Below are positions 1 through 64,000 of a DNA stretch of 64,000 nucleotides, piece by piece; position 1 is the first letter of the stretch; every line of letters starts with the position of its first letter. Source of the DNA: Rhodospirillaceae bacterium (GTDB lineage: Bacteria; Pseudomonadota; Alphaproteobacteria; Rhodospirillales; Rhodospirillaceae); contig JAQWRV010000007.1 of NCBI GenBank assembly GCA_029243545.1, forward strand, positions 1-64,000, in the 5' to 3' direction. The translations under genes and the position numbers were made by a program. The notes under the pieces are model-generated. The model was not told the origin of the DNA and searched no databases. It saw only the letters and a list, made by a program, of their open reading frames with translations.

Positions 1-93
1 TGCTACGGCAGTATTTTCAACGCCGTTGATGCATACCTGCCACCACCCAACTTTGATGGAAGGACGCGGCCAAATGCACCAGCTAATCCCTAA
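1..93 (+). CDS. C-terminal end of an upstream gene (partial)
   Basis: The first frame is open from the window edge to a TAA at 91-93 and encodes a 30-residue tail rich in proline and asparagine (it contains AYLPPPNFDG). A tail of this composition is plausible for the end of a secreted protein, but there is too little to name a family. The next gene starts 59 bases later on the same strand. Chance openness over 90 bases cannot be excluded. Confidence 0.3.
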   Translation, partial: CYGSIFNAVDAYLPPPNFDGRTRPNAPANP

Positions 94-151
94 GCCCTAA
101 AGCTCCACCTCCACGCCGTAAGTCTCGCTGGCCTAAACAGGGAACCGCATC

Positions 152-886
152 ATGGCAAAAACACCTTTGAAAACAATCACCTTAACGATCGCCGCTCTTT
201 TGATCACAGCCACGCCCGTAATTGCGCAAGACGCGCCCATGGTACCGCAGATTCCACCGCGCCCGCCCACTGGGCCCATGTCGTTCTTTGTTACCAGTGT
301 GGGTCTCGGCAACGGCGCCAATCTCGGTGGTCTGGCCGGCGCCGATGCCCATTGTCAGACACTGGCACAGGTCGTGGATGCCGGTGATAAAACCTGGCGC
401 GCTTTCCTCTCAACCCAAGCCACGGCAAACGCACCGGCCATCAACGCACGCGACCGCATCGGCCAAGGCCCCTGGTACAATGCCAACGGCGTGCGCATCG
501 CCGCTAACTTAGGTCAGCTGTTCGGCGATACCCTGTTGCTCGCACGCAAAGGCAACTTCATCAACATCCGCACGGCTGTGACTGAAACCGGCGAGATGGT
601 CCCCGGTGAAATTAAGGCCGAAGCGTTTGGCGACCGGCGCAACCAGCACGACATCCTCACCGGTACCCAGCCGGACGGCAACGCCTTCACCGACACCTTC
701 GACCGCACCTGCAGTAATTGGACCAGCAGCCGTGAAGACGGCAGCGCTAATGTGGGCCATCACGACCGCATCACTAGCTTTACCAGCCAATCATGGATCG
801 ACGCCCACCCCTCGCGCGGCTGCGCTCAGGAAAACCTCATCGCCACTGGCGGCGCCGGGCAGTTCTATTGTTTCGCGGCGGATTGA
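152..886 (+). CDS. secreted DUF1554/lectin-like protein
   Basis: The 244-residue product starts with a Sec signal peptide (about residues 1-25, ending near VIAQ), so it is probably periplasmic or extracellular. The mature part has the pattern FFVTSVGLGNGANLGGLAGA followed by an AHCQTLA cysteine segment, a WRAFLST segment and late cysteines (CSNWTS, RGCAQ, FYCFA). This matches the endostatin/lectin-like DUF1554 family as I remember it, whose members are exported and have no known enzymatic activity. A GGAA stretch lies 7 bases before the ATG. The neighbour at 1170-2114 is a second secreted protein on the opposite strand. Ligand and function are unknown. Confidence 0.6.
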   Translation: MAKTPLKTITLTIAALLITATPVIAQDAPMVPQIPPRPPTGPMSFFVTSVGLGNGANLGGLAGADAHCQTLAQVVDAGDKTWRAFLSTQATANAPAINARDRIGQGPWYNANGVRIAANLGQLFGDTLLLARKGNFINIRTAVTETGEMVPGEIKAEAFGDRRNQHDILTGTQPDGNAFTDTFDRTCSNWTSSREDGSANVGHHDRITSFTSQSWIDAHPSRGCAQENLIATGGAGQFYCFAAD

Positions 887-1169
887 GGGTTTTAAGCCGC
901 CACGTCTAAGTCGTTATAGCTGCCGAATACAGCCACGATAACGTTAATTGTTTTGAGCCACTTCTGTGAAGAAGCAAACCTAGTTCTTAAGTACAAATTT
1001 GAGAACTACGAAAAATGCCAGAAGGAAATTATGGGTCCCGAACCGGACAGTTCTGATACGGATGCTTTGCAACAGTGTGGCATGCCAAGCTGTTGCACAC
1101 CGCGCCGCAGGAACGCCCGCCAGTGATGATCTCTATTTCAAAGTGCGTCATGGTCCTACTCCGCTTTTT

Positions 1170-2114
1170 CTAATCGCCCATCACCGTCACCACGCGGAAG
1201 CCAGCGATCTGGCTGTGGTAGACATCGGCAAAGTAATACTGTGCCGAGGCCCGCACCTGGCTGGTGCCGGTTACCCATGAGCCCGAGCGCAGGGTGCGCA
1301 TGGAACAATCCGCATCGCCGCCGGTCCACGCGCTGCCATCCGATGGTGGATTTATAATGGCCGAGTGGCCACAATCGCTGGTCCATTCCCACACGTTGCC
1401 GAGCATGTCGTGCAGCCCCCAGGGGTTGGGCTTGAACGTGCCCACCGGCGCAGTGTTCTGATAGCCGTCGTCGCAATCGAACGGCGCATCAAATTTGTAG
1501 ACCTGACGGAAGCTGTTATCGGCCACATTGGCGTAGTCACAGGCCTCGAAACTGTTGGGACCCCAGAACCATGGTCCCCGTGTGCCGGCGCGCGTGGCGT
1601 ATTCAGATTCCGTGGTCGACGGCAGACGGTATTCACGTCCGGTTTTCTTCGACAGCCAATCGGCAAAGGCAGTGCCATCCTGCCAGCTCACGCAAATCAC
1701 AGGGTGTGTCGGTTCCTGGTAAATGCCGGGGCTATCCCAGGTATGCCATTCTACAAACCCTAAGTAGCGCGAGTAGTTCCAGGAAAAGCATTGTGAATTA
1801 TCTACCGGCTCGTAACCGGTCTTCGCAATAAATTCTGCAAACTGGGTGCGGGTGGTTTCGTACTTTGAAACGGCCAGCGCATAATCGATGGTCACTTCAC
1901 GCACTAGCCCTTCCACCGGCAGGTGTCCCTGCTCCCAGGGTTCAGAGCCGAGCGTGGCCTTCCCCTTCGGTATCACCACCATGTCCGGGCAGGTTTCACA
2001 GTCTTTGAATATGCTGCCTGGGTCCGTGGATTGGGCCATGGCCGGGTTGGCGCCAAAAAGAGAAGCCGAGGCCGCAAAAATTACACCAGTCAAAACACAG
2101 AGTACGCGTGTCAT
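1170..2114 (-). CDS. secreted formylglycine-generating-enzyme-like (SUMF1/PvdO-type) protein
   Basis: The product has 314 residues from an ATG preceded by GGGGG five bases upstream; an in-frame start nine codons earlier has no such site. A signal peptide (about 1-27, ending PAMAQ) precedes the sulfatase-modifying-factor fold: MVVIPKGKATLGSE, then YETTRTQFAEFI, HPVICVSWQDGTAFADWL, REYRLPSTTESEYATRAG, LGNVWEWTSDC and a final IAGFRVV. True formylglycine-generating enzymes carry a reactive cysteine soon after the RxGSW motif. Here the segment reads LRSGSWVTGTSQVR without that cysteine. I infer a PvdO-like or ligand-binding role rather than sulfatase maturation. No sulfatase gene lies in the window. 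Confidence 0.75.
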   Translation of the reverse strand: MTRVLCVLTGVIFAASASLFGANPAMAQSTDPGSIFKDCETCPDMVVIPKGKATLGSEPWEQGHLPVEGLVREVTIDYALAVSKYETTRTQFAEFIAKTGYEPVDNSQCFSWNYSRYLGFVEWHTWDSPGIYQEPTHPVICVSWQDGTAFADWLSKKTGREYRLPSTTESEYATRAGTRGPWFWGPNSFEACDYANVADNSFRQVYKFDAPFDCDDGYQNTAPVGTFKPNPWGLHDMLGNVWEWTSDCGHSAIINPPSDGSAWTGGDADCSMRTLRSGSWVTGTSQVRASAQYYFADVYHSQIAGFRVVTVMGD

Positions 2115-2294
2115 ATGTCCCCCACTTCCAATACTGAGCATTTTCCAAGCTTAGACCGGTTTTATATGGGACACGAGTCTTAGCCGGACGGTTTCAGACC
2201 CGCCGGGCTGTTTATGATTGGTGCGTTAAAGATGGGATTCGGTTTACGTCGCCGTAGTAGAAAAACGTGTTAGCCCCTACCAGACGAATTAAAT

Positions 2295-2669
2295 TTAGTC
2301 GTCTTCCCAAGCAATCCGTTTAGAATCCATAAAAACCGACTTGATGCGTGGCGGGTCAGGCCGATCGGTAACCGTGCCAAGTACGCGGCGTGAGACCTGG
2401 CCAGGTACAAATTGGCTCGTTTTGAGTGTCGTCCAATCAAAACTGGTGCTCTGCTTGAGTTCTTTGTCTAGCCGCAGCCGCTCATAGGCGGCCGCGTGTT
2501 GCCGTGCATTCTCTTTGGCAATCATCTGCAACGCAGCCGCACGCAGGCGATACAGTCCGATTAAAGCCGGCGAGGTTTGGGTTTTCTCGGCTGCTGTCTC
2601 AAAGCCGGAGAGATCCAGCGCTTCGTCCTCTGCAAATGGGTCGTCGGCTATAGGCTCATCTTTGGTCAT
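2295..2669 (-). CDS. hypothetical acidic/helical protein, 124 aa
   Basis: I do not recognise this protein. It has no signal peptide or membrane segment. The N-terminus is acidic (ADDPFAEDEALDLSG), the middle is a charged helix rich in Ala, Arg and Glu (about residues 40-75), and the C-terminus is basic and ends in WEDD. Clean spacing, an ATG start and a coding-like composition support a real cytoplasmic protein. The DUF1838 gene lies 102 bases upstream in the direction of transcription, so the two could be co-transcribed. Confidence 0.5.
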   Translation of the reverse strand: MTKDEPIADDPFAEDEALDLSGFETAAEKTQTSPALIGLYRLRAAALQMIAKENARQHAAAYERLRLDKELKQSTSFDWTTLKTSQFVPGQVSRRVLGTVTDRPDPPRIKSVFMDSKRIAWEDD

Positions 2670-2771
2670 AGCAAAATACCTTTAGTCCTTAGCTTTTATC
2701 TGCACCTGACGTGGCCCGCAGATACGCCCAATCGGATGATGGTAACATCAACATGACTGAGTTCTGCACGT

Positions 2772-3632
2772 CTAGCGATCGAATCGCTCAGGAGGTCCAT
2801 CAAGCCTAGAAACAAAATCCCTAGCGATTTCAGGATGGATATCTTTAATAAAACCACTGATACGCGGGTGTACCTCATCAACAGTTAAGCATTTGGCACC
2901 GCTGATGCGGGTGATCAATGTGCCTTCCTCATCTCCCATGTTCATCCAAGGGTGCCAGCTCTGAATAATGTGAACGGTCATCGTCGCCGGTGCGCTTGCG
3001 AGATTCGGGTTTAGGACGTCTGAGACACGGCCATGATACGTTGAAAGATCATTCGCCCTAAACGTGGGCTCCCCTTCTCTATTCACCTGTACATAAGCAT
3101 CGCTCAACAACCACACATCGTCGCCGGCAATCTCAGCCGGTCCAAGACTTCCGCTTCTTTCAATGGTAGCACCTGGCAGCGCTGTTTGGCTAAGAGGGCC
3201 AGTGCTGTCGAACTTACGTGTCAACGGCCCCATGATGAGAGGGGCTTCTTCATAAACTTCATCATTGTAAGGATTACGCCACCTGGTCAAAAGCGCATCC
3301 GTCTCAACATCGGTTTTGTAGACGATCTCCATAGAGGCGACATCCATTGTGCCGTCTTCATTATGTTTTACTTTCTTGAATAGGACGACATTGAGAGTCC
3401 ACAGAGGTGTTATTTTCCCACTAACGGAACCGTACTTATTTCCCCTAAGCCACCAGATCAGGGGACGGTCATCCGTTGCATAGATTAACTTCTTTTGCAG
3501 CAATCCCAAATGGTCTCTGTTTTTGGGATCAATTGCAGATGGAAGCAACATAGCCTGAGACTTAGAAATATTAAAAAGAGGTGCACCTGCAGTGATACCT
3601 GCCAGACCACCCAGTAATTGACGTCGCTTCAT
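2772..3632 (-). CDS. Tat-exported DUF1838 family protein
   Basis: I place the start at the ATG giving MKRRQLLGG, which has AGAGGA a few bases upstream; the longer frame adds seven residues. The N-terminus is a twin-arginine signal (RR at residues 3-4, hydrophobic stretch to about 28). The remaining roughly 255 residues, with WWLRGNKYGSVSGK, YNDEVYEEAPLIMGPLTRKF and SWHPWMNMGDEEG, match the DUF1838 family as I know it: secreted proteins of unknown function in organisms degrading unusual organics. It sits 27 bases downstream of an orphan binding-protein gene, so the two probably share a transcript. A periplasmic role on the ligand of that binding protein is inference. Confidence 0.72.
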   Translation of the reverse strand: MKRRQLLGGLAGITAGAPLFNISKSQAMLLPSAIDPKNRDHLGLLQKKLIYATDDRPLIWWLRGNKYGSVSGKITPLWTLNVVLFKKVKHNEDGTMDVASMEIVYKTDVETDALLTRWRNPYNDEVYEEAPLIMGPLTRKFDSTGPLSQTALPGATIERSGSLGPAEIAGDDVWLLSDAYVQVNREGEPTFRANDLSTYHGRVSDVLNPNLASAPATMTVHIIQSWHPWMNMGDEEGTLITRISGAKCLTVDEVHPRISGFIKDIHPEIARDFVSRLDGPPERFDR

Positions 3633-3659
3633 ACTCGCGTCCTCTTTCCCCAAACTTGG

Positions 3660-5183
3660 TCAGTCTGCTATCTTGATCGCGTGGTAGGGAATGTAGTCAT
3701 AGTAGTCGCCATAGCCGTCAGCGGAAACCACCGATGTGCTCAACGCATCCACCATTATGCCTGGCCAAAGAAATATGCCTGGCGGGTTATTGTACTCTTG
3801 CCGGGTGACTTGCTGCATCAATGCATCCACCTCTTCAATGCTTGTGGCCTGCTGCGCTTTCCGGACAAAACCAAGGCTGACTTTATCGCAAAAATAAGGT
3901 GGGTATTTTCCCGTCTGGCCTATGCAAGAACGGTAGCGAAAGTCTCCCAGGGGATCTAGGCCACGGCCAAAGTTACCGAACATATCTGCTCTAAAATCGC
4001 CGGCAAACATCATGCGTGTCATTTCACTGACTGCGGCATTGAGCAAATCCAATTTAACGCCAATTTGGCGTAGATCTTGAGCAGCTTGTTGATAGACAAC
4101 CATGTCATCAGCGCCCGCCGGGGCGAAGCGGATCGAAAGTGCAAGCCCATCTTCATAACCGGCTTCCTTGAGTAGTGCCTTTGCTTTTTCAGGGTCATAA
4201 GGAAAACTCTTGAGCTCCTCTACGTATCCCGGGGCTCCGGGCAACACGAGCTGTCCTTGCATTTTTCCACGGCCATCTAACAAAAGTTCAGAAATACGCT
4301 GCCGATTGACGCCGTAGTTTAAGGCGAGCCGAACGCGCACATCATGGACGGGATTACTTTCGGGTACATGTTCTTTCGTAAAAGTCATGTACATGACCCG
4401 CGTTGTCCGGCGCTCAAACATCTGCCCACCAATAGACTCAATGAGCTCGCGGTCCCCCGTGCCCATCTGCAGAGCAATATCTATAGCGTCAGCATTCATT
4501 GCTTGGAGGCGTGCGGTCTGGTCTGGCAAATGTATCAGTTCGAGATGATCCGCCGCCGGTTTATTCCAGGCATAAGGATTGGCATCGTAAACCAAACGAG
4601 CTTCACCCCGCTCCACCATCGAAAACGGACCGGTATTAGCCGCAGACGGTTGAGACGGATCTCCTTTGCGTGTTTTCCAGCTTTCAGGTTCCGGCAGACG
4701 CCAAATAGCCATGCGCCAAGGGAACATGGGATCAGGCCGTTTCAAAATAATGCTCACGGTGTCGCCGGAAAGCGCTTCCGCGCGGTCAATGTTGGCCAGA
4801 CTACTGCCTACAGTCCAGGCTCTACCTTTCGGCGTCTGCATATCCATAACAGAGCCAACAATGGCGTCCGCAGCGAGCGGTACGCCATTGGAGAACGTTA
4901 CGCCTTGGCGGAGGGTTAACCGCCAAACCTTCGACCCCTCTGAGTCCCAGGCGGTGAGCAGCCAAGGCGCTACTTTTCCATCTCGGCCAATCACAACCAA
5001 AGGATCGTACATGACTTGCGAACTGATGGAGGAAGGCAGGGATAATGCCCGATAAGGATTATCTGAGTCCGGTGCCACCAGTGGCGATGCTATTCTGAGG
5101 GTTGTCTCGGCATGCAGCCCCGTAATGCTGAGGAGCATACAGAGCACGATGACCAACGCGCGCCAAAGATTAGGGTAAATCAT
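3660..5183 (-). CDS. periplasmic ABC transporter substrate-binding protein, family 5 (DppA/OppA type)
   Basis: The 507-residue product begins at an ATG with GGGGAAG about 8 bases upstream. A Sec signal peptide (about 1-25, ending GLHAE) precedes a standard family-5 solute-binding fold: SSQVMYDPLV, APWLLTAWDSEG, WRLTLRQGVTFSNGVPL, NTGPFSMVERGEA, VHDVRVRLALNYGVNRQRI and SFPYDPEKAKALLKEAGYEDG. Near the C-terminus two cysteines flank a short loop (RSCIG...YFCDK). Both other family-5 proteins in this window have the same feature. No permease or ATPase genes adjoin it, so it is an orphan binding component. Ligand unknown; peptides are only the default guess for the family. DUF1838 follows and a nitrilase remnant precedes it. 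Confidence 0.85.
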   Translation of the reverse strand: MIYPNLWRALVIVLCMLLSITGLHAETTLRIASPLVAPDSDNPYRALSLPSSISSQVMYDPLVVIGRDGKVAPWLLTAWDSEGSKVWRLTLRQGVTFSNGVPLAADAIVGSVMDMQTPKGRAWTVGSSLANIDRAEALSGDTVSIILKRPDPMFPWRMAIWRLPEPESWKTRKGDPSQPSAANTGPFSMVERGEARLVYDANPYAWNKPAADHLELIHLPDQTARLQAMNADAIDIALQMGTGDRELIESIGGQMFERRTTRVMYMTFTKEHVPESNPVHDVRVRLALNYGVNRQRISELLLDGRGKMQGQLVLPGAPGYVEELKSFPYDPEKAKALLKEAGYEDGLALSIRFAPAGADDMVVYQQAAQDLRQIGVKLDLLNAAVSEMTRMMFAGDFRADMFGNFGRGLDPLGDFRYRSCIGQTGKYPPYFCDKVSLGFVRKAQQATSIEEVDALMQQVTRQEYNNPPGIFLWPGIMVDALSTSVVSADGYGDYYDYIPYHAIKIAD

Positions 5184-5187
5184 AATT

Positions 5188-5429
5188 TTAACTTCCCCAA
5201 AGATCATAACCTTCGAGCGCTTGCCCTCCCGAAGGAAATCCCTGAAGGTTGAACTCAGGGAATAGCATAAGGTTCTTCATGCCGCCGCCCCGACTAGCGG
5301 CCCACTGAATGAGCCCCCCCACCGGTCGATACTCTTATTGACAATGACCATCGCCTCTTCTCGGGTTTTTGCCGCATTGACTATAACATTATTGGTCTGA
5401 ATCGCGGTGGCTTTCCAAAGCAGCGGCAT
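5188..5429 (-). pseudogene. N-terminal remnant of a nitrilase-superfamily hydrolase, frameshifted
   Basis: Reading leftward from the ATG at 5429 (GAGAAGGA just upstream), codons encode MPLLWKATAIQTNNVIVNAA and continue to about residue 39. A run of seven C on the plus strand (5314-5320) then breaks the frame. In the shifted frame the sequence continues GLIQWAASRGGGMKNLMLFP followed by EFNLQGFPSGG and stops at 5188. The FPEF segment corresponds to the catalytic glutamate motif of nitrilase/amidase proteins. The rest of the enzyme, including the lysine and cysteine motifs, is missing. The remnant ends 5 bases before the start of the binding-protein gene, so an ancestral nitrilase/binding-protein/DUF1838 operon is likely. 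The family assignment is from motif memory. Confidence 0.6.
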
Positions 5430-5494
5430 AGTTTGTCCTTCTCTTCTCAAAACCGTCTGAAGCCTGCATTATAAGGGCTGAGAGAGGAACTGCT

Positions 5495-6058
5495 ATGACC
5501 CGCTATGCTACTGCCGTGATCGCTTTCTGGACATTGCTTCTGTTGGCTACAGCTTCACCTTTGAGCAAGCAACCACTGGCCCAAGAAGTACACTCCACGC
5601 CCGACTGGGGCGATTACCCACTGTTGATGAGTCAATTCGGTGAACTCTGCACCATGTGTGAAGCTTACCTGAAATGTGAAGCTGATGGCCTCGGCAACCC
5701 CGACGGTGATGCGTTCACACTATACTATTTCCAAACCAAAACTTTTTGGGGTCAGATTGCAACAATATGGGATTACTTTGCAAAATGGTTTGACCCGGTG
5801 ACAAGTGAGAACCGACCAGCGACGATTTACCTATTTCAAAAGAATTCAAGAATCAATGAACCAGTACCCACTATAACTTACCTAAGTGTTGCTGATTCAC
5901 GAATCGATATCGACAACACGTGGATCGACAGAGACGAGTCGACTTGGCACAACAGGTCCGGTGTTGTGATCGGTTCCTGCAAGCGCCTCAGCATTCCAGA
6001 GGCTATGGTTATGATTTCTGAACAGGAAAAATTGATAGGGCGGGATGCAAATCCATGA
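5495..6058 (+). CDS. secreted hypothetical protein upstream of a DoxX gene
   Basis: The 187-residue product has a signal peptide (about 1-30, ending PLAQE) and a mature domain with a clustered cysteine motif, CTMCEAYLKC, plus one late cysteine (GSCKR). I do not recognise the family. The CxxC-type cluster in an exported protein could be a disulfide, a metal site or a cofactor attachment point; none can be chosen from sequence. The stop codon overlaps the start of the following membrane-protein gene by four bases (ATGA), so the two are probably translationally coupled and work together. Confidence 0.7.
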   Translation: MTRYATAVIAFWTLLLLATASPLSKQPLAQEVHSTPDWGDYPLLMSQFGELCTMCEAYLKCEADGLGNPDGDAFTLYYFQTKTFWGQIATIWDYFAKWFDPVTSENRPATIYLFQKNSRINEPVPTITYLSVADSRIDIDNTWIDRDESTWHNRSGVVIGSCKRLSIPEAMVMISEQEKLIGRDANP

Positions 6059-6582
6059 GTGATCAAACATCAACCGATGGTGACTCTTTCTCGTGGACGC
6101 TATCCTGGATTAGATCTCATCCGGTCAGCTTCTTTGGCATTGTTCTCAATCTATTATTCCGATTCTTGTTTGGATTATTTTTTCTTCTCGCTGGCATAAA
6201 TAAAGCTCTTAAAGGATGGCCTACAAATGACCTCCTCAAGGCAATTTTTCAACAACGACTAACGGAACTAAATCCAAATTCTTTTGCTTATAACTACCTT
6301 ACCGAGTTCGCCATTCCGCTATATCCCCTTATTGGCTGGGTCATTACACTGGGCGAACTTGCCGTCGGCATTGGTCTTATATTCGGACTCGCTACCCGGC
6401 TTGCAAGCTTTGGGGGCTTTTTCATTCTCTTTAATTTGGCAATCGGAGGCTACTACGATGCGTCGCTTCTGCCTTTCTTTATTCTCAATATAGTATTTAT
6501 CGTATACCCGTCTGGTCATTGGCTGGGCTTTGACAGCTGGCTAAAGCGCAAATTACCCAAACAGTCCTGGTTGATGAGTTAA
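6055..6582 (+). CDS. DoxX-family integral membrane protein
   Basis: The 175-residue product has about four hydrophobic helices: FGIVLNLLFRFLFGLFFLLA, then around 80-100, 103-120 and 125-145. The pattern FFLLAGINKALKGWP in helix 1 and GWVITLGELAVGIGLIFGLA in helix 3 is typical of DoxX-like proteins. These inner-membrane proteins are often linked to redox or thiosulfate metabolism, but most are uncharacterised. The start overlaps the upstream secreted cysteine-motif gene by four bases. By eye this gene is AT-richer than the housekeeping genes that follow, which may point to a different origin. Confidence 0.75.
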   Translation: MSDQTSTDGDSFSWTLSWIRSHPVSFFGIVLNLLFRFLFGLFFLLAGINKALKGWPTNDLLKAIFQQRLTELNPNSFAYNYLTEFAIPLYPLIGWVITLGELAVGIGLIFGLATRLASFGGFFILFNLAIGGYYDASLLPFFILNIVFIVYPSGHWLGFDSWLKRKLPKQSWLMS

Positions 6583-6596
6583 CGTGAAAACACACC

Positions 6597-6722
6597 ATGA
6601 CTTATAGAACGACGCTCGTTACTCAAAATAAGAAAGATGTTCTCACTTTGGGAATTAAAGCCTGGGTCGAAGGCAAACTTGCAACCGGCATGGCCGGCGC
6701 TGTTGTGGGCCTCATTCTCTAG
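6597..6722 (+). CDS. possible 41-residue small protein
   Basis: An ATG 14 bases after the DoxX gene opens a 41-codon frame ending in TAG at 6720-6722. The product has a basic first half (NKKDVLTLGIKAWVEGK) and a hydrophobic C-terminus (GMAGAVVGLIL) that could contact or anchor in the membrane. Its position directly after the DoxX pair suggests a third member of that operon. There is no clear ribosome-binding site, and it could be a chance frame. Confidence 0.3.
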   Translation: MTYRTTLVTQNKKDVLTLGIKAWVEGKLATGMAGAVVGLIL

Positions 6723-6745
6723 GATTGCACCCTCAGGATAGCCTG

Positions 6746-7138
6746 TTAGTCGCCACCCCAGTGCTCTCGGATATCATAGCGAACCAGGGCGTCATCAACA
6801 GTTTTAGAGGTTATCCCGCGCCAAAACCCTAAGGCTTCCCATTTCTCGTATGGGCCATACACTTCTAGCTCCTTGCCCGTGGCAAGACTGGTAAAAGACG
6901 TGTCGGCATACTCTCCGCCAACGACAGAATAAATCTTACTATTGATTTCCTCGGCAGCCTTGAGCACATACCGCACCATGGCATTGTCAATGGTCTTACC
7001 CGTTATGCTGCGCCAGAATTCTTTGGCCTCCCGCTCCGGGAATGGTCCATACACTTCCGCATCAACACCACCTACGATTTGCTCAAAGGACGTGTCTGCG
7101 TATTCACCGCCTATCACAAAGAAAGTCTGATCCGCCAT
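6746..7138 (-). CDS. tandem DUF4170 domain protein
   Basis: From the ATG with GAGGA upstream the product has 130 residues made of two copies of one domain. Both copies carry GGEYADTSF, then an EVYGP segment, a FWR(S/G)IT motif and a (N/D)A(M/L)VRY end, at about residues 9-65 and 74-125. DUF4170 is, to my knowledge, a small single-domain family common in Alphaproteobacteria with no assigned function. An internal tandem duplication is therefore the notable feature. It has no signal peptide or membrane segment, so it is probably cytoplasmic. It is divergent from trmFO. Confidence 0.75.
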   Translation of the reverse strand: MADQTFFVIGGEYADTSFEQIVGGVDAEVYGPFPEREAKEFWRSITGKTIDNAMVRYVLKAAEEINSKIYSVVGGEYADTSFTSLATGKELEVYGPYEKWEALGFWRGITSKTVDDALVRYDIREHWGGD

Positions 7139-7251
7139 GGGTCCTCGCTGATATGTCATATTGTGGCCAGTCTAGCATCCGGATCGGCCATTGTTGAGCA
7201 AACTCTATAATGACTCTGGACTTAAAGAACCAGCATCGCTATGTCCCAATC

Positions 7252-8628
7252 ATGACGAATACTTTAGACCCCGTTCATGTTATCGGTGGTGGATTAGCCG
7301 GTTGCGAGGCCGCTTGGCAGATCGCACGCGCTGGCGTACCTGTGACCCTCCACGAAATGCGTCCAGAGCAGACTACCGCTGCACATCAGTCGGAGTATCT
7401 TGCGGAGTTAGTATGCTCAAACTCTTTCCGCTCGGACGATGCGGAGCACAATGCCGTCGGCCTGTTACATCAAGAAATGCGGCAAATGGACTCACTCATC
7501 CTTCAGGTGGGTGATATCCATAAGGTCCCCGCGGGATCGGCACTGGCAGTCGACCGGGTGGGTTTCGCCCTGGGTGTCCAGGCTGCAGTTGAATCTGAGC
7601 CACTCATTACTATTGTAAGAGAAGAAGTCTCCGGGATGCCTCCAGAGGAATGGAACAGTATCATTGTTGCCACCGGCCCCCTCACCTCTCCCGGTCTTAG
7701 CGAAGCCATCTCTGCGATGTCCGGCGAGAATTCTCTTGCTTTTTTTGATGCCATTGCTCCAATCCTTACTAAGGAAAGTATTAACTTTGATGTGGCCTGG
7801 TTTCAGTCCCGCTACGACAAAGGGAAAGGTTCCGATTACATTAACTGCCCAATGGATGAAGATCAGTTCAACCGGTTTATCGATGCTCTTTTAGCCGGAG
7901 AAAAAACTGAATTTAAAGAATGGGAAAAAGACACTCCATATTTTGAGGGATGCTTGCCGATTGAAGTGATGGCTGAACGCGGGCGTGAAACTCTGCGCTT
8001 CGGTCCTATGAAGCCTGTTGGCCTGACCAATCCACACGAACCAGGGAAACGCAAATGGGCTGTCCTGCAACTCCGGCAGGATAACGCACTCGGCACTCTC
8101 TACAATATGGTCGGCTTCCAGACCAAGCTCAAATACGGAGCTCAAAAAGAAGTTTTCAGTCTCATACCAGCGCTTGAACAGGCAGAATTTGTCCGCCTTG
8201 GTGGAATTCATCGAAACACGTTCATCAATGCACCAAAGTTGTTGGATAAAACTTATCGTTTGAATGCCAGTCCCCGCATACGTTTTGCCGGTCAAATAAC
8301 GGGATGTGAGGGATATGTTGAAAGCGCTGCGGTTGGGCTATTGGCAGGGCGTTTCTCCGCCGCCGATAGGCAAGGGCTCCGCTTCGACGCCCCGCCTACA
8401 ACCACGGCGTTGGGCGCACTACACAGTCACATTACCGGCGGTGCCAACCAGGAGACCTATCAGCCCATGAACGTTAATTTTGGCCTATTTCCAGAGCTAA
8501 CCGACGATGAAAACAAAACGGACAAAGGCCGCAAACTGAAAGGCCGAGACCGAAAAAGGGCCTACACGTTGCGCGCAGAGCGAGACTTCAGTGCATGGCT
8601 AAAGGGTTCAGGGCGAGCAGCCGCGTAA
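7252..8628 (+). CDS. trmFO: methylenetetrahydrofolate-tRNA-(uracil-54-C5)-methyltransferase TrmFO
   Basis: This folate- and FAD-dependent enzyme makes ribothymidine at position 54 of tRNA. The FAD-binding glycine motif lies at the N-terminus ([18 protein letters not shown]), followed by the family blocks [66 protein letters not shown] and [16 protein letters not shown]. The cysteine in NCPMDEDQF is among the conserved ones. I chose the internal ATG at 7252 because only six residues then precede the dinucleotide fold, as is usual; an upstream in-frame ATG at 7210 adds 14 residues. It is the last gene of a backbone block shared by many Alphaproteobacteria. Confidence 0.95.
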
Positions 8629-8672
8629 CTAGTTTTATCGGCCACGCGATTACTAACACGGGGGCTTTTTTA

Positions 8673-9524
8673 TTAATAGATCTTCCGCCAAGCGCTCCAG
8701 CAAAGGCGTACAATCGCAGGGCGCTGACGTTTCAATGAGCGGTGAAATATATCGTACTGCTTGCGCTCCATATCACGGAGGTAATGTGATGATAAAGTCG
8801 CAGGCAGAAGAACCGGAAGAGCTTGATGATTTACCATTCCAGATACACAACGTGCCGCGTCAATGGAGTTCTTTGCTTCATGCGCGACAGTCTGAATAAC
8901 GGGCCTAAGCCGCTCAATAGAGTCAGGAGACCGCAGTTCCTGAATTGATAATCCGGATTTAGACAATAATTGGGCCGGCAACATTGTTTTTCCGGCAAGG
9001 GCCAAATGCCGAACAGTTCTCAAGATACCCGTCAACGCCCACGCCAACCCGACAGCTTCTGCCGCCTCTTTTGATGCTACGTCCCTAACGCCAAGGCATT
9101 CCAAAGCAAGAACAGATAAGGTTGACGACGTGGATCGGCAATATTCTCGCAGCCCGGACAATGTTTCTATCGGTGCATCCTCAAGGTCTTGTTTCCGGGC
9201 CTCCAATAACCTCTTGAACAGCGGAATTGATAGAGAAGAATCCTCGATTAAATCCGCTAACGGTTCCGCTACAGGATGCCCCTTCGGTGGTGCTTTCCCC
9301 TCTTCCAAGTCTGACAATACGTCGCGCCACCATTGCAGGCGTATCTGCCCGATGATGGGCTCTGAGACGGCCTCACGAATCCGCGCAATTTCAGAGTTAA
9401 AGGCGTAAAGCGTATGCAAACGGTTTCGGATGCGAGGCGGCACGAAAAGCGTCGTCAAAAAACGATCACGATCATACTGCCGCACTAGATCGCCCAGATA
9501 GGATAAAGATGGTGTTGAAGACAT
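8673..9524 (-). CDS. NDUFAF6-like squalene/phytoene-synthase-fold protein
   Basis: The roughly 283-residue protein has the all-helical squalene/phytoene synthase fold: RFLTTLFVPPRIRNRLHTLY, QIRLQWWRDVL and LAWALTGILRTVRHLA. Where true synthases have an aspartate-rich substrate motif, this protein reads YAFNSEIARIREAV. That is the signature of the mitochondrial complex I assembly factor NDUFAF6 and its alphaproteobacterial relatives. It is therefore probably not a prenyl synthase but a respiratory-complex assembly factor (inference). I prefer the ATG at 9524 over a TTG five codons earlier. It lies beside trmFO, as in many Alphaproteobacteria, and is divergent from hpnC. Confidence 0.8.
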   Translation of the reverse strand: MSSTPSLSYLGDLVRQYDRDRFLTTLFVPPRIRNRLHTLYAFNSEIARIREAVSEPIIGQIRLQWWRDVLSDLEEGKAPPKGHPVAEPLADLIEDSSLSIPLFKRLLEARKQDLEDAPIETLSGLREYCRSTSSTLSVLALECLGVRDVASKEAAEAVGLAWALTGILRTVRHLALAGKTMLPAQLLSKSGLSIQELRSPDSIERLRPVIQTVAHEAKNSIDAARCVSGMVNHQALPVLLPATLSSHYLRDMERKQYDIFHRSLKRQRPAIVRLCWSAWRKIY

Positions 9525-9644
9525 CAACGACTGGCCCAAAAAGGTCTCGGCGCCTAAACTATAGTATAGACTTTCAAAGCTTCAGGTTTACCCCTGTTTT
9601 TATGCAAGTAGAAGCCCCCACTTATAATTTCAAAAGAGCTACAC

Positions 9645-10505
9645 TTGTCCTCACCTGATATTAGCTCAGTAGTCACGGCAAAAATGCAAACCGGAGAAAT
9701 TTTTCCGGTTGGCAGCATTCTTATTCCCAAAGCCCTACGTGCAGATATCCACGACTATTATCGTTATGCCAGGATCGCTGACGACGTTGCGGATCATCCG
9801 TCACTATCAGCCACCCACAAACTCGACATACTTACCGCTTTAGAAATGGCAGTCCTCGGAGAAAAGACCGGCGACTCACCGCTAGACATCGATTCATTTC
9901 AAGCAGCGACGCGAATCGGAGATCGGCTTCGTGCACGTAAAATTGATTTATCTGTTGCAACAGATCTGCTCGTTGCATTCCGAATGGACGCTGAAAATCT
10001 CACCTGCGATACCTGGGCTGATTTGATCGACTACTGCCGTTTCTCGGCCTGTCCAGTGGGACGTTTTTTATTGGCACTTCACGATGAGACAGATGCATTA
10101 GCTGAATCAGACTCCCTATGTTGTGCACTTCAGATATTAAACCATATCCAAGATGCCCACGATGACTACACATCGCTTCAAAGAATTTACATCCCGTTAG
10201 ATTGGCTTGCGCAAGATGGCGCACACGCGGATGATCTATCACAGGATACGTCGAGCCAAGAGCTAAAAGCGAGCATTGCACGCATGCTTGAACACACCGA
10301 TCAACTTATATTGCGAGCTAGAAACCTGCCCAACCTCCTGACGCATCGTGGCCTCTCCGCTGAGTCTGACCTATGTGTTGGTCTAGCCAATAAACTAAGC
10401 CGGCGACTGAAACGTGCTGATCCCTTACAAAGTAAAATCAAACTTACAAAATTCAATTGGCTGGCATCTGGCTTGCACAGTCTCTTGCACTTAGTCCGGC
10501 CATGA
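9645..10505 (+). CDS. hpnC: squalene biosynthesis protein HpnC (hydroxysqualene synthase)
   Basis: In the HpnCDE pathway HpnC converts presqualene diphosphate to hydroxysqualene. The product (286 residues, TTG start with AAAGAG just upstream) has the trans-isoprenyl synthase motif HDYYRYARIADDVADHP and the second acidic motif NHIQDAHDDYTSLQRIYIP. The early segment EIFPVGSILIP fits the HpnC-type N-terminus. Its TGA overlaps the hpnD start (ATGA), and hpnE follows directly, so this is a compact three-gene squalene operon. It differs from its left neighbour of the same fold by keeping all catalytic aspartates. Confidence 0.85.
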   Translation: MSSPDISSVVTAKMQTGEIFPVGSILIPKALRADIHDYYRYARIADDVADHPSLSATHKLDILTALEMAVLGEKTGDSPLDIDSFQAATRIGDRLRARKIDLSVATDLLVAFRMDAENLTCDTWADLIDYCRFSACPVGRFLLALHDETDALAESDSLCCALQILNHIQDAHDDYTSLQRIYIPLDWLAQDGAHADDLSQDTSSQELKASIARMLEHTDQLILRARNLPNLLTHRGLSAESDLCVGLANKLSRRLKRADPLQSKIKLTKFNWLASGLHSLLHLVRP

Positions 10506-11362
10506 CAAACAAAGATTTGCATAAAACTATCGCAAAGCAAGTTCATGCCACTGGAACGTCTTTTTATTGGCCCATGCACCTTCAACAGCGGAAATATCGC
10601 CAGGCGGTGTTCACGATCTACATGTATTGCCGCGTGCTGGATGACGTAGCGGATGTTCCTGATCAGCGAGACGCAAAAATTAGAAAACTCAGTCATTGGC
10701 GGGATGAGATTGATTGTCTGTTCTCAGGCACGCTGGGAACCGGCCCCACTGGCAGCCCTCTTATCCCTGCTCTTCTTGAAACTATTAGAGAGTTCGAACT
10801 TCCGAAGGCGCCTTTCGTTGCCGTTATTGAAGGTATGGAAGCTGATGTGAATGGCCCAATTATTGCGCCCGACTGGGAATCTTTACGCATCTATTGCCAT
10901 CAGGTTGCCGGGTCTGTCGGCAATCTTTGTCTTGCGGTTTGGGGTTGGCGCGGTGAACAGGCCGACCTATTTGCCAAGTCGACTGGCGAAGCTTTGCAAC
11001 TCACAAATATATTGAGAGACATAAAAGATGATGCGTATGAAGGCCGGGTCTACCTGCCTCGTGAAGTCCTAGAGAATGTTAGAATAAATTCCCGTCAACC
11101 TTTAGACATATTACGGCACCCAAATCTTGCAGATGCCTGTGCCCCTCTAATTGATCTCGCCGACCAGCGGTTCAAAATCGCCCGCTCCTTATGGAAGGAA
11201 TCTTCTGTCAAAACTGCGCGGCCGGCTTGGGTCATGCTAGAACTGTATCGGGCGCTATTTGATGAAGTGGTACGGACCGGATTTGGACCAGACCGTCCCC
11301 GCGCAAGACTTTCGACCGCGAGAAAGCTCCGGAACCTTATCCCCGCCTACATATCAGCGTAA
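10502..11362 (+). CDS. hpnD: presqualene diphosphate synthase HpnD
   Basis: HpnD condenses two farnesyl diphosphates to presqualene diphosphate, the first step of the bacterial three-enzyme squalene route. The 286-residue product shows SFYWPMHLQQRKYRQAVFTI, the first acidic motif YMYCRVLDDVADVPDQ, YCHQVAGSVGNL and the second acidic motif LTNILRDIKDDAYEGRVYLP. I use the ATG at 10502 because it overlaps the hpnC stop codon as ATGA; a longer in-frame start lies inside hpnC. The stop codon touches the hpnE start (TAATG), indicating coupled translation. Confidence 0.92.
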   Translation: MTNKDLHKTIAKQVHATGTSFYWPMHLQQRKYRQAVFTIYMYCRVLDDVADVPDQRDAKIRKLSHWRDEIDCLFSGTLGTGPTGSPLIPALLETIREFELPKAPFVAVIEGMEADVNGPIIAPDWESLRIYCHQVAGSVGNLCLAVWGWRGEQADLFAKSTGEALQLTNILRDIKDDAYEGRVYLPREVLENVRINSRQPLDILRHPNLADACAPLIDLADQRFKIARSLWKESSVKTARPAWVMLELYRALFDEVVRTGFGPDRPRARLSTARKLRNLIPAYISA

Positions 11363-12620
11363 TGACGGGTACACTTCATATCATAGGGGCGGGCGTTTCA
11401 GGCCTCGCCTGTGCAGTTGTGGCAGCTCAAAAGCTGCAGCCCGTAGTGGTATATGAAGCAAGTAAAAGAGCGGGGGGCCGGTGTCGGTCGTTCAAAGACT
11501 CAGAAATGGGCTTGACTCTGGATAACGGCAGCCATGTCATATTGGCAGGCAACCCTGCGGTTTATGAATATTTGGATATTATCGGGGCAAGCAACGAACT
11601 AATCGCTACAAGTGAATCGGGTGAAATTCCTTTCGTAGATATAGAAGAAGGAAAACAGTGGTTATTTCACCCCAACAAGGGATCCATTCCGTGGTTTCTA
11701 CTCTCGCCCAATAGGCGACCGCCAGGAACGCGTGTATCTGACTTTACGAGAAGCCTCGGGTTGATATGGGTGCAGCCGGCAAGGCAGTTTCGGAGGTGCT
11801 ATCTAAAACAGGGTCGGCTTGGCCGAGATTCTGGGAACCAATTTCAACCGCAGTGATGAACACTGCCCCTGATAAAGCTTCTGCTCAGCTTCTTGGCGCG
11901 GCTCTAAAACGGAGTCTGCTAGCCGCACGAGGCGGCTTGCGCGCATATGTCCCCCGCACCTCGCTAGCGCAAACTTTTGTAGAACCAGCTCTAGATCACC
12001 TACAGAAAATGAAAATTCCAGTGCTATTCGATAGTCCTCTCGTTGGAATAAAAGGCACGATTAAAGCGGATAGACTCATTTTCCGGAATTGCTCAGTTGA
12101 GTTGGCTCCAGGCGACCATGTCGTCTTAGCTGCCCCGCCATGGGCTCCCGTCGTTAAACCCTTCCTACCGGCCGAGTTTACGCCCGCGCCCTCACCAATT
12201 GTAAACGGCCATTTTTTGCTGCCTAAAGAAATCAAACTCCCCGCAACAGGCATGACGGGCCTTATCGGTGGGCGAGCACACTGGATATTTACGCATTCTC
12301 AGATGGTGAGCGCGACCGTTAGTGCCGATCACGAACTTGCCCAAATGAATCACTCTAAAATTGCTGAAGTTCTGTGGCGGGATATCCAAAAGTGCTTTGA
12401 ATGGTCCGAGCACCCCATTCCACCGCATCGTATAGTCGTGGAGCGCCGCGCGACACCGCTGCAGGATGCGGACTTTGGAAGATTGCGCCCCGGCACCGCG
12501 ACATCACTCAGCAATGTGTTCCTAGCAGGTGATTGGACAGACACATCTCTACCCTGCACCCTTGAAAGCGCCGTTCTTAGCGGTTTCAGAGCTGCCCAGA
12601 CCGCCTTCAATACTGCCTAA
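11362..12620 (+). pseudogene. hpnE: hydroxysqualene dehydroxylase HpnE, interrupted by a single-base frameshift
   Basis: HpnE is the FAD-dependent amine-oxidase-fold enzyme that reduces hydroxysqualene to squalene. The first frame (from 11362) encodes the FAD-binding motif LHIIGAGVSGLACAVVAAQK, then YEASKRAGGRCRSF, LDNGSHVILAGN and PPGTRVSDFTRSLGL. Homology then continues in the neighbouring frame from about 11766-11800 with KAVSEVLSKTGSAWPRFWEP, NTAPDKASAQLL and finally FLAGDWTDTSLPCTLESAVL, ending at 12620. The join needs one base restored, so a one-base deletion lies between about 11760 and 11800. Everything on both sides is well conserved. The lesion is either very recent or a sequencing/assembly error. 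If real, the squalene operon lacks its last enzyme. Confidence 0.85.
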
Positions 12621-12756
12621 ATCATTGATTTTGATACCGATCCGCGTTGTGAAGGAGTTTAAAATCGTTAAGATGGCCCGAGCACAGAGAGGTGGTTTGT
12701 AAGCCGCCTAAGTGCTGACCATTACAAATAGGTCAATTTAGAGGGGGGAGTAATAA

Positions 12757-13332
12757 ATGGCTTATATTCTTCAATCGCTGCCCAGAACTGTCATCGCAGG
12801 GTTCGTGCTGGTCGTTCTGGTTTTTCTTTTGATTGGTGACACCAGTATGGACATGGTGTTTTGGAGTTTCTTATTCCGCTGGCTTCACGTCTTGAGCGGA
12901 ATCATGTGGATCGGTTTGCTCTGGTATTTCAATTTCGTGCAAATACCGAATATGCCTAACATCCCGGATGAGCAGAAACCGGCCATTGGCAAAGTGATTG
13001 CGCCGGCGGCTTTATTTTGGTTCCGCTGGGGCGCCATGGCGACAATCATTACCGGTTTAATCCTAGCCATGGTCGACGGCTATCTGATCGACGCTATCAC
13101 CGTCAGTGGTAACAGTACGATCATCGGAATCGGCATGTGGATGGGCGCCATCATGTGGTTCAACGTGTGGTTTGTCATTTGGCCAAACCAGAAGAAAGCG
13201 TTGGGTATGGTCGAAGCAGACGCAGACACGAAAGCAAAAGCGGCACGGACGGCGATGCTGTTCTCACGCACCAATACCTTGCTTTCAATCCCAATGCTGT
13301 TCTGCATGGTTGCCCAACAAAACTTCGCCTAG
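12757..13332 (+). CDS. PuuD/urate-oxidase-N-terminal-type membrane protein
   Basis: The 191-residue protein has about four to five hydrophobic helices (about 8-27, 30-55, 80-100, 122-142 and near the C-terminus). It carries FRWLHVLSGIMWIGLLWYFN and WFVIWPNQKKALGM, which resemble the N-terminal membrane domain of urate hydroxylase PuuD. PuuD proper continues into a cytochrome c domain; this protein does not, so urate oxidation should not be assumed. Conserved histidine and tryptophan near the periplasmic side could bind haem, as in the full enzyme (inference). GAGGGGGGAG lies just before the ATG. A strong terminator follows. Confidence 0.7.
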   Translation: MAYILQSLPRTVIAGFVLVVLVFLLIGDTSMDMVFWSFLFRWLHVLSGIMWIGLLWYFNFVQIPNMPNIPDEQKPAIGKVIAPAALFWFRWGAMATIITGLILAMVDGYLIDAITVSGNSTIIGIGMWMGAIMWFNVWFVIWPNQKKALGMVEADADTKAKAARTAMLFSRTNTLLSIPMLFCMVAQQNFA

Positions 13333-13354
13333 GGCTAAATCCAATTGAGCTTAG

Positions 13355-13383
13355 AAGGGGCCGGTTTATCCGGCCCCTTTTTC
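13355..13383 (+). terminator. rho-independent terminator after the PuuD-like gene
   Basis: A 10-base-pair stem, AAGGGGCCGG / CCGGCCCCTT, with a TTTAT loop is followed by TTTTT. It lies 22 bases after the PuuD-like stop and just before the convergent Mth938-like gene, so it may serve both directions. Confidence 0.9.
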
Positions 13384-13387
13384 GTGC

Positions 13388-13774
13388 TCAGACATGAGAG
13401 ACCGGCGGAATCAACGCCGCCGCCAAAGACCGGCCCTCGGCAAGCAAAACGTTAAATGTTCGGCACGCCGCGCCGGTGTCCATCGCTTCGATACCAATCC
13501 CGTGGTCTTTGAACAACGCCCTCACCTCTCTGGGCACGCGGCGCATACCTTTGCCGCATCCCAGAAGACATAGATCAATACGACCGGCCCTCTCGAATAC
13601 GGTTTCAAATAGCAAAGGTGCCATTGGATCGAGGCTTTCCACAGTCCAAGGCAATGATACATCTGCGAACACCAGGATCGGACCACTGAACTCGATGCTA
13701 GATACGGTAAATCCAGACGCATTATATTTCTGAATGTACTGACGGTCCTTAGGCGCAATGCGGGTTAGCTCCAT
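13388..13774 (-). CDS. Mth938-like (NDUFAF3/DUF498) domain protein
   Basis: The 128-residue protein matches the Mth938/DUF498 fold: SGFTVSSIEFSGPILVFAD, then RIDLCLLGCGKGMRRVPREV and a C-terminal MDTGAACRTFNVLLAEGR. The eukaryotic member NDUFAF3 helps assemble respiratory complex I. Alphaproteobacterial copies next to secDF are the presumed bacterial counterparts. It starts 16 bases after secDF ends and is in the same direction, so it is probably in the secDF transcript. The NDUFAF6-like gene lies 4 kb away with the hpn genes between them. No catalytic residues are recognised. Confidence 0.82.
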   Translation of the reverse strand: MELTRIAPKDRQYIQKYNASGFTVSSIEFSGPILVFADVSLPWTVESLDPMAPLLFETVFERAGRIDLCLLGCGKGMRRVPREVRALFKDHGIGIEAMDTGAACRTFNVLLAEGRSLAAALIPPVSHV

Positions 13775-13790
13775 GAGAGGTGAGGCTCAA

Positions 13791-16325
13791 CTAAGCGCGT
13801 TCTGCTTCTGGCACTTGTGAAACACTGGGAGCCCCAACTTCAAGATCTTCATGACGTAGATTGAAGTAAATGAGCACGGGCATGGCCACATAAATTGATG
13901 AGTAGGTACCGATAATCACACCCCAGATCAGAGCAACACTAAAACCGCGCAAGACCTCCCCGCCAAATATGAACAGAGCCATTACGGCAAGCAGCGTCGT
14001 AAAGCTGGTAAGCAGGGTCCGAGAGAGCACACGATTGAGAGCCACATTTACTAATTCGGTAAGTGGCAATTTTTTGTACTTCCTGAGCATTTCACGAACA
14101 CGGTCATAGGCGACCACAGTATCGTTAATAGAGTAACCAGCAATTGTAAGAATTGCAGCCACGGTTGTGAGATTAAAGTCCAACTGAAAAATGGAAAACA
14201 ATCCAAGTGTCGCGATAATGTCATGGCTCAATGCCAGTGTTGCACCAACGGCAAACTGCCATTCGAAACGAAACCAGATGTAAATACAGATGGCGAGAAG
14301 TGCGAGGCTGACTGCCAGCGCACCATCCGTAACCAATTCTGATCCCACTTTTGGTCCAACCAGTTCGGTCCGCCGATTATCAAAGCCGTCGCCTAGAGTC
14401 TCCTGCACCAAATTCAACGCTACAGTTTGCGCTGCATCCCCACCTTCCTGCCGCTGAATGCGGATGGATAAATCACGCCCAGTATCTCCAAACGTGGTAA
14501 TTGCAACATCTCCCAGGCCAAGAGCTCCAACTTGTGCACGCACGGCTGACACATCAACAGGCTGATCTGCGCGAACCTCCAAAAGAATGCCGCCAGCAAA
14601 ATCAATGCCGAAATTCAGCTTCTGCACTGCTAAGGAACCGAACGAAACAACTATGAGAAGTGCCGACAATGTCAGCGCAATTCGCCTTTTACTAATGAAA
14701 TTGACATTGAATTCCTGAGGAAACCAGGTGATCAGCGGTCGCATTACGCTTGTGGACTCTTTGTTGGGAAGGATAGGCAAGGTGACCGCTTTTGCACGCC
14801 GCACCCAAGTGACAACCAACAGACGGGAAATCATCGTCGCGGTGAACAGTGTTGATATGATTCCAAAGCCAAGGGTTACGGCGAATCCTTTAACTGGCCC
14901 GCTGCCAAACCAAAACAATAGAAGGGCTGCGATAAGTGTGGTCAGGTTAGAGTCGATTATCGTCTTGAAAGCCTGCTTGAAGCCGGAATCCAAGGCATTG
15001 AACAGGGTCCGCCCTGTACGCATTTCCTCTCGCATACGTTCAAAAATGAGAACGTTGGCATCAACCGCCATCCCAACTGTGAGCACAATTCCTGCAATTC
15101 CAGGCAGCGTTAACGTAGCTCCTATACCACTGAGTGCACCAAGAATAAGAATAAGGTTTACGCCGAGGGCAATGACAGAAAAGAAACCGAACAATCCATA
15201 AGCCGCTATCATAAACAGTGCTACAAGTATCAGACCTAACACACTGGCGAATTCACCAGCGGCAATGGAGTCTGCTCCAAGACCTGGTCCTACAGTTCGC
15301 TCCTCCAAAATTGTCAGTGGCGCCGGCAAAGCCCCTGCGCGTAACAGCAGCGCAAGATCTTGCGCACCTTGAACCGTAAATCCACCTTCAATGATTCCAC
15401 TACCCCCAACAATGGGACTGCGTATACGCGGCGCACTAATTACAGTGTCATCAAGAACAATGGCCAAATACTCGCCAACGCTCTGAGACGTAATTGCACC
15501 AAACCTTCTGCCACCCTGTGTATTAAACCGAAAAGAAACAACAGGCATTCCTTCTTGGAACGTTGGCTGTGAATCAACTAGCATTTCTCCAGGAACAGAG
15601 ACTCGCCGCTGCACTACGTAGACCTGCCCTGAACCAGACGAATCTGGAACGAGCATCGCTCCTGCGGGAAGATCCTGCGTATTCGAAATGCCGTTTGAAA
15701 ATCCAGGGGCAAGAAGATGAAAGTTCAGTTTGGCGGTTTGGCCAATCAGTGCTTTTAGGCGTGTTGGATTATCAATGCCCGGCAGCTCAATGATGATCCG
15801 ATTCTCGCCTTGGCGCTGGATGCTAGCTTCCGACGTCCCTGATTCATCGATACGGCGGCGAATGATTTCAATAGACTGTACAACGGCCGCAATACGACTA
15901 TCTCTCACCATCGTTTCTGGAAGCGTAATACGGAGCCGTCCGCCTTCGAGGTTCTCGAACTCAACACCTGGGGTCGCCGTAAATATGGCGGTGCGCGCCT
16001 CACCTATGCGGCTTGGATCAGGGAGTGCCAAGGTAACCGATTCTCTCCTTACAGCCAGATTACGATATCCAATCTGTTTTGCACGTAACGCCGCACGCAC
16101 AGATTCCTGCAGGTCGGTCAATTGTTCTTTAGAAATTGCATCGGTATCGACCTCCATGAGGAGGTATGATCCCCCTTGCAGATCCAATCCAAGATTAACC
16201 GGTTGCCACCAACTCGGCAGGTCGCCGCTGGCAGTTCGGTCAAATAAGTTTGGTGTGGCAAACGCTGCTCCGAAAGCAACTATGAGCAGAACAAAAATTG
16301 CTTTTCGGCGGCTAAAATCTAACAT
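13791..16325 (-). CDS. secDF: protein translocase subunit SecDF (SecD-SecF fusion)
   Basis: SecDF uses the proton-motive force to pull secreted proteins through SecYEG. The 844-residue product is a natural fusion. The SecD half (about 1-530) starts with a membrane anchor and NLGLDLQGGSYLLMEVD, has a long periplasmic region, and the motif LTVGMAVDANVLIFERMREE in its membrane domain. The SecF half (about 540-844) starts with a new helix, has NFGIDFAGGILLEV and ends with AGYSINDTVVAYDRVREML. Conserved aspartates sit in both membrane domains. Fused SecDF occurs in some Alphaproteobacteria while others have separate genes. yajC lies directly upstream, the usual order. Confidence 0.96.
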   Translation of the reverse strand: MLDFSRRKAIFVLLIVAFGAAFATPNLFDRTASGDLPSWWQPVNLGLDLQGGSYLLMEVDTDAISKEQLTDLQESVRAALRAKQIGYRNLAVRRESVTLALPDPSRIGEARTAIFTATPGVEFENLEGGRLRITLPETMVRDSRIAAVVQSIEIIRRRIDESGTSEASIQRQGENRIIIELPGIDNPTRLKALIGQTAKLNFHLLAPGFSNGISNTQDLPAGAMLVPDSSGSGQVYVVQRRVSVPGEMLVDSQPTFQEGMPVVSFRFNTQGGRRFGAITSQSVGEYLAIVLDDTVISAPRIRSPIVGGSGIIEGGFTVQGAQDLALLLRAGALPAPLTILEERTVGPGLGADSIAAGEFASVLGLILVALFMIAAYGLFGFFSVIALGVNLILILGALSGIGATLTLPGIAGIVLTVGMAVDANVLIFERMREEMRTGRTLFNALDSGFKQAFKTIIDSNLTTLIAALLLFWFGSGPVKGFAVTLGFGIISTLFTATMISRLLVVTWVRRAKAVTLPILPNKESTSVMRPLITWFPQEFNVNFISKRRIALTLSALLIVVSFGSLAVQKLNFGIDFAGGILLEVRADQPVDVSAVRAQVGALGLGDVAITTFGDTGRDLSIRIQRQEGGDAAQTVALNLVQETLGDGFDNRRTELVGPKVGSELVTDGALAVSLALLAICIYIWFRFEWQFAVGATLALSHDIIATLGLFSIFQLDFNLTTVAAILTIAGYSINDTVVAYDRVREMLRKYKKLPLTELVNVALNRVLSRTLLTSFTTLLAVMALFIFGGEVLRGFSVALIWGVIIGTYSSIYVAMPVLIYFNLRHEDLEVGAPSVSQVPEAERA

Positions 16326-16391
16326 GATTGGATGTCAGGGTCTGTTCTGCTTATCCGCAGAAACAACCCTGTCCCTAAAAATTGTCGCAAG

Positions 16392-16739
16392 TTAATCTTT
16401 GTCTAGGTGTGCAGGTACGGGGTCTGTCTTACTCACAACATTTGAGAGCATATCCTGCTTGACTTTCACCTTCACATTCTCAGCGATTTCGATCTGGAGC
16501 TCGCGTTCCTCTGGTAGGACCTTGGTGACAGTGCCGATAATACCGCCATTGGTTACGACCTTATCTCCACGCCGAACGGCATTCAGCATTGCTGTATGGT
16601 CTTTCATCCTCTTTTGCTGGGGTCGAATCAGCAAAAAGTAAAAAACGACGAAAATAAGAATAATTGGCACGAAGGCCGTAAACGAGCCACCAATGCCCGC
16701 TCCCGCTGCAGCCTGCGCGTATGCTGGTGAAATAAACAA
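16392..16739 (-). CDS. yajC: preprotein translocase subunit YajC
   Basis: YajC is a small single-helix partner of SecDF. I choose a TTG start at 16739, giving the usual short N-terminus LFISPAYAQAAAGAG (115 residues). It is preceded by GGGGAGG at five bases' spacing, whereas the longer ATG frame adds 24 residues with no such site. The membrane helix (about 20-40, FVPIILIFVVFYFLLIRPQQ) is followed by the conserved KRMKDHTAMLNAVRRGDKVV and a beta-rich cytoplasmic domain. It is divergent from the DUF815 ATPase gene, a neighbour arrangement common in Alphaproteobacteria. Confidence 0.92.
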   Translation of the reverse strand: MFISPAYAQAAAGAGIGGSFTAFVPIILIFVVFYFLLIRPQQKRMKDHTAMLNAVRRGDKVVTNGGIIGTVTKVLPEERELQIEIAENVKVKVKQDMLSNVVSKTDPVPAHLDKD

Positions 16740-16891
16740 TGTGGCCTCCCCTGGCTCAAACTCAAAGATGGGCGGACTATACTCAGGCCTCTCAAGGATG
16801 GAAAGATTCACTTACCCCTAAAGAGCCCTTGCAGCGTCAGGCTCATTTGGTAGCGTTCCCTATAGTTTTCAAGACTTTAAGGCAGAATTGC

Positions 16892-17758
16892 ATGGATCAC
16901 GACCTCTCTACCCTGCTGAACCGGATCGCGGATGCTCTGGACCGTCTAGCGCCGGACCAAGAACCCTCGAATTCTTTGGCCAACGCTGAGGCATTCGTCT
17001 GGAATCCACATGGGCAGCGCCTCAAATCCTTAGAGAAGGTCAATCGCATACCATTCGGTCTCCTCAAGGGAATTGCAGCACAGGCAAAGGCACTGCTCGC
17101 CAACACCCGCAATCATGCTGATGGCCTACCGGCAAATAACGCGCTGCTATGGGGCGCACGGGGTACGGGAAAAAGTTCCTTGGTCAAAGCAATCCAGGCG
17201 GAAATAAACACGTCTCGGTCGGAGACAGATCGCATGGTGCTGGTGGAAATTCATCGGGAAGACATCCCGTCGCTCCCACAACTGCTTGACGTTTTAAGGC
17301 AGGATCCAAGACGGTGTGTGGTCTTTTGTGACGATCTTACGTTTGGGGGCATGGACGACAGCTACAAAGCTCTAAAAGCTGTCCTTGAGGGAGGACTGGA
17401 GGGCCGACCGGAAAATGTCTTGTTCTATGCCACATCGAACCGTAGGCACATGATGGCTCGCGACATGATTGAAAACGAACGGGTAAATGCCATCCACCGT
17501 GGTGAAGCCATAGAGGAAAAGGTTTCTTTGTCAGATCGCTTCGGTCTTTGGATTGGGTTTCACCACCTTGACCAAGACACCTACTTTTCCATTGTTGAAG
17601 GGTATGCCGACTTTGCGGGAATCAAGATCAACAAGGACTCTTTGCGCGCAAAAGCTAAGGAATGGGCAGTCACTCGCGGATCCCGCTCCGGTCGGGTGGC
17701 GTGGCAATTCATCCAGCATATTTCTGGAGAACAAGGCATAAAGATCACGCTGCCCTAG
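16892..17758 (+). CDS. DUF815 family AAA-type ATPase
   Basis: The 288-residue protein has a Walker A motif (ALLWGARGTGKSSLVKA, about 90-105), a Walker B motif (CVVFCDDLTF, about 148-157) and a sensor-like segment NVLFYATSNRRHMM. These are the marks of the DUF815 P-loop family, for which I know no established function. I use the internal ATG at 16892 (AAGG about 10 bases upstream), because the 51 residues added by the longer frame would run back through the yajC promoter and coding start. It lies back to back with yajC. Confidence 0.87.
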   Translation: MDHDLSTLLNRIADALDRLAPDQEPSNSLANAEAFVWNPHGQRLKSLEKVNRIPFGLLKGIAAQAKALLANTRNHADGLPANNALLWGARGTGKSSLVKAIQAEINTSRSETDRMVLVEIHREDIPSLPQLLDVLRQDPRRCVVFCDDLTFGGMDDSYKALKAVLEGGLEGRPENVLFYATSNRRHMMARDMIENERVNAIHRGEAIEEKVSLSDRFGLWIGFHHLDQDTYFSIVEGYADFAGIKINKDSLRAKAKEWAVTRGSRSGRVAWQFIQHISGEQGIKITLP

Positions 17759-17767
17759 CAGCGAAAA

Positions 17768-19315
17768 TTAAACCGTAAAGGGAATAATTCTCTGGCCGAG
17801 CAACCGTCCAAACGTCAAGGCCGGGGTCACTCCCATGCCATTTGTAAGCGCGTGCCCTGACGTAGAGGCATTACCAATGACCTCCCCCGCTGCGTAGAGA
17901 TTCGGTATGGGAGAACCGTCTTCCCGCGTCACGCGGAGCTGCCCGTCAACTCCCAGCCCAGCATAGGACATCACGTTCCAGCCCTGCAGACGAATAGCAT
18001 AGAACGGCCCCTTGGCAACAGTCAGCGGCCGATGTTCGCGGCCCATCTTATCCGCTCGGCCATACGCTAGATTCTCATTATAGTCTGATATCTCCCGTTC
18101 GAGATTGTAGGGATTCACTCCGGCCTTAACCGCTAGCTCTCCAACAGTCTCCGCCTTGGCAAACATCGAATGATCGATGAAAGCATCATCCAATTTCTCC
18201 CGTGACCAACGCGGAAGGAACGGCGGCGCTGTATCAAGGATTTCCTGATCAAAGATCGCCCAATGACGGTGGCCCGGTTGAAGACCCAGTGTGTACTCTC
18301 TATGGGCGACACTCGGTTCATCCTCACGGATAAAGCGTTTACCATTAACGTTGACGTAGACTTCCCAAGGGGGGCGCCGCTCCGGCGCGAGACTCGCTCC
18401 AACTAATCGCGGTGCCGGGAAGTGTTCGTTTTCCATAACGGCGCCAAACAATGTCGCGTATTTGTCGCCACCTCTTACGTATCCGCCCGCACCTAGGCCC
18501 AAGGTAATCCCCTGCCCTTGGCTATACGGATAGGCGACTTCACAATACAACGGGACGCCGTGCAGGTTCTCAAACATGCGTGGACTGGATGCACACCCGC
18601 CGCTGGCGAGCAGTACGAATTTGCTGCGATAATCTATCCGTTCGCCAGTATCATTTTCAGTGACGACGCCAACAACCGTCCCTGTTTCGTCCTGTGCGAG
18701 GTCAACGGCACCGGTATCTAACAGCACCTTCAAGTTACCCTTTTCTTGGGCTTCTTCGATGATCGGATCCATGATGTTCTGAAAGGCACGCGCACGATCA
18801 GGGCTCCATTGATACCGCCGCGTTGTGAACGGCTCATGGCCGCCACCTAAGACTGGATGATTGTCCATTACCTTAAAGCCGCGTGCCGCGAACCAATTCA
18901 GTGTGTCGGCAGCGTTATCAACAAGTAGCCGGGTCAAGCGTGGGTCAGACGTATTGCGGTTGATGCGCATAACGTCATCGAAGTGAGCATCGGCGCTATC
19001 CTCGATGCCCTGCTCCTTTTGCCAAACCGTTCCGGCCGCAGCAACCTGGCCAGACGAACGGTCCATGGTACCCCCCAATTGGGGGGCAATATCGATGAGA
19101 AGAACGCGGGCACCACGGTCCGCAGCAAACATGGCGGCGGGCATTCCAGCGGTTCCGCCCCCCACGACAATGAGGTCCCATAAAACGTTCTGCGCCATGG
19201 CTTCGCGAGATGAAAACGTCTGGCTGCTCATCGCCATGGTTGCTCCGGCACCGGCCAGAAAAAAGCGTTTACTTAGATTCGGATTCAAAATTGAACGGGG
19301 CACGGGCTCGGCCAT
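17768..19315 (-). CDS. secreted FAD-binding fumarate-reductase/ketosteroid-dehydrogenase-type flavoprotein
   Basis: The 515-residue product starts at an ATG preceded by AGGAG. A Tat-like signal with a KR pair (NLSKRFFLAGAG) in place of the usual RR is followed by a cut site near AMAQN. The FAD fold begins with LIVVGGGTAGMPAAMFAADR, and the family motifs LGGTMDRSSGQVAAAGT, VLLASGGCASSPRMF, GKRFIREDEP and NLYAAGEVIGNASTSGHAL follow. This is the flavoprotein family of fumarate, urocanate and 3-ketosteroid reductases/dehydrogenases; the substrate cannot be told. A close paralogue lies at 55365-56894. It interrupts the usual adjacency of the DUF815 gene and the M23 lipoprotein gene. Confidence 0.85.
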   Translation of the reverse strand: MAEPVPRSILNPNLSKRFFLAGAGATMAMSSQTFSSREAMAQNVLWDLIVVGGGTAGMPAAMFAADRGARVLLIDIAPQLGGTMDRSSGQVAAAGTVWQKEQGIEDSADAHFDDVMRINRNTSDPRLTRLLVDNAADTLNWFAARGFKVMDNHPVLGGGHEPFTTRRYQWSPDRARAFQNIMDPIIEEAQEKGNLKVLLDTGAVDLAQDETGTVVGVVTENDTGERIDYRSKFVLLASGGCASSPRMFENLHGVPLYCEVAYPYSQGQGITLGLGAGGYVRGGDKYATLFGAVMENEHFPAPRLVGASLAPERRPPWEVYVNVNGKRFIREDEPSVAHREYTLGLQPGHRHWAIFDQEILDTAPPFLPRWSREKLDDAFIDHSMFAKAETVGELAVKAGVNPYNLEREISDYNENLAYGRADKMGREHRPLTVAKGPFYAIRLQGWNVMSYAGLGVDGQLRVTREDGSPIPNLYAAGEVIGNASTSGHALTNGMGVTPALTFGRLLGQRIIPFTV

Positions 19316-19415
19316 AGCTGGACTCCTCTTTCCTCGTAATAACGTAAATAAGTTTCGCATTGTCATTAACAAAAGTCAGGCGCTGGTATGGCTCTTGACT
19401 CGCTCGCGAACGTTT

Positions 19416-20420
19416 TCAACTGCGCTGGCTGGCGAGGTAATCCAGAGGGTTAACTGCTTTCGTGCCCCGGCGGAGTTCAAAATGCAGCTGGGGACTACGT
19501 ACACTACCGGACTCTCCAGAGCGAGAAATCACCTGGCCTTGCTTGACCATTTCACCTCGCAAAACTAGGAGCTGATCATTGTGCGCATAGGCACTCATCC
19601 ACCCATCAGCGTGTTTGATCAAAAGAAGGTTTCCAAAACCCTGCAGCTCGTTGCCCGAATAGGCAACGACGCCGTTTTCTGCTGCCCGCACCGACGTGCC
19701 GGGCGCAACAGCGATATTGATTCCATCGTTGTGCAGACCTTTACCCGCTGGGCCGTATTCAGAAACGATACGGCCGTTGACCGGCCACTGAAAACGGCTA
19801 CCCACCCTAGACGGTGGAGGTGGAGGAGCAACAGGTGGTGGTTTGGGTGCCGTTGGTGCGACACTTGAAGGGCCTATCCGGGGCGCTGCAGTTTCTTGCC
19901 CAGTTGCGCGCTGGGGTTCCTGGGGCGCGCTCAGTGATGTCGTTGCAGCGGCCGTATAGGAGCCGGAGATCATCAACTGCTGGCCTGGAAATATAGTGTA
20001 TGGCGCCGCAATCGCGTTGGCTTGGGCGATCGCCCTCATATCGACGCCATACTGTCGAGATATAGCGTAGAGGCTGTCACCGCTAGAAACTTTGTGAACC
20101 ATTGGTCGATTGAGCCGCAGCACTTGCCCCAGCTGAAGTACGTAGGGCGGGCGCAGCTCGTTCACCTCAATAATTGCCTTCATGGGAACATTGTAGCGCC
20201 GAGCAATCAGATAAACGCTATCACCGTCCCTCACCATTACGCGCGCTGGCGGCGGAGCACCTGCCAAGATACCACCGCGGTAGCCAGGAGGTGGTTCCCA
20301 CCGCGGCGCACAGGCGACCAGCGTAAGGCAAAGACAAAGAGCCAAGAGCACGTGAATGGAGATCTGCCGAGCAAAATTCTTGGTGTGTATCTGTCTCATC
20401 ACCAAGACGATACGAATCAT
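19416..20420 (-). CDS. LysM-M23 lipoprotein, NlpD/DipM-like amidase activator
   Basis: The start at 20420 has AAAAGG upstream. The N-terminus holds a lipoprotein signal (LLALCLCLTLVACAP, lipobox cysteine at about residue 38). Two LysM peptidoglycan-binding repeats follow (VRDGDSVYLIARRYNVPMKA and VSSGDSLYAISRQYGVDMRA), then a proline-rich linker (about 160-210) and an M23 domain (QWPVNGRIVSEYG to HFELRRGTKAVNPLDYL). The first zinc motif of active M23 enzymes is HxxxD; here it reads GLHNDGIN without the aspartate in place. I infer a non-catalytic activator of cell-wall amidases in division, as for NlpD and EnvC. It lies downstream of pcm in the surE-pcm-nlpD order. Confidence 0.87.
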   Translation of the reverse strand: MIRIVLVMRQIHTKNFARQISIHVLLALCLCLTLVACAPRWEPPPGYRGGILAGAPPPARVMVRDGDSVYLIARRYNVPMKAIIEVNELRPPYVLQLGQVLRLNRPMVHKVSSGDSLYAISRQYGVDMRAIAQANAIAAPYTIFPGQQLMISGSYTAAATTSLSAPQEPQRATGQETAAPRIGPSSVAPTAPKPPPVAPPPPPSRVGSRFQWPVNGRIVSEYGPAGKGLHNDGINIAVAPGTSVRAAENGVVAYSGNELQGFGNLLLIKHADGWMSAYAHNDQLLVLRGEMVKQGQVISRSGESGSVRSPQLHFELRRGTKAVNPLDYLASQRS

Positions 20421-20483
20421 GCTGCCTTTTCGCAAGATGGTCGACTTTTCGCCCGGATTCTGAGGACTTATTGCCCGATCGGC

Positions 20484-21131
20484 CTATGGGTTTGAGGGCG
20501 CGCCTTCAACCAAGGGCACAAAACGCACAGGAAAGAGCTGCTCGGAGTCCAGGCGCCCGTCTGTCTTGGTGACACGAACCACCATCTGATCCAGGGCAGC
20601 CGCGTCGCCGACCGGTAAGATCATGATGCCACAATCGTCAGTCAACTGGGCCACGAGGTCCTGCGGCACGACCGGTGCCGCAGCGGTCACCAAAATACGG
20701 TCAAACGGCGCCTGCCGTGGCCACCCCTTCCAACCATCTCCTGCCTGCGTTGTAATGTTGTGAAGGGACAGGTCTGTAAAACGCTTCTCGGCCACAGCCA
20801 ACAGATCTTGATGCCGTTCAACGGTGTACACTCTGCGGCAAAGGCGTGAAAGGACAGCGGCTTGATATCCTGAACCGGTTCCAATCTCGAGTACTTTATG
20901 ACGGTCTGTAAGTTCTAACGCCTGCGTCATTTGCCCAACGATAAGAGGCTGACTAATAGTTTGGCCGCAGGAAATTGGCAGCGCCCTATTTGCCCAGGCC
21001 TGGTCCAGAAATGATTCTTCGACAAATAGCTCCCTGGGTGTGCGCTCCATAGCCGACAGGACAGCTGTGTCTGTTACGCCCGAATTGCGAAGATCCATTA
21101 TAAGTCTAATACGGCGGGAATCTTGATTCAC
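20484..21131 (-). CDS. pcm: protein-L-isoaspartate O-methyltransferase
   Basis: The enzyme repairs isoaspartyl residues in damaged proteins using S-adenosylmethionine. The 215-residue product has the family blocks MERTPRELFVEESFLDQAWA, LPISCGQTISQPLIVGQMTQ, the SAM-binding HKVLEIGTGSGYQAAVLS, and FDRILVTAAAPVVPQDL. It starts with GTG at 21131, overlapping the surE stop codon by four bases (GTGA), so it is translated with surE. The M23 lipoprotein gene follows. The order surE-pcm-nlpD is widespread in Proteobacteria. Confidence 0.95.
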   Translation of the reverse strand: MNQDSRRIRLIMDLRNSGVTDTAVLSAMERTPRELFVEESFLDQAWANRALPISCGQTISQPLIVGQMTQALELTDRHKVLEIGTGSGYQAAVLSRLCRRVYTVERHQDLLAVAEKRFTDLSLHNITTQAGDGWKGWPRQAPFDRILVTAAAPVVPQDLVAQLTDDCGIMILPVGDAAALDQMVVRVTKTDGRLDSEQLFPVRFVPLVEGAPSNP

Positions 21132-21904
21132 TCGATAACCTTAGACAAAGATTCAAGAGCTGAAAAATCGGTAAGATCAACGCGAAGCGGCGTCACCGAT
21201 ATATAGCCGTCGGCAACAACACAAAGGTCTGTTCCTTTCGTCTGCGTATCACGTATACGAGGCGCACCGATCCACATATACGGCCTACCGCGCGGGTCTT
21301 GCCTGAGCACAAGGTCGTCACCCACCTTATGCTTACCTTGGCGGGCAAGTTTGACCCCTTTAACTTCTGAGACATCGTGCACAGGAAAATTGATATTGAT
21401 CAGCGTATCTTCATTCCAACTCGCCTTATAAAGTGATCTAATGAGGTCCACTGCATAAAGCTCCACCGCAGCCCAGGACACAGATCCATTGATAGCCTGA
21501 CTTAGGGCTACTGATGGAACACCTTGCAAAGTCGCCTCCAGTGCGGCCGCTATCGTGCCTGAATAGTGCACGTCTTGCCCAAGGTTCTCCCCCATGTTGA
21601 TTCCCGACAACACTAAATCAGGCGGATTTTCTTCCATAATGTGCTGTATGGCCACCAGAACACAATCGGTCGGAGTGCCATCGATCATGTACTTCTTGTC
21701 AGCAAGCTGAGTCGGCCGAAGCGGATCATGCAAAGTGAGTGAGTGCCCTACCCCGCTTTGCTCATGGGCAGGCGCCACGATCCAAACATCATCGGTCAAT
21801 GTGCGAGCGATTGTTTCCAACACCGCAAGACCAGGTGCATTTATGCCGTCGTCGTTTGAAAGCAAGATGCGACATCCGGACAGATCATCAACAGGAGTGA
21901 ACAT
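21128..21904 (-). CDS. surE: 5'-nucleotidase SurE
   Basis: SurE removes phosphate from nucleoside monophosphates and is linked to stationary-phase survival. I start it at the ATG at 21904, which puts the metal-binding motif ILLSNDDGINAPGL near residue 12. The longer frame would run back into serS. Other family motifs are VAPAHEQSGVGHSLTL, GTPTDCV, LVLSGINMGENLGQDVHYSG and TLININFPV. It begins 13 bases after serS and overlaps pcm, so serS-surE-pcm form one unit. Confidence 0.95.
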   Translation of the reverse strand: MFTPVDDLSGCRILLSNDDGINAPGLAVLETIARTLTDDVWIVAPAHEQSGVGHSLTLHDPLRPTQLADKKYMIDGTPTDCVLVAIQHIMEENPPDLVLSGINMGENLGQDVHYSGTIAAALEATLQGVPSVALSQAINGSVSWAAVELYAVDLIRSLYKASWNEDTLININFPVHDVSEVKGVKLARQGKHKVGDDLVLRQDPRGRPYMWIGAPRIRDTQTKGTDLCVVADGYISVTPLRVDLTDFSALESLSKVIE

Positions 21905-21917
21905 CGTTATATAACTA

Positions 21918-23201
21918 TTAAGCCTCTTGCGCCGGGATTGTCTCAAGACCGCCCATATATGGTAGCAAGACTTCGGGCACCACAACACTTCCGTCAGCCT
22001 GCTGGTAATTCTCCAAAACCGCAACAAGTGTGCGGCCTACAGCTAGGCCAGAACCATTAAGGGTGTGTACAGGGCGCGTACCCTTAGCACCTTCTTCCGG
22101 CTTGTAGCGGGCACCCATGCGGCGAGCCTGAAAGTCTTGGCAGTTAGAGCAGCTTGAAATTTCCCGGTAACAATCCTGTCCGGGCAGCCAAACTTCCAGG
22201 TCATAGGTTCTGTGAGCGCTGAACCCAATATCACCAGCGGACAACGCCATGACGCGGTAAGGCAACTTGAGCTTTTGGAGAATGCCTGCCGCACAGCCAG
22301 TCATTCGATCGAGTTCAGCTTCCGACTCCTCATCTGCCACGATTGAAACCATTTCTACTTTTTCGAACTGATGATGCCGGATCATGCCACGAGTATCTTT
22401 TCCAGCGGCGCCTGCTTCTTGCCGAAAACACGGTGTAAAAGCAGTAAACCGAAGAGGCAGATCTCCGCTGGTCAATATCTTGTTCGCGACAATGTTCGTA
22501 AGGGACACCTCCGCCGTTGGTATGAGCCAAAGGTCATCCTGAGTGCGGTACAGATCTTCACCAAATTTTGGCAACTGCCCTGTTCCAATCAACGCTTCGT
22601 CCTTAACGAGCACCGGCGGATTAACCTCGGTGTACCCGTTTTCTTCCGTATGGGTATTGAGCATGAATTGGGCAAGAGCGCGTTCTAAACGGGCAAGCGG
22701 CCCGGACAGAACTACAAAACGCGCGCCTGACATAGCAGCCGCTGTTTCAAAATCCATGCCGCCAAGACTTGCACCTAGCGCAATATGATCCTTAGTCTCA
22801 AAGTTGAATTGGCGTGGCTCACCATGACGGCTCAGTTCAACGTTATCATCCTCTGATAATCCCTCCGGTACGTCAGCATGAAGCAGATTGGGAATGCCCA
22901 GTAATAAGTTGCGGATTTCATCGGCGAGGAAACGTTGGTCTTCCTCAAGGCGCGTCATTTCCTCTTTCTTGGCTGAGACCTGAGCCATTACTTCAGTGGC
23001 GTCACCACCATCTTTTTTGATCAGGCCGATTTTCTTGGACAGCTCGTTCCGTTCGGTTTGAAAGCCCTGTAGTTGGGTGACCGCGCCACGGTGGCGCGCA
23101 TACATATCGATAACCGTCTTCGCGTGAGGTTCGAGCCCCATACGTGCCAGCCCAGCATCGAATGCTTCTGGGTTATCCCGTATCCACTTCAAATCATGCA
23201 T
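21918..23201 (-). CDS. serS: seryl-tRNA synthetase
   Basis: This class II synthetase charges tRNA-Ser. The 427-residue product starts with the typical [20 protein letters not shown], then a long antiparallel coiled coil that contacts the tRNA (about 35-105). The catalytic domain carries motif 2 ([33 protein letters not shown]) and motif 3 ([20 protein letters not shown]). Length and order are normal. It is followed by surE at a short distance, and tatC lies 109 bases upstream in the same direction. Confidence 0.97.
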
Positions 23202-23310
23202 GAGCCTGCCGCCGCCAGCTTAATATTGGTAACTCAGCGGTTTATACGGAACGGGAACCAAAGCGTCCACTACGGTGCATAAAACTGCCTTGATTACCCT
23301 CTCTTCGGGG

Positions 23311-24132
23311 TCACGTTTCGTTAAAATCTGTATCTTCAAATCCGTCGTCATCGGCGTCAGCGGCCCAGGCCTCTTCCCGTTTGCGTTCGACAATACGGCA
23401 CGCATAAATGCTCACCTCGTACAGCAGCATCATGGGAATGGCGAGGCCGATTTGGCTGATAACATCCGGTGGCGTCACGACGGCTGCAAAGACAAAGACA
23501 CAGACGATGGCGTATTTTCGTCGCTCAGCAAGGCCCTGTGCGGAGACGATTCCGACCCGGGCGAGCAACACTAATACGACAGGCAGTTGGAAGCTAATCC
23601 CGAAAGCGAAGATTAACTGCATCACGAGGCCTAGGTATTCGCCAACCCTTGCCTCTAGTTCAATTGGCAAAACACTCTCATCGGCTCCGGTTTGGAAGCC
23701 AAGCAGAAAACGCCAAGCCATTGGCATAATAAAGTAGTAGACGAACGATGCACCTGCCAGAAACAAGATCGGGCTGGCGACCAGGAACGGTGCTAAAGCC
23801 CCTTTCTCATGCTGATAAAGGCCAGGCGCAATAAACATCCAAATTTGAGTAGCAATGAGCGGGAATGTTACAAAAGCGGCAGCGAAGAAACCGACTTTAA
23901 TTTGAGTAAAGAACGCTTCGGTCAAAGCCGTGTAGATCATCCGATTGGTGCCACCGACTTCCTCCATAACGTTGGCAAATGGAATGACGAGAAAATCGTA
24001 GATCGGCTGCGCAAAATAAAAACACGCAAAGAAGGTGAATAAGAAACCGAAGACTGACCAAATCAAACGCGTACGCAGTTCTATCAAATGATCGAGCAGC
24101 GGCATCGTGTGTGAGTCTGGATTCTCCGCCAT
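23311..24132 (-). CDS. tatC: Sec-independent protein translocase TatC
   Basis: TatC is the multi-spanning receptor for twin-arginine signal peptides. The 273-residue product opens with MPLLDHLIELRTRLIWSVFG, the conserved cytoplasmic N-terminus. It has six membrane helices and the conserved AFFTQIKVGFFAAAFVTFPL and AFGISFQLPVVLVLLARVGI segments. The acidic C-terminal tail (ADADDDGFEDTDF) is cytoplasmic. It follows tatB by five bases. Several presumed Tat substrates are encoded in the same window (DUF1838, two flavoproteins, aldo/keto reductase). Confidence 0.96.
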   Translation of the reverse strand: MAENPDSHTMPLLDHLIELRTRLIWSVFGFLFTFFACFYFAQPIYDFLVIPFANVMEEVGGTNRMIYTALTEAFFTQIKVGFFAAAFVTFPLIATQIWMFIAPGLYQHEKGALAPFLVASPILFLAGASFVYYFIMPMAWRFLLGFQTGADESVLPIELEARVGEYLGLVMQLIFAFGISFQLPVVLVLLARVGIVSAQGLAERRKYAIVCVFVFAAVVTPPDVISQIGLAIPMMLLYEVSIYACRIVERKREEAWAADADDDGFEDTDFNET

Positions 24133-24137
24133 AAAAG

Positions 24138-24641
24138 TTAAACTTTACTCGCCGCGCTATTGGCGGCTGCAGATGGAACGTCTTGAGCGGCCGGCTGGGA
24201 CTCGGGTGTGGCCTTTGCAGTGGCATCCCCTGTCTTCTCAGCCTCACCTGCAGGCTTATCGTCCGTCTCTATTGTTGTAGGCAGCGCTACTGATGCAGCC
24301 GGCGAAACGCCAGCTGTCGATTTGATCGCATTCATCTCACGTTTTGCATCCGCCATTGTTCCGTCGAGCTCTTTTTTAATTTCACCCGCCGGATCCACGG
24401 CTTCATTGATCAGCGCGCTGACGTCCTTGTTTTTGATGGAATTGATGGATTGTTTAACATCATCTAAATCAGCTTCACGAACGAGGTCATCCATGTGACC
24501 TTGAAATTCAGAAGCCAGTCTGCGAGCCTTGCGCATAAACCGGGCGATAGATCGCATAGCATGAGGCAGTTCCTTGGGCCCCAGCACAAGGATCATAATC
24601 AGCCCGATAATAGCAAATTCCAACCAGCCAAGATCGAACAT
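24138..24641 (-). CDS. tatB: Sec-independent protein translocase TatB
   Basis: TatB forms the receptor complex with TatC. The 167-residue product starts with the diagnostic MFDLGWLEFAIIGLIMILVL followed by GPKELPHAMRSIARFMRKAR: one helix, a Gly-Pro hinge and an amphipathic helix. The remaining tail is long, acidic and Ala/Pro-rich (about 100-167), of low complexity as usual. It sits between tatA and tatC in one transcript. Confidence 0.94.
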   Translation of the reverse strand: MFDLGWLEFAIIGLIMILVLGPKELPHAMRSIARFMRKARRLASEFQGHMDDLVREADLDDVKQSINSIKNKDVSALINEAVDPAGEIKKELDGTMADAKREMNAIKSTAGVSPAASVALPTTIETDDKPAGEAEKTGDATAKATPESQPAAQDVPSAAANSAASKV

Positions 24642-24707
24642 GGGGTTCCCGCCTTACGCCACGTAATGTCCGGGTAACGGACGATTGATGATAGCAAACG
24701 AACCGCA

Positions 24708-24935
24708 TTAAGCGCGGGACGCTTCATCCTTCTCGTTCGCCATGGCGTTTTCTTCGCCTTCTTCTTCTATGGCCTTGGCTTCAGCGGTATCGGTTTCGTC
24801 CTCTTTAAGACCGGACTTAAAGGCTTTTACCCCTTTTGCCACGTCCCCCATCAGAGCAGGAATTTTTCCCTTGCCGAAAAGCAGTAAGACCACGACCAGG
24901 ACAACGATCCAGTGCCAGATGCTTAGCGATCCCAT
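24708..24935 (-). CDS. tatA: Sec-independent protein translocase TatA
   Basis: TatA polymerises to form the protein-conducting assembly of the Tat system. The 75-residue product has the single helix [20 protein letters not shown], the [20 protein letters not shown] hinge and amphipathic helix, and an acidic tail ([11 protein letters not shown]). Size and layout are typical. It is the first tat gene, 66 bases before tatB and 160 bases after scpB. Confidence 0.95.
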
Positions 24936-25095
24936 GTCTTTAATTCTCCGGTATTTTTCGCAATATTATAGTAAAATCATCGCAGAAAGCGCGAGTTGCC
25001 GCAATGCTGCTAAAAATATCATTTCAGTAAGTGCTTACTTAGGGCTCATTCGCGCCGCTCGCAAGTAAAACCCCTATGAATGAGGCACTATCATC

Positions 25096-26013
25096 TTACC
25101 CACTTTTGGGAGTTTGTGGCTCATCTTCATCGGGTTTTTCGATATCCGTAAGGTTCACGTCTTCAGGAATACCTCTTTCCATTTCGCCACTGGAAGCTTC
25201 CACCTCCGGCTCTGAGACGCCATCAACCGGTTCAGATGGCCCTTTACCCTCGGCCTCGCCACTGGAATTTTCCACTTCTAGCTCTGAGACGCCATCGGTC
25301 GGCCCTGATTGCACATCATCTTCGGCTAACGGCTCTAGAACCTCATCCGACTCATCGGTATCGAAGAGTAGGGTGTCCCCGTCTCCAGCGCGCGCGGTAT
25401 ACGATACGACACCTTGTCTTGCATCGAGCAAACCAGCAACTTTCAATTCTTCTATGCCAGGAAGGTCGTTTAAAGATTCCAAACCAAAATGGTCAAGGAA
25501 GGTATCACTCGTGCCCCATGTTGTCGGGCGTCCTGGCGTATGCCGCTTCCCTTTTGGCTTAATCCAGCCTTCCTCAAGCAAGATGTCGAGCGTTCCCCTA
25601 CTAATAGCAACACCTCGAATCTCTTCGATCTCTGCACGTGTCACTGGTTGGTGATACGCGATAATAGCCAGCGTCTCGACACCAGCGCGAGATAGTTTGC
25701 GCGGAACAATTTTTTCCAGCTTCAACCGGTCGCCGAGGTCAGGTGCCGTCCTGAAGTACCAGCGATTTCCCGCCCGTGTGAGTTCAACGCCGCGTCCTTT
25801 GTACATTTCTTTGAGGCGTTCAAGCAGAGCCGATATATCAGCATTCTCAGCAAGACGTTCAGCGATAGCGCGTTCGGTGACAGCAGATGCCGAGGCAAAC
25901 ATCAGAGCTTCCAGCAACCGCAAGTCGTCATCGATTTTCTGAGATTCAGGCTCGTCAGCATTAGAACCCAGTTCGGCGACCTTCGACTCAGTTACGGTTT
26001 CAGACATTGTCAT
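25096..26013 (-). CDS. scpB: segregation and condensation protein ScpB
   Basis: ScpB is the winged-helix dimer that joins ScpA and SMC to condense the chromosome. The N-terminal two thirds show the family pattern: LRLLEALMFASASAVTERAI, RAGNRWYFRTAPDLG, LSRAGVETLAIIAYHQPVTR, AEIEEIRGVAISRGTLDILL and GRPTTWGTSDTFLDHFGLES. The last roughly 95 residues form an acidic, Ser/Glu/Pro-rich tail with two near-repeats (DGVSELEVENSSGEAEGKGP and DGVSEPEVEASSGEMERGIP), longer than in many homologues. The start overlaps the scpA stop by four bases. Confidence 0.93.
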   Translation of the reverse strand: MTMSETVTESKVAELGSNADEPESQKIDDDLRLLEALMFASASAVTERAIAERLAENADISALLERLKEMYKGRGVELTRAGNRWYFRTAPDLGDRLKLEKIVPRKLSRAGVETLAIIAYHQPVTRAEIEEIRGVAISRGTLDILLEEGWIKPKGKRHTPGRPTTWGTSDTFLDHFGLESLNDLPGIEELKVAGLLDARQGVVSYTARAGDGDTLLFDTDESDEVLEPLAEDDVQSGPTDGVSELEVENSSGEAEGKGPSEPVDGVSEPEVEASSGEMERGIPEDVNLTDIEKPDEDEPQTPKSG

Positions 26014-26828
26014 GAAGACTCCACGGACTCAGGCCTGTTAGCCGGCTTCAAAAAGATAGGTGAATACAGACCGCTGTCTTGCCGAATATCTGCCTTTCCC
26101 AGGCGCACGAGCTCTAGAGCCGCCAGTAACGTTGTACTGATTGCAGAACGCCTTTTAAAGGGGGACATTGACCCCTGTGGCATAAACGACAAGAGCGTCG
26201 CCCAATCCGGAACGTTTGGCAGAAACTCCCTCAATCGGTCAATAGCTTCATCGATGGAGTACATGTCAATTGGCTCTATATCAAGGGCCACCTGGGCACC
26301 CTCCTGGCGAGAGCGTGCATATCCGCGCAGCAGATCGTAAAGGGAAACGTCATAGATAGAGCGGTATGAAACGGGAAGACCTTCAGGTTCCCCGCGCGTG
26401 AAGAACGCCAGCCCTTTCCGCGGCAATTCCATGACTTTTTTTCCGGCTTCCTGCATCGCTTGCAAGCGCAACAGCTGATAACGCAGGGCATCAGCCATTT
26501 CATCAGCCGACGGCTCTTCTTCCTCTTCCCTTGGAAGCAGCAATTTTGACTTTAAGTAGGCGAGCCAAGCCGCCATAACCAAATAGTCAGCCGCCAGCTC
26601 TAGAAAATGCTTCCGTGCTTCATCAACAAAGACGAGGTACTGCTCCGCAAGCTCGAGAATTGAAATATGAATGAGATCAACCTTTTGATCCCGCGCCAGG
26701 GTCAGAAGAACGTCGATAGGTCCTTCATACCCGCTAAGATTGAGGACAAGGCCAGACCCGTTGGACTCATCATCCGCCGTTTCTAGCTGTTCGTCTTCTT
26801 CAAAAGGAGGGCGGTCGTCCGTATTCAA
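26010..26828 (-). CDS. scpA: segregation and condensation protein ScpA
   Basis: ScpA is the kleisin bridging SMC heads. I choose the TTG at 26828, preceded by AGGAGAG at seven bases; the longer ATG frame would overlap the M50 protease gene. Family blocks are LNLSGYEGPIDVLLTLARDQ, KVDLIHISILELAEQYL, AADYLVMAAWLAYLKSKLLL (with PREEEEEPS after it) and a C-terminal winged-helix part FKRRSAISTTLLAALELVRL. It overlaps scpB (ATGA) and follows the M50 gene by 11 bases. Confidence 0.94.
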   Translation of the reverse strand: MNTDDRPPFEEDEQLETADDESNGSGLVLNLSGYEGPIDVLLTLARDQKVDLIHISILELAEQYLVFVDEARKHFLELAADYLVMAAWLAYLKSKLLLPREEEEEPSADEMADALRYQLLRLQAMQEAGKKVMELPRKGLAFFTRGEPEGLPVSYRSIYDVSLYDLLRGYARSRQEGAQVALDIEPIDMYSIDEAIDRLREFLPNVPDWATLLSFMPQGSMSPFKRRSAISTTLLAALELVRLGKADIRQDSGLYSPIFLKPANRPESVESS

Positions 26829-26839
26829 AGTGTTCTCTC

Positions 26840-27508
26840 CTAGATCAGGCCAGCCAATGCGGCGATGGCTGAAATCACTGCCTCGACAATGGGCTGTATG
26901 ATCCAAACGAACGGCCTGATCGTTATTCCAAATAGTGCCCCAAGCAAGGGCAAACCAATAAGGATACCGATAATCAGGACCATGCCGTATTTTTCAAGGC
27001 CAGCCAAGCGCCGGGCCAGGTGAACCGGAAGCAGACCGACGGCAATGCGCCCACCATCAAGCGGGGGGATAGGCAAAAGATTAAAAACACACAATATGAC
27101 ATTGAGAAATAAGCTGTTTCTCAATGTTTCAAAGGTCCAGCCGACAGCCGATTCGGGTAGCGCTGGAACGATGTAAAGCAAGCGCGCCGATACAAGCGCC
27201 AGGAAAAGATTGATGGCCGGCCCTGCGGCAGCAACCCAAACCATATCTCGCTTGGGATTTCTAAGCCGGCCGAAATTCACAGGAACAGGTTTGGCCCAGC
27301 CAAAAACAAAAGGTGAAGTGAGGGCCAAAACCAAAGGCAAGATAACAGTACCCACAGGGTCTATATGGCGGAATGGATTTAGAGAAACCCGGCCCTGTTC
27401 TTTGGCTGTGCTGTCGCCAAAATAATTGGCCGCATACCCGTGAGCCGCTTCATGAAGCGTAATTGCAAAAAGCGCTGGAATAACCCAAGTCGAAATAGTG
27501 TAAAGCAC
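26840..27508 (-). CDS. site-2 protease family (M50) membrane metalloprotease
   Basis: The 222-residue membrane protein has the zinc-binding motif FAITLHEAAHGYAANYFGD (HExxH) in its first helix and the third ligand in NLLPIPPLDGGRIAVGLLP, the pattern of short M50 proteases of the YwhC type. About five to six hydrophobic helices are visible. No PDZ or CBS domain is attached. This type sits next to scpAB in many bacteria. Its substrate is unknown, and cleavage of membrane proteins is inferred from the family. Confidence 0.92.
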   Translation of the reverse strand: MLYTISTWVIPALFAITLHEAAHGYAANYFGDSTAKEQGRVSLNPFRHIDPVGTVILPLVLALTSPFVFGWAKPVPVNFGRLRNPKRDMVWVAAAGPAINLFLALVSARLLYIVPALPESAVGWTFETLRNSLFLNVILCVFNLLPIPPLDGGRIAVGLLPVHLARRLAGLEKYGMVLIIGILIGLPLLGALFGITIRPFVWIIQPIVEAVISAIAALAGLI

Positions 27509-27519
27509 TTGAATCGTCC

Positions 27520-28563
27520 TTACGCCGCTGCTTCAAGAAGCGATGCGACCTGAAATGCAATAGCCGTTCCATCGACATCAATACGCGGCTTGCCACGGTA
27601 ACTCTCTAGCCGTTCAAATGACACAATTGCAGAATCAGAGAGACGAGAAGAACCATCCGCGACTTGCTGCATCTCAATAAGGTCACCGCAGCAGTGCAAA
27701 GCAATATCACACCCTGCACTAAGGCATTTCGAAGCCCGGTCAGAGAACGAGCTTTCAAGCGCTTTCATGCCAAGGTCGTCGCTGAACAGTAATCCAGAGA
27801 ACCCGATGCGGTCGCGAATGACGTGGGCTATAACCTTTCGAGAAAGCGTCGCTGGCTGATCCGGATCAAAGGTCGTGTAAACGACATGTGCGGTCATCCC
27901 CGCCACTGGCAAAGCAGCGACCTTTTGGAAAGGTAGAAGGTCCTGACCGGCAAGACCAGCTTCAGGTGTATCAACAACTGGCAACTCTTTGTGGCTGTCG
28001 ACTGCGGCCCGTCCATGTCCCGGCAAATGCTTGATCACCGGCACAATGCCCGCGTCCATCAGTCCTTCGCAAGCTGCCACTGCTAGACTTCTAACCGTTT
28101 CGGGGTCAGACGCCAAAGCCCTGTCACCAATCACATCGTGTGAACCCGGAACCGGCACATCGAGAACCGGAGCACAGTCCACGTCAATGCCAAGGTCGGC
28201 TAACTCTTTGCCTATAGCCTGCATATTAATGCGGACTGCTTCGACAGCGCGTTCTGGGTGCTTCGCATAGAGCAGGCCAAATTGGTTCATCGGTGGAGCC
28301 GATCGCCAATGCGGCGGCCGCAAACGCTGAACCCGTCCGCCCTCCTGGTCGATCAATACAGGTGCGCTCCAGCCCACGCAGGAGCGGACGTCATCGACCA
28401 GTGCACGGACTTGATCTGGGCTGTCGATATTGCGGGCGAACAAAATGAAACCGAAGGGCTTTGTTTCCCGGAAAAAACTACGCTCGTCTGCTGAAAGTGA
28501 ATGTCCGGAACACCCAAAAACGGTTGCAAGAGAATCTGACCACGAATTATTCGTTTCGGACAA
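27520..28563 (-). CDS. nagZ: beta-N-acetylhexosaminidase NagZ
   Basis: NagZ releases N-acetylglucosamine from muropeptides in cell-wall recycling. The glycoside hydrolase family 3 barrel shows VLIDQEGGRVQRLRPPHW and the catalytic loop KHLPGHGRAAVDSHKELP (the DSH pair), then FSDDLGMKAL. Length is about 347 residues from a TTG at 28563, chosen because it overlaps the SPOR gene by only 17 bases and gives the normal length. A longer frame to 28671 would overlap it by 125 bases. The start remains uncertain; GGGGTG lies just upstream. It probably shares a transcript with argS and the SPOR gene. Confidence 0.9.
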   Translation of the reverse strand: MSETNNSWSDSLATVFGCSGHSLSADERSFFRETKPFGFILFARNIDSPDQVRALVDDVRSCVGWSAPVLIDQEGGRVQRLRPPHWRSAPPMNQFGLLYAKHPERAVEAVRINMQAIGKELADLGIDVDCAPVLDVPVPGSHDVIGDRALASDPETVRSLAVAACEGLMDAGIVPVIKHLPGHGRAAVDSHKELPVVDTPEAGLAGQDLLPFQKVAALPVAGMTAHVVYTTFDPDQPATLSRKVIAHVIRDRIGFSGLLFSDDLGMKALESSFSDRASKCLSAGCDIALHCCGDLIEMQQVADGSSRLSDSAIVSFERLESYRGKPRIDVDGTAIAFQVASLLEAAA

Positions 28564-29476
28564 CGAGACACCCCACGTTTTCTGCCACCAACGCAGAACA
28601 TAACTGCTCTGCATCGTTTCGGCTGGCAAGAGGGCCAGCCCGCAGGCGATAAAAGATACCGCGGTCACCAAGATCAGTTTTTACGATGAGGGGACGGTAA
28701 GATCCAAGTATAGATGCATGACGGCGGCTTACCCGGTCCCATTCACGTTCGGCGGCCTCTTGCGACCGCAACGCTACTATCTGAATAAGATAATCTCCAG
28801 ACAGCACGGCTACCATACTTTCCAATGTTTGCTCTTGGGCTGCGAGTGGTCTGGGCAGGGGTGCTGCTGTGGGCTCCGAAACAGCGGGTAGTGATGGTAC
28901 GGGAACTTTAGGAGTGTCAATAGAAGGTGGGGCGGCAGGCGTTGAAGGCACAGCAGCTACAACCGTTTCTTCAACAGATTCTAAAACTTGTTTAGCAACA
29001 GGCTCGGCTTTTCCAAGCGGCTCAGAAACAACAAACGGCACGGCCTCTTGAGCGGCAAGAGCCACCGGCGGCAAAGCAGGCGCCTTGGGCGTTTCTGGTG
29101 AAGGGAGAATATTCTCAACACCTGGAGCCCGCGCGCCATCGCCAATGCGCCCGTATACAAGTTTGTCCTGATTTTCGACCTGTAGACCACCGGGATTGTC
29201 GGGACGGACCTTAAACGGCTCAGGTTCAGCGACGATAAGAGGGGTTTGTCCGCGCTCGGCCCCGCCACCTGGTCCAAAAACAAACCAAGCCGCTGTTCCA
29301 GCGATTATGGCGCCTGCGACGACGCCAACAACTAAGCCGATCGTGCGGGCTTTTCCGCCGGCCTGGTCACGGCCATAGTACTCATCATCAAAAACCGGGT
29401 CGGTAAGGGTGCCCCCTTCGTCCCGCCCCTCACTTTGGTGGACGGGCATCTTCAGAAAACGCATCGAACCTGTCAT
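28547..29476 (-). CDS. SPOR-domain membrane protein
   Basis: The roughly 309-residue product has a cytoplasmic N-terminus with a DDEYYGRDQAGGK stretch and one membrane helix (about 46-68, GLVVGVVAGAIIAGTAAWFV). A long Pro/Ala/Val-rich periplasmic linker (about 75-220) and a C-terminal SPOR domain follow (about 225-305: GDYLIQIVALRSQEAAEREW to IFYRLRAGPLASRNDAEQLC). SPOR domains bind denuded glycan strands at the division septum. The ATG at 29476 overlaps the argS stop codon. Location between argS and nagZ is the standard alphaproteobacterial order. Confidence 0.9.
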   Translation of the reverse strand: MTGSMRFLKMPVHQSEGRDEGGTLTDPVFDDEYYGRDQAGGKARTIGLVVGVVAGAIIAGTAAWFVFGPGGGAERGQTPLIVAEPEPFKVRPDNPGGLQVENQDKLVYGRIGDGARAPGVENILPSPETPKAPALPPVALAAQEAVPFVVSEPLGKAEPVAKQVLESVEETVVAAVPSTPAAPPSIDTPKVPVPSLPAVSEPTAAPLPRPLAAQEQTLESMVAVLSGDYLIQIVALRSQEAAEREWDRVSRRHASILGSYRPLIVKTDLGDRGIFYRLRAGPLASRNDAEQLCSALVAENVGCLVVRNE

Positions 29477-31251
29477 CAACGCATCTCCTCTACAGGCTGA
29501 ACTCCAAAAACATGCAGCCCTGACGCTATCACCAGGGCGACGGAGCGGACAAGCGCCAAGCGCGCTCGTGACCGGCCAGGCTCGTCCGGCAGCAGGAAGC
29601 GCAGCTCCGCATTTTCATTGCCCCGGTTCCACAAGGCGTGAAGTTCCGCCGCAAGATCATTGAGGTAGAACGCCAAACGGTGCGGTTCATGAGCTTGGGC
29701 GGCCGATTCCACAATTCGCGGCCAGGCACTCACGGTTCGCATGATTGCCAGTTCTGCATCGTCGGAACATAGGCTCAGATCCGCATGGGTGAGGCCGGGG
29801 TCCGTTAAATCCAAATCTTTGAAGGCTTCGGCAGCATGCCGGAAGACAGAGTTTATCCGTGCGTGGGCATATTGGACATAAAACACGGGGTTTTCCCGTG
29901 ATTTCTCTGTTGCTTTGGCGTAGTCAAAATCAAGAGGCGCATCGTTCCTGCGGGTCAGCATAATAAAACGGACGACATCCTTGCCAACCGCGTCAATCAG
30001 GTCGCGCAGCGTGACGAACGTCCCTGACCGTTTTGACATTCTGACCGGCTCGCCCTTGTCGAATATTTTTACGAGCTGGCAGAGCTTAATATCGAGCGCC
30101 CCCTCACCGTTTGACAGGGCTTTCACAGCCGCCTGCATCCTCTTGACGTATCCACCGTGGTCCGCTCCCCAAACATCGATCATTTGGGAAAATCCACGGT
30201 CAAACTTATCGCGGTGATAGGCCACATCTGAAGCAAAATAGGTCCAGGTTCCATCGGATTTTTTAAAGGGGCGATCAATGTCATCGCCAAATTCCGTAGA
30301 CTTAAAGAGCAACTGAGGGCGCGCTTCCCAGTCATCGGGCTTCTTGCCCTTGGGTGGCTCAAGGACGCCCGTATAAACAAGACCTTGTCTCTCGAGATCG
30401 CTGATCGCCGTTTCGATGCGGCCACTTTCGACCAAACTGCGCTCAGATGTCTCTAAATCTTGACCAATACCTAGAGCGGCTAAGTCCTCTCGGATCATTT
30501 GCATCATCGCTTTAATAGCAAACGTTCTGACTGGCTCCATCCATTCGTCTTCGTGGGCATCGGCCCATTTATCGCCGTCTGCATCCACAAGTTTGACGGC
30601 TGCGTCTTTCAGATATCCGCCGGCGTACTCAACATCGCCCGCCTCGGCAGCTGCGGCAAAATCGTTATCTGATTTTTTGCCGAGAGCTACGAGGTAACGG
30701 AGGTGCAACGCGCGAGCGAGTGAATCTACCTGCGAACCTGCATCGTTGATGTAGTATTCCTTAGTCACCGCATATCCGGATTTGGACAGCAGCGCAGCGA
30801 GAACATCACCGAAGACAGCGCCTCTTGCATGTCCCACGTGCAGAGGCCCGGTGGGATTTGCAGAAACGTATTCAACATTAATTGGTTCCTGCTGCCCGGC
30901 CGCGTTATCCCCGAAAGCGATACCTGTTTTGAGAACTTCTTTGACGACGCCGTGCCAGACAGAGGCACCAAGTCTTAGATTAATGAAACCCGGCCCCGCT
31001 ACCTCGGCGGCATCGACCTCGTCCACGTTCAAAAGTCGACTGGCTAAGATTTCCGCTATACCTCGTGGCTTCATACCTGCTTGTTTTGCAAGAACCAAGG
31101 CTGCGTTGGTCGATACGTCACCATGGGCAGCGTCGCGCGGCGCCTCAGCGGTGACCGCATCTGTTTTAAGGCCGGAAGGCAGCGCGCCGTCTTCAACGGC
31201 GCTCTGGATCACTTCGACGACCCGGTCTTTCATCAGAGAAAAAACGTTCAT
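29476..31251 (-). CDS. argS: arginyl-tRNA synthetase
   Basis: This class I synthetase charges tRNA-Arg. The 591-residue product has the N-terminal Add-1 tRNA-binding domain, the HIGH-type motif [37 protein letters not shown], and a KMSKS-type motif in [18 protein letters not shown]. The C-terminal anticodon-binding domain ends [10 protein letters not shown]. The start overlaps the dgt stop by four bases and the stop overlaps the SPOR gene start, so dgt-argS-SPOR-nagZ are translationally chained. Confidence 0.97.
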
Positions 31252-32441
31252 GACACCAATGGCTCTAAAAAAAGCCGACCATGCTCCTTAAGGGCAAAAC
31301 GGTCGGTCATACCCGCGATATAATCGGCAACCCGTCGCGCAGTCTTCACTCCACCTGGACCATCCATATTCACTTGCCAGTTTGCCGGGAGTTGGTCGGG
31401 GTCGCAGTGAAGCAGCTCGAAGAGATCACTCACAACGCGTTTTGCCTCGTCGGACATACTTACAACGCGCTGATGCCGGTACATATTTGGAAATAGGAAG
31501 TTCTTCAAGGCCTTATCGTTATTTTCCATCTCTACAGAGAAGCCAACAAGAGAACCCTGAAGGCCGTGAACGTCTGCTAAATTTTGAGGCTTGAGACGGG
31601 TATAGCGTTCCCCTGACTCCATAATCACATCGTTGACCATTGAGCCGATCTGCCGGCGAACGATTTCATGAACGCGCCGGCTTTCATCAAGGTCGGGGTA
31701 CTCCCGTTCAACCTCATCCACGATGGGCCCGACGAGAGGCAAAGTCTTCAAACTCTCAAGGGAGAACAAGTTGGCTGTAAGTCCGTCATCGATGTCATGA
31801 GCATTGTAGGCGATATCGTCTGCTACAGCAGCGACCTGAGCTTCCGCTGATGCGTATCGATTCAATTCCAAGTCATGCTCGGCAACGTATTCCTGTATAG
31901 CCAACGGAATATCACTATCCTCTCCGTCGACAATCATAGGGCCATTATGTTTAACCAGCCCTTCCAAGGTTTCCCATGTGAGATTTAGGCCATCGAACGT
32001 GGGGTAGCGCCGCTCAAGTTTCGTCAGGATGCGGAGAGCCTGGGCGTTGTGGTCAAAACCGTTGAACCCCTCCATGCAGGCTTTGAGAGCATCCTCGCCG
32101 GCATGGCCGAAGCATGTATGCCCTAGATCATGTGCCAGAGCCAAAGCTTCTGCCAGATCTTCGTTGAGGCCTAGAAACCGGCTCATTGAACGGGCGATCT
32201 GTGCAACCTCTAGACTGTGCGACAGGCGCGTCCGGTAATTATCCCCCTCATGATAGACGAATACCTGGGTCTTATATTTCAGCCGCCTGAACGCACTGGA
32301 ATGAATAATCCGGTCTCTGTCTCGCTGATACGCGTTGCGGGTCTCGGCATCAGGCTCGGGATGGAGGCGGCCCCGGGAATTCGCCTGCGCGACTGCCACA
32401 TTGGCCAGGCAATTCTGTATTCCCGTTAGGTCTTTGTTCAT
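31248..32441 (-). CDS. dgt: deoxyguanosinetriphosphate triphosphohydrolase-like protein
   Basis: This HD-domain enzyme family removes triphosphate from dNTPs, chiefly dGTP. Starting at the ATG at 32441 the product has 397 residues. Motifs are [38 protein letters not shown] (first metal histidine), [20 protein letters not shown] (HD pair), [13 protein letters not shown], and [16 protein letters not shown]. This is the type-2, dGTPase-like form usual next to argS in Alphaproteobacteria. It is divergent from erpA. Confidence 0.94.
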
Positions 32442-32545
32442 GGGCCGGACCCTATAGGAGCCAAGGTTTTCAAGCAATTATCGCTATGGCTTGAAGCACC
32501 ACCCAAGGATGCCTACATTAACGATATCCTAATAAGGCTTCAGAC

Positions 32546-32893
32546 ATGAATGAACTCAGCCCAACGCCTACTGTCACATTATCGGAACGGGCGGCAACGA
32601 AGGTCCAAAGCCTCATCATCGAAGAAGGTGACGAGAGCCTGATGCTGCGCCTGAGTGTTTCGGGAGGCGGCTGCTCGGGCTTTTCCTATAGCTTTAGCCT
32701 CGACGCCGACTCAACCGCCGACGATAAAGTATTTGAATTCCACGGTGTCAAACTGGTGATTGATGACATGTCGCTGGATCTTCTGGGCGGGTCTGAAATC
32801 GATTACGCCGAGGATTTGCTGGCCTCGTCATTCCGGATCAACAATCCTAATGCCAGTTCAACCTGCGGCTGCGGCACCTCTTTCTCGCTCTAA
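32546..32893 (+). CDS. erpA: iron-sulfur cluster insertion protein ErpA (A-type carrier)
   Basis: This A-type carrier delivers Fe-S clusters to target enzymes. The 115-residue product has the three conserved cysteines in the usual places: SGGGCSGFSYSF (about residue 37) and the C-terminal STCGCGTSFSL pair. AAGG lies a few bases before the ATG. In many Alphaproteobacteria xth is the next gene; here about 3.8 kb of other sequence lies between them. ErpA could serve IlvD, which needs a cluster and is encoded at 39774-41522. Confidence 0.93.
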   Translation: MNELSPTPTVTLSERAATKVQSLIIEEGDESLMLRLSVSGGGCSGFSYSFSLDADSTADDKVFEFHGVKLVIDDMSLDLLGGSEIDYAEDLLASSFRINNPNASSTCGCGTSFSL

Positions 32894-32908
32894 GCTTAAG
32901 AAATCCTT

Positions 32909-33577
32909 TTAGAAATGCCGGTAAAGTGCCCAGTCCCTGCACAACCGTTGTAGAGCTCCATAATTCGTTTCCGCGTCGATTGCCGCGTTCTGCCGGCGTT
33001 GCTCGCGCTGGAATGCTTGAGCCACCGGTTCTATGCGCTGTTGAAGCTCCGGTACCACGTGCCGGGCACCATTATCTCCTGAGGGAGCAAACAGAGGCGG
33101 CATGAAACTGAGTTGCTGCTCGATAGACCGGCCCAGGCGTGGGCCATACTCCTTCACGATCGCATTGTTAATCGAGACATGCTCATTCTCATGGTCAAGA
33201 ATGGTGCGGTATTCGCATGTACCTTTGCTATAACGCCGTCCGACATAGACCTGGACTTCATCCAAACCAAAGTCCGCCTGTACTTCTTCCAGGTAGGCGC
33301 AATAGCCGCCCCGTTCCCGTGGGATGGTGCGTGTTGATGTAGACAACCCAAGGCCAATTTCTGCGTGCTGCCAACGGCATTTGAATGAGACCGGCTGCTG
33401 GGTGGTGTAAAGCTAACGCGCGTCCTTGGTTGCTAATGAGTGGTTATACGTCGGGGTTATGAAACTGGTGTCAAAGGTGACACGCACGGCATCTTCGTAT
33501 GGCTCGCATAGATTGGACTAAGCCCAAGCGTCACCGCTGCCAACAACTAAACCAAAAATGAGAATCAAATACCGCAT
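32909..33577 (-). pseudogene. secreted HENEH-motif protein interrupted by two in-frame amber codons
   Basis: One continuous frame of 223 codons runs leftward from an ATG at 33577 to 32909. It is broken only by TAG at codon 20 (33518-33520) and codon 55 (33413-33415). Codons 1-19 encode a clean signal peptide (LILIFGLVVGSGDAWA), so the first TAG sits exactly at the expected cleavage site. The uninterrupted last part (about 145 residues) carries YCAYLEEVQADFGLDEVQVY and the zincin-like motif LDHENEHVSINNAIVKEYG (HExxH type). I read it as a decayed exported putative metalloprotease or metal-binding protein of a type common in Alphaproteobacteria. The 3' half alone would lack an export signal. 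Confidence 0.7.
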
Positions 33578-33656
33578 GTGCGGATGGTAGCCAAAAGCGA
33601 CTGAGTCACAAAAAGTTGGGCCCGAAGTTTTCCGGCTTCGGGTAACGCAAATAGAT

Positions 33657-33686
33657 GTGGCCTAGAAACGTAAGGTTCTAGGCCAC
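33657..33686 (-). terminator. hairpin 1 downstream of the TonB receptor gene
   Basis: A perfect 11-base-pair stem (GTGGCCTAGAA / TTCTAGGCCAC) encloses an 8-base loop ACGTAAGG. It is the second of two hairpins met when reading out of the receptor gene on the minus strand, and has no strong U-run. It is probably a backup terminator or RNA 3'-end stabiliser. Confidence 0.6.
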
Positions 33687-33693
33687 ATAAAAG

Positions 33694-33725
33694 CTGAGCC
33701 CGGAACCGTAAGGTTCCGGGCTCAG
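33694..33725 (-). terminator. terminator of the TonB receptor gene at 33751-36339
   Basis: A perfect 13-base-pair stem (CTGAGCCCGGAAC / GTTCCGGGCTCAG) with loop CGTAAG lies 25 bases after the receptor stop on the minus strand and is followed by CTTTTAT. It shares the CGTAAG loop core with the neighbouring hairpin. Confidence 0.8.
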
Positions 33726-33750
33726 TAATCCCTCCCCGGTCACGGGGCCT

Positions 33751-36339
33751 CTAGAACGTAAGGTTGGTTCTAACGCCGAAGGTGCGTTTCTCTTGCGGAG
33801 AAACGTTGAGCCCGCGGAATCCACCAAAGTTAAAGGAGTGGTGTTTGAAGTGGGCACCTTGGCTCACCGTCTGCCACGCTGTTTCCTGGAACAGGTTGCG
33901 GACGAACAACTCAATTCGGAGATCTTCACGTTGGAGACCAACCCGGACATTAGTAACAAACCAGTCCGGACCTCTGGCCAAGTTGTCCACGTCGGCCCAG
34001 TACTCGCCGGAATAGGAGACGTCAGCCCGGCCATAATAGTCCCATGTGCTGTTAAGCGCATCCGTATAGGTCGTCGACGCGTTCCACATGATACCAGGGA
34101 ACCGCAGCGTCTTGAGACCCTTCAAGTTGATGAAGCCGCCATTAGTCTGAATTGAAGACCGGCTTAGCAGGTCGGTGATCTTGTTGTCCTGCCAACTGAC
34201 GTTAAGCTGGGCATCCCATTGCTCGGTGAAAGCCATGCCGGATTCGAACTCGACACCCCAGAACTTGGAGCTGCCGCCCACCTGCACCGTCAAACTGTTG
34301 GCGAAGTTATTGGGTAACCGGTCACGCTGAGCTGGATCTTCAGCATCCCGAACAAAGCTAGTCACCAGGCCATAGGGCCGGTTCTTCCACTCGTAGTGCC
34401 AAGCCGTCAGGTTAAACCGGGCCCGGCCATCCATCAGCTGCTGCTTCCAGCCGATCTCAGCCGCATCCAGTACCTGGCTAGGCGTTGAAGGTGCGAACTG
34501 GTCGCCCTGCAATTGCGAGCGGAACTGATCACACTCGGACGCAGTAGACTGCTGCCCTGTTATTGGTGACGTGTAGGCAACAAGGAAATCATCTTCACTA
34601 CATGTAGTTAACAGACCATTGGTCGCGCCGGGCAGAATGCCACGGGAAGCCTGGATGTAGATGGTGGTGTCGTCCGTCGGTTGATAGTTGAGGATGAAAC
34701 GGGGGACCCAGTCCTTATAGGTGATCTGATTGAAGAAGCCCGCTTCCCCAGCCGTGCGTTCGTCTTCCGAGTAGCGCGCTTCCGCATCGAAGGTCAGAGT
34801 TTCGGTGATGTCAAATGAGAGCGACGCGAAGACGCCTTTAACCTTAGCTACGTTGCCAGATGTGGCAGGCAGGGTGAAGATACCCGGACCGCCGCCGCAG
34901 GCGGTACTAAACGGAGTGCCGGCGGCTGGAGCACCGGTGAAATTAAAGCACGACAGGACTAGCAACCCGCCGGAGCCGCTGGTGATGAATTCCTGGTCAA
35001 CATAAGATACGCCTAGAAGGCCACGGAGCCGTTTGTCTTGCGGTGACGTGAGGCGCGCTTCCACGCTCCAGTCCCGTCCGAATTTCGGGTCGGTGGAATA
35101 CCAAGCTTGGAAATCGCTCTGATCGTAGTCACGTAGGAAGTTCAGGCCCATGTCGTTGTAGCCGCCGAGGAACGAAAATGTGTAGCCTTCCAGGGCGCCG
35201 CTGAACTCATAATCAGCATTTGCGGATAACCGGATCTGATCACGGATCAGACCCATCTTGTCAATGTTCGGCACGCTCTTAACGAACTTGTCGTCAATGA
35301 GAAATTCGCGCAGAGCATCGGGCTGCGGGCCGAACAACAGGGCGCCCGTGGACTGGACGAGGCCTATACGGTCCAAAGACATATTAGTGGGCCGCAAGGA
35401 GGTCTCGCGGGACAACGATATCAAACCGCTTTTGAATGTGGGTACATCGCCGCAAGCCATACGGAATGGGGAGAAGGACTCTTGGGCGGTTCCGGCCGCG
35501 TTGAAGCGTGACACAGTCGTTCCCGAACAGCTGTCGAACTCATCACCGCTGAGAACACCGGACACCGGTGAACCGTCATCGTCCCGTTGATAGTAGGCAC
35601 GGAGCTTGAAGGAGCTTCTCTCGTTCGGTTCACCGTAAACAGTGGCGCTGATGAAACTGGAAGATTCTTGGCCGAGCTGGCCGCCGTCAGTTGCGGTCCA
35701 TTCACCGCCCCGGCTGTACAAGCGCCCATTAATCTGAATCGCCAGCTTATCTTCGATGAGAGGGATGGAGGTCAGAACATTGAAATCAAACTTGTCATAG
35801 GTCGCCGCGGAGACGTCGATCTTGGTCTCGTATTCCGTCAGCGATGGGTTCTTCGTGATGAAGTTGATCGCACCGGCAAAGGTGTTGCGGCCGAAGAAGG
35901 CTGACTGCGGGCCTTTAATCACCTCGACCCGTTCCAAGTCCTGCAAGCCGATGGAACTGGCCGTGCCGAGCACGAAGATACCGTCAACAAACAGCGAGGT
36001 TGGTTGCAAGTGATCCAGGCCGGTGCCGGAGGAAACACCGCGCAGGTTAATAACGGAGTCAACACGACCGGCGCGGAAGCCTGAGCGGCGGCTAAAGAAC
36101 TGCATGCCAGCGGTCTGCAAGGCCAGGTCGGACAGGTCCTGCATGCCGGCATTCTCCATGTCCGCCGCCGTGAAGGCGGTGATGGCCAGCGGAATATCCT
36201 GCAAGCTCTCAGTCCGTGCACGCGCAGTGACCACTATTTCTTCAAGCGTTATTTGCTGTGCCGAAACCTGTTCAGCGCCGAGCAGTGCCGTGACTGCAGC
36301 CGAACCAAGCAAAAGTGATCTAATTAAACTGAACCGCAT
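33751..36339 (-). CDS. TonB-dependent outer-membrane receptor
   Basis: The 862-residue product has a signal peptide (about 1-27, ending QVSAQQ), a TonB box (LEEIVVTARARTE), a plug domain (IPLAITAFTAADMENAGMQD; GLQDLERVEVIKGPQSAFFG with RNTFAGAINFITK after it) and a C-terminal 22-strand barrel ending in aromatic-basic strands (TFGVRTNLTF). GGGGG lies before the ATG. Such receptors import large or scarce ligands across the outer membrane using TonB energy. The plug and barrel resemble sphingomonad-type receptors for organic substrates more than siderophore receptors, but the ligand is unknown. Two strong hairpins end the transcript. It lies between erpA and xth. Confidence 0.92.
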   Translation of the reverse strand: MRFSLIRSLLLGSAAVTALLGAEQVSAQQITLEEIVVTARARTESLQDIPLAITAFTAADMENAGMQDLSDLALQTAGMQFFSRRSGFRAGRVDSVINLRGVSSGTGLDHLQPTSLFVDGIFVLGTASSIGLQDLERVEVIKGPQSAFFGRNTFAGAINFITKNPSLTEYETKIDVSAATYDKFDFNVLTSIPLIEDKLAIQINGRLYSRGGEWTATDGGQLGQESSSFISATVYGEPNERSSFKLRAYYQRDDDGSPVSGVLSGDEFDSCSGTTVSRFNAAGTAQESFSPFRMACGDVPTFKSGLISLSRETSLRPTNMSLDRIGLVQSTGALLFGPQPDALREFLIDDKFVKSVPNIDKMGLIRDQIRLSANADYEFSGALEGYTFSFLGGYNDMGLNFLRDYDQSDFQAWYSTDPKFGRDWSVEARLTSPQDKRLRGLLGVSYVDQEFITSGSGGLLVLSCFNFTGAPAAGTPFSTACGGGPGIFTLPATSGNVAKVKGVFASLSFDITETLTFDAEARYSEDERTAGEAGFFNQITYKDWVPRFILNYQPTDDTTIYIQASRGILPGATNGLLTTCSEDDFLVAYTSPITGQQSTASECDQFRSQLQGDQFAPSTPSQVLDAAEIGWKQQLMDGRARFNLTAWHYEWKNRPYGLVTSFVRDAEDPAQRDRLPNNFANSLTVQVGGSSKFWGVEFESGMAFTEQWDAQLNVSWQDNKITDLLSRSSIQTNGGFINLKGLKTLRFPGIMWNASTTYTDALNSTWDYYGRADVSYSGEYWADVDNLARGPDWFVTNVRVGLQREDLRIELFVRNLFQETAWQTVSQGAHFKHHSFNFGGFRGLNVSPQEKRTFGVRTNLTF

Positions 36340-36740
36340 GTTCTAAACCCCCAAGATAAACGCAATAAATCCTATTCTAAGTATTAGCTTTGTCCTAACA
36401 AATTGAAACACGGTACTTCGTATGTAGCCCCGGATAATGGCCTTTTTTCTCAGGCCGTTGCAGATATGCAACAATCACAGTTTTCGAATATGAGCAGAAG
36501 TTACATAATCATTATCGTGGATAAACGGCTAGTTCGAAGTTCTGATGAGCCCATACGAATTGTAAATGCAACGGGTTGTGCACTTGTATGTTGAGAAAGA
36601 TTTGAACAACAATTAAGAACGACGGCGAATTAAGAAATTATAGATCCTGACAACGTTCCGTGGACCAGCGTGAAAGAAAATATAGAGACACCTAGGGTAA
36701 GAACCCCTCATATTAATTTCTTGAGGATTGCCTGAATCGC
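36340..36740. promoter_or_regulatory. intergenic region between a TonB receptor and xth
   Basis: About 400 bases separate these divergent genes, so promoters for both should lie here. The stretch is AT-rich by eye. I see no convincing gene; a 63-codon plus-strand frame at 36403-36594 has no family look. No clear operator palindrome was found. Confidence 0.4.
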
Positions 36741-37517
36741 ATGATCAAAATAGCCACCTGGAATGTGAATTCGATCAAGGCCCGGCTGCCTAACGCCTTA
36801 GCCTGGCTCAAGGAATTTGCCCCAGACGTGGTGCTCTTGCAGGAAATCAAGACGGTCGACGAGGGCTTCCCCCGCATGGAAATCGAAGACCTCGGTTACA
36901 ACATCGAAACCCACGGGCAGAAAACCTACAACGGCGTAGCGATCCTCTCGAAATCACCGATCGAGGATGTCTCCCGGGGTTTGCCTGGTGACGATACCGA
37001 TGAACAAGCGCGCTACATCGAAGGCACGGCATTTGGAAACCTACGTGTAGCCTCCGTTTATCTGCCCAACGGCAACCCCATCGACACTGAAAAGTTCCCT
37101 TACAAGCTTGGGTGGATGGACCGGCTATACAGTCACGTGCAGACCAGCCTGGAAGACGAGGAAAGCATCATTTTGGGAGGGGATTACAACGTTATTCCGA
37201 ACGACGACGACGTCTACGATCCCAATGCAGTCGCCGGCGACGCTCTCACTCAGCCTGAATCCCGGGCACGCTTTCAGGCGATCAAAAACCTGGGACTGAC
37301 CGATGCGCTGAGGAGCTTTAATCATGCGCCGCATCAGTATTCCTACTGGGATTATCAACGCGGTGCCTGGCAAAAAGATAACGGCCTATTGATAGATCAT
37401 CTTTTGCTCACCCCCCAGGCCGCCGATCGGCTCACGGATGCAGGAATTGATAAGGACCCCCGCGGAAAAGAGAAGGCCTCGGATCACACACCGGTGTGGT
37501 GTGTGCTGGATGATTAG
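36741..37517 (+). CDS. xth: exodeoxyribonuclease III
   Basis: This is an AP endonuclease and 3'-phosphatase/exonuclease for DNA repair. The 258-residue product shows all family blocks: MIKIATWNVNSIKARLPNAL, VVLLQEIKTVDEGFP (catalytic glutamate), NGVAILSK, IEGTAFGNLRVASVYLPNGN (tyrosine region), IILGGDYNVIPNDDDVYDP, SYWDYQRGAWQKDNGLLIDH and the final KASDHTPVW. Length and layout are standard. In relatives it usually lies directly after erpA. Confidence 0.96.
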   Translation: MIKIATWNVNSIKARLPNALAWLKEFAPDVVLLQEIKTVDEGFPRMEIEDLGYNIETHGQKTYNGVAILSKSPIEDVSRGLPGDDTDEQARYIEGTAFGNLRVASVYLPNGNPIDTEKFPYKLGWMDRLYSHVQTSLEDEESIILGGDYNVIPNDDDVYDPNAVAGDALTQPESRARFQAIKNLGLTDALRSFNHAPHQYSYWDYQRGAWQKDNGLLIDHLLLTPQAADRLTDAGIDKDPRGKEKASDHTPVWCVLDD

Positions 37518-37937
37518 TAGCAAGTAATAAATATGTGCGGGACAAACCCATGCTGGACCACTTTTCAAATTCATGTAGTTTATGAGACTGAGTCCTTAAA
37601 GTGCTGTATTTGCTAGATAGATGACCTTTTTCAGAAATGGTCCGTACTGCCCTTCCCGTCAATGACGTAGACCTTCTTTTCGAAGGGGCTGTGTAACCGA
37701 CGCGAACGGAGATTTTTATGCCCAAAACCTTATATACAAAGTTTGCTATTCATATCGAATGAGCCCGCCGCACTCCCAATCCTGGTATAGTGTACATTAC
37801 TTCAAAGCGCAGGCGGGTGGATCACCTCCAAAGCGGTGACCGGCGCTTGAAAACGAGAAGTAGCGTATTATTGACGCCTGCGCCGGGCCGTGCACACCAT
37901 CGGCCTTGTTTACCGCTTTCCCAGATGGACGAATTTC
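37518..37937. other. intergenic region, no gene recognised
   Basis: About 420 bases between xth and the aldo/keto reductase gene, both on the plus strand. Frames here do not look coding. The stretch contains TGGATCACCTCC at 37818-37829, which resembles the 3' end of 16S rRNA but has no rRNA around it. A promoter for the aldo/keto reductase is expected but not identified. Confidence 0.4.
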
Positions 37938-38870
37938 ATGACCACCCTCTCCCGGGCTAAAATCTCAAGAAGAGCTTTCTCAATCGGCACAGCCGTAGCC
38001 GCAGCAGCCGGCATATCGAGCACCGCCAACGCTGCTTCAGGCAGCATGATGACCCGGATGATTCCCTCTTCGGGGGAGGAACTCCCGGTGGTTGGGCTCG
38101 GCACGTCCAGTTCATTCATCGTCAATCCTTCAGATGAGGCGGCCATAGCCATGCGGGCGGAGGTTATTCAAACCCTGCTGGACAGCGGCGGCACCATTAT
38201 TGATACGGCGCCGTCTTACCGGGGCTCGGAAGGGGTTGTGGGTGACCTCTGCCGCGATCTCGGCGTTACCGGCAAATCATTCCTGGCCACTAAAGTGCGT
38301 ACGGAGGGTGAGCAGGACGGACTTGATGAACTCAATGAGTCCTTCGACCTGCTCCACACCGACAGCATCGACCTTATTCAGGTGCATAACCTGGTGGATA
38401 CGGACCGTAAGCTGACTACCATGCGGGAATGGCAGCAAGAGGGCCGCTACCGCTATATCGGCATCACCCACTGGCGCGCCGGGGCGCAAGATGCCCTGGT
38501 GCCGGTGATGGAAAATCAAAAGGTGGATTTCGCCCAGTTTCAGTACAACATCGAAGAACGCAGCGCGGAAAAGACCATCCTGCCTGCCGCAGCTGATAAC
38601 GGCGTGGCGACCATGATCAACGTGCCTTTCGGACGTGGGCGGCTGTTCAACGCCACCGAGGGCAAGGATATTCCCGAATTTGCCGAGGAGTTTGCCACCA
38701 GCTGGGGCCAGTTCTATTTGAAGTTCATTCTCTCCCACCCTGCTGTGACCTGCGTCATTCCAGCTACAAACAAGCCGCACCACATGGTTGATAACGCAGG
38801 AGCTGGCAAAGGCCGCCTGCCCGACACTAAAGAACGCCAGCGTATGATCGACTTTGTAGACGCGCTTTAG
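37938..38870 (+). CDS. Tat-exported aldo/keto reductase
   Basis: From the ATG at 37938 the product has 310 residues. The N-terminus is a twin-arginine signal (KISRRAFSIGTAVAAAAGI, cut near ANA-A). An aldo/keto reductase barrel follows: LPVVGLGTSSSF, GTIIDTAPSYRGSEGVVGDL (catalytic Asp and Tyr), FLATKVRT (Lys), DLIQVHNLVDTD (His), RYIGITHWRAGA and a C-terminal LSHPAVTCVIPATNKPHHM. Most aldo/keto reductases are cytoplasmic and use NADPH. An exported one implies folding with its nucleotide before Tat export, or another hydride donor. Substrate unknown. The longer upstream frame lacks reason to be used. Confidence 0.85.
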   Translation: MTTLSRAKISRRAFSIGTAVAAAAGISSTANAASGSMMTRMIPSSGEELPVVGLGTSSSFIVNPSDEAAIAMRAEVIQTLLDSGGTIIDTAPSYRGSEGVVGDLCRDLGVTGKSFLATKVRTEGEQDGLDELNESFDLLHTDSIDLIQVHNLVDTDRKLTTMREWQQEGRYRYIGITHWRAGAQDALVPVMENQKVDFAQFQYNIEERSAEKTILPAAADNGVATMINVPFGRGRLFNATEGKDIPEFAEEFATSWGQFYLKFILSHPAVTCVIPATNKPHHMVDNAGAGKGRLPDTKERQRMIDFVDAL

Positions 38871-38948
38871 AAAACGGCTCTGTAGAAGCACCGTAGAGAA
38901 CGAAAATCGCAATTTACCACGTGGCGGAACTCGACACCGATTTAGAGT

Positions 38949-39773
38949 TTAGCTATCCAAAAATTTCCGCACGACGGCAGCAGTTTCTTCTGCGTGAATG
39001 TGTAGAAAGCCGTGAGTCCACCCCGGTAAATCATGGATATGACCATTTTGAATAAACGGCGCTGCCTTGGGTGTGACCTCCCACACATCGTCCTCTGGAT
39101 TGAGGATCAGTAGCCGATGGGTGGTCTTCTGGAGGGCCCCCGGAAAGTCATAGGCAAAAGCAGCACGAAATCCCCAATGAGAAATAGGGGCTTGTGCGTG
39201 GCTGGCGAAGAAAACCCGCCAGCCGGTTTCGCCCTTTGGAACCTCGGGCCAGAACTCTTCAAAGAAGGCGTAACGCTCCGACAGCGTCGCAGCTTGTTCA
39301 GCTAGTGGGACCCCAGCCCCCTTCTCCAGAAAGTCTGAAATCTCAGCGAACTCTTCCTGACTGTGCATAAGCGCCGAGACGACCACTAGCTTGTTGGCCC
39401 GTTCGGGCCGCTGCAGGGCCAGTTCCAGGGTGGTCGCGGAACCGGTGTGATACCCCAGAACGTCAGTGGTCTCGATCCCTTCCGCGTCCAGCAAATCCGC
39501 CATTGCGCCGGCGAAGTCGGGAATGCCGACGGGCTCTGGTGGCGCATCGGACTGGCCATAGCCAGGCGTATCCGGCGCTAAGACCAATCGGTCAGCCGCC
39601 ATGGCCTCAATGAACCGCTCAAAAACCACCCCGCTCATAGGGCTGGGATGCAAACAGATCAGCGGCGTCTTCCACGTTTTAGGATCACCGGAAGCGGGCT
39701 TCGCCGCGCGGTAATGAATCTGACCGTAACGACCAGGCGCGTAGCCTCTATAGGTATAGACGTCCCCCGTCAT
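38949..39773 (-). CDS. alpha/beta hydrolase with histidine at the nucleophile position
   Basis: The 274-residue cytoplasmic protein has the alpha/beta hydrolase pattern: LICLHPSPMSGVVFERF (oxyanion region), LVLAPDTPGYGQSDAPPEP, and a nucleophile elbow that reads VLGYHTGSA. The catalytic position of GxSxG is His, not Ser. A late GWTHGFLHIH gives the general-base histidine. The elbow variant GxHTG recurs in the exported hydrolase at 49959-50879, so it is a family trait and not a sequencing error. The start codon follows the ilvD stop without spacer (TAAATG), so it is co-transcribed with ilvD. Function unknown. Confidence 0.82.
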   Translation of the reverse strand: MTGDVYTYRGYAPGRYGQIHYRAAKPASGDPKTWKTPLICLHPSPMSGVVFERFIEAMAADRLVLAPDTPGYGQSDAPPEPVGIPDFAGAMADLLDAEGIETTDVLGYHTGSATTLELALQRPERANKLVVVSALMHSQEEFAEISDFLEKGAGVPLAEQAATLSERYAFFEEFWPEVPKGETGWRVFFASHAQAPISHWGFRAAFAYDFPGALQKTTHRLLILNPEDDVWEVTPKAAPFIQNGHIHDLPGWTHGFLHIHAEETAAVVRKFLDS

Positions 39774-41522
39774 TTAGATATCCGCGTACACATGGGATTC
39801 TACCTTAGCACCGGGATGGGTTACAGCACCGTCCCGCGCGTCACCGACCTGCTGGGCATATTTCCACAGTGCACCGGATTGATAATCGTGCGCGTGCGGC
39901 ACCCATTCGTAGCGGCGGTTGGCTAGTTCCCCATCGTCAACTTCCAAGTCAATAGTGCCTTCTTCAGCGTCAAGGGCGATCATGTCACCATCTTTGACCA
40001 GCGCAATGGGTCCGCCCACGGCCGCTTCTGGCCCTACATGTCCCACACAGAAACCGCGGGTGGCGCCGGAAAACCGGCCATCGGTGACCAGCGCCACCTT
40101 GTCGCCCATGCCCTGGCCGTAAAGCGCGGCTGTGGTCGAGAGCATTTCGCGCATGCCGGGACCACCGCGCGGACCTTCATAACGAATGACCAGAACGTCG
40201 CCTTCTTTGTACTCTTTGTTCTCGACGGCCTTGAACGCATCTTCCTCGCAATCAAAGCAGCGTGCCGGACCATGGAATTTCAAGTTGTCCATACCCGCCA
40301 CTTTAACGATACCGCCTTGCGGGGCCAGTGAACCCTTAAGACCAACCACACCGCCGGTGGGAGAAAACGGATTGGTGGCCGGGCGAACGACGTCTTGATC
40401 TTCCGGAAATTGAACGTGTGCCAGGTTTTCGGCCAAGGTTTTACCGGTGACGGTGATGCAGTCGCCGTGCAGGAAGCCCGCATCCAACAGGGTTCTCAAA
40501 ACGATTGAGACACCGCCGACGTCATACAGGTCTTTAGCCACATAGCGCCCACCCGGCTTGAGGTCCGTGATGTAGGGAGTTTTCTTGAAAACCTCACAGA
40601 CGTCATCGAGATCGAATTTGATTCCTGCCTCATGGGCAATCGCCGGCAGGTGCAGGCCACCGTTGGTGGACCCACCCGTGGCAGCGATAACAACTGCGGC
40701 GTTCTCAAGAGACCTACGGGTCACAATATCACGCGGGCGTAGACCCGTAGCCAACAGATTCATCACCGCTTTGCCGGACTCTTCTCCATAGTGGTCCCGG
40801 GATTCATAAGGTGCTGGCGCACCGGCAGAACCAGGCAGCGCCAGCCCCATAGCTTCTGACACGCAGGCCATGGTATTGGCCGTAAACTGACCGCCGCAAG
40901 ATCCCGCGGATGGGCATGCCACGCATTCCAGTTCAAACAGGTCTTCGTCACTCATGTTGCCGGCCGAGTGCTGACCCACAGCCTCGAACACATCGACTAC
41001 CGTGACATCTTTGCCTTTAAAGGTGCCGGGCAAGATTGAGCCGCCATACATAAAGACCGACGGCACGTTAAGACGGACCATGACCATCATCATTCCAGGC
41101 AAGGATTTGTCACAGCCGGCCAAACCAACGAGAGCGTCATAGCTGTGACCACGCATGGTCAATTCGACAGAGTCCGCGATCACTTCACGGGACACCAGCG
41201 ACGACTTCATGCCGGCGTGGCCCATAGCGATCCCATCGGTCACTGTGATCGTGGTGAATTCGCGCGGACTACCACCCGCTCCCATGACGCCTTTCTTGAC
41301 AGACTGTGCCTGGCGGTTCAGCGCAATGTTGCACGGCGCGGCTTCGTTCCAACAGGTCGCTACACCGACGAATGGCCGATGGATCTCTTCCTCGGTCATA
41401 CCCATGGCATAGTAATAGGACCGGTGAGGCGCACGTTCCGGCCCTTCGGTGACATGGCGTGACGGCAGCGTGGACTTATCGAACACAGGTTTTTCCCCGG
41501 ACATTGTGGCGTCGTCTGGCAT
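39774..41522 (-). CDS. ilvD: dihydroxy-acid dehydratase
   Basis: IlvD makes 2-keto acids in valine, leucine and isoleucine synthesis using an Fe-S cluster. The 582-residue product has the cluster cysteines in [37 protein letters not shown] and [20 protein letters not shown], and the conserved [20 protein letters not shown] near the C-terminus. The family also includes sugar-acid dehydratases (Edd type). The cysteine pattern and length fit IlvD best, but a role on an unusual hydroxy acid is possible given the hydrolase joined to it. Confidence 0.9.
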
Positions 41523-42034
41523 GGTGGCTCTCTAGATACCGTTGATTCTCGGGCTTTTCATAGGCTTTTCAGGTACACAATACCAGCGCGCAACTCAACG
41601 CGGCAAATTGTATCAAATTGTACAGATGGTTGAACTCAAGCGGTCGTGTATATACTTCCAAGTTAGTTGCAAGTCAGACTTTTTTAAACTGCGAAATCGA
41701 GAATCTCAGCCCACAGTATTGCGCGCGTGCCCGTAATGGGCAGTGCTGTATTATCCATAGGCGTGTCAGGCCAAGATTCAGCGCAAGAGCGATTGGCACT
41801 GCAGATATTCGACCTTTTGCCGGAGAACCCCTGCCCTACAATTCACAGACAAGCTTTAATCTGGGCGTCGGCGTCTCGATGGACAAAACGCGCATGAGTT
41901 ACTTCATCAACAATGCTAACTATGCCCGTCTGATGATTAATCAGCAAAACCTCTCCCCGTAGGCATTTACCAAAAGGGTAACAGTATGGCCAAGGACCAT
42001 TAGGGTGTCTGTTGATAGGCGATTCTAAAGCGGA
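41523..42034. other. intergenic region, no confident gene
   Basis: Some 510 bases between ilvD and a binding-protein gene, both on the minus strand; the ilvD promoter should lie at the left end. Plus-strand frames at 41618-41962 and a 53-codon frame from 41737 have no recognisable features or ribosome-binding sites. It may hold degraded sequence. Confidence 0.35.
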
Positions 42035-43558
42035 TTACTCAGCCACTACTTCCATTAGATCGTAAGCGGGTACCAACAAACGCCAGGACACGTTTTTAAG
42101 GCGGGGGCTGCTGGCCGCAGGAACTACACTTTCAAACAAGAAGATCGCAGGGGCCAACTCATGAATGCGAGCCTGTGCGTCTTGCAACATGGACAGGCGC
42201 TGGTCTGGGTCCAGTTCCACCTGAATCTGTTCGATCAACGGTACCAGACTCTCCTCGCAGAAAAACGGCTTCGCCCGGAGACACGACGTGTAAATCATCG
42301 GGCGTGATGCGTCGATCAACGGCGCGCTGTTCCAGGTGAGATTGAACAAGTCGGTCTCAAACGACGACAGAGTGTACTGTTGTAACCATTGCTGACCGTT
42401 GGTCTGCACCAGTTCCATATTAATACCGACCGCAGCGACGTCTTGTGCAACTTGTTGCGCAAGCAAAGCCAAGGTCTGATCCGTTGCGCTCACCGTCAGG
42501 CTGATGTCGAGGCCGTTTGCATAACCCGCATCCGCCAACAGGGCGCGCGCACGATCCGGATCATAAGGATAAGGCGCGATATTTAGATTATGGCCATGGA
42601 CAAAAGATGGTGCACCCTGTCCGGCTTGCGGCGAAAGCCCACCAACCAGAATGCCCATAAGGTCTTTGTTAATGGCGTAGTTCATAGCCTGCCGCACACG
42701 CACATCATGGACCGGTGAGTCTGGGTTGCCGACGGTGCGAAATGTGAACGATGAGACCATGGCCGTGGCAATACGATGGATGGTTAACCCGGCGGCTTCC
42801 GCATCGGGAACCAGTTCACTAGGAATATTCGCGACAAGGTCCGCTTGTCCTATCGCTACGGCCTGTAACCGCGACATTGCGTTAGGTGCGGGAATGAGAA
42901 CGAATTCATCAAAGCCCGGCTTGCGCCATGCCAACGGCGCGGCAGTCATACGGGTCTGGCCTTTGCCGTCCCGCCAGGTGTCCAATTTAAAGGGACCAGT
43001 GCCGATGGGTTTTTGGGCAAAAGCAACAGGTGAGACGTCATCAACGAACGCAGACGGGTGAATGATAAACACACCGGATAACTTGTTGGGAATGAGAGGG
43101 TCGGGCCGTACTGTGTGAATAATAACAACATCCGGCGCTTCCGCTTCAACTCCCGCGACTGTGTTAACCTCCCTGCCCCAGAGCGTCGACTTGCCACGGG
43201 TTGAATTAATCAGCCAGTTCAAGGTCGCAACGACGCCCTCCGCGTCCAAAACATCACCGTTTGAAAACACTGCATTTGCTCTGAGTGTAAATACCCAGGT
43301 TTGCGGATCCCTTTGCTTCCACGACAACGCCAAGGCCGGACCTAATTCTCCTTCCACGCTCCATTCCGTCAGGGTGTCAAACAATGCGTGCCAGTAAAAT
43401 GAACTGGGCATGCCGTTGGCGGTGTAGGGCAAGCCGAGACTGGTGGGCGTGAATTGCGTCACCATGCGAACGGTTCCGGCCGGCGACGCACTTTGTCCGC
43501 TCGCTAAACCAGAGCTAAAAACAAGTGTCATACACATTAGAGTTCGGAAAAATATCAT
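42035..43558 (-). CDS. periplasmic ABC transporter substrate-binding protein, family 5
   Basis: The 507-residue product has a signal peptide (about 1-22, SSGLASGQS) and the family-5 binding fold: LALSWKQRDPQTWVFTLRAN, AVFSNGDVLDAEGVVATLNW, PIGTGPFKLDTWRDGKGQTR, VHDVRVRQAMNYAINKDLMG and IAPYPYDPDRARALLADAGY. A cysteine pair near the end (TSCLRAKPFFCEES) matches the pair in the other two family-5 proteins of the window. No permease or ATPase is nearby. The ATG overlaps the stop of the preceding TPR remnant (ATGA), suggesting former co-translation. Ligand unknown. Confidence 0.85.
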   Translation of the reverse strand: MIFFRTLMCMTLVFSSGLASGQSASPAGTVRMVTQFTPTSLGLPYTANGMPSSFYWHALFDTLTEWSVEGELGPALALSWKQRDPQTWVFTLRANAVFSNGDVLDAEGVVATLNWLINSTRGKSTLWGREVNTVAGVEAEAPDVVIIHTVRPDPLIPNKLSGVFIIHPSAFVDDVSPVAFAQKPIGTGPFKLDTWRDGKGQTRMTAAPLAWRKPGFDEFVLIPAPNAMSRLQAVAIGQADLVANIPSELVPDAEAAGLTIHRIATAMVSSFTFRTVGNPDSPVHDVRVRQAMNYAINKDLMGILVGGLSPQAGQGAPSFVHGHNLNIAPYPYDPDRARALLADAGYANGLDISLTVSATDQTLALLAQQVAQDVAAVGINMELVQTNGQQWLQQYTLSSFETDLFNLTWNSAPLIDASRPMIYTSCLRAKPFFCEESLVPLIEQIQVELDPDQRLSMLQDAQARIHELAPAIFLFESVVPAASSPRLKNVSWRLLVPAYDLMEVVAE

Positions 43559-44139
43559 GGGCTCTCTTGTGAAAGGTTTAACGCAACGGGAGACACTGTC
43601 TCAGCCCATTGTCCGTCTGACCGGCACAGCGTCACGTTGGAATACCACGGTGATGTGTCGCTTTCATTGAACCAGCACCAGGGCCAGCCCTAAGCGAGAC
43701 ATTCAAGACACAACAGTATCTGGCCACATCGGCTTCGGAAAGCTTGGCACGCATTAGACATATATATGTCGTGGTGCTGATGGAGGTCGGCGATGTCCGG
43801 CCTTTTAGCAATGGCTGAATCCAGTGTTGAAGCCGCACTGGACGATTTCTTCGCCGCCGCAAATGAAACAGCAAGATGCACCAAGACCGCACCTTCTTCC
43901 GGCAGCTCACCCTGGGCTGCCTGTAACCATTTGATCGCTGCCGCAGATTCGCCATTGGCCGCGGCAATGCGCGTAATCACAACTCTGTCCCATGCCTGAA
44001 CCGATGGGTGAAGGCTCAACTCCAATGCAAGTGCTGACGCTTCTTTCAGCTCTCCCGACCGCAACTCAGCCTCAGCGCGTGCGCGTAACTCTGGTGTAGA
44101 GCTTGATTTCGCTTGTGAAACGGAGGAGCTGTTCATCAT
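43555..44139 (-). pseudogene. TPR-type protein remnant with in-frame amber and internal loss
   Basis: An intact 149-codon frame (44139 down to 43690) encodes Ala-rich helical repeats of TPR type (ELRARAEAELRSGELKEASA, WLQAAQGELPEEGAVLVHLA). After its TAG the same frame continues to 43555 with WPWCWFNESDTSPWYSNVTL and CRSDGQWAETV. This resembles the C-terminal tail (SPWYPxxRLFRQ...GDW) of TPR-linked glycosyltransferase/sulfotransferase-like proteins as I remember them. The large catalytic part expected between head and tail is missing. The shared frame and the ATGA overlap with the next gene support one decayed gene. The shorter frame alone could still be expressed as a small TPR protein. Confidence 0.45.
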
Positions 44140-44192
44140 AGGATAGGGAGTCTGGCGTTCTGCGCGTCAGCCCGCAAGCTTTGAGCGCCTAA

Positions 44193-46907
44193 CTATATGG
44201 CCTGAATGCGCGACAATGCGTCCTGAACTTTCCCGCGGGCCTCCTCCGCGACGCGCACCTTCTCGCGGTTTTCTTCAACGACTGCAGCCGGTGCCTTAGC
44301 GACAAAACCCGGGTTTGACAATTTCTTCTCAATCTTGCCAATTTCATCTTCCAGTTTAGAAATTTCTTTCGTCAGACGCGCCTTCTCCTGACTCAAGTCA
44401 ACGACGCCAGCCAATGGCATGACCAAGGTAATGGCGCCGACCACGGCCTGCACTGCGCCTTCGATGCTCACGCCAGAGTCTGCGGCTTCGATGGCGCCGA
44501 GGCGCGCATTGGCCTCAATCAGTGACTTATGGGCAATCAGTCGCGCCTGCACTACCTCATCAGCATCTTTGACTTTAACACCCAACTTGACCTTGGGCGC
44601 AATATTCATTTCGGAGCGCACGGAGCGAATGGCAGAGACGATATCGACCACCCAGTCGATCTCCACTTCCGCATCCGGTGCGGAGAGACCTGCATACTCA
44701 GGCCAATTGCCGGTAATAAGGTCGCTGCCCCTGTTATCATCAATCCGCCGCCATAACTCTTCGGTGACGAATGGCATGATCGGGTGGCTAAAAACCAAAA
44801 TTTGATCGAGCGCCCACGCCGCCGTTGCCCGGGTCTCTGCTGCGATGGCAGCTGTTGTGTCATCGTCGCCGTAGAACACGGGCTTAGCAAATTCCAAAAA
44901 CCAATCACAATAGGTATGCCAAGTGAAATGATAGAGTGCGTCCGCCGCTTCGTTGAAACGATAAGCCTCGATGGCCGCTGCGACAGCATTTCCGGCTTCA
45001 GCCGCTTTGGAGACAATCCAACGGTTCAACGTAGACGTCACTCTGGACGGATCAAACGTGGCCGACGGTACGCATTCGTTCATTTCGCAGAACCGAGCTG
45101 CGTTCCATATTTTGGTGATGAAATTGCGGTAGCCGGCAATACGCTGCTCGGATAATTTGATATCGCGCCCTTGAGCCGCCATGGCCGCCAGGGTGAAACG
45201 CACAGAGTCAGTTCCGTATTTATCGCACAGCTTCAAGGGGTTCATGACGTTGCCCTTGGACTTGGACATCTTTTGTCCTTTTTCATCACGCACCAGGGCA
45301 TGGATGTAAATTTCCTTGAAGGGCACTACACCTTTTCCATTGTCGTCCTTCATGAAGTGCAGGCCCATCATCATCATGCGGGCGACCCAGAAGAAAATAA
45401 TATCAAATCCGGTGACCAAAACATCTCCGGGATAATAGCGGCCTAGTTCGGTGGTCTTCTCCGGCCAGCCTAGCGTGGAAAACGGCCACAGCCCCGACGA
45501 AAACCAGGTGTCCAGAACATCTGGATCACGGAACAACTCAGTCTGCTTCCCATATTTTATTTTGGCCGCAGCAAGCGCCTCTTCCTCCGTCTCTTCGACA
45601 AAAACATTACCATCTGGCCCGTACCAGGCCGGGATTTGATGACCCCACCACAGCTGACGGGATACGCACCAGGGCTGAATGTTGCGCATCCATTCGAAGT
45701 AGGTGTTCTCCCACTGCTTGGGCACGAACTTGGTTTTGCCCTCTTCCACCGCTTTAATCGCCGGCTGGGCCAAGGTATGAGCATCGGCAAACCATTGGTC
45801 GGTAAGCCACGGCTCAATCACAACGCCTGAGCGGTCTCCATAAGGAATGACCATGGCGTTTTCTTCGACCTTTTCGAGCAGGCCGAGTTCTTCCATTTCT
45901 GAGACGATAGCCTTGCGGGCCTCGAACCGGTCCATGCCTTGATACTTTTTAGGTGCATTCTGATTCAGTGCCGCATTCTCATCTAACACATTGATGCGTT
46001 CGAGCTCGTGACGCGCGCCCAGGTCGAAGTCGTTAAAGTCATGGGCGGGAGTCACCTTCACAGCCCCCGAGCCTTTTTCAGGATCGGCATACTCATCCGA
46101 TACGATGGGAATCTTGCGGTTCACAATCGGCAATATGCAATTCAGGCCGACGAGGTCAGTGTAGCGTTCGTCATCGGGATGCACAGCTACACCACTGTCA
46201 CCCAGCATGGTTTCCGGGCGGGTTGTGCCGACGGTGAGAGAGGCGCCGTCTTTGCCTTCTATAGGGTATTTGAAATACCACATCTTGCCATTGATCTCAC
46301 GCTGCTCGACCTCCAGGTCGGAGATGGCGGTCTGCAGTTTAGGGTCCCAGTTGACCAAGCGCTTATCGCGATAGATCAAACCTTCCTTGTGGAGCTGCAC
46401 GAAGACCTTGGCCACGGCCTTGGAGGGACCATCGTCCAGCGTGAAGCGCTGTTTCTCCCAGTCTGGCGACGCACCAAGGCGGCGCAGCTGGCGGATGATG
46501 GTGCCACCGGACGCTTCTTTCCAGTCCCACACCTTTTCGACAAATTTCGCGCGGCCCAGATCACGGCGATGAATGCCGTCTTCTGCGAGCTGGCGCTCAA
46601 CCACCATTTGGGTCGCGATGCCCGCGTGGTCCGTGCCAGGCTGCCAAAGAGTATCCCGGCCCTTCATGCGGCGATAGCGGACCAACACGTCTTGCAAGGT
46701 GAAGGTCAGCGCGTGGCCAATATGCAGGCTGCCGGTCACATTCGGCGGCGGCATCATGATGGTGTACGGCGCCTTGTTGGACTCTGTATCGGCGGCGAAG
46801 GCCCCGGCCTTTTCCCACGCCTCATACATGGCTTCTTCAACCTGAGCGGGGTCATACTTCTTATCTAGCTTGGTCTCGGAATCGCTACCGGGTAGGATGT
46901 CTGACAT
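44193..46907 (-). CDS. valS: valyl-tRNA synthetase
   Basis: This class I synthetase charges tRNA-Val. The 904-residue product has the HIGH-type motif MMPPPNVTGSLHIGHALTFT, an editing domain (RPETMLGDSGVAVHPDDERY), WQPGTDHAGIATQ, the KMSKS motif GQKMSKSKGNVMNPLKLCDK, the anticodon-binding domain, and a C-terminal coiled coil (about 840-904, KARLTKEISKLEDEIGKIEK). Length is normal. Remnants of TPR-type genes lie on both sides. Confidence 0.97.
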   Translation of the reverse strand: MSDILPGSDSETKLDKKYDPAQVEEAMYEAWEKAGAFAADTESNKAPYTIMMPPPNVTGSLHIGHALTFTLQDVLVRYRRMKGRDTLWQPGTDHAGIATQMVVERQLAEDGIHRRDLGRAKFVEKVWDWKEASGGTIIRQLRRLGASPDWEKQRFTLDDGPSKAVAKVFVQLHKEGLIYRDKRLVNWDPKLQTAISDLEVEQREINGKMWYFKYPIEGKDGASLTVGTTRPETMLGDSGVAVHPDDERYTDLVGLNCILPIVNRKIPIVSDEYADPEKGSGAVKVTPAHDFNDFDLGARHELERINVLDENAALNQNAPKKYQGMDRFEARKAIVSEMEELGLLEKVEENAMVIPYGDRSGVVIEPWLTDQWFADAHTLAQPAIKAVEEGKTKFVPKQWENTYFEWMRNIQPWCVSRQLWWGHQIPAWYGPDGNVFVEETEEEALAAAKIKYGKQTELFRDPDVLDTWFSSGLWPFSTLGWPEKTTELGRYYPGDVLVTGFDIIFFWVARMMMMGLHFMKDDNGKGVVPFKEIYIHALVRDEKGQKMSKSKGNVMNPLKLCDKYGTDSVRFTLAAMAAQGRDIKLSEQRIAGYRNFITKIWNAARFCEMNECVPSATFDPSRVTSTLNRWIVSKAAEAGNAVAAAIEAYRFNEAADALYHFTWHTYCDWFLEFAKPVFYGDDDTTAAIAAETRATAAWALDQILVFSHPIMPFVTEELWRRIDDNRGSDLITGNWPEYAGLSAPDAEVEIDWVVDIVSAIRSVRSEMNIAPKVKLGVKVKDADEVVQARLIAHKSLIEANARLGAIEAADSGVSIEGAVQAVVGAITLVMPLAGVVDLSQEKARLTKEISKLEDEIGKIEKKLSNPGFVAKAPAAVVEENREKVRVAEEARGKVQDALSRIQAI

Positions 46908-47065
46908 GTACTGAACTTCTTGAAGAAACGCTGATTTGGGAAGGGTTTAGCCCTGCTGGTCCCATAGCGCAACGGCTGGAGGCATTTGAACGGCTGTTAG
47001 AGCAATTCCAGCACGTCTTGCCGTCCGATTATGGCTTTGATTCCTAAGGTATTGCCGTTAATTCG

Positions 47066-47345
47066 CTAATAAATGCGTTCATCCCCATATACGCCCCTGC
47101 TATACCCCTCCTCGCTTAATGCAATAAATACGTGTGGATCATTGTCGAAGGCAGCAGCCGCCGATTTAAGGTGAGGCCACGCCTCTTCCCACCAGTTCGT
47201 CTGAACCAATAGCAAACCTAATTTACCGTGTACCGAGGTTTGCTCTAGAGGCCTGCTAAGAAGGTCGCGATTTCAGTTCAGCGTCCGCTAAACGTCCGTC
47301 CTGATGATTGCTAACAGCCTGCTCGAACGCTTCTTTGTCGGACAC
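47066..47345 (-). pseudogene. frameshifted TPR-type remnant upstream of valS
   Basis: Reading leftward from a GTG at 47345, codons give SDKEAFEQAVSNHQDGRLAD followed by AELKSR, a typical first TPR helix pair. The frame then stops, but the neighbouring frame carries on with RDLLSRPLEQTSVHGKLGLL, LVQTNWWEEAWPHLKSAAAA and FDNDPHVFIALSE, ending at a TAG at 47066. A single-base shift near 47270-47285 explains the break. The rest of the protein is absent. The gap between valS and the NmrA-like gene otherwise holds no gene that I can support. Confidence 0.45.
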
Positions 47346-47553
47346 TTAGAATTTTCTATTCTTATGTATATGCACCCTGTCTGCGTCGGAGCTAAAGAAC
47401 AATCCCTCATCTCTTCTGATCTACCATGAACGCGCAACTTGTGTGTTCGGTGAGACTCCGGCTGATTTCGCTCAGTTCCCGGATTCATTTGAACATTTTG
47501 CTGTGACACTGCAGACTGCGCAAACGTACATTCTGGTATTGGAGAGTATAATC

Positions 47554-48273
47554 ATGTTTCGTTTCATAGGGTTAGCGGTAACACTTTTGTTGGCAACGAC
47601 GTCGGAAAGAGCCTTGGCCAATAACGGTATCCTCGTATTCGGAGGAACCGGACTACTGGGTTCTGAAATTGTCATGGATTTATTGGATGCCGGTGAAGAC
47701 GTAACGGTCTTTACCCGGCCCACGTCCAAACGCGAACGCCTGCAAGGCCTTGATGTGTCTTACGTCACCGGTGACGTACTCAATGAAGGCGACGTGAAAG
47801 CGGCGCTCAAGTCAGGTCCCTATCGTGTGGTGATTGACGCGCTCGCCCGTGATGGCGGCGTCGGCCCAGAGTTTTACATAGACAGCATGAAGTATATGTC
47901 GGCATGGGCTGCTGATACCGGTGTTAAACAGTTTATTTTGCATGGATCCGTTGGCGCCGGACTCAGCCGCGCCATTTACCCTGAAGACCGGTGGGAGTTT
48001 ATGGCCGCGACTATTACCGCTAAGGACTTGGCTGAGCGACACCTTATGGAAAGCGGCACGCCCTACACCATCATCCGCAACCTCAACCTGCTACCCATCG
48101 AAGTACCTGAATCAGGCAAAACCTATCTGACTGAGGATCAATTGCTTGGTGGGCCGGTAACCCGTGACGGACTCGCCCGCCTCAATATGGAATGTATGGA
48201 CAACGACGCCTGCATCAATGAGATCTTCCACGGCATCGACCCCGATGTGGTTGATCCACGGCGAAGAAATTAA
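47554..48273 (+). CDS. exported NmrA-like / NAD(P)-binding Rossmann-fold protein
   Basis: From the ATG at 47554 (GGAG ten bases upstream) the product has 239 residues. A signal peptide (about 1-23, ERALA-N) precedes the nucleotide-binding motif ILVFGGTGLLGSEIVMDLLD and VTVFTRPTSKRERL, then DVSYVTGDVLNEGDVKAAL, a KQFILHGSVGAGLS strand and YTIIRNLNLLP. This fits the atypical short-chain dehydrogenase/NmrA group. Export of a Rossmann protein is unusual, and the signal could be an uncleaved anchor. The upstream 37-codon extension looks non-coding. A decayed copy follows directly. Confidence 0.78.
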   Translation: MFRFIGLAVTLLLATTSERALANNGILVFGGTGLLGSEIVMDLLDAGEDVTVFTRPTSKRERLQGLDVSYVTGDVLNEGDVKAALKSGPYRVVIDALARDGGVGPEFYIDSMKYMSAWAADTGVKQFILHGSVGAGLSRAIYPEDRWEFMAATITAKDLAERHLMESGTPYTIIRNLNLLPIEVPESGKTYLTEDQLLGGPVTRDGLARLNMECMDNDACINEIFHGIDPDVVDPRRRN

Positions 48274-48498
48274 GCGGTTCAGGTTCGAGATACTGGAGAG
48301 CACAACGAGAAAACTCACTGGGCTTTAATTGCGGCGATATTCCTTTTTGTTTTAGCTCCTTTGTCTGATGCCGAAACAAGTGAGGGCGCTCTGGTCTTTG
48401 GCGGCACCGGGCGATTGGGTGCCAAGGTCGCCGTGACTTTGGTCGGCGCGTCTGTAATATTTTCGTCGCAAGTAGATACCAAAAATTCATTCACTTAA
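48274..48498 (+). pseudogene. remnant of a tandem copy of the NmrA-like gene
   Basis: Directly after the stop of the intact gene, in the same frame, codons encode a signal-like segment THWALIAAIFLFVLAPLSDA, then ETSEGALVFGGTGRLGAKVA and VTLVGASVIF before a TAA at 48496-48498. This repeats the layout of the intact neighbour (signal peptide, then VFGGTGxLG). The copy lacks an ATG/GTG/TTG at a sensible place and everything after the first Rossmann helix. It is best read as the 5' end of a tandem duplicate cut off where the convergent monooxygenase gene begins. Confidence 0.55.
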
Positions 48499-49745
48499 AA
48501 CAGATCATCCGTCGCCTCTTCAATCGCGTTGATTTCATGATTTTCAGTGGGCAAACCCAAAGCCCAAGCGCCGAAAGGTGCTGTATTCAAATCCCAGTTC
48601 TGGCTGATGTGCGCCGCCATGCCGGTGATGTTTGTATGGTAGCGCTGCACCGGATTATCGGCCGTGAGGCCACTGGCTCCCATCTGCTTGATTATGCGCT
48701 CAACAGAAGAGACACAGAGCTTTCCCATGAAAGCACCATCCGCACGCATTTTAACCCACTCGTCTTTGGTCAAAGAGCGCTTTGCCTTCCCGGCGCTATC
48801 CAATAAATCGCAGATGCGATAAAAAATATCCTGAGCAGCCCGCACTTCTGCGGCCGATTCCGACAGCCGCGTTTGAACTGGAACTTGAGCGGCGACTGCT
48901 TCACCGCGCATCTGTCCAAAGCGTTTGCGTGTGAGTTCTGTGTAAGCGTTGATGGCGCCTTTCGCCGTGCCAAGTGTCGGTCCAAGGGTCACACTGCCAA
49001 AATACTGAGAAAAGCAGACTTGATTGATAAACCCTGGATGGCCTTTGCTGCCTTCCGTCGCACCGCCCCGCATTTCCTTGCGCCAGACAGTACGGTGCTT
49101 TGGCACGAACACATCTTTGACAACCACATCGTTGGATCCAGTTCCACGCAAGGCTGTGGTGTGCCAGGTATCGATAATATCGTAGTCAGTTTTCGGTAAA
49201 GCCAGTTCAAGCAGATTGTGCTCTTTCCGTGCAGTTTCATCATCGGGCATTGCACCGAGAATGACCCAGTCCGCATGGTCGATCCCACTTGTAAATTTCC
49301 AGCGACCAGTCAGGCGATAGCCACCATCGGCGTCTTTAAGACGGCAAGACAATCCGCCGGCAGCGGCAGTGGAGATCAAGATATCCGGTGTCTCTTTCCA
49401 AATCTCGGCTTGCGCCTCCAATGGCAATCGCGCGGCGATCCAGCCATGCAGGCCAACGACGCATTGAATCCAAGCTGTCGAACCGCAGCCCAGAGCCAGC
49501 GCTTCGCCGATGCGGAGGTGCGTACTCCAATCACCTTCATACCCGCCAAACATGCGAGGCTGAAAAACTTTGAGCAGACCAAGACGGTGGAGATCCGCCA
49601 TTGTCTCGTTTGGGAGTTTGCGTGCGGCCTCAGTTTGCCCGGCGCGATCCGACAATACTATCGCCAGGTTTCGCGCCCGTGAAAGCAACTCTTCCGCACT
49701 TGGCAGGTCTAGCGTTTTGGCCTCTAGTTTAGGCTGAACAGTCAT
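48495..49745 (-). CDS. acyl-CoA-dehydrogenase-fold flavin-dependent monooxygenase
   Basis: The 416-residue product starts at an ATG with AGAGG upstream; a longer frame adds 21 residues. It has the three-part acyl-CoA dehydrogenase fold: N-terminal helices (LLKVFQPRMFGGYEGDWSTH), a beta middle (GYRLTGRWKFTSGIDHADWV; RGTGSNDVVVKDVFVPKHRT) and a C-terminal helical part (KQMGASGLTADNPVQRYHTN). The SGIDHADWV and GSNDVVVKDVFVP segments fit the two-component monooxygenase branch (HpaB-like group, HsaA, DszC) rather than true dehydrogenases. These use reduced flavin from a partner reductase, which is not seen nearby. Substrate unknown; aromatic or sulfur compounds are typical of the group. Confidence 0.8.
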   Translation of the reverse strand: MTVQPKLEAKTLDLPSAEELLSRARNLAIVLSDRAGQTEAARKLPNETMADLHRLGLLKVFQPRMFGGYEGDWSTHLRIGEALALGCGSTAWIQCVVGLHGWIAARLPLEAQAEIWKETPDILISTAAAGGLSCRLKDADGGYRLTGRWKFTSGIDHADWVILGAMPDDETARKEHNLLELALPKTDYDIIDTWHTTALRGTGSNDVVVKDVFVPKHRTVWRKEMRGGATEGSKGHPGFINQVCFSQYFGSVTLGPTLGTAKGAINAYTELTRKRFGQMRGEAVAAQVPVQTRLSESAAEVRAAQDIFYRICDLLDSAGKAKRSLTKDEWVKMRADGAFMGKLCVSSVERIIKQMGASGLTADNPVQRYHTNITGMAAHISQNWDLNTAPFGAWALGLPTENHEINAIEEATDDLF

Positions 49746-49877
49746 GAAAGGCCTCTGAACACACTGAGTTCCAACGCATATAGTCTTGGATTTAGCACGA
49801 CTGGGCAATCGGGCACGAATACTGGCGACCAGAGAACGAGCTCGCCTATCGAGGATAGATTATTATGAGAGCCACAA

Positions 49878-49908
49878 AGAAAAAAGCCCCGGGCTATAGG
49901 CCCAGGGG
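49878..49908 (-). terminator. minus-strand terminator-like hairpin between divergent genes
   Basis: The sequence CCCCGGGC / GCCC(A)GGGG forms an eight-pair stem with one bulged A. On the minus strand it is followed by TTTTTTCTTT. No gene ends just upstream of it on that strand. It lies about 130 bases before the monooxygenase start, so it may act as a leader attenuator or end an antisense or unannotated transcript. Confidence 0.6.
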
Positions 49909-49958
49909 GTATCAGGTTATTCTTGAAACAGACCTTATCTTTTCGGAGCCGAAGAAAC

Positions 49959-50879
49959 ATGGTGCATAAAAAACTTTTGAGCGTAGTCTCAGGCGCAGCG
50001 ATGCTTGCGTTGCCCGCTGGGGCTCAAGCGCCGTTGCGGGGCACGTCTACCGATGATTGGACAGGATGGGGCGTGTTGGCCGAGGGTAAAGGGTATGCAC
50101 CCACCGCCATGGGCCAGGTTCATTTTCGTGATATTGGCCCACGTGAAGATCGCCACCCCATTGTTTTGCTGCACCAGTCGCCGATGTCGATGATCCAATT
50201 TGCTGAAGTCCAAAACGCTTTGGCCGACATGGGGGTGCGGTCGGTCACTGTAGACACGCCTGGATACGGCATGTCTGATCCACCTAATAAGCAGCCTTCA
50301 ATCAAGGACTACGCAGATATTCTGGTAGATGTTTTTGACTACCTCAAACTAGATAAAGTCTTGATTGCTGGCCACCATACTGGGGCGGCTATCGCAGCGT
50401 CTTTCGCATCCGACTATCCTAACCGCGTCACTGCAATCATCATGCACGGTGTGCCCCAGCTCACGGCAGAAGAATCCAGTGGTCATCCCTCCCTTCATCC
50501 TAAGCCTCGTACTCCTCTGGCCGACGGATCTCATCTCAGCCATTCTTTCCAAGGGCGGACTCCTCCCGACAGTGCCCAAATTCTCGAAGCACGGACATGG
50601 ATGACGCTTACCAGCTTTATCAGCGGTCCCAACCTCGCGCATTGGGCTGTCTTTCATTATGACATGCTGCCCGACTTGGAAGCGATTAAGGCGCCAGGGT
50701 TGATCCTCTCGGATGCAAATGACTCACTTCACCCGATCGACCTGCGCGTTGCAGAAATGCGGCCTGATTTTGAATATGTCGAATTTTCGCAGGGCAGCAT
50801 TTTCGCATTCATGACAGAACCTAAGCGCTGGGCAAAAATCGCCGCAGAATACAAATCAAAGATCGAGACGCCTGAGTAA
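49959..50879 (+). CDS. exported alpha/beta hydrolase with histidine at the nucleophile position
   Basis: From the ATG at 49959 (GGAG upstream) the product has 306 residues. A signal peptide (about 1-23, PAGAQA) is followed by an alpha/beta hydrolase fold: HPIVLLHQSPMSMIQFAEVQ, SVTVDTPGYGMSDPPNKQPS, and an elbow reading VLIAGHHTGAAIAASFASDY. The nucleophile position holds His, as in the cytoplasmic hydrolase at 38949-39773. HQSPMS and TPGYGxSD are also shared, so the two are clear relatives. The usual late catalytic histidine is not obvious in the C-terminal segment (SQGSIFAFMTEP). It may be a binding protein or use different chemistry. Confidence 0.8.
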   Translation: MVHKKLLSVVSGAAMLALPAGAQAPLRGTSTDDWTGWGVLAEGKGYAPTAMGQVHFRDIGPREDRHPIVLLHQSPMSMIQFAEVQNALADMGVRSVTVDTPGYGMSDPPNKQPSIKDYADILVDVFDYLKLDKVLIAGHHTGAAIAASFASDYPNRVTAIIMHGVPQLTAEESSGHPSLHPKPRTPLADGSHLSHSFQGRTPPDSAQILEARTWMTLTSFISGPNLAHWAVFHYDMLPDLEAIKAPGLILSDANDSLHPIDLRVAEMRPDFEYVEFSQGSIFAFMTEPKRWAKIAAEYKSKIETPE

Positions 50880-50906
50880 CTTTTTCTGCGTACCGAAGCT
50901 GAGCCC

Positions 50907-50936
50907 TAATGTCCGCTTATGGCTAAAAGCGGACAT
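50907..50936. repeat. palindromic repeat, copy 1
   Basis: ATGTCCGCTT / AAGCGGACAT form a 10-base-pair hairpin with a short loop containing ATGGCTA. A related copy in inverted orientation lies at 51160-51188. Confidence 0.65.
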
Positions 50937-51020
50937 CGATCATTTGTCTTAACAGTGAAAATAGTTGCCGCTCTACTTAAATAGCGAAAGCTGCTTGTGT
51001 CAGAGCAATACTAACCAAAC

Positions 51021-51050
51021 AAAAGAAAAACCCCCATCGTGAGATGGAGG
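51021..51050 (-). terminator. terminator-like hairpin on the minus strand
   Basis: CCTCCATC / GATGGGGG (one mismatch) with a 4-base loop, followed on the minus strand by TTTTTCTTTT. It is the second terminator-like element after the CbiX-like gene in that direction. Confidence 0.65.
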
Positions 51051-51159
51051 CTGATCTTAGGTTTCGGTGTGTTTTTTATTTCTGGATATAACTATACACG
51101 TGCCACTTCAGCTATTTGAGTTGAGCAGCAATTATTTTTACTGTTGCGACCAAATGTCG

Positions 51160-51188
51160 AATGTCCGCTAATAGCCATAAGCGGATAT
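51160..51188. repeat. palindromic repeat, copy 2 (inverted)
   Basis: ATGTCCGCT / AGCGGATAT forms a hairpin. Its reverse complement matches copy 1 at 50907-50936 at most positions, including CCGCTTATGGCT. Together the two copies frame about 280 bases of non-coding DNA. Confidence 0.65.
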
Positions 51189-51200
51189 AGACACACTAAA

Positions 51201-51223
51201 AGAAAACCCCACCGAAGCGGGGT
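51201..51223 (-). terminator. terminator of the ABC-TetR-CbiX operon
   Basis: On the minus strand ACCCCGCTTCGGTGGGGT forms a short GC stem with a GCTTCGGT loop followed by TTTTCTTTT. It lies about 50 bases after the stop of the CbiX-like gene. Confidence 0.7.
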
Positions 51224-51274
51224 GATCAAGCTAACAAAATTTTTGTTTTTTATGCGGTCCTACGTCCAATACCC

Positions 51275-52375
51275 TTATAAGCTAGCCGCTTGTCGACGTA
51301 CTGTCTCAACAACCCATGTAGTGAAATTGGGATGCTGGGACATCCCCTTTTCATTAAACTTATAATCCAGTCCGCGCAAATCCTGCGTGATGTGATGCTG
51401 CAGGCCGTCGGCGGAGACAGACGGTGAAATCACGATCAGCGACTTTCCGCTGCGCTGGGCCTGCTGCATCCAACGCCTGAGCTTCCGCACATTTCCTTCC
51501 CGGACAGGCGGAATGGCATCGTCTTGTAAGTTTATGGCCTTCACATCGCTAAACCCGCCGGCGTCTTTGATTTGGCTGGCCAGGCTTTCGATCACCGGCA
51601 GATCGAGCACATTGTCGAACTCATCTTCCGGGCCGTGGGCGATGAGGAACACGACTTCGTTAGCCGGGTCAGCACTGATCTCATTGGCGTAATCGGTCAG
51701 AATGTCTCCGATGAGGGGGTCGTCATCCATGTTAGGCGCGAACACCAGGCGGGCCTTGGTTTTAACGGGTTTGACGCTGAGGTAAGACGACTCATCCCGT
51801 TGACCGAGGATGTATTCCCATTGCCGGGTCATGGAATTGTAGACCGTAGACGTGGTCTGCACCAAGACGATGGTCTCAGCACCGGCGGCTTCCAGGTCGT
51901 CAAAGGCCGCCTGGAGATGGGAGGACGTCATCATGGCCATGCCGTAGCCGATTACAGTCGGATATTCAGCGGCGAGCGACTTGACGGAATCGGTGACGAG
52001 GCGGTCTCCCCTTTCGCTCACACCGTGGGAAAGGATCAGCACTCCAATATCACCTTTGACATCGGCGCCGCTGACATACCAGGAATAGTTCTCGCCCATT
52101 TGTGCTACGTTGAGGCGCAACTCGTTGTCGGTGAGGGCCCGGTAAAGGGCGATCTTTGCCTTGAGACCGGTAATAACGTCATCGCTGAGCATATCGCGCA
52201 TATCCATGCCCATGCGGCGGCGGCCCTGATCATCGGCCGGCGGCATGGGCATATCATGCCCTTGATACCCTCCGGCAGTGTGAGCGCTGTGGTCTTCCTG
52301 GGCCCCGAGCGGGGCTGATCCGCTTGCCAAAACAAAAAGAGAAATACCGAGGGTCAAAACGTGTGTGGGATTCAT
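51275..52375 (-). CDS. exported CbiX/sirohydrochlorin-chelatase-like protein with His/Met-rich N-terminus
   Basis: The 366-residue product has a signal peptide (about 1-25, SAPLGAQ). A stretch rich in His and Met follows (about 26-65: DHSAHTAGGYQGHDMPMPP, then RRRMGMDMRDM), of the kind that binds soft metals. Two chelatase-like half domains come next, each with the family's strand-histidine motif: IGVLILSHGVSERGDRLV (about 110) and EVVFLIAHGPEDEFDN (about 248). CbiX-type chelatases insert Co, Ni or Fe into tetrapyrroles and are normally cytoplasmic. An exported, metal-box version is unusual. Its ATG overlaps the TetR gene stop (ATGA), and it is the last gene of a four-gene operon. Confidence 0.78.
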   Translation of the reverse strand: MNPTHVLTLGISLFVLASGSAPLGAQEDHSAHTAGGYQGHDMPMPPADDQGRRRMGMDMRDMLSDDVITGLKAKIALYRALTDNELRLNVAQMGENYSWYVSGADVKGDIGVLILSHGVSERGDRLVTDSVKSLAAEYPTVIGYGMAMMTSSHLQAAFDDLEAAGAETIVLVQTTSTVYNSMTRQWEYILGQRDESSYLSVKPVKTKARLVFAPNMDDDPLIGDILTDYANEISADPANEVVFLIAHGPEDEFDNVLDLPVIESLASQIKDAGGFSDVKAINLQDDAIPPVREGNVRKLRRWMQQAQRSGKSLIVISPSVSADGLQHHITQDLRGLDYKFNEKGMSQHPNFTTWVVETVRRQAASL

Positions 52376-53013
52376 GTTTGTGCTCTCCCTTGAGCGTGAC
52401 GGATTGGTTTTATGAGGGGGTGAGACGCTGACTCCAGTACGGCCAGAACACCGGACCGGAGCTCGGCCGTTATGCTTTCAACGCCGCCGTTTTCCAGTGC
52501 AAGCGCTGCCGCCGACTGGACCATGCCGGAAATCATCGAAGCAATCGTGACGGCATTGCGGCCCGAGCCTTCAAGGCTATCCGCAACAGCGGCGGAAAGA
52601 GTTTTATAGAGCCTGATATGTAACCGCAGGACCTTCTTGCGCGCATTTGGCGCAACAGCCTGTAATTCTTTTGCCAATTCATAGGAGGCGTGATCCGGCC
52701 CGGTCGCAAAATCCATTTGAGCCTCGACCCAGGCCAGAACCCTATCCCGCGGTGGCCGTAAACCTTCCGCGATGACCTTGTTGCGCGCGTCCACCGGCTC
52801 CATAGCGTGCTCGACACAGGCGATAAGCAGATCATCCTTATTGGCGAAATAGTGATAGAAGGAACTGCGTTTAAGCCCAACGGAACGGGCCACGGACCCG
52901 ATATCAACTCCCAAATACCCCTTCGCCTGGAACAGCCGCAGAGCTTCCGTCAGGATTCGGCCCCGCTGTTGGGCGACATGTTCCTCGACTGTGGGGGCGG
53001 CGATCTTCGGCAT
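52372..53013 (-). CDS. TetR-family transcriptional regulator
   Basis: The 213-residue product has an N-terminal helix-turn-helix (about 15-65: RILTEALRLFQAKGYLGVDI, GSVARSVGLKRSSFYHYFAN, KDDLLIACVEHAM) and a helical ligand-binding C-terminal domain. It lies inside the operon, 6 bases after the ATPase gene, and overlaps the CbiX-like gene by four bases. The perfect palindrome at 54866-54884 in front of the operon is the likely operator, so autoregulation is expected. The inducer may be the transporter's substrate. Confidence 0.9.
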   Translation of the reverse strand: MPKIAAPTVEEHVAQQRGRILTEALRLFQAKGYLGVDIGSVARSVGLKRSSFYHYFANKDDLLIACVEHAMEPVDARNKVIAEGLRPPRDRVLAWVEAQMDFATGPDHASYELAKELQAVAPNARKKVLRLHIRLYKTLSAAVADSLEGSGRNAVTIASMISGMVQSAAALALENGGVESITAELRSGVLAVLESASHPLIKPIRHAQGRAQT

Positions 53014-53019
53014 GGGGCG

Positions 53020-53715
53020 TTAGGACTGCGGCCCGCCGGCCGCCGCCCTGGTTAAACAGCCGTCTTCCATGTTCACCACCTGATCCGCCCAGGGCAGATT
53101 GGCCTGATCGTGGGTCACCATGAGGGTGGCAACTCCGTGTTGTTTGGTCTGCTTGGCAAGCAGTTCGACCACTTCCCGGCCCCGGCTTTGATCGAGCATG
53201 GAGGTCGGCTCATCGACCAGCAGGACAACCGGTTCTGACATGAGCGCACGCGCAATTCCGACCCGTTGACGCTCTCCGCCGGACAATTGATGAGGCCGGT
53301 GACCGGCCCTGTGAGACAGGTCAACTTCATTGAGGAGGTCCCGGGCCCTGTCTCTGTTTTCACGGTTTGGTGTGCGGCCGGAAATGTGAGTCATAAGGAG
53401 GAGCTGGTCCATGGTCGTCAAGGCGGCCACGAGGTTTGACTGCTGAAAGATAAAGCCAATGCGTTCCCGCCGGAGCCGGGACCGTTGATTTTCAGTCATG
53501 GCCGTGAGGTCCTGACCGTCAATGGTGACGCGCCCGGTAGTCGGCGGAAGCAGCCCACCACAGACAGCAAGCAAACTCGATTTTCCCGCGCCCGATGGAC
53601 CCATCACCGCACAGAGGGACCCCGCATTGGCAGACAACGATACGGACTCAAGCGCTGTGACCTTTTGATCGCCATCACCAAGGACAAGCGAAACTGAATC
53701 GACGGTAATGGTCAT
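53020..53715 (-). CDS. ABC transporter ATP-binding protein (LolD/MacB type)
   Basis: The 231-residue ATPase has Walker A (MGPSGAGKSSLLAVCGG), Q-loop (IGFIFQQSNLVAALTTMDQL), signature (HQLSGGERQRVGIARALMSE), Walker B (PVVLLVDEPTSMLDQSRG) and H-loop (TLMVTHDQANLPW) motifs. The sequence is of the group that pairs with FtsX/MacB-type permeases, which do mechanical work on periplasmic clients and not classical import. Its start overlaps the permease stop by four bases. Confidence 0.94.
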   Translation of the reverse strand: MTITVDSVSLVLGDGDQKVTALESVSLSANAGSLCAVMGPSGAGKSSLLAVCGGLLPPTTGRVTIDGQDLTAMTENQRSRLRRERIGFIFQQSNLVAALTTMDQLLLMTHISGRTPNRENRDRARDLLNEVDLSHRAGHRPHQLSGGERQRVGIARALMSEPVVLLVDEPTSMLDQSRGREVVELLAKQTKQHGVATLMVTHDQANLPWADQVVNMEDGCLTRAAAGGPQS

Positions 53716-54851
53716 CGCAACTGTCCTAAAGCAATGATGGGGTCAATGCCGGCGATGGTGCGCACAGCCAAAGCAGCGCCCACTAGACCACCGCCAATAA
53801 CCAAGCCACCGGAAATCAGCATGGCGTTAATATCAATCACGTAGGGAATATCAGTGCGGTCCACGATGTAAGTGCCGAGACCGTAGCCGACTAAAACACC
53901 GGCGATGCAGGCGAGCGTCAGCAACATGAACGCTTGAGCTAAGGCATCGCCCACGAGGTATCCTGTGGACGCACCAAGCGCCTTAATAAGACCGATCTCT
54001 TGCGTGCGTTGAATGGTCCAGACGGTGAAGAATGCGCCGATCACCAGCGTGGAAATAACCAACAAAAAGCCTTGGTTGATCCGCACAGAATCACGTTCCG
54101 CGGTGTACCCGGTAGACGCAACAAACGACATGGGTTTGTCCAGGGTGACGGTAAACTGCGCGTCATCGATAGCAGCAACGTCCGCCGTCTCTTCAAGGTC
54201 AAGCGCAACGACTGTGGCGAAGTCATACAAAATATCCGGTAGCGATTCTCCCGGTAGCGCACCTCCCGGAGGACCATAAGACGCTTCTGCCCAGAGCCGG
54301 AATGGCGCATAGACGACGGGCGTATGGGCGATGTTGTTGTGCGCGTTTACGATGCCGACCACTTTGAGTTCAGTCAGAACACGATCCAGGACAATGGTGT
54401 CGCCGATTTCTACGTTGTTATCCTCAACCAGCATACGGCTAACGACCACGCCGTACGGGTCATTGCCGATGGGTTGGCCGATGTTGGCTCCGGGATCAAT
54501 AAACGTACCCGGCTCCATGCCCCAGAGCGCCACATTGACCGGGTCGCCTTTCGACGTGCGGGCGTTAAACAGGGTGTTGCCGAGCGGCACGGCTGCGTTG
54601 ACACCGCTTTGTTCAGCCCAGCCTTCCCACGTGGTGCGCTCCACCATGCTGTTGGACCAGGTTGGCTTGTCGTCAAACTCAAAAGCGATGTGAGTGATGG
54701 GTAAGGCCCGGATTCCGGAAATATTGCGGTCAACCAAGCCACTCGACAATCCGGTCAGCAGCACCATCATCAAGGCGACCATGACGATAACGGTTGCCAT
54801 CAATACAAAGCGGCCTTTGGCAAAGGCTAGGTCGCGAACGGCGAGAAACAT
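53712..54851 (-). CDS. FtsX/MacB-type ABC transporter permease
   Basis: I start it at the ATG at 54851 (MFLAVRDLAFAKGRF), 379 residues; the longer frame would run through the operator. Layout is one N-terminal helix (FVLMATVIVMVALMMVLLTG), a large periplasmic domain (about 40-260, including GMEPGTFIDPGANIGQPIGN), then three helices at the C-terminus (GFLLVISTLVIGAFFTVWTI; AFMLLTLACIAGVLVGYGLG; ISGGLVIGGGLVGAALAVRT). This is the FtsX fold. It is the first gene of the operon permease-ATPase-TetR-CbiX-like. Client or substrate unknown. Confidence 0.9.
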   Translation of the reverse strand: MFLAVRDLAFAKGRFVLMATVIVMVALMMVLLTGLSSGLVDRNISGIRALPITHIAFEFDDKPTWSNSMVERTTWEGWAEQSGVNAAVPLGNTLFNARTSKGDPVNVALWGMEPGTFIDPGANIGQPIGNDPYGVVVSRMLVEDNNVEIGDTIVLDRVLTELKVVGIVNAHNNIAHTPVVYAPFRLWAEASYGPPGGALPGESLPDILYDFATVVALDLEETADVAAIDDAQFTVTLDKPMSFVASTGYTAERDSVRINQGFLLVISTLVIGAFFTVWTIQRTQEIGLIKALGASTGYLVGDALAQAFMLLTLACIAGVLVGYGLGTYIVDRTDIPYVIDINAMLISGGLVIGGGLVGAALAVRTIAGIDPIIALGQLR

Positions 54852-54865
54852 AAAGTAGCCTATTT

Positions 54866-54884
54866 TATCGACAGTATGTCGATA
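54866..54884. promoter_or_regulatory. perfect palindrome, likely TetR operator
   Basis: TATCGACA-GTA-TGTCGATA is an exact 8+3+8 inverted repeat ending 14 bases before the permease ATG. Its size and position at the head of an operon that encodes a TetR regulator make it the probable operator, where binding would block transcription. Confidence 0.75.
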
Positions 54885-55364
54885 TCCTGGCGTCACACCA
54901 CAACAAAGGCAAGCAGAAATTGGATGTGATCAAGCTGTAAAGCTGGTTATGTCACCTGCTCAGCGTACGCAATGCCAAGTACCGTGAAAACATGGGTCCC
55001 TCCTCAGTGAACGAATGTGTTCTAGTGACTCTCCCCGAGTGATTGGCGCAACAAATTCAAAACAACACCGGCCAACAAGGCCTTACACTATTAAACCTTA
55101 TGCCTATCGTTGAGGGATACAAGGTAATTGTTTGCGAGATATTCTAAAAATCAGCCACCGTTCATAAACCCAGCCAAATTAGTCTACTACTTCTCGCAAC
55201 TCATCCGTTTCCCTAAATATGTCTGGACACCTTGATCGCCGTTTAGCGGGTCTTGCGATTTAAACGAATGTGGGTGAGTTTCAAGGTTATCGAACTCAGC
55301 CATAAGAGGACAATGAAAAGCTCCCCTCAACAAAGTATTTTGAAGCGTCTGTGCTGCAGATGTT
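54885..55364. other. intergenic region, no confident gene
   Basis: About 480 bases between the operon promoter and the flavoprotein gene at 55365. A minus-strand frame at 55187-55303 encodes 38 residues (MAEFDNLETHPHSFKSQDPL, then NGDQGVQTYLG) that look somewhat protein-like, but it has no ribosome-binding site and no recognisable family. It could be the end of a lost gene. I see no terminator for the flavoprotein gene. Confidence 0.35.
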
Positions 55365-56894
55365 TTACACCCTGAAATCCAAAAGTTTTTGCCCAAGAAG
55401 GCGGCCAAAGGTAATCGCAGGCGTCACCAAGCTGCCGTTGGTAAAGGCCTTGCCCGATGTCACGCCAGCGCCAAGCACTTCCCCAGCGGCATATAGGTTG
55501 TGCACTGGTGTTCCGTCGGGCCGCATAACGCGGAGCCGTCCATCAACGGTCAGGCCGGCAGACGACACGACCGTCCATCCGGTCATGGTCACAGCATAGA
55601 ACGGTCCCTTTGCAATTTTTGACGGGCGGTGCACACGTCCGAACGGGTCGGGCGCGCCGCTGTCAATCGCCTCATTAAATTGATCTACGGACTGGCGCAG
55701 CCGCTGAGGGTTCACACCCGCCTTCACACCCAACGCATCGATGCTATCGGCCTTAAAGAACATGGAGTGTGTTTCAAACCCTTCCATCATTTGATCGACG
55801 GTCCACCCCCCCACAAACGGTTTGCTGGTCGTCATCATCTCGTGGTCCGCGATGATCCACATTCTCAACCCTGGCTGGCGGCCTAGGGCTTGCTCACGAT
55901 AGTCCAGTCCGGGGTAATCCTCGCGAACAAAACGGTCGCCATGAACGTTTACGTAGATTTCACGCGGCGGGCGCCGTTCAGGATTTCCGCTAAAGTACGC
56001 TTCAAACGGGCTTGGATAATTGTTGTCTATGAGCAGACCGCCAAACAGAGTGGCAAACTTGTCTTGTCCGCGCACATATCCGCCGGCGCTCTGTCCCAGC
56101 AAAATGCCCTGCCCCTGACTGTAAGGATAGGCGATATCGCGGGTCAGCGGCACGCCGTGCATGTCCTGAAACATGCGGGGGTTGGCGGCAAAACCGCCGG
56201 ACGAGATAAGCACGTTCTGGCCAAAATGATCCTGCAGTTTGCCTTCATCATTTTCGGTCATCACGCCGAGCACGGCCCCCGTGCTATCTTGTATTAGGTC
56301 GGCCGCGCCCGTGCTGGTGAGAACATCGATCCGCCCAGCCTCGACACCCTTGAGTAATAAAGGCTCCATTGCTTTGAAGATCGACACGCCTTCTTCTGCG
56401 CCCCACATGTAGCGGGGTTGGGAGAACGGCTCGTGGCCGCCCCCCGTGGTCGGGTGATCATCCATCACGCGATAGCCGTTTTTTGCCAGCCAGTTCACTG
56501 AGTCTCCGGCGTTGTCGACAAACAGCCGCGTCAGCACCGGATCAGCGGTGTTGCGATTGATCCGCATGTTGTCGGCATAGTGCGCGTCCGGTGTGTCCTT
56601 TATGCCCTTGGCATCTTGAAAGACCGTACCCGCTGCCGCGATCTGTCCGTTCGATCGATCAAGCGTACCGCCCAGAATAGGAGCCTTGTCTATGACCAAC
56701 ACCCGCGTCCCACGCTCAGCCGCAAAAATCGCCGCTGGCATGCCTGCTGTACCGCCACCGATGACAATCAAACCATATTGGTCCGCAGCCAGTGCCCGTC
56801 GCCAGGCGGGAAACACACTTGTCGCGACGCCCGCTGTAGCGCCAAGCAACAAACGGCGCTTACTTAATTGGGTCTCGTTGAATGTCGTGGTCAT
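55365..56894 (-). CDS. Tat-exported FAD-binding fumarate-reductase/ketosteroid-dehydrogenase-type flavoprotein
   Basis: The 509-residue product has a canonical twin-arginine signal (QLSKRRLLLGATAGVATS, cut near ALAA-D). FAD motifs match the paralogue at 17768-19315: LIVIGGGTAGMPAAIFAAER, LGGTLDRSNGQIAAAGT, VLISSGGFAANPRMF, GDRFVREDYPG and NLYAAGEVLGAGVTSGKAF. Shared GGGHEPF and AYPYSQGQGI segments show close kinship. An exported flavoprotein of this family without a haem domain needs an external electron partner. It follows the binding-protein gene at 57049 in the same direction (154 bases apart). Substrate unknown. Confidence 0.86.
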   Translation of the reverse strand: MTTTFNETQLSKRRLLLGATAGVATSVFPAWRRALAADQYGLIVIGGGTAGMPAAIFAAERGTRVLVIDKAPILGGTLDRSNGQIAAAGTVFQDAKGIKDTPDAHYADNMRINRNTADPVLTRLFVDNAGDSVNWLAKNGYRVMDDHPTTGGGHEPFSQPRYMWGAEEGVSIFKAMEPLLLKGVEAGRIDVLTSTGAADLIQDSTGAVLGVMTENDEGKLQDHFGQNVLISSGGFAANPRMFQDMHGVPLTRDIAYPYSQGQGILLGQSAGGYVRGQDKFATLFGGLLIDNNYPSPFEAYFSGNPERRPPREIYVNVHGDRFVREDYPGLDYREQALGRQPGLRMWIIADHEMMTTSKPFVGGWTVDQMMEGFETHSMFFKADSIDALGVKAGVNPQRLRQSVDQFNEAIDSGAPDPFGRVHRPSKIAKGPFYAVTMTGWTVVSSAGLTVDGRLRVMRPDGTPVHNLYAAGEVLGAGVTSGKAFTNGSLVTPAITFGRLLGQKLLDFRV

Positions 56895-57048
56895 GGTCGG
56901 CTTTCCTTATCTCTAGTGTAATCGCGCTAATCCTTAGCCTATGACCCTATCTGATTCAGGACAACATCCCGACAGGATGAGTAGATCATCAAAACACAGG
57001 CGCGTTAGTAGCTATGGCTGAGGTTCAGACCAAGGTTCCGGATGCGAT

Positions 57049-58551
57049 TCAGTTGAATTTTATGAGCCGGTCATAGTGGACGAAATTGAGGTCATGAACA
57101 AAGCCATCAACCCGGCTGGATACAGCGTCGAAACGAATCTTTTCCCATAGCAGCAATCCAGGGGCCTGGTCCGTCTGCCGATGGACCACGCGCTGAGTAA
57201 GCGCGCGCCTTTGCTCTAGCTCAGCTGTGGACTGGGCCGCAGCCAACAACGGCATGAGGTCCTGATCGCAATACCAGGCAATAGCACCGGAACAGGAATG
57301 GCGCTGAATAGGCACCAAGGCATCCAACGATGGATCGACCGCGTAGTCCAAATTGATGCCAAGGGTACCGTTCCACTGCCCCTGCATGAGGATGCCCATG
57401 TAACGCGCGATGGGCACCGGCCGAATTTCCATACGCACGTTGACCGCCGCCAAGTATGACGCAACCAGCTGATAGATGGATGACGAATAGCTAGATAATC
57501 CTTGGGCCACTTCAACTGGGAAATCGAAGCCGTCTAAATATCCGGATTCTGCCATCAGGGCGCGGGCACGATCAGTGTCATAAGGATAGGGCGCGTAGTC
57601 CGGATCAAAGCCGACGGCCATATGCGACGTGAATTGAGTTGGCACAACGGCGTCAGCTCCGAGGATCGCTTTAACGATAGATGTCTTGTCGATGGCATGA
57701 TTAAGAGCCCGCCTCACCCGCACATCGCGCAAGGGCGTCTCCACCGTCAGATTGAACGGCATGGTAATGACGCCAGGCGTGGACCTAGAAAATATCCTGT
57801 GGCCTTCGTTTTCAATAATGAGCCGGTCGTCGGGCCCCATGGAAAACGCCACATCAATATCCCCAGCGAGGAGACCTTGCAGGCGCGTGGTCGGATTGTT
57901 GACTTCAAGAATTCTCAATTTTGGCGACCGAGCTTGGCGCCATGCCGTATCGACTTTTTCAAGCTCGATAACAATCTCGCGCCAGTCCGTGACTTTGTGG
58001 GGCCCCGTCCCCACCGGCTCCAATCCAAAGCCCTGTTGTCCCAGGCGCGTCCACTGTCCCGGTTCGACCATGTAAAAAATCGACATCAGTTGCGGCATGA
58101 ACGGATCGGGCCGTTTTGTGAAGATGTCGACGGTGTGAGAATCGGTCGCAGCAATGCTTTGAATATGTGCCAATTGCTGCACCACTGAGTAAGCAGCGCT
58201 TTGTACTTCACGAACGAAGGCAAGGTTTTGTTTTACGGTATCGGCCGTAAACGGCGCACCGTTAGAAAACGTCACGCCTTGCCGTAATTTAAAACGCCAA
58301 TGGGTATCGCTGAGACGCTGCCACGATGTTGCCAATTGCGGTTGGAGCCGTCCCGTGGCGTCTTGATAGGTCAGGCCTTCAAAGATCGCCGGAATGGTGA
58401 AAGCTTCCGGGTTACCACCGAACGGCCGGCCATAGGGCACCCCGTTGAACACCGGCAATTGGGGCACGGCTACTGTGACCGTTTGCGCAATCACCTGTAA
58501 CGGCGCGACCAGTGCGCAAAAAAGAATGGGGATGTGTTTGAGGGTTTTCAT
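57049..58551 (-). CDS. periplasmic ABC transporter substrate-binding protein, family 5
   Basis: The 500-residue product (ATG at 58551; a TTG six codons earlier is possible) has a signal peptide (about 1-22, PLQVIAQ). The family-5 fold shows TYQDATGRLQPQLATSWQRL, WRFKLRQGVTFSNGAPFTAD, PVGTGPHKVTDWREIVIEL, LRDVRVRRALNHAIDKTSIV and YAPYPYDTDRARALMAESGY. It shares the late cysteine pair (HSCSGAIAWYCDQD) with the two other family-5 proteins of the window. No permease or ATPase adjoins it. It lies between two TonB receptor genes and the exported flavoprotein gene, all on the minus strand. Confidence 0.86.
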   Translation of the reverse strand: MKTLKHIPILFCALVAPLQVIAQTVTVAVPQLPVFNGVPYGRPFGGNPEAFTIPAIFEGLTYQDATGRLQPQLATSWQRLSDTHWRFKLRQGVTFSNGAPFTADTVKQNLAFVREVQSAAYSVVQQLAHIQSIAATDSHTVDIFTKRPDPFMPQLMSIFYMVEPGQWTRLGQQGFGLEPVGTGPHKVTDWREIVIELEKVDTAWRQARSPKLRILEVNNPTTRLQGLLAGDIDVAFSMGPDDRLIIENEGHRIFSRSTPGVITMPFNLTVETPLRDVRVRRALNHAIDKTSIVKAILGADAVVPTQFTSHMAVGFDPDYAPYPYDTDRARALMAESGYLDGFDFPVEVAQGLSSYSSSIYQLVASYLAAVNVRMEIRPVPIARYMGILMQGQWNGTLGINLDYAVDPSLDALVPIQRHSCSGAIAWYCDQDLMPLLAAAQSTAELEQRRALTQRVVHRQTDQAPGLLLWEKIRFDAVSSRVDGFVHDLNFVHYDRLIKFN

Positions 58552-58596
58552 GCGTACAGCATAGTGCAACTAACACTCTCGGAACGCACAAAAAAG

Positions 58597-58620
58597 AAGG
58601 CCGGCCCTAAGGCCGGCCTT
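58597..58620 (-). terminator. terminator of the TonB receptor gene at 58645-61077
   Basis: A perfect 10-base-pair stem (AAGGCCGGCC / GGCCGGCCTT) with a 4-base loop is followed on the minus strand by CTTTTTT. It lies 24 bases after the receptor stop and separates it from the binding-protein gene. Confidence 0.9.
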
Positions 58621-58644
58621 CCAATTTAGATTTCTTTACGCGCT

Positions 58645-61077
58645 CTAGAAGTCAGCGTTGATGCGAATGCCAATTTCTGGTTTGCGGTACAACGCTGTAA
58701 ACGCTTTACGAACGCCACCGGGACCACTTGTGGTGCCATTGCTTGGCGGCAAGGTTTTGTCGTGGGTTATGTTTCTGCCGTAAAGCTCAAGGTTAAAGTT
58801 CTCATTCACATCAATTCCGGCCCGCAAATTAACGCGGAGGGAATCAGGTGTCCGATTGTATTCAGAATAGTCCGCCCAGGTTGCGCTTTCATACAAGACG
58901 TCCGTACGGATGAACCAGTCCCGGTCACCAACAGTTCCGAGGATCGTCGGGCTGAAGGATGCTGACCAACGCGGCGTGTTGCGAGGCTCGTTGCCGTCAT
59001 TAACCACAGACAATGGACCAGAGCCGAGAACGGAGAACTCATTGGACCCACGAGACGAGAACGAAGTCATTACCGCATCGGTGTAACTCAACGTCGTCGA
59101 TATGCTCAACCATTCCGTTGGGTTGCCGTTGACTTCCAAATCAATGCCCTTGTACTCGGAATCCCCGGGGCCACGGAAAGATGTCGTGCCACCGGTCGGT
59201 AACAGAATGACTGACGCAAAGGGTTGGTTTTTCCAGTCCATCATGAATATGGCAGCCGTAAAGGCCCAGTTATCCAACTGCTGTTTCCACCCCAATTCAA
59301 ACTGTTCGTTCTCCTGTGGCGGTGTGAACAACCCGAGTGCAGCAAGTTGGTCAGACGGAATAATTGCAGGTGCAACACTATTGACGAAGCCGGCCTGTGT
59401 CTGCACTCCCAGCAGCGAACTATAGGAGTAGCTTCCGTAAACAGTTGCCCCTTCAATCCCGCTGTAGGACAAGATCACACGTGGGATAAAGTCCTTGTTG
59501 CTGTCGACCAGGTTACAGGTTGGTGAGAAGCTACAGCCGTTATTCGGGTTACCCTGAACGATGCCGATGGATTCTTCATCCGAAAGCCGCGCTTCCGCAG
59601 ACAAGGTCAGGTCTTCGGTAAGGTCGTAATCAATTGACCCGAAAATACCGAACGTGGAATTGTTCTGAAAATCTACAGGCGACGGGATAGTTCCAATGGC
59701 TCCACTTAATTGGTTGGCATTTGGTGACCGACCACTGCGGTACCTCTGGCCGTAATCGCTGATACCAACCATGTAGCGCAAGCGGCCATCCTGAGGAGAT
59801 GAAAGGCGCGCTTCAAAATAGGTTTCACGAATTGCGATATTGGTCCCCGTAAGCAACACTTTACCGGGGTTGCGCGGGATACCGTATTCGAAACTACGTA
59901 CGGTAACCAAACCAGTGTTCGAGCGTGACGCCTGGAACGACAACGAGTGATCGCCAAGATCATATTCACCGCTGAACTGAAGGCGATAGGACCGATCGAA
60001 GTCGCCCATTCGGCCTTTCGGCGTTTTGAGGATGCTATATTTTTCCATATTCGGAGCTAGATTGCTCATCATGGCAAGACGAGAGTCACCGAAAGAGGAC
60101 TGACCCACCACCGGCCGAATAGTCACCGGACCAATGATCGTTTTGCCACTTGGATAATTGCCACACCATGACGCAAAGCCGAGACCGCTCAAGTCACGTG
60201 CAAACGGCGTGCGCTCACCCGTTGCTGGATTGAGATATTCACCGTTATACGTGCGCCCACACGCCCCAGCAGCTGTCCCACCAGAACCAGCTACGCGCGG
60301 ATCAACGCCGCCGTATTGTCCAGACGTGGTTACATCAGCGTAATAGCCGGTCAGTTTGAGGCTTAGGTCATCCATGGGATCCATGGTCATGGTGCTGCTG
60401 ACGATCGTGTCTTTGGCCCAGCCATAACGTTCGCCATCTTGGGTGAAGAAGTCACCACCTGTGTCTTGGTGACCGACCCAAACACGGACGCCTACTTTGT
60501 CGTTGATGGGACCACCGATCCCACCGTTAATATTGAATGAGGTGCCGTCCGATGGTGACATCTCGAGCGAGATATCCCCTTCCCATTCATCACCAGGAAG
60601 TTTTGGAATGTAGTTCACCGCACCGGAGAAGGTATTACGTCCGTACTGAGCGGTTTGTGGTCCTTTGATGATTTCAACGCGTTCTAAATCACCCAAAGGC
60701 AAGAAGCCGCCACCAGCGCCGATGTAGGAACCATCCCAGAACAACGCGCCCACTTGCGTGGCCGGTGTAATTATCTGCTGTTTCATGCCGCGGAAGCGGA
60801 TGTCCGGGTTGAAGCGACCACCGGTTGCCGTCATCCCCTGGAAGTCAAGACCGGGGATAAAGTCCGACAAATCATCAGCGCTAGAGATACCAGCTTGATC
60901 TAACTGTGCTTGGGTCATGGCCGACACAGAAATCGGGATTTCGTAAATACTTTCATTCCGCTTACGTGCGGTGACAACGATTTCTTCCATCGCCAAACCT
61001 TGCGCGATTGCTCCCTGCCCCACCGGCAAGGCCACCGACGCCATCAGTGAACCTATAATCAAGCCTCTAATTTTCAT
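58645..61077 (-). CDS. TonB-dependent outer-membrane receptor (copy 2 of a tandem pair)
   Basis: The 810-residue product has a signal peptide (about 1-25, GQGAIAQ), a TonB box (MEEIVVTARKRNE), a plug domain (IYEIPISVSAMTQAQLDQAG; GDLERVEIIKGPQTAQYGRN with TFSGAVNYI after it) and a 22-strand barrel ending EIGIRINADF. AGGGG lies before the ATG. The receptor at 61419-63869 is a close relative along its whole length, with matching signal peptide, plug and C-terminus, so the two arose by tandem duplication. The barrel regions differ more, which may mean different ligands. The neighbouring binding protein suggests a shared substrate path. Confidence 0.92.
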   Translation of the reverse strand: MKIRGLIIGSLMASVALPVGQGAIAQGLAMEEIVVTARKRNESIYEIPISVSAMTQAQLDQAGISSADDLSDFIPGLDFQGMTATGGRFNPDIRFRGMKQQIITPATQVGALFWDGSYIGAGGGFLPLGDLERVEIIKGPQTAQYGRNTFSGAVNYIPKLPGDEWEGDISLEMSPSDGTSFNINGGIGGPINDKVGVRVWVGHQDTGGDFFTQDGERYGWAKDTIVSSTMTMDPMDDLSLKLTGYYADVTTSGQYGGVDPRVAGSGGTAAGACGRTYNGEYLNPATGERTPFARDLSGLGFASWCGNYPSGKTIIGPVTIRPVVGQSSFGDSRLAMMSNLAPNMEKYSILKTPKGRMGDFDRSYRLQFSGEYDLGDHSLSFQASRSNTGLVTVRSFEYGIPRNPGKVLLTGTNIAIRETYFEARLSSPQDGRLRYMVGISDYGQRYRSGRSPNANQLSGAIGTIPSPVDFQNNSTFGIFGSIDYDLTEDLTLSAEARLSDEESIGIVQGNPNNGCSFSPTCNLVDSNKDFIPRVILSYSGIEGATVYGSYSYSSLLGVQTQAGFVNSVAPAIIPSDQLAALGLFTPPQENEQFELGWKQQLDNWAFTAAIFMMDWKNQPFASVILLPTGGTTSFRGPGDSEYKGIDLEVNGNPTEWLSISTTLSYTDAVMTSFSSRGSNEFSVLGSGPLSVVNDGNEPRNTPRWSASFSPTILGTVGDRDWFIRTDVLYESATWADYSEYNRTPDSLRVNLRAGIDVNENFNLELYGRNITHDKTLPPSNGTTSGPGGVRKAFTALYRKPEIGIRINADF

Positions 61078-61367
61078 CGCTTAACCCCTATTTTATGGAC
61101 CTACTCAACCCTTCAAGCGCCGCAGTTATTACGGCTCATTATGATCAGATTTGTTACGATCACTAATATCTTTTGAGGGCTGAGAAAAATGCACAAATTT
61201 GCGGCCCTCTAATTTTTCAGTATCAGTGAATATAAACCCAGGCTCAATGGCTATGGCTGCTCTAATGTCTTTTTGGTCAAAGTGATGCATGAATGCACCA
61301 CGCTTTGATTTGTCCGGACAATATGATGTTCGTAACAAATCACAAAAAAATCAGTTCGACAAAAAAG
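61078..61367. other. intergenic region between the tandem receptor genes
   Basis: About 290 bases upstream of the receptor gene at 58645-61077, expected to hold its promoter. A 69-codon minus-strand frame (61129-61338) has no family features and I do not call it. Confidence 0.4.
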
Positions 61368-61394
61368 AAGGCCGGTCTCTTAAAGACCGGCCTT
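61368..61394 (-). terminator. terminator of the TonB receptor gene at 61419-63869
   Basis: AAGGCCGGTCT / AGACCGGCCTT form an 11-base-pair stem with a 5-base loop, followed on the minus strand by CTTTTTT. Position, outer stem and U-run match the terminator at 58597-58620. Confidence 0.9.
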
Positions 61395-61418
61395 CCTATT
61401 TCGAATTGTGCCTAGAGC

Positions 61419-63869
61419 TTAGAATTCAGCTCTGAGACGAACACCAAACTCACGCTTTTGTGGTGGTTCTGAGAAGGCTTTCCGATCCAACGAGATGAAA
61501 CCCGTCGTGCCGCCATTGAGGTTCAAGGTTCTTTCGTCGGTCAGGTTCTTACCCCAAAGCTCAACGGATAACCCGTCCGTCAGGTCCATCCCAGCCCGCA
61601 TGTTGATCTCAAAGCGATCAGGCGCGCGGTTTAATTGGGAATAGTCCGCCCAAGTTGCACCTTCGTACAAGAAGTCCGTGCGGATGAACCATTCACGTTC
61701 GCCAAGTTGGCCGAATAGTGTCGGGCTAAGAGAGCCCGTCGTAGTCGGCGTATTGCGCACCCGATTGCCATCGTTCACGACAGACAGAGGACCGGAATTA
61801 AGCACGCGTGACTCATTGGAGCCACGAGAAGAGAACGTGACCAAACGGTTGTCTTGATAGGCAAATGTACCACTGAGGCTGAGCCAATCCACAGGGCTAA
61901 CCGTGAATTCAAAATCAAAGCCTTGATACTTGGAATCTCCATTCCCAGCATACGCAGTGGTGCCGCCGCCGTTGGCCGCCGGAATAACGATAACGGCTGC
62001 GAAGGGTTGGTTTTTCCAGTCGATGTTATACACCGCCAAGGTAAACGCCCAGTTCTCACTCTGCTGTTTCCAACCTAGTTCTAGCTGTTCGGCCTCCTGC
62101 ACCGCTGTGTAATTACCGAGAGTTGCAAGAAGGTCTGCAGGAATAACTAGCGGCGCCACGCTGTTAACGAAGGTGGCGCGGGTCGGAACACCAAGTAGCG
62201 AGCTATAGGCGTAACTACCGTATACGGTGGCACCATCGAATGGCGTGTAGGACAAGATCGCACGGGGAATGAAATCTGTATACTCGTTGACGGCGTTACA
62301 CGTGGTGCTCACAGGACAAGAAGCGCCGCTCCCACCCCAACCGGCAGGAATATTGCCCTGAATGATTGTTGTCGTCTCTTCGTCGGTGTACCGCGCTTCA
62401 ACAGACACCGTCAAATCATCGGTAATATCGTAATCAGCAGAAGCAAAGATCCCGAATGTGGAACTGTCTTGCCAGTCAAGTGGCTGCAGCGGGGCCGAAA
62501 CGGTCGGTGGATCTGAGTTCCGATAGCGTTGCGCATAATCGCTGACACCAACTAGATAGCGAAAGCGGCCATCCTGCGGAGAGGCGATACGGGCTTCGTA
62601 ATAGGTCTCACGAATCGCGATCTGCGTACCCACAATAAAGTTCGTACCGAGGAAGCCTCCCAACGGTGGGTCACCGAAGAAAAAGTCGACGGCGCTGGAA
62701 GTCCCTGTATTTGCGCGGGAGGTCACAAATGACAATGTGTGATCAGCGAAGTCGTACTCGCCGCTAAATTGCAAGCGGTAAGATCTTTGCTCGCCACCGA
62801 ACAGACCAGGTGGTTTCGGAGTGATACCGTACTTTTCGTGCAACGGATGAATGGTATCCAGGATCGATAAACGATCTGCAGAGCGAGTGAAAGTACTGGC
62901 TTGGCTCGGTACAAGTTCAAACGGAGCCACCCAATTGTCACCATTGGGGAACTTGCCGCAGAAAGTCGAGCCGCCAAAGTCAGACAGGTTTCGGGTAAAC
63001 GGCGTACGCTGACCAGTGACCGCGTTCAAATACTCACCGGTATAACTGATGCCACACTGACCGGCAGCGACGCCATCAGATAAACGCGAAGTCACCGAAC
63101 CGGACGTTCCCGTGTCACTGGCATTGATATAATAGCCAGTCAACTTAAGCATCAGGTTGTCTGTGGGGTCCGCTACGACCGTGCCGCTAAGCGAGAAGTC
63201 CTTGGTTTGTGCGTAAGCTTTTTCGTCGACCTGCGTCTTAAAATCGCCACCGTCTTGGTCAAAGCCAGCGTAGAGGCGCATACCGACTTTATCTGTAATC
63301 GGTCCGCCCATCGCACCTTCGATATTGAATTCGTCGGCTTGAGACGGCGACCAATCGAATGCAACATAGCCTTCGAACTCGTCACCTGGGAGTTTGGGAA
63401 TAATATTCACAGCACCGGAGAACGTGTTGCGACCGAAGTAAGCAGTCTGCGGCCCTTTGATGACCTCAACTCGCTCAAGATCAGTAAAAGGGAGGAAGCC
63501 GCCGCCCCCTCCAACGTAGGAACCGTCCCAGAACAGCGCGCCGATCTGCGAAGACGGTGTAATCAGCTGCTGGTTCAATCCGCGGAAGCGAATGGCGGGG
63601 TTTTGCCGGCTACCAGTGGACGTAGACCCCTGGAAATCAAGTCCAGGTATAAACGCGGATAAGTCTTCAGGGTTATTAATACCCGTCCGGTCTAACTGAA
63701 GCTGAGACATTGCGGACACTGAAATCGGAATTTCATAAATGTTTTCATCACGCTTACGGGCGGTAACTACGATTTCTTCAAGGGCCAAGCCTTGACCTAG
63801 TGCACCCTGCCCAACCGGCAAAGCCAATGGCGCCATCAAGGACGCCACTATCAAATTACGAGCTTTCAT
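61419..63869 (-). CDS. TonB-dependent outer-membrane receptor (copy 1 of a tandem pair)
   Basis: The 816-residue product has a signal peptide (about 1-25, GQGALGQ), a TonB box (LEEIVVTARKRDE), a plug domain (IYEIPISVSAMSQLQLDRTG; TDLERVEVIKGPQTAYFGRN with TFSGAVNII after it) and a barrel ending REFGVRLRAEF. GGGGAAA lies just before the ATG. A cysteine pair in the barrel region (GQCGISYTGEYLNAVTGQRT, then TFCGKFPNGDNW) is also found in the neighbouring copy (GACGRTYNGEYLNPATGERT, ASWCGNYPSG), a marker of this subfamily, probably an extracellular disulfide. Ligand unknown. About 130 bases of its upstream region lie within the window. Confidence 0.92.
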   Translation of the reverse strand: MKARNLIVASLMAPLALPVGQGALGQGLALEEIVVTARKRDENIYEIPISVSAMSQLQLDRTGINNPEDLSAFIPGLDFQGSTSTGSRQNPAIRFRGLNQQLITPSSQIGALFWDGSYVGGGGGFLPFTDLERVEVIKGPQTAYFGRNTFSGAVNIIPKLPGDEFEGYVAFDWSPSQADEFNIEGAMGGPITDKVGMRLYAGFDQDGGDFKTQVDEKAYAQTKDFSLSGTVVADPTDNLMLKLTGYYINASDTGTSGSVTSRLSDGVAAGQCGISYTGEYLNAVTGQRTPFTRNLSDFGGSTFCGKFPNGDNWVAPFELVPSQASTFTRSADRLSILDTIHPLHEKYGITPKPPGLFGGEQRSYRLQFSGEYDFADHTLSFVTSRANTGTSSAVDFFFGDPPLGGFLGTNFIVGTQIAIRETYYEARIASPQDGRFRYLVGVSDYAQRYRNSDPPTVSAPLQPLDWQDSSTFGIFASADYDITDDLTVSVEARYTDEETTTIIQGNIPAGWGGSGASCPVSTTCNAVNEYTDFIPRAILSYTPFDGATVYGSYAYSSLLGVPTRATFVNSVAPLVIPADLLATLGNYTAVQEAEQLELGWKQQSENWAFTLAVYNIDWKNQPFAAVIVIPAANGGGTTAYAGNGDSKYQGFDFEFTVSPVDWLSLSGTFAYQDNRLVTFSSRGSNESRVLNSGPLSVVNDGNRVRNTPTTTGSLSPTLFGQLGEREWFIRTDFLYEGATWADYSQLNRAPDRFEINMRAGMDLTDGLSVELWGKNLTDERTLNLNGGTTGFISLDRKAFSEPPQKREFGVRLRAEF

Positions 63870-64000
63870 TAATATTTCCCCAAAGTACGTAACAGCACGA
63901 CTGCTACTTCTTAATATCGCCTATAGGTATTCCTTTTTAACCACGAAGTTTCAAGACTAATTTCGTAAGTCGCTATAATTTCTCCACACCGGTGCAAAAA

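Follow-up and report, generated by a model that had tools for sequence, protein, structure and literature searches.

A TetR-associated operon of Alpha- and Gammaproteobacteria joins an HrtBA-like pump to an apparently exported chelatase-fold protein

The operon described here lies on the minus strand of the window, a 64,000-nucleotide stretch of DNA from a Rhodospirillaceae bacterium, and comprises four genes in the order permease, ATPase, TetR and chelatase. These encode a permease of 379 amino acids with an FtsX C-terminal domain (53712..54851), an ABC ATPase of 231 amino acids (53020..53715), a TetR-family regulator of 213 amino acids (52372..53013), and an apparently exported, two-domain class II chelatase-like (CbiX-like) protein of 366 amino acids (51275..52375). 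As an earlier note on this DNA had described, all four frames are present and tightly joined, with 4-base overlaps between permease and ATPase and between TetR and the CbiX-like gene, and a 6-base gap between ATPase and TetR. The longest permease frame begins at 54896, and the start was set at 54851 because the ATG there agrees with the start position in most homologues. FtsX, ABC_tran and TetR_N all exceed their Pfam cut-offs. A perfect 8+3+8 palindrome, TATCGACA-TAC-TGTCGATA, starts 33 bases before the permease ATG (54866..54884), and a hairpin scan placed a terminator-like hairpin with a T tract directly after the last gene (51206..51223, minus strand). With 7 terminator-like sites in the region and 5.5 on average in shuffles, the argument lies in the placement of the hairpin and not in the number; a promoter scan of the region stayed at chance level (3 versus 3.2). 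The four flanking genes tested encode an FAD protein, an alpha/beta hydrolase, an acyl-CoA dehydrogenase and a solute-binding protein; none of them is a heme gene, and neither these neighbors nor the four operon genes include a membrane-fusion partner (MacA/DevB).

The co-occurrence that the earlier note proposed to check was found, with permease and ATPase preceding the chelatase in 18 further loci from alpha- and gammaproteobacterial metagenome-assembled genomes (MAGs), 11 of which carry a TetR gene. No TetR gene was found in 7 of the resulting 19 operons, and in one it is displaced. These 19 loci were located via the chelatase, and a permease-led search agrees with them (3/3), since the permease occurs in 3 of 96 relatives and adjoins the chelatase each time. 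CbiX-like genes lacking the ABC pair, which the earlier note had named as evidence against its proposal, do exist, and taken literally they count against it: among 44 loci with a chelatase relative, 25 have no such pump in the available stretch, including L076 with a weak 24-bit permease match only, and one more is truncated. In a tree of 52 chelatase rows, however, the 19 pump-linked copies form one clade (97/94; 0 of 500 shuffles as low), which recurs in a 38-row tree (97/93), and the pump-less copies are therefore read as paralogues outside it. The pairing is not exclusive to one clade, because 4 of the 19 operons carry an additional chelatase copy from another clade close to the pump; in L047 this copy immediately precedes the permease. 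Pairwise identities of permease and chelatase are correlated across 15 of the 19 operons (r 0.88; 0/5000 permutations).

Surveys of the phylum detected the chelatase in at least 2 of 398 genomes (its own and one partial match) and the permease in at least 1 (its own), with only the best first-look candidates per genome scored, so that the true numbers may be higher. Across the 398-genome and 96-relative surveys, no permease was found without a chelatase, save for a degenerate 5' fragment in the operon's own genome. Chelatase identity reaches 73-76% to five gammaproteobacterial loci, compared with 43-45% to family relatives, and on these sequences the operon seems to have been transferred between classes. 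Plasmid-borne spread of the chelatase was considered and rejected, as the plasmid collection yielded three partial matches, all from Candidatus Manganitrophus, at ~30-32% identity and 65-70% coverage. Among the 12 genomes with a TetR-bearing operon, canonical HemH turned up in 1, versus 13 of 18 other chelatase-family genomes searched, a comparison confounded by kinship and MAG completeness.

The best solved relative of the permease is HrtB of Corynebacterium diphtheriae, which is matched over its full length by phmmer against the PDB (E 3.6e-35) and ranks first in a profile search of the PDB (5e-50), while the next family follows at 2.6e-5 and 3.1e-5, respectively. Foldseek likewise places four HrtB chains on top (E 1.5e-21 to 3.6e-21; TM by query length at most 0.75; 31-32% identity), followed by MacB at E 1.3e-16. 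A generic filing under FtsX/MacB or DevBCA was thereby ruled out, as HrtB matches far better and the tested neighbors contain no adaptor gene. The mechanotransducing ABC pair of the earlier note holds as an FtsX permease with an ABC ATPase, but it is not merely a generic FtsX system, and its closeness to HrtBA, a heme exporter known from Gram-positive bacteria, allows a sharper hypothesis than the one first offered. E252 aligns with HrtB Glu219, reported as a heme axial ligand (PMC11442138), and is invariant in all 15 aligned operon permeases, which represent 15 of the 19 operons; the equivalent site holds Gly in the MacB-like permease of the same genome (L085) and Gln in a Staphylococcus relative. 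An identity of ~30% between the pump and HrtBA does not fix the substrate.

The ATPase has HrtA of C. diphtheriae (7w7a_A) as its best solved relative, at E 1.6e-54 and at the head of 25 PDB sequences with E<=1e-40, with a mycobacterial dipeptide-transport ATPase a close second (9.6e-53) and LolD well behind (3e-44). The top NCBIfam models are DevA and LolD, all under cut-off, and by sequence the assignment to HrtA is preferred over a generic filing by a narrow margin. Relatives of the permease at E<=1e-6 also occur in 30 of 72,556 plasmid records, from Streptomyces, Enterococcus, Deinococcus, Staphylococcus, Rhodococcus, Listeria, Embleya, Arthrobacter and Paenibacillus; among five inspected, two lie next to a sensor kinase/response regulator pair, in one case together with an HsmA-family gene, and one lies next to a gene for a tryptophan-rich sensory protein (TspO type).

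The exported two-domain chelatase-like protein of the earlier note stands up to comparison. Inspection of the sequence suggests a signal peptide at ~1-26 and a His/Met-rich stretch at ~27-55 (EDHSAHTAGGYQGHDMPMPP...MGMDMRDM), ahead of chelatase domains at ~106-366. There is no Pfam match at E<=1, so the gathering cut-off of PF01903 (CbiX) is not reached, and NCBIfam CfbA matches residues 111-231 at E=1.8e-4, under the model's cut-off. The predicted model (pLDDT 86.7) is closest to SirB (Z 19.5, 2.5 A, 230 residues), followed by ferrochelatases (HemH; Z ~17-18), periplasmic CbiK of Desulfovibrio vulgaris (Z 17.3) and FetB of Porphyromonas gingivalis (Z 16.3), and all 50 structural matches listed are chelatases or are described as similar. 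The family matches 13 two-domain CbiX rows of relatives over its full length (probability 97.8, E 6.5e-12); searched as a profile, the chelatase alignment found nothing significant in the PDB, and HHalign could not match the isolated C-half to the N-half of canonical CbiX. Membership in the class II chelatase superfamily, with a two-domain fold, is settled by the predicted fold and the profile comparison.

The comparison of catalytic histidines suggested by the earlier note gave a divided answer. The first chelatase His is kept in both halves, as H117 in 52/52 rows and as H247 in 51/52, the missing row ending short of the site, but where the N-half should have its second His, all 52 rows carry S, T, G or N (S181 in the window protein). 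A His two residues earlier (179) is present in 10/52 rows and absent from the window protein. For the C-half, the candidate second His is H328, which is shared by 16 of the 19 pump-linked rows (the other three have K, K and N) but by none of the 33 remaining rows; D332 is present in 19/19 and the complete H328-x-x-x-D332 in 16/19. A 2-residue gap is required to bring H328 opposite the template's second His, because the automatic alignment places Q326 there.

The palindrome, confirmed as the only perfect one of its kind in 64 kb, proves nothing by itself, because about one is expected per 64 kb by chance (64000 x 4^-8). A chance origin is ruled out by conservation across operons and not by the single copy: with the window's own site as search pattern, 9 of the 11 other operons with a TetR gene have a similar site at -30 to -34, as against 0 of the 7 that lack TetR; counting the window makes this 10 of 12 with TetR. 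Because the operator recurs with TetR genes and is missing where they are absent, the TetR protein is probably an autorepressor of the operon through predicted binding to the palindrome, in line with the control proposed earlier. A wider regulon in the same genome was set aside, since there is one perfect copy, and sites with up to 3 mismatches number 9 versus 3 for the reversed control. Across the 12 operon TetR rows, H12 is invariant and H132 near-invariant. The heme-coordinating histidines of HrtR are His72 and His149, and HrtR is not named among the best 60 of 78 PDB matches of the TetR protein.

The tetrapyrrole and metal theme of the earlier note is borne out by a pump nearest to HrtBA and a partner of chelatase fold, and its interpretation as a whole is partly supported. 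On balance, we consider it likely that the operon encodes a TetR-controlled HrtBA-like pump with a dedicated periplasmic chelatase-fold partner, which together handle heme or a related tetrapyrrole in Gram-negative bacteria. By homology, the pump would take the tetrapyrrole from the inner membrane and squeeze the ring out to the periplasm, where the CbiX-like protein, if exported as its N-terminus suggests, may receive it and handle the metal by removal, insertion or binding, with the His/Met-rich stretch perhaps holding the metal. TetR would sit on the promoter operator and be released when its ligand, probably a tetrapyrrole, accumulates, by analogy with HrtR in Lactococcus.

Within this scheme it is possible, though rather doubtful, that the chelatase fold is catalytically dead and that the protein acts as a hemophore-like periplasmic carrier or sequestering protein for heme or porphyrin: the replacement of the N-half second His in all 52 rows points that way, as does the presence of FetB, whose PDB title mentions a heme group, among the structural matches, whereas H247, H328 (16/19) and D332 (19/19) resemble His127/His187, the C-half pair of Paracoccus CbiX reported to be essential (PMC4063343). 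An unlikely alternative holds that the pump is HrtBA-like by descent only and exports another lipophilic or metal-chelating compound, the chelatase-fold protein being a periplasmic Cu/Ni/Co chaperone with a His/Met-rich tail that works without tetrapyrrole. DHSxM-type repeats in several chelatase members (seven units in L051) and the incomplete histidine set would suit such a role, and the N-terminus of the own-genome paralogue, which passes Pfam CbiX PF01903 (26.4 and 23.9 bits in two runs, cut-off 22), shows a weak similarity to copper protein CopI (E 0.0022, well short of the cut-off); however, pump and partner both come from tetrapyrrole-handling families, the heme-ligand Glu is invariant in 15/15 permeases, and the extra His is confined to pump-linked rows. 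It is improbable, though worth stating, that the protein is an active extracytoplasmic chelatase, with the pump delivering tetrapyrrole to the periplasm, where a metal would be inserted or removed; in its boldest version, prompted by the confounded HemH counts given above, HemH-less cells would complete or recycle their heme extracytoplasmically. It is very unlikely that the chelatase gene is a passenger in a general toxin-efflux operon under TetR control: efflux operons often contain TetR-FtsX-ABC sets and this one seems mobile between classes, but a passenger would hardly yield a single clade, divergence matched to that of the permease, and survival in TetR-less operons.

If the favored reading of a heme-handling pump with a periplasmic partner is confirmed, the operon would represent a novel type of system for handling heme in Gram-negatives. 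A 2024 review states that HrtBA homologues are yet to be identified in these bacteria (PMC11442138), and the operon offers a concrete, conserved candidate for such a relative, with an exported chelatase-fold protein added. Its four genes make both the substrate question and the extracytoplasmic metal handling of tetrapyrroles testable, and they hint at how heme is handled in uncultivated bacteria, many of which here seemingly lack HemH. Titles and abstract openings of the literature on HrtBA in Gram-negatives or Alphaproteobacteria, or on exported CbiX, contained no description of this operon, and no paper naming CbiX together with HrtB was found. To our knowledge, an exported chelatase-fold protein is part of no described HrtBA system.

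Several known systems share parts of this arrangement. Alphaproteobacterial CbiX (Paracoccus type), SirB and CfbA resemble the CbiX-like protein in fold and full-length profile; they are cytoplasmic and serve siroheme, cobalamin or F430 synthesis, while the window protein is apparently exported, has no second His in its N-half and bears a stretch rich in His and Met. The cobaltochelatase CbiK of D. vulgaris shares the chelatase fold and is periplasmic according to its PDB title, but its family, PF06180, has no match in the operon's own genome at E<=1e-10 and occurs in 0 of 80 genomes searched, and we know of no HrtBA-like pump in its setting. FetB/IhtB of P. gingivalis, an extracytoplasmic or membrane chelatase-type protein in heme use, belongs to heme uptake. 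The same likeness extends to the HmuS de-chelatase of Bacteroidota, which differs in serving heme uptake and in belonging to the CobN/ChlH superfamily (PMC12583661). MacAB-TolC and LolCDE, type VII ABC transporters of Gram-negatives, fall into the same superfamily as the pump but match the permease far more weakly than HrtB and differ from the operon, whose four tested neighbors include no adaptor gene; a reference title in PMC12670364 credits MacAB-TolC with protoporphyrin efflux in Escherichia coli, so there is already a precedent for Gram-negative porphyrin export through this superfamily. The closest resemblance is to HrtBA/HrtRBA of C. diphtheriae, Staphylococcus aureus and Lactococcus lactis, which provide the best matches of both permease and ATPase, share the heme-ligand Glu and, in HrtRBA, have a TetR-type regulator, HrtR, whose operator sits within the promoter of the pump operon it belongs to (PMC11442138, PMC12670364). 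The operon differs from HrtBA in its proteobacterial hosts, its gene order of permease, ATPase, TetR and chelatase, and the apparently exported chelatase-fold protein, joined to the pump in 19 of 19 loci that were themselves found through the chelatase.

The four minus-strand genes, encoding an HrtB-like permease, an HrtA-like ATPase, a TetR regulator and an exported CbiX-like protein, are joined by 4-base overlaps and a 6-base gap, and their reading-frame coordinates bear out the operon proposed in the earlier note. For the permease, the ATG at 54851 is the most probable start codon, in line with most homologues; the end previously assigned to the operon, 54884, is that of the palindrome at 54866-54884. 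A terminator-like hairpin lies 3' of the last gene (51223-51206, minus strand); the region contains seven terminator-like sites, where shuffles give 5.5. Four flanking genes were tested, encoding an FAD protein and a solute-binding protein on one flank and an alpha/beta hydrolase and an acyl-CoA dehydrogenase on the other, and none has an apparent relation to the operon.

The association of pump and chelatase is conserved. Scanning one genome per species across 84,980 species with two peptide patterns, which miss more distant members, identified 44 chelatase-family loci, every one in a MAG whose title reads alpha- or gammaproteobacterial or gives the name of such a group. Permease and ATPase genes precede the chelatase gene in 18 of the 44, the co-occurrence for which the earlier note had proposed a search; TetR is also present in 11 of these 18 (window TetR as query, E<=1e-5, within the sequence stretch around each locus), and L036, L039, L041 and L051 leave no room for a gene between ATPase and chelatase. 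Only copies straight behind an ATPase or TetR gene were counted as pump-linked (behind the ATPase in L047 and L051, loci of family relatives), giving 19 rows with the window included. These form a single clade, with support of 97/93 in a 38-row set that took in 19 of the 33 others and 97/94 among all 52, where linkage requires one change against 15.6 in shuffles (0/500 as low). Permease and chelatase identities are correlated over 15 operons (r 0.88; Mantel 0/5000). The permease occurs in 3/96 relatives, each time with the chelatase adjacent, and a phylum survey of 398 genomes, own genome counted, found the chelatase in two and the permease in one. CbiX-like homologues without ABC genes, which the earlier note had named as a refutation, do exist, as unlinked paralogues. 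A second, other-clade copy lies near the pump in L045, L047 (immediately upstream of the permease), L051 and L079; tandem or near-tandem exported-chelatase copies were seen in L045, L047, L051, L057, L062 and L079. The chelatases closest to that of the window come from five gammaproteobacterial MAGs (73-76% identity, against 43-45% in family relatives), which suggests that the operon was transferred between classes.

The permease is homologous to HrtB. Against all PDB sequences it matches Corynebacterium diphtheriae HrtB over its full length (3.6e-35; next family 2.6e-5), and a three-row profile separates HrtB (5e-50) from MacB (3.1e-5). Its predicted fold (pLDDT 83.7) retrieves four HrtB chains first in Foldseek, followed by MacB and LolCDE. 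Glu219 of HrtB, the axial heme ligand according to a review (PMC11442138), stands opposite E252 in the profile alignment. E252 is invariant in 15/15 aligned permeases, drawn from 19 operons with one of the five similar loci L036-L040 representing all five; when five relatives were added (three from actinobacteria and one each from Deinococcus and Staphylococcus), Glu occupies the site in 7/8 rows, Staphylococcus having Gln. Taken by itself, the ATPase would leave the identity of the pump undecided, since HrtA (1.6e-54) is closely followed by a mycobacterial dipeptide-transport ATPase (9.6e-53), with LolD at 3e-44, and the top NCBIfam models are DevA and LolD, both below cut-off. Permease relatives occur in 30 of 72,556 plasmid records, none proteobacterial by genus. 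Among five plasmid neighbourhoods inspected, a sensor kinase and response regulator adjoin the pair in Streptomyces sp. SGAir0924 and Rhodococcus, the latter also with an HsmA-family gene; a tryptophan-rich sensory protein gene adjoins it in Staphylococcus, and nothing telling lies beside it in Deinococcus and S. coelicoflavus. A second permease copy was formerly present in the window's genome and has since been lost, leaving a degenerate 5' fragment (G000:C21:201439-201603; L089:6458-6604; 49 codons, 86% identity) with an apparent half operator upstream.

The CbiX-like protein consists of an apparent Sec signal, a His/Met-rich stretch (in most members) and a class II chelatase fold. Its model (pLDDT 86.7) matches SirB with Z 19.5 (230 residues, 2.5 A), ferrochelatases (Z about 17-18), periplasmic CbiK (17.3) and FetB (16.3). 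HHalign against two-domain CbiX from relatives within the family or order, which we infer to be of the Paracoccus type, covers both halves (probability 97.8, E 6.5e-12; 13 rows, a fourteenth stretch being excluded for its wrong reading frame); the protein falls below Pfam CbiX, which a paralogue in its own genome reaches. The expectation of conserved chelatase histidines held in part: H117 is present in 52/52 rows and H247 in 51/52, the remaining row being truncated, but the second histidine of the N-half is replaced by S/T/G/N in 52/52, with a His two residues earlier in 10/52. H328 occurs in 16/19 pump-linked rows against 0/33 others (in the first subset 0/19; Fisher 9e-8, descriptive as the rows are related), and D332 follows in every row reaching that position. 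Seven DHSxM units lie behind the signal peptide of the L051 protein (L051:5263-6411), and L073 and L059 carry repeats that are shorter or of a related kind; all resemble copper-binding Met/His repeats. Distant relatives (about 30-32% identity) were found in the plasmid collection on Candidatus Manganitrophus replicons CP114559, CP114554 and CP114562. Canonical CbiX (E<=1e-5) was found in 0/14 relatives with a strong exported-family match and 62/82 others; kinship may underlie this absence.

TetR and operator co-occur. Using the window's own site as pattern, a TATCGACAnnnTGTCGATA-like site starts 30-34 bases upstream of the permease start codon in 10/12 TetR-bearing operons, window counted (each p <= 0.006, 500 shuffles), and in 0/7 TetR-less operons (Fisher 7e-4). 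L052 has a weak operator-like site at -62 (p 0.014), and there is none in L047, where the TetR gene lies out of place, after the chelatase gene. Given this co-occurrence and the single perfect site in the window's genome, TetR most likely represses its own operon.

Canonical ferrochelatase HemH (PF00762, E below 1e-70) was not found in the window's genome, rated 100% complete, in its family relatives G016 and G039, or in 10/16 further operon genomes. It was found in 6/19 operon genomes (1/12 with TetR, 5/7 without), against 8/11 searched genomes with only unlinked copies (p 0.057; TetR-operon genomes versus the rest, p 0.0008; G043 and G514, being the same, entered once), and in both of two further genomes without the chelatase family. 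This scarcity is a lead only, because kinship confounds the count and completeness is not established for 24 of the genomes. Such a lack would fit either an alternative ferrochelatase or heme auxotrophs which, like L. lactis, scavenge heme and must be shielded from it. An apparently membrane-anchored, chelatase-like frame of 504 residues in the window's genome (L153:3058-4572, contig C26), preceded by an ABC ATPase gene, matches ferrochelatase weakly (22.9 bits, cut-off 27); frames of roughly 500-570 residues with weak matches were also seen in 10/24 further genomes, possibly another extracytoplasmic chelatase-like family.

Most likely, the pump would take heme or a related tetrapyrrole out of the inner membrane into the periplasm, where the chelatase-fold partner would receive it and might strip, insert or only bind metal. 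Against this reading stand the non-universal TetR and H328, the narrow ATPase margin and, taken at face value, the unlinked CbiX paralogues without ABC genes. In the sequence comparisons that were run, the pump behaves as a member of the HrtBA family, and the operon's mode of action may be likened to that of this Gram-positive heme exporter. It differs from HrtBA in its exported chelatase and its proteobacterial hosts, which set the operon as a whole apart as a variant of that system.
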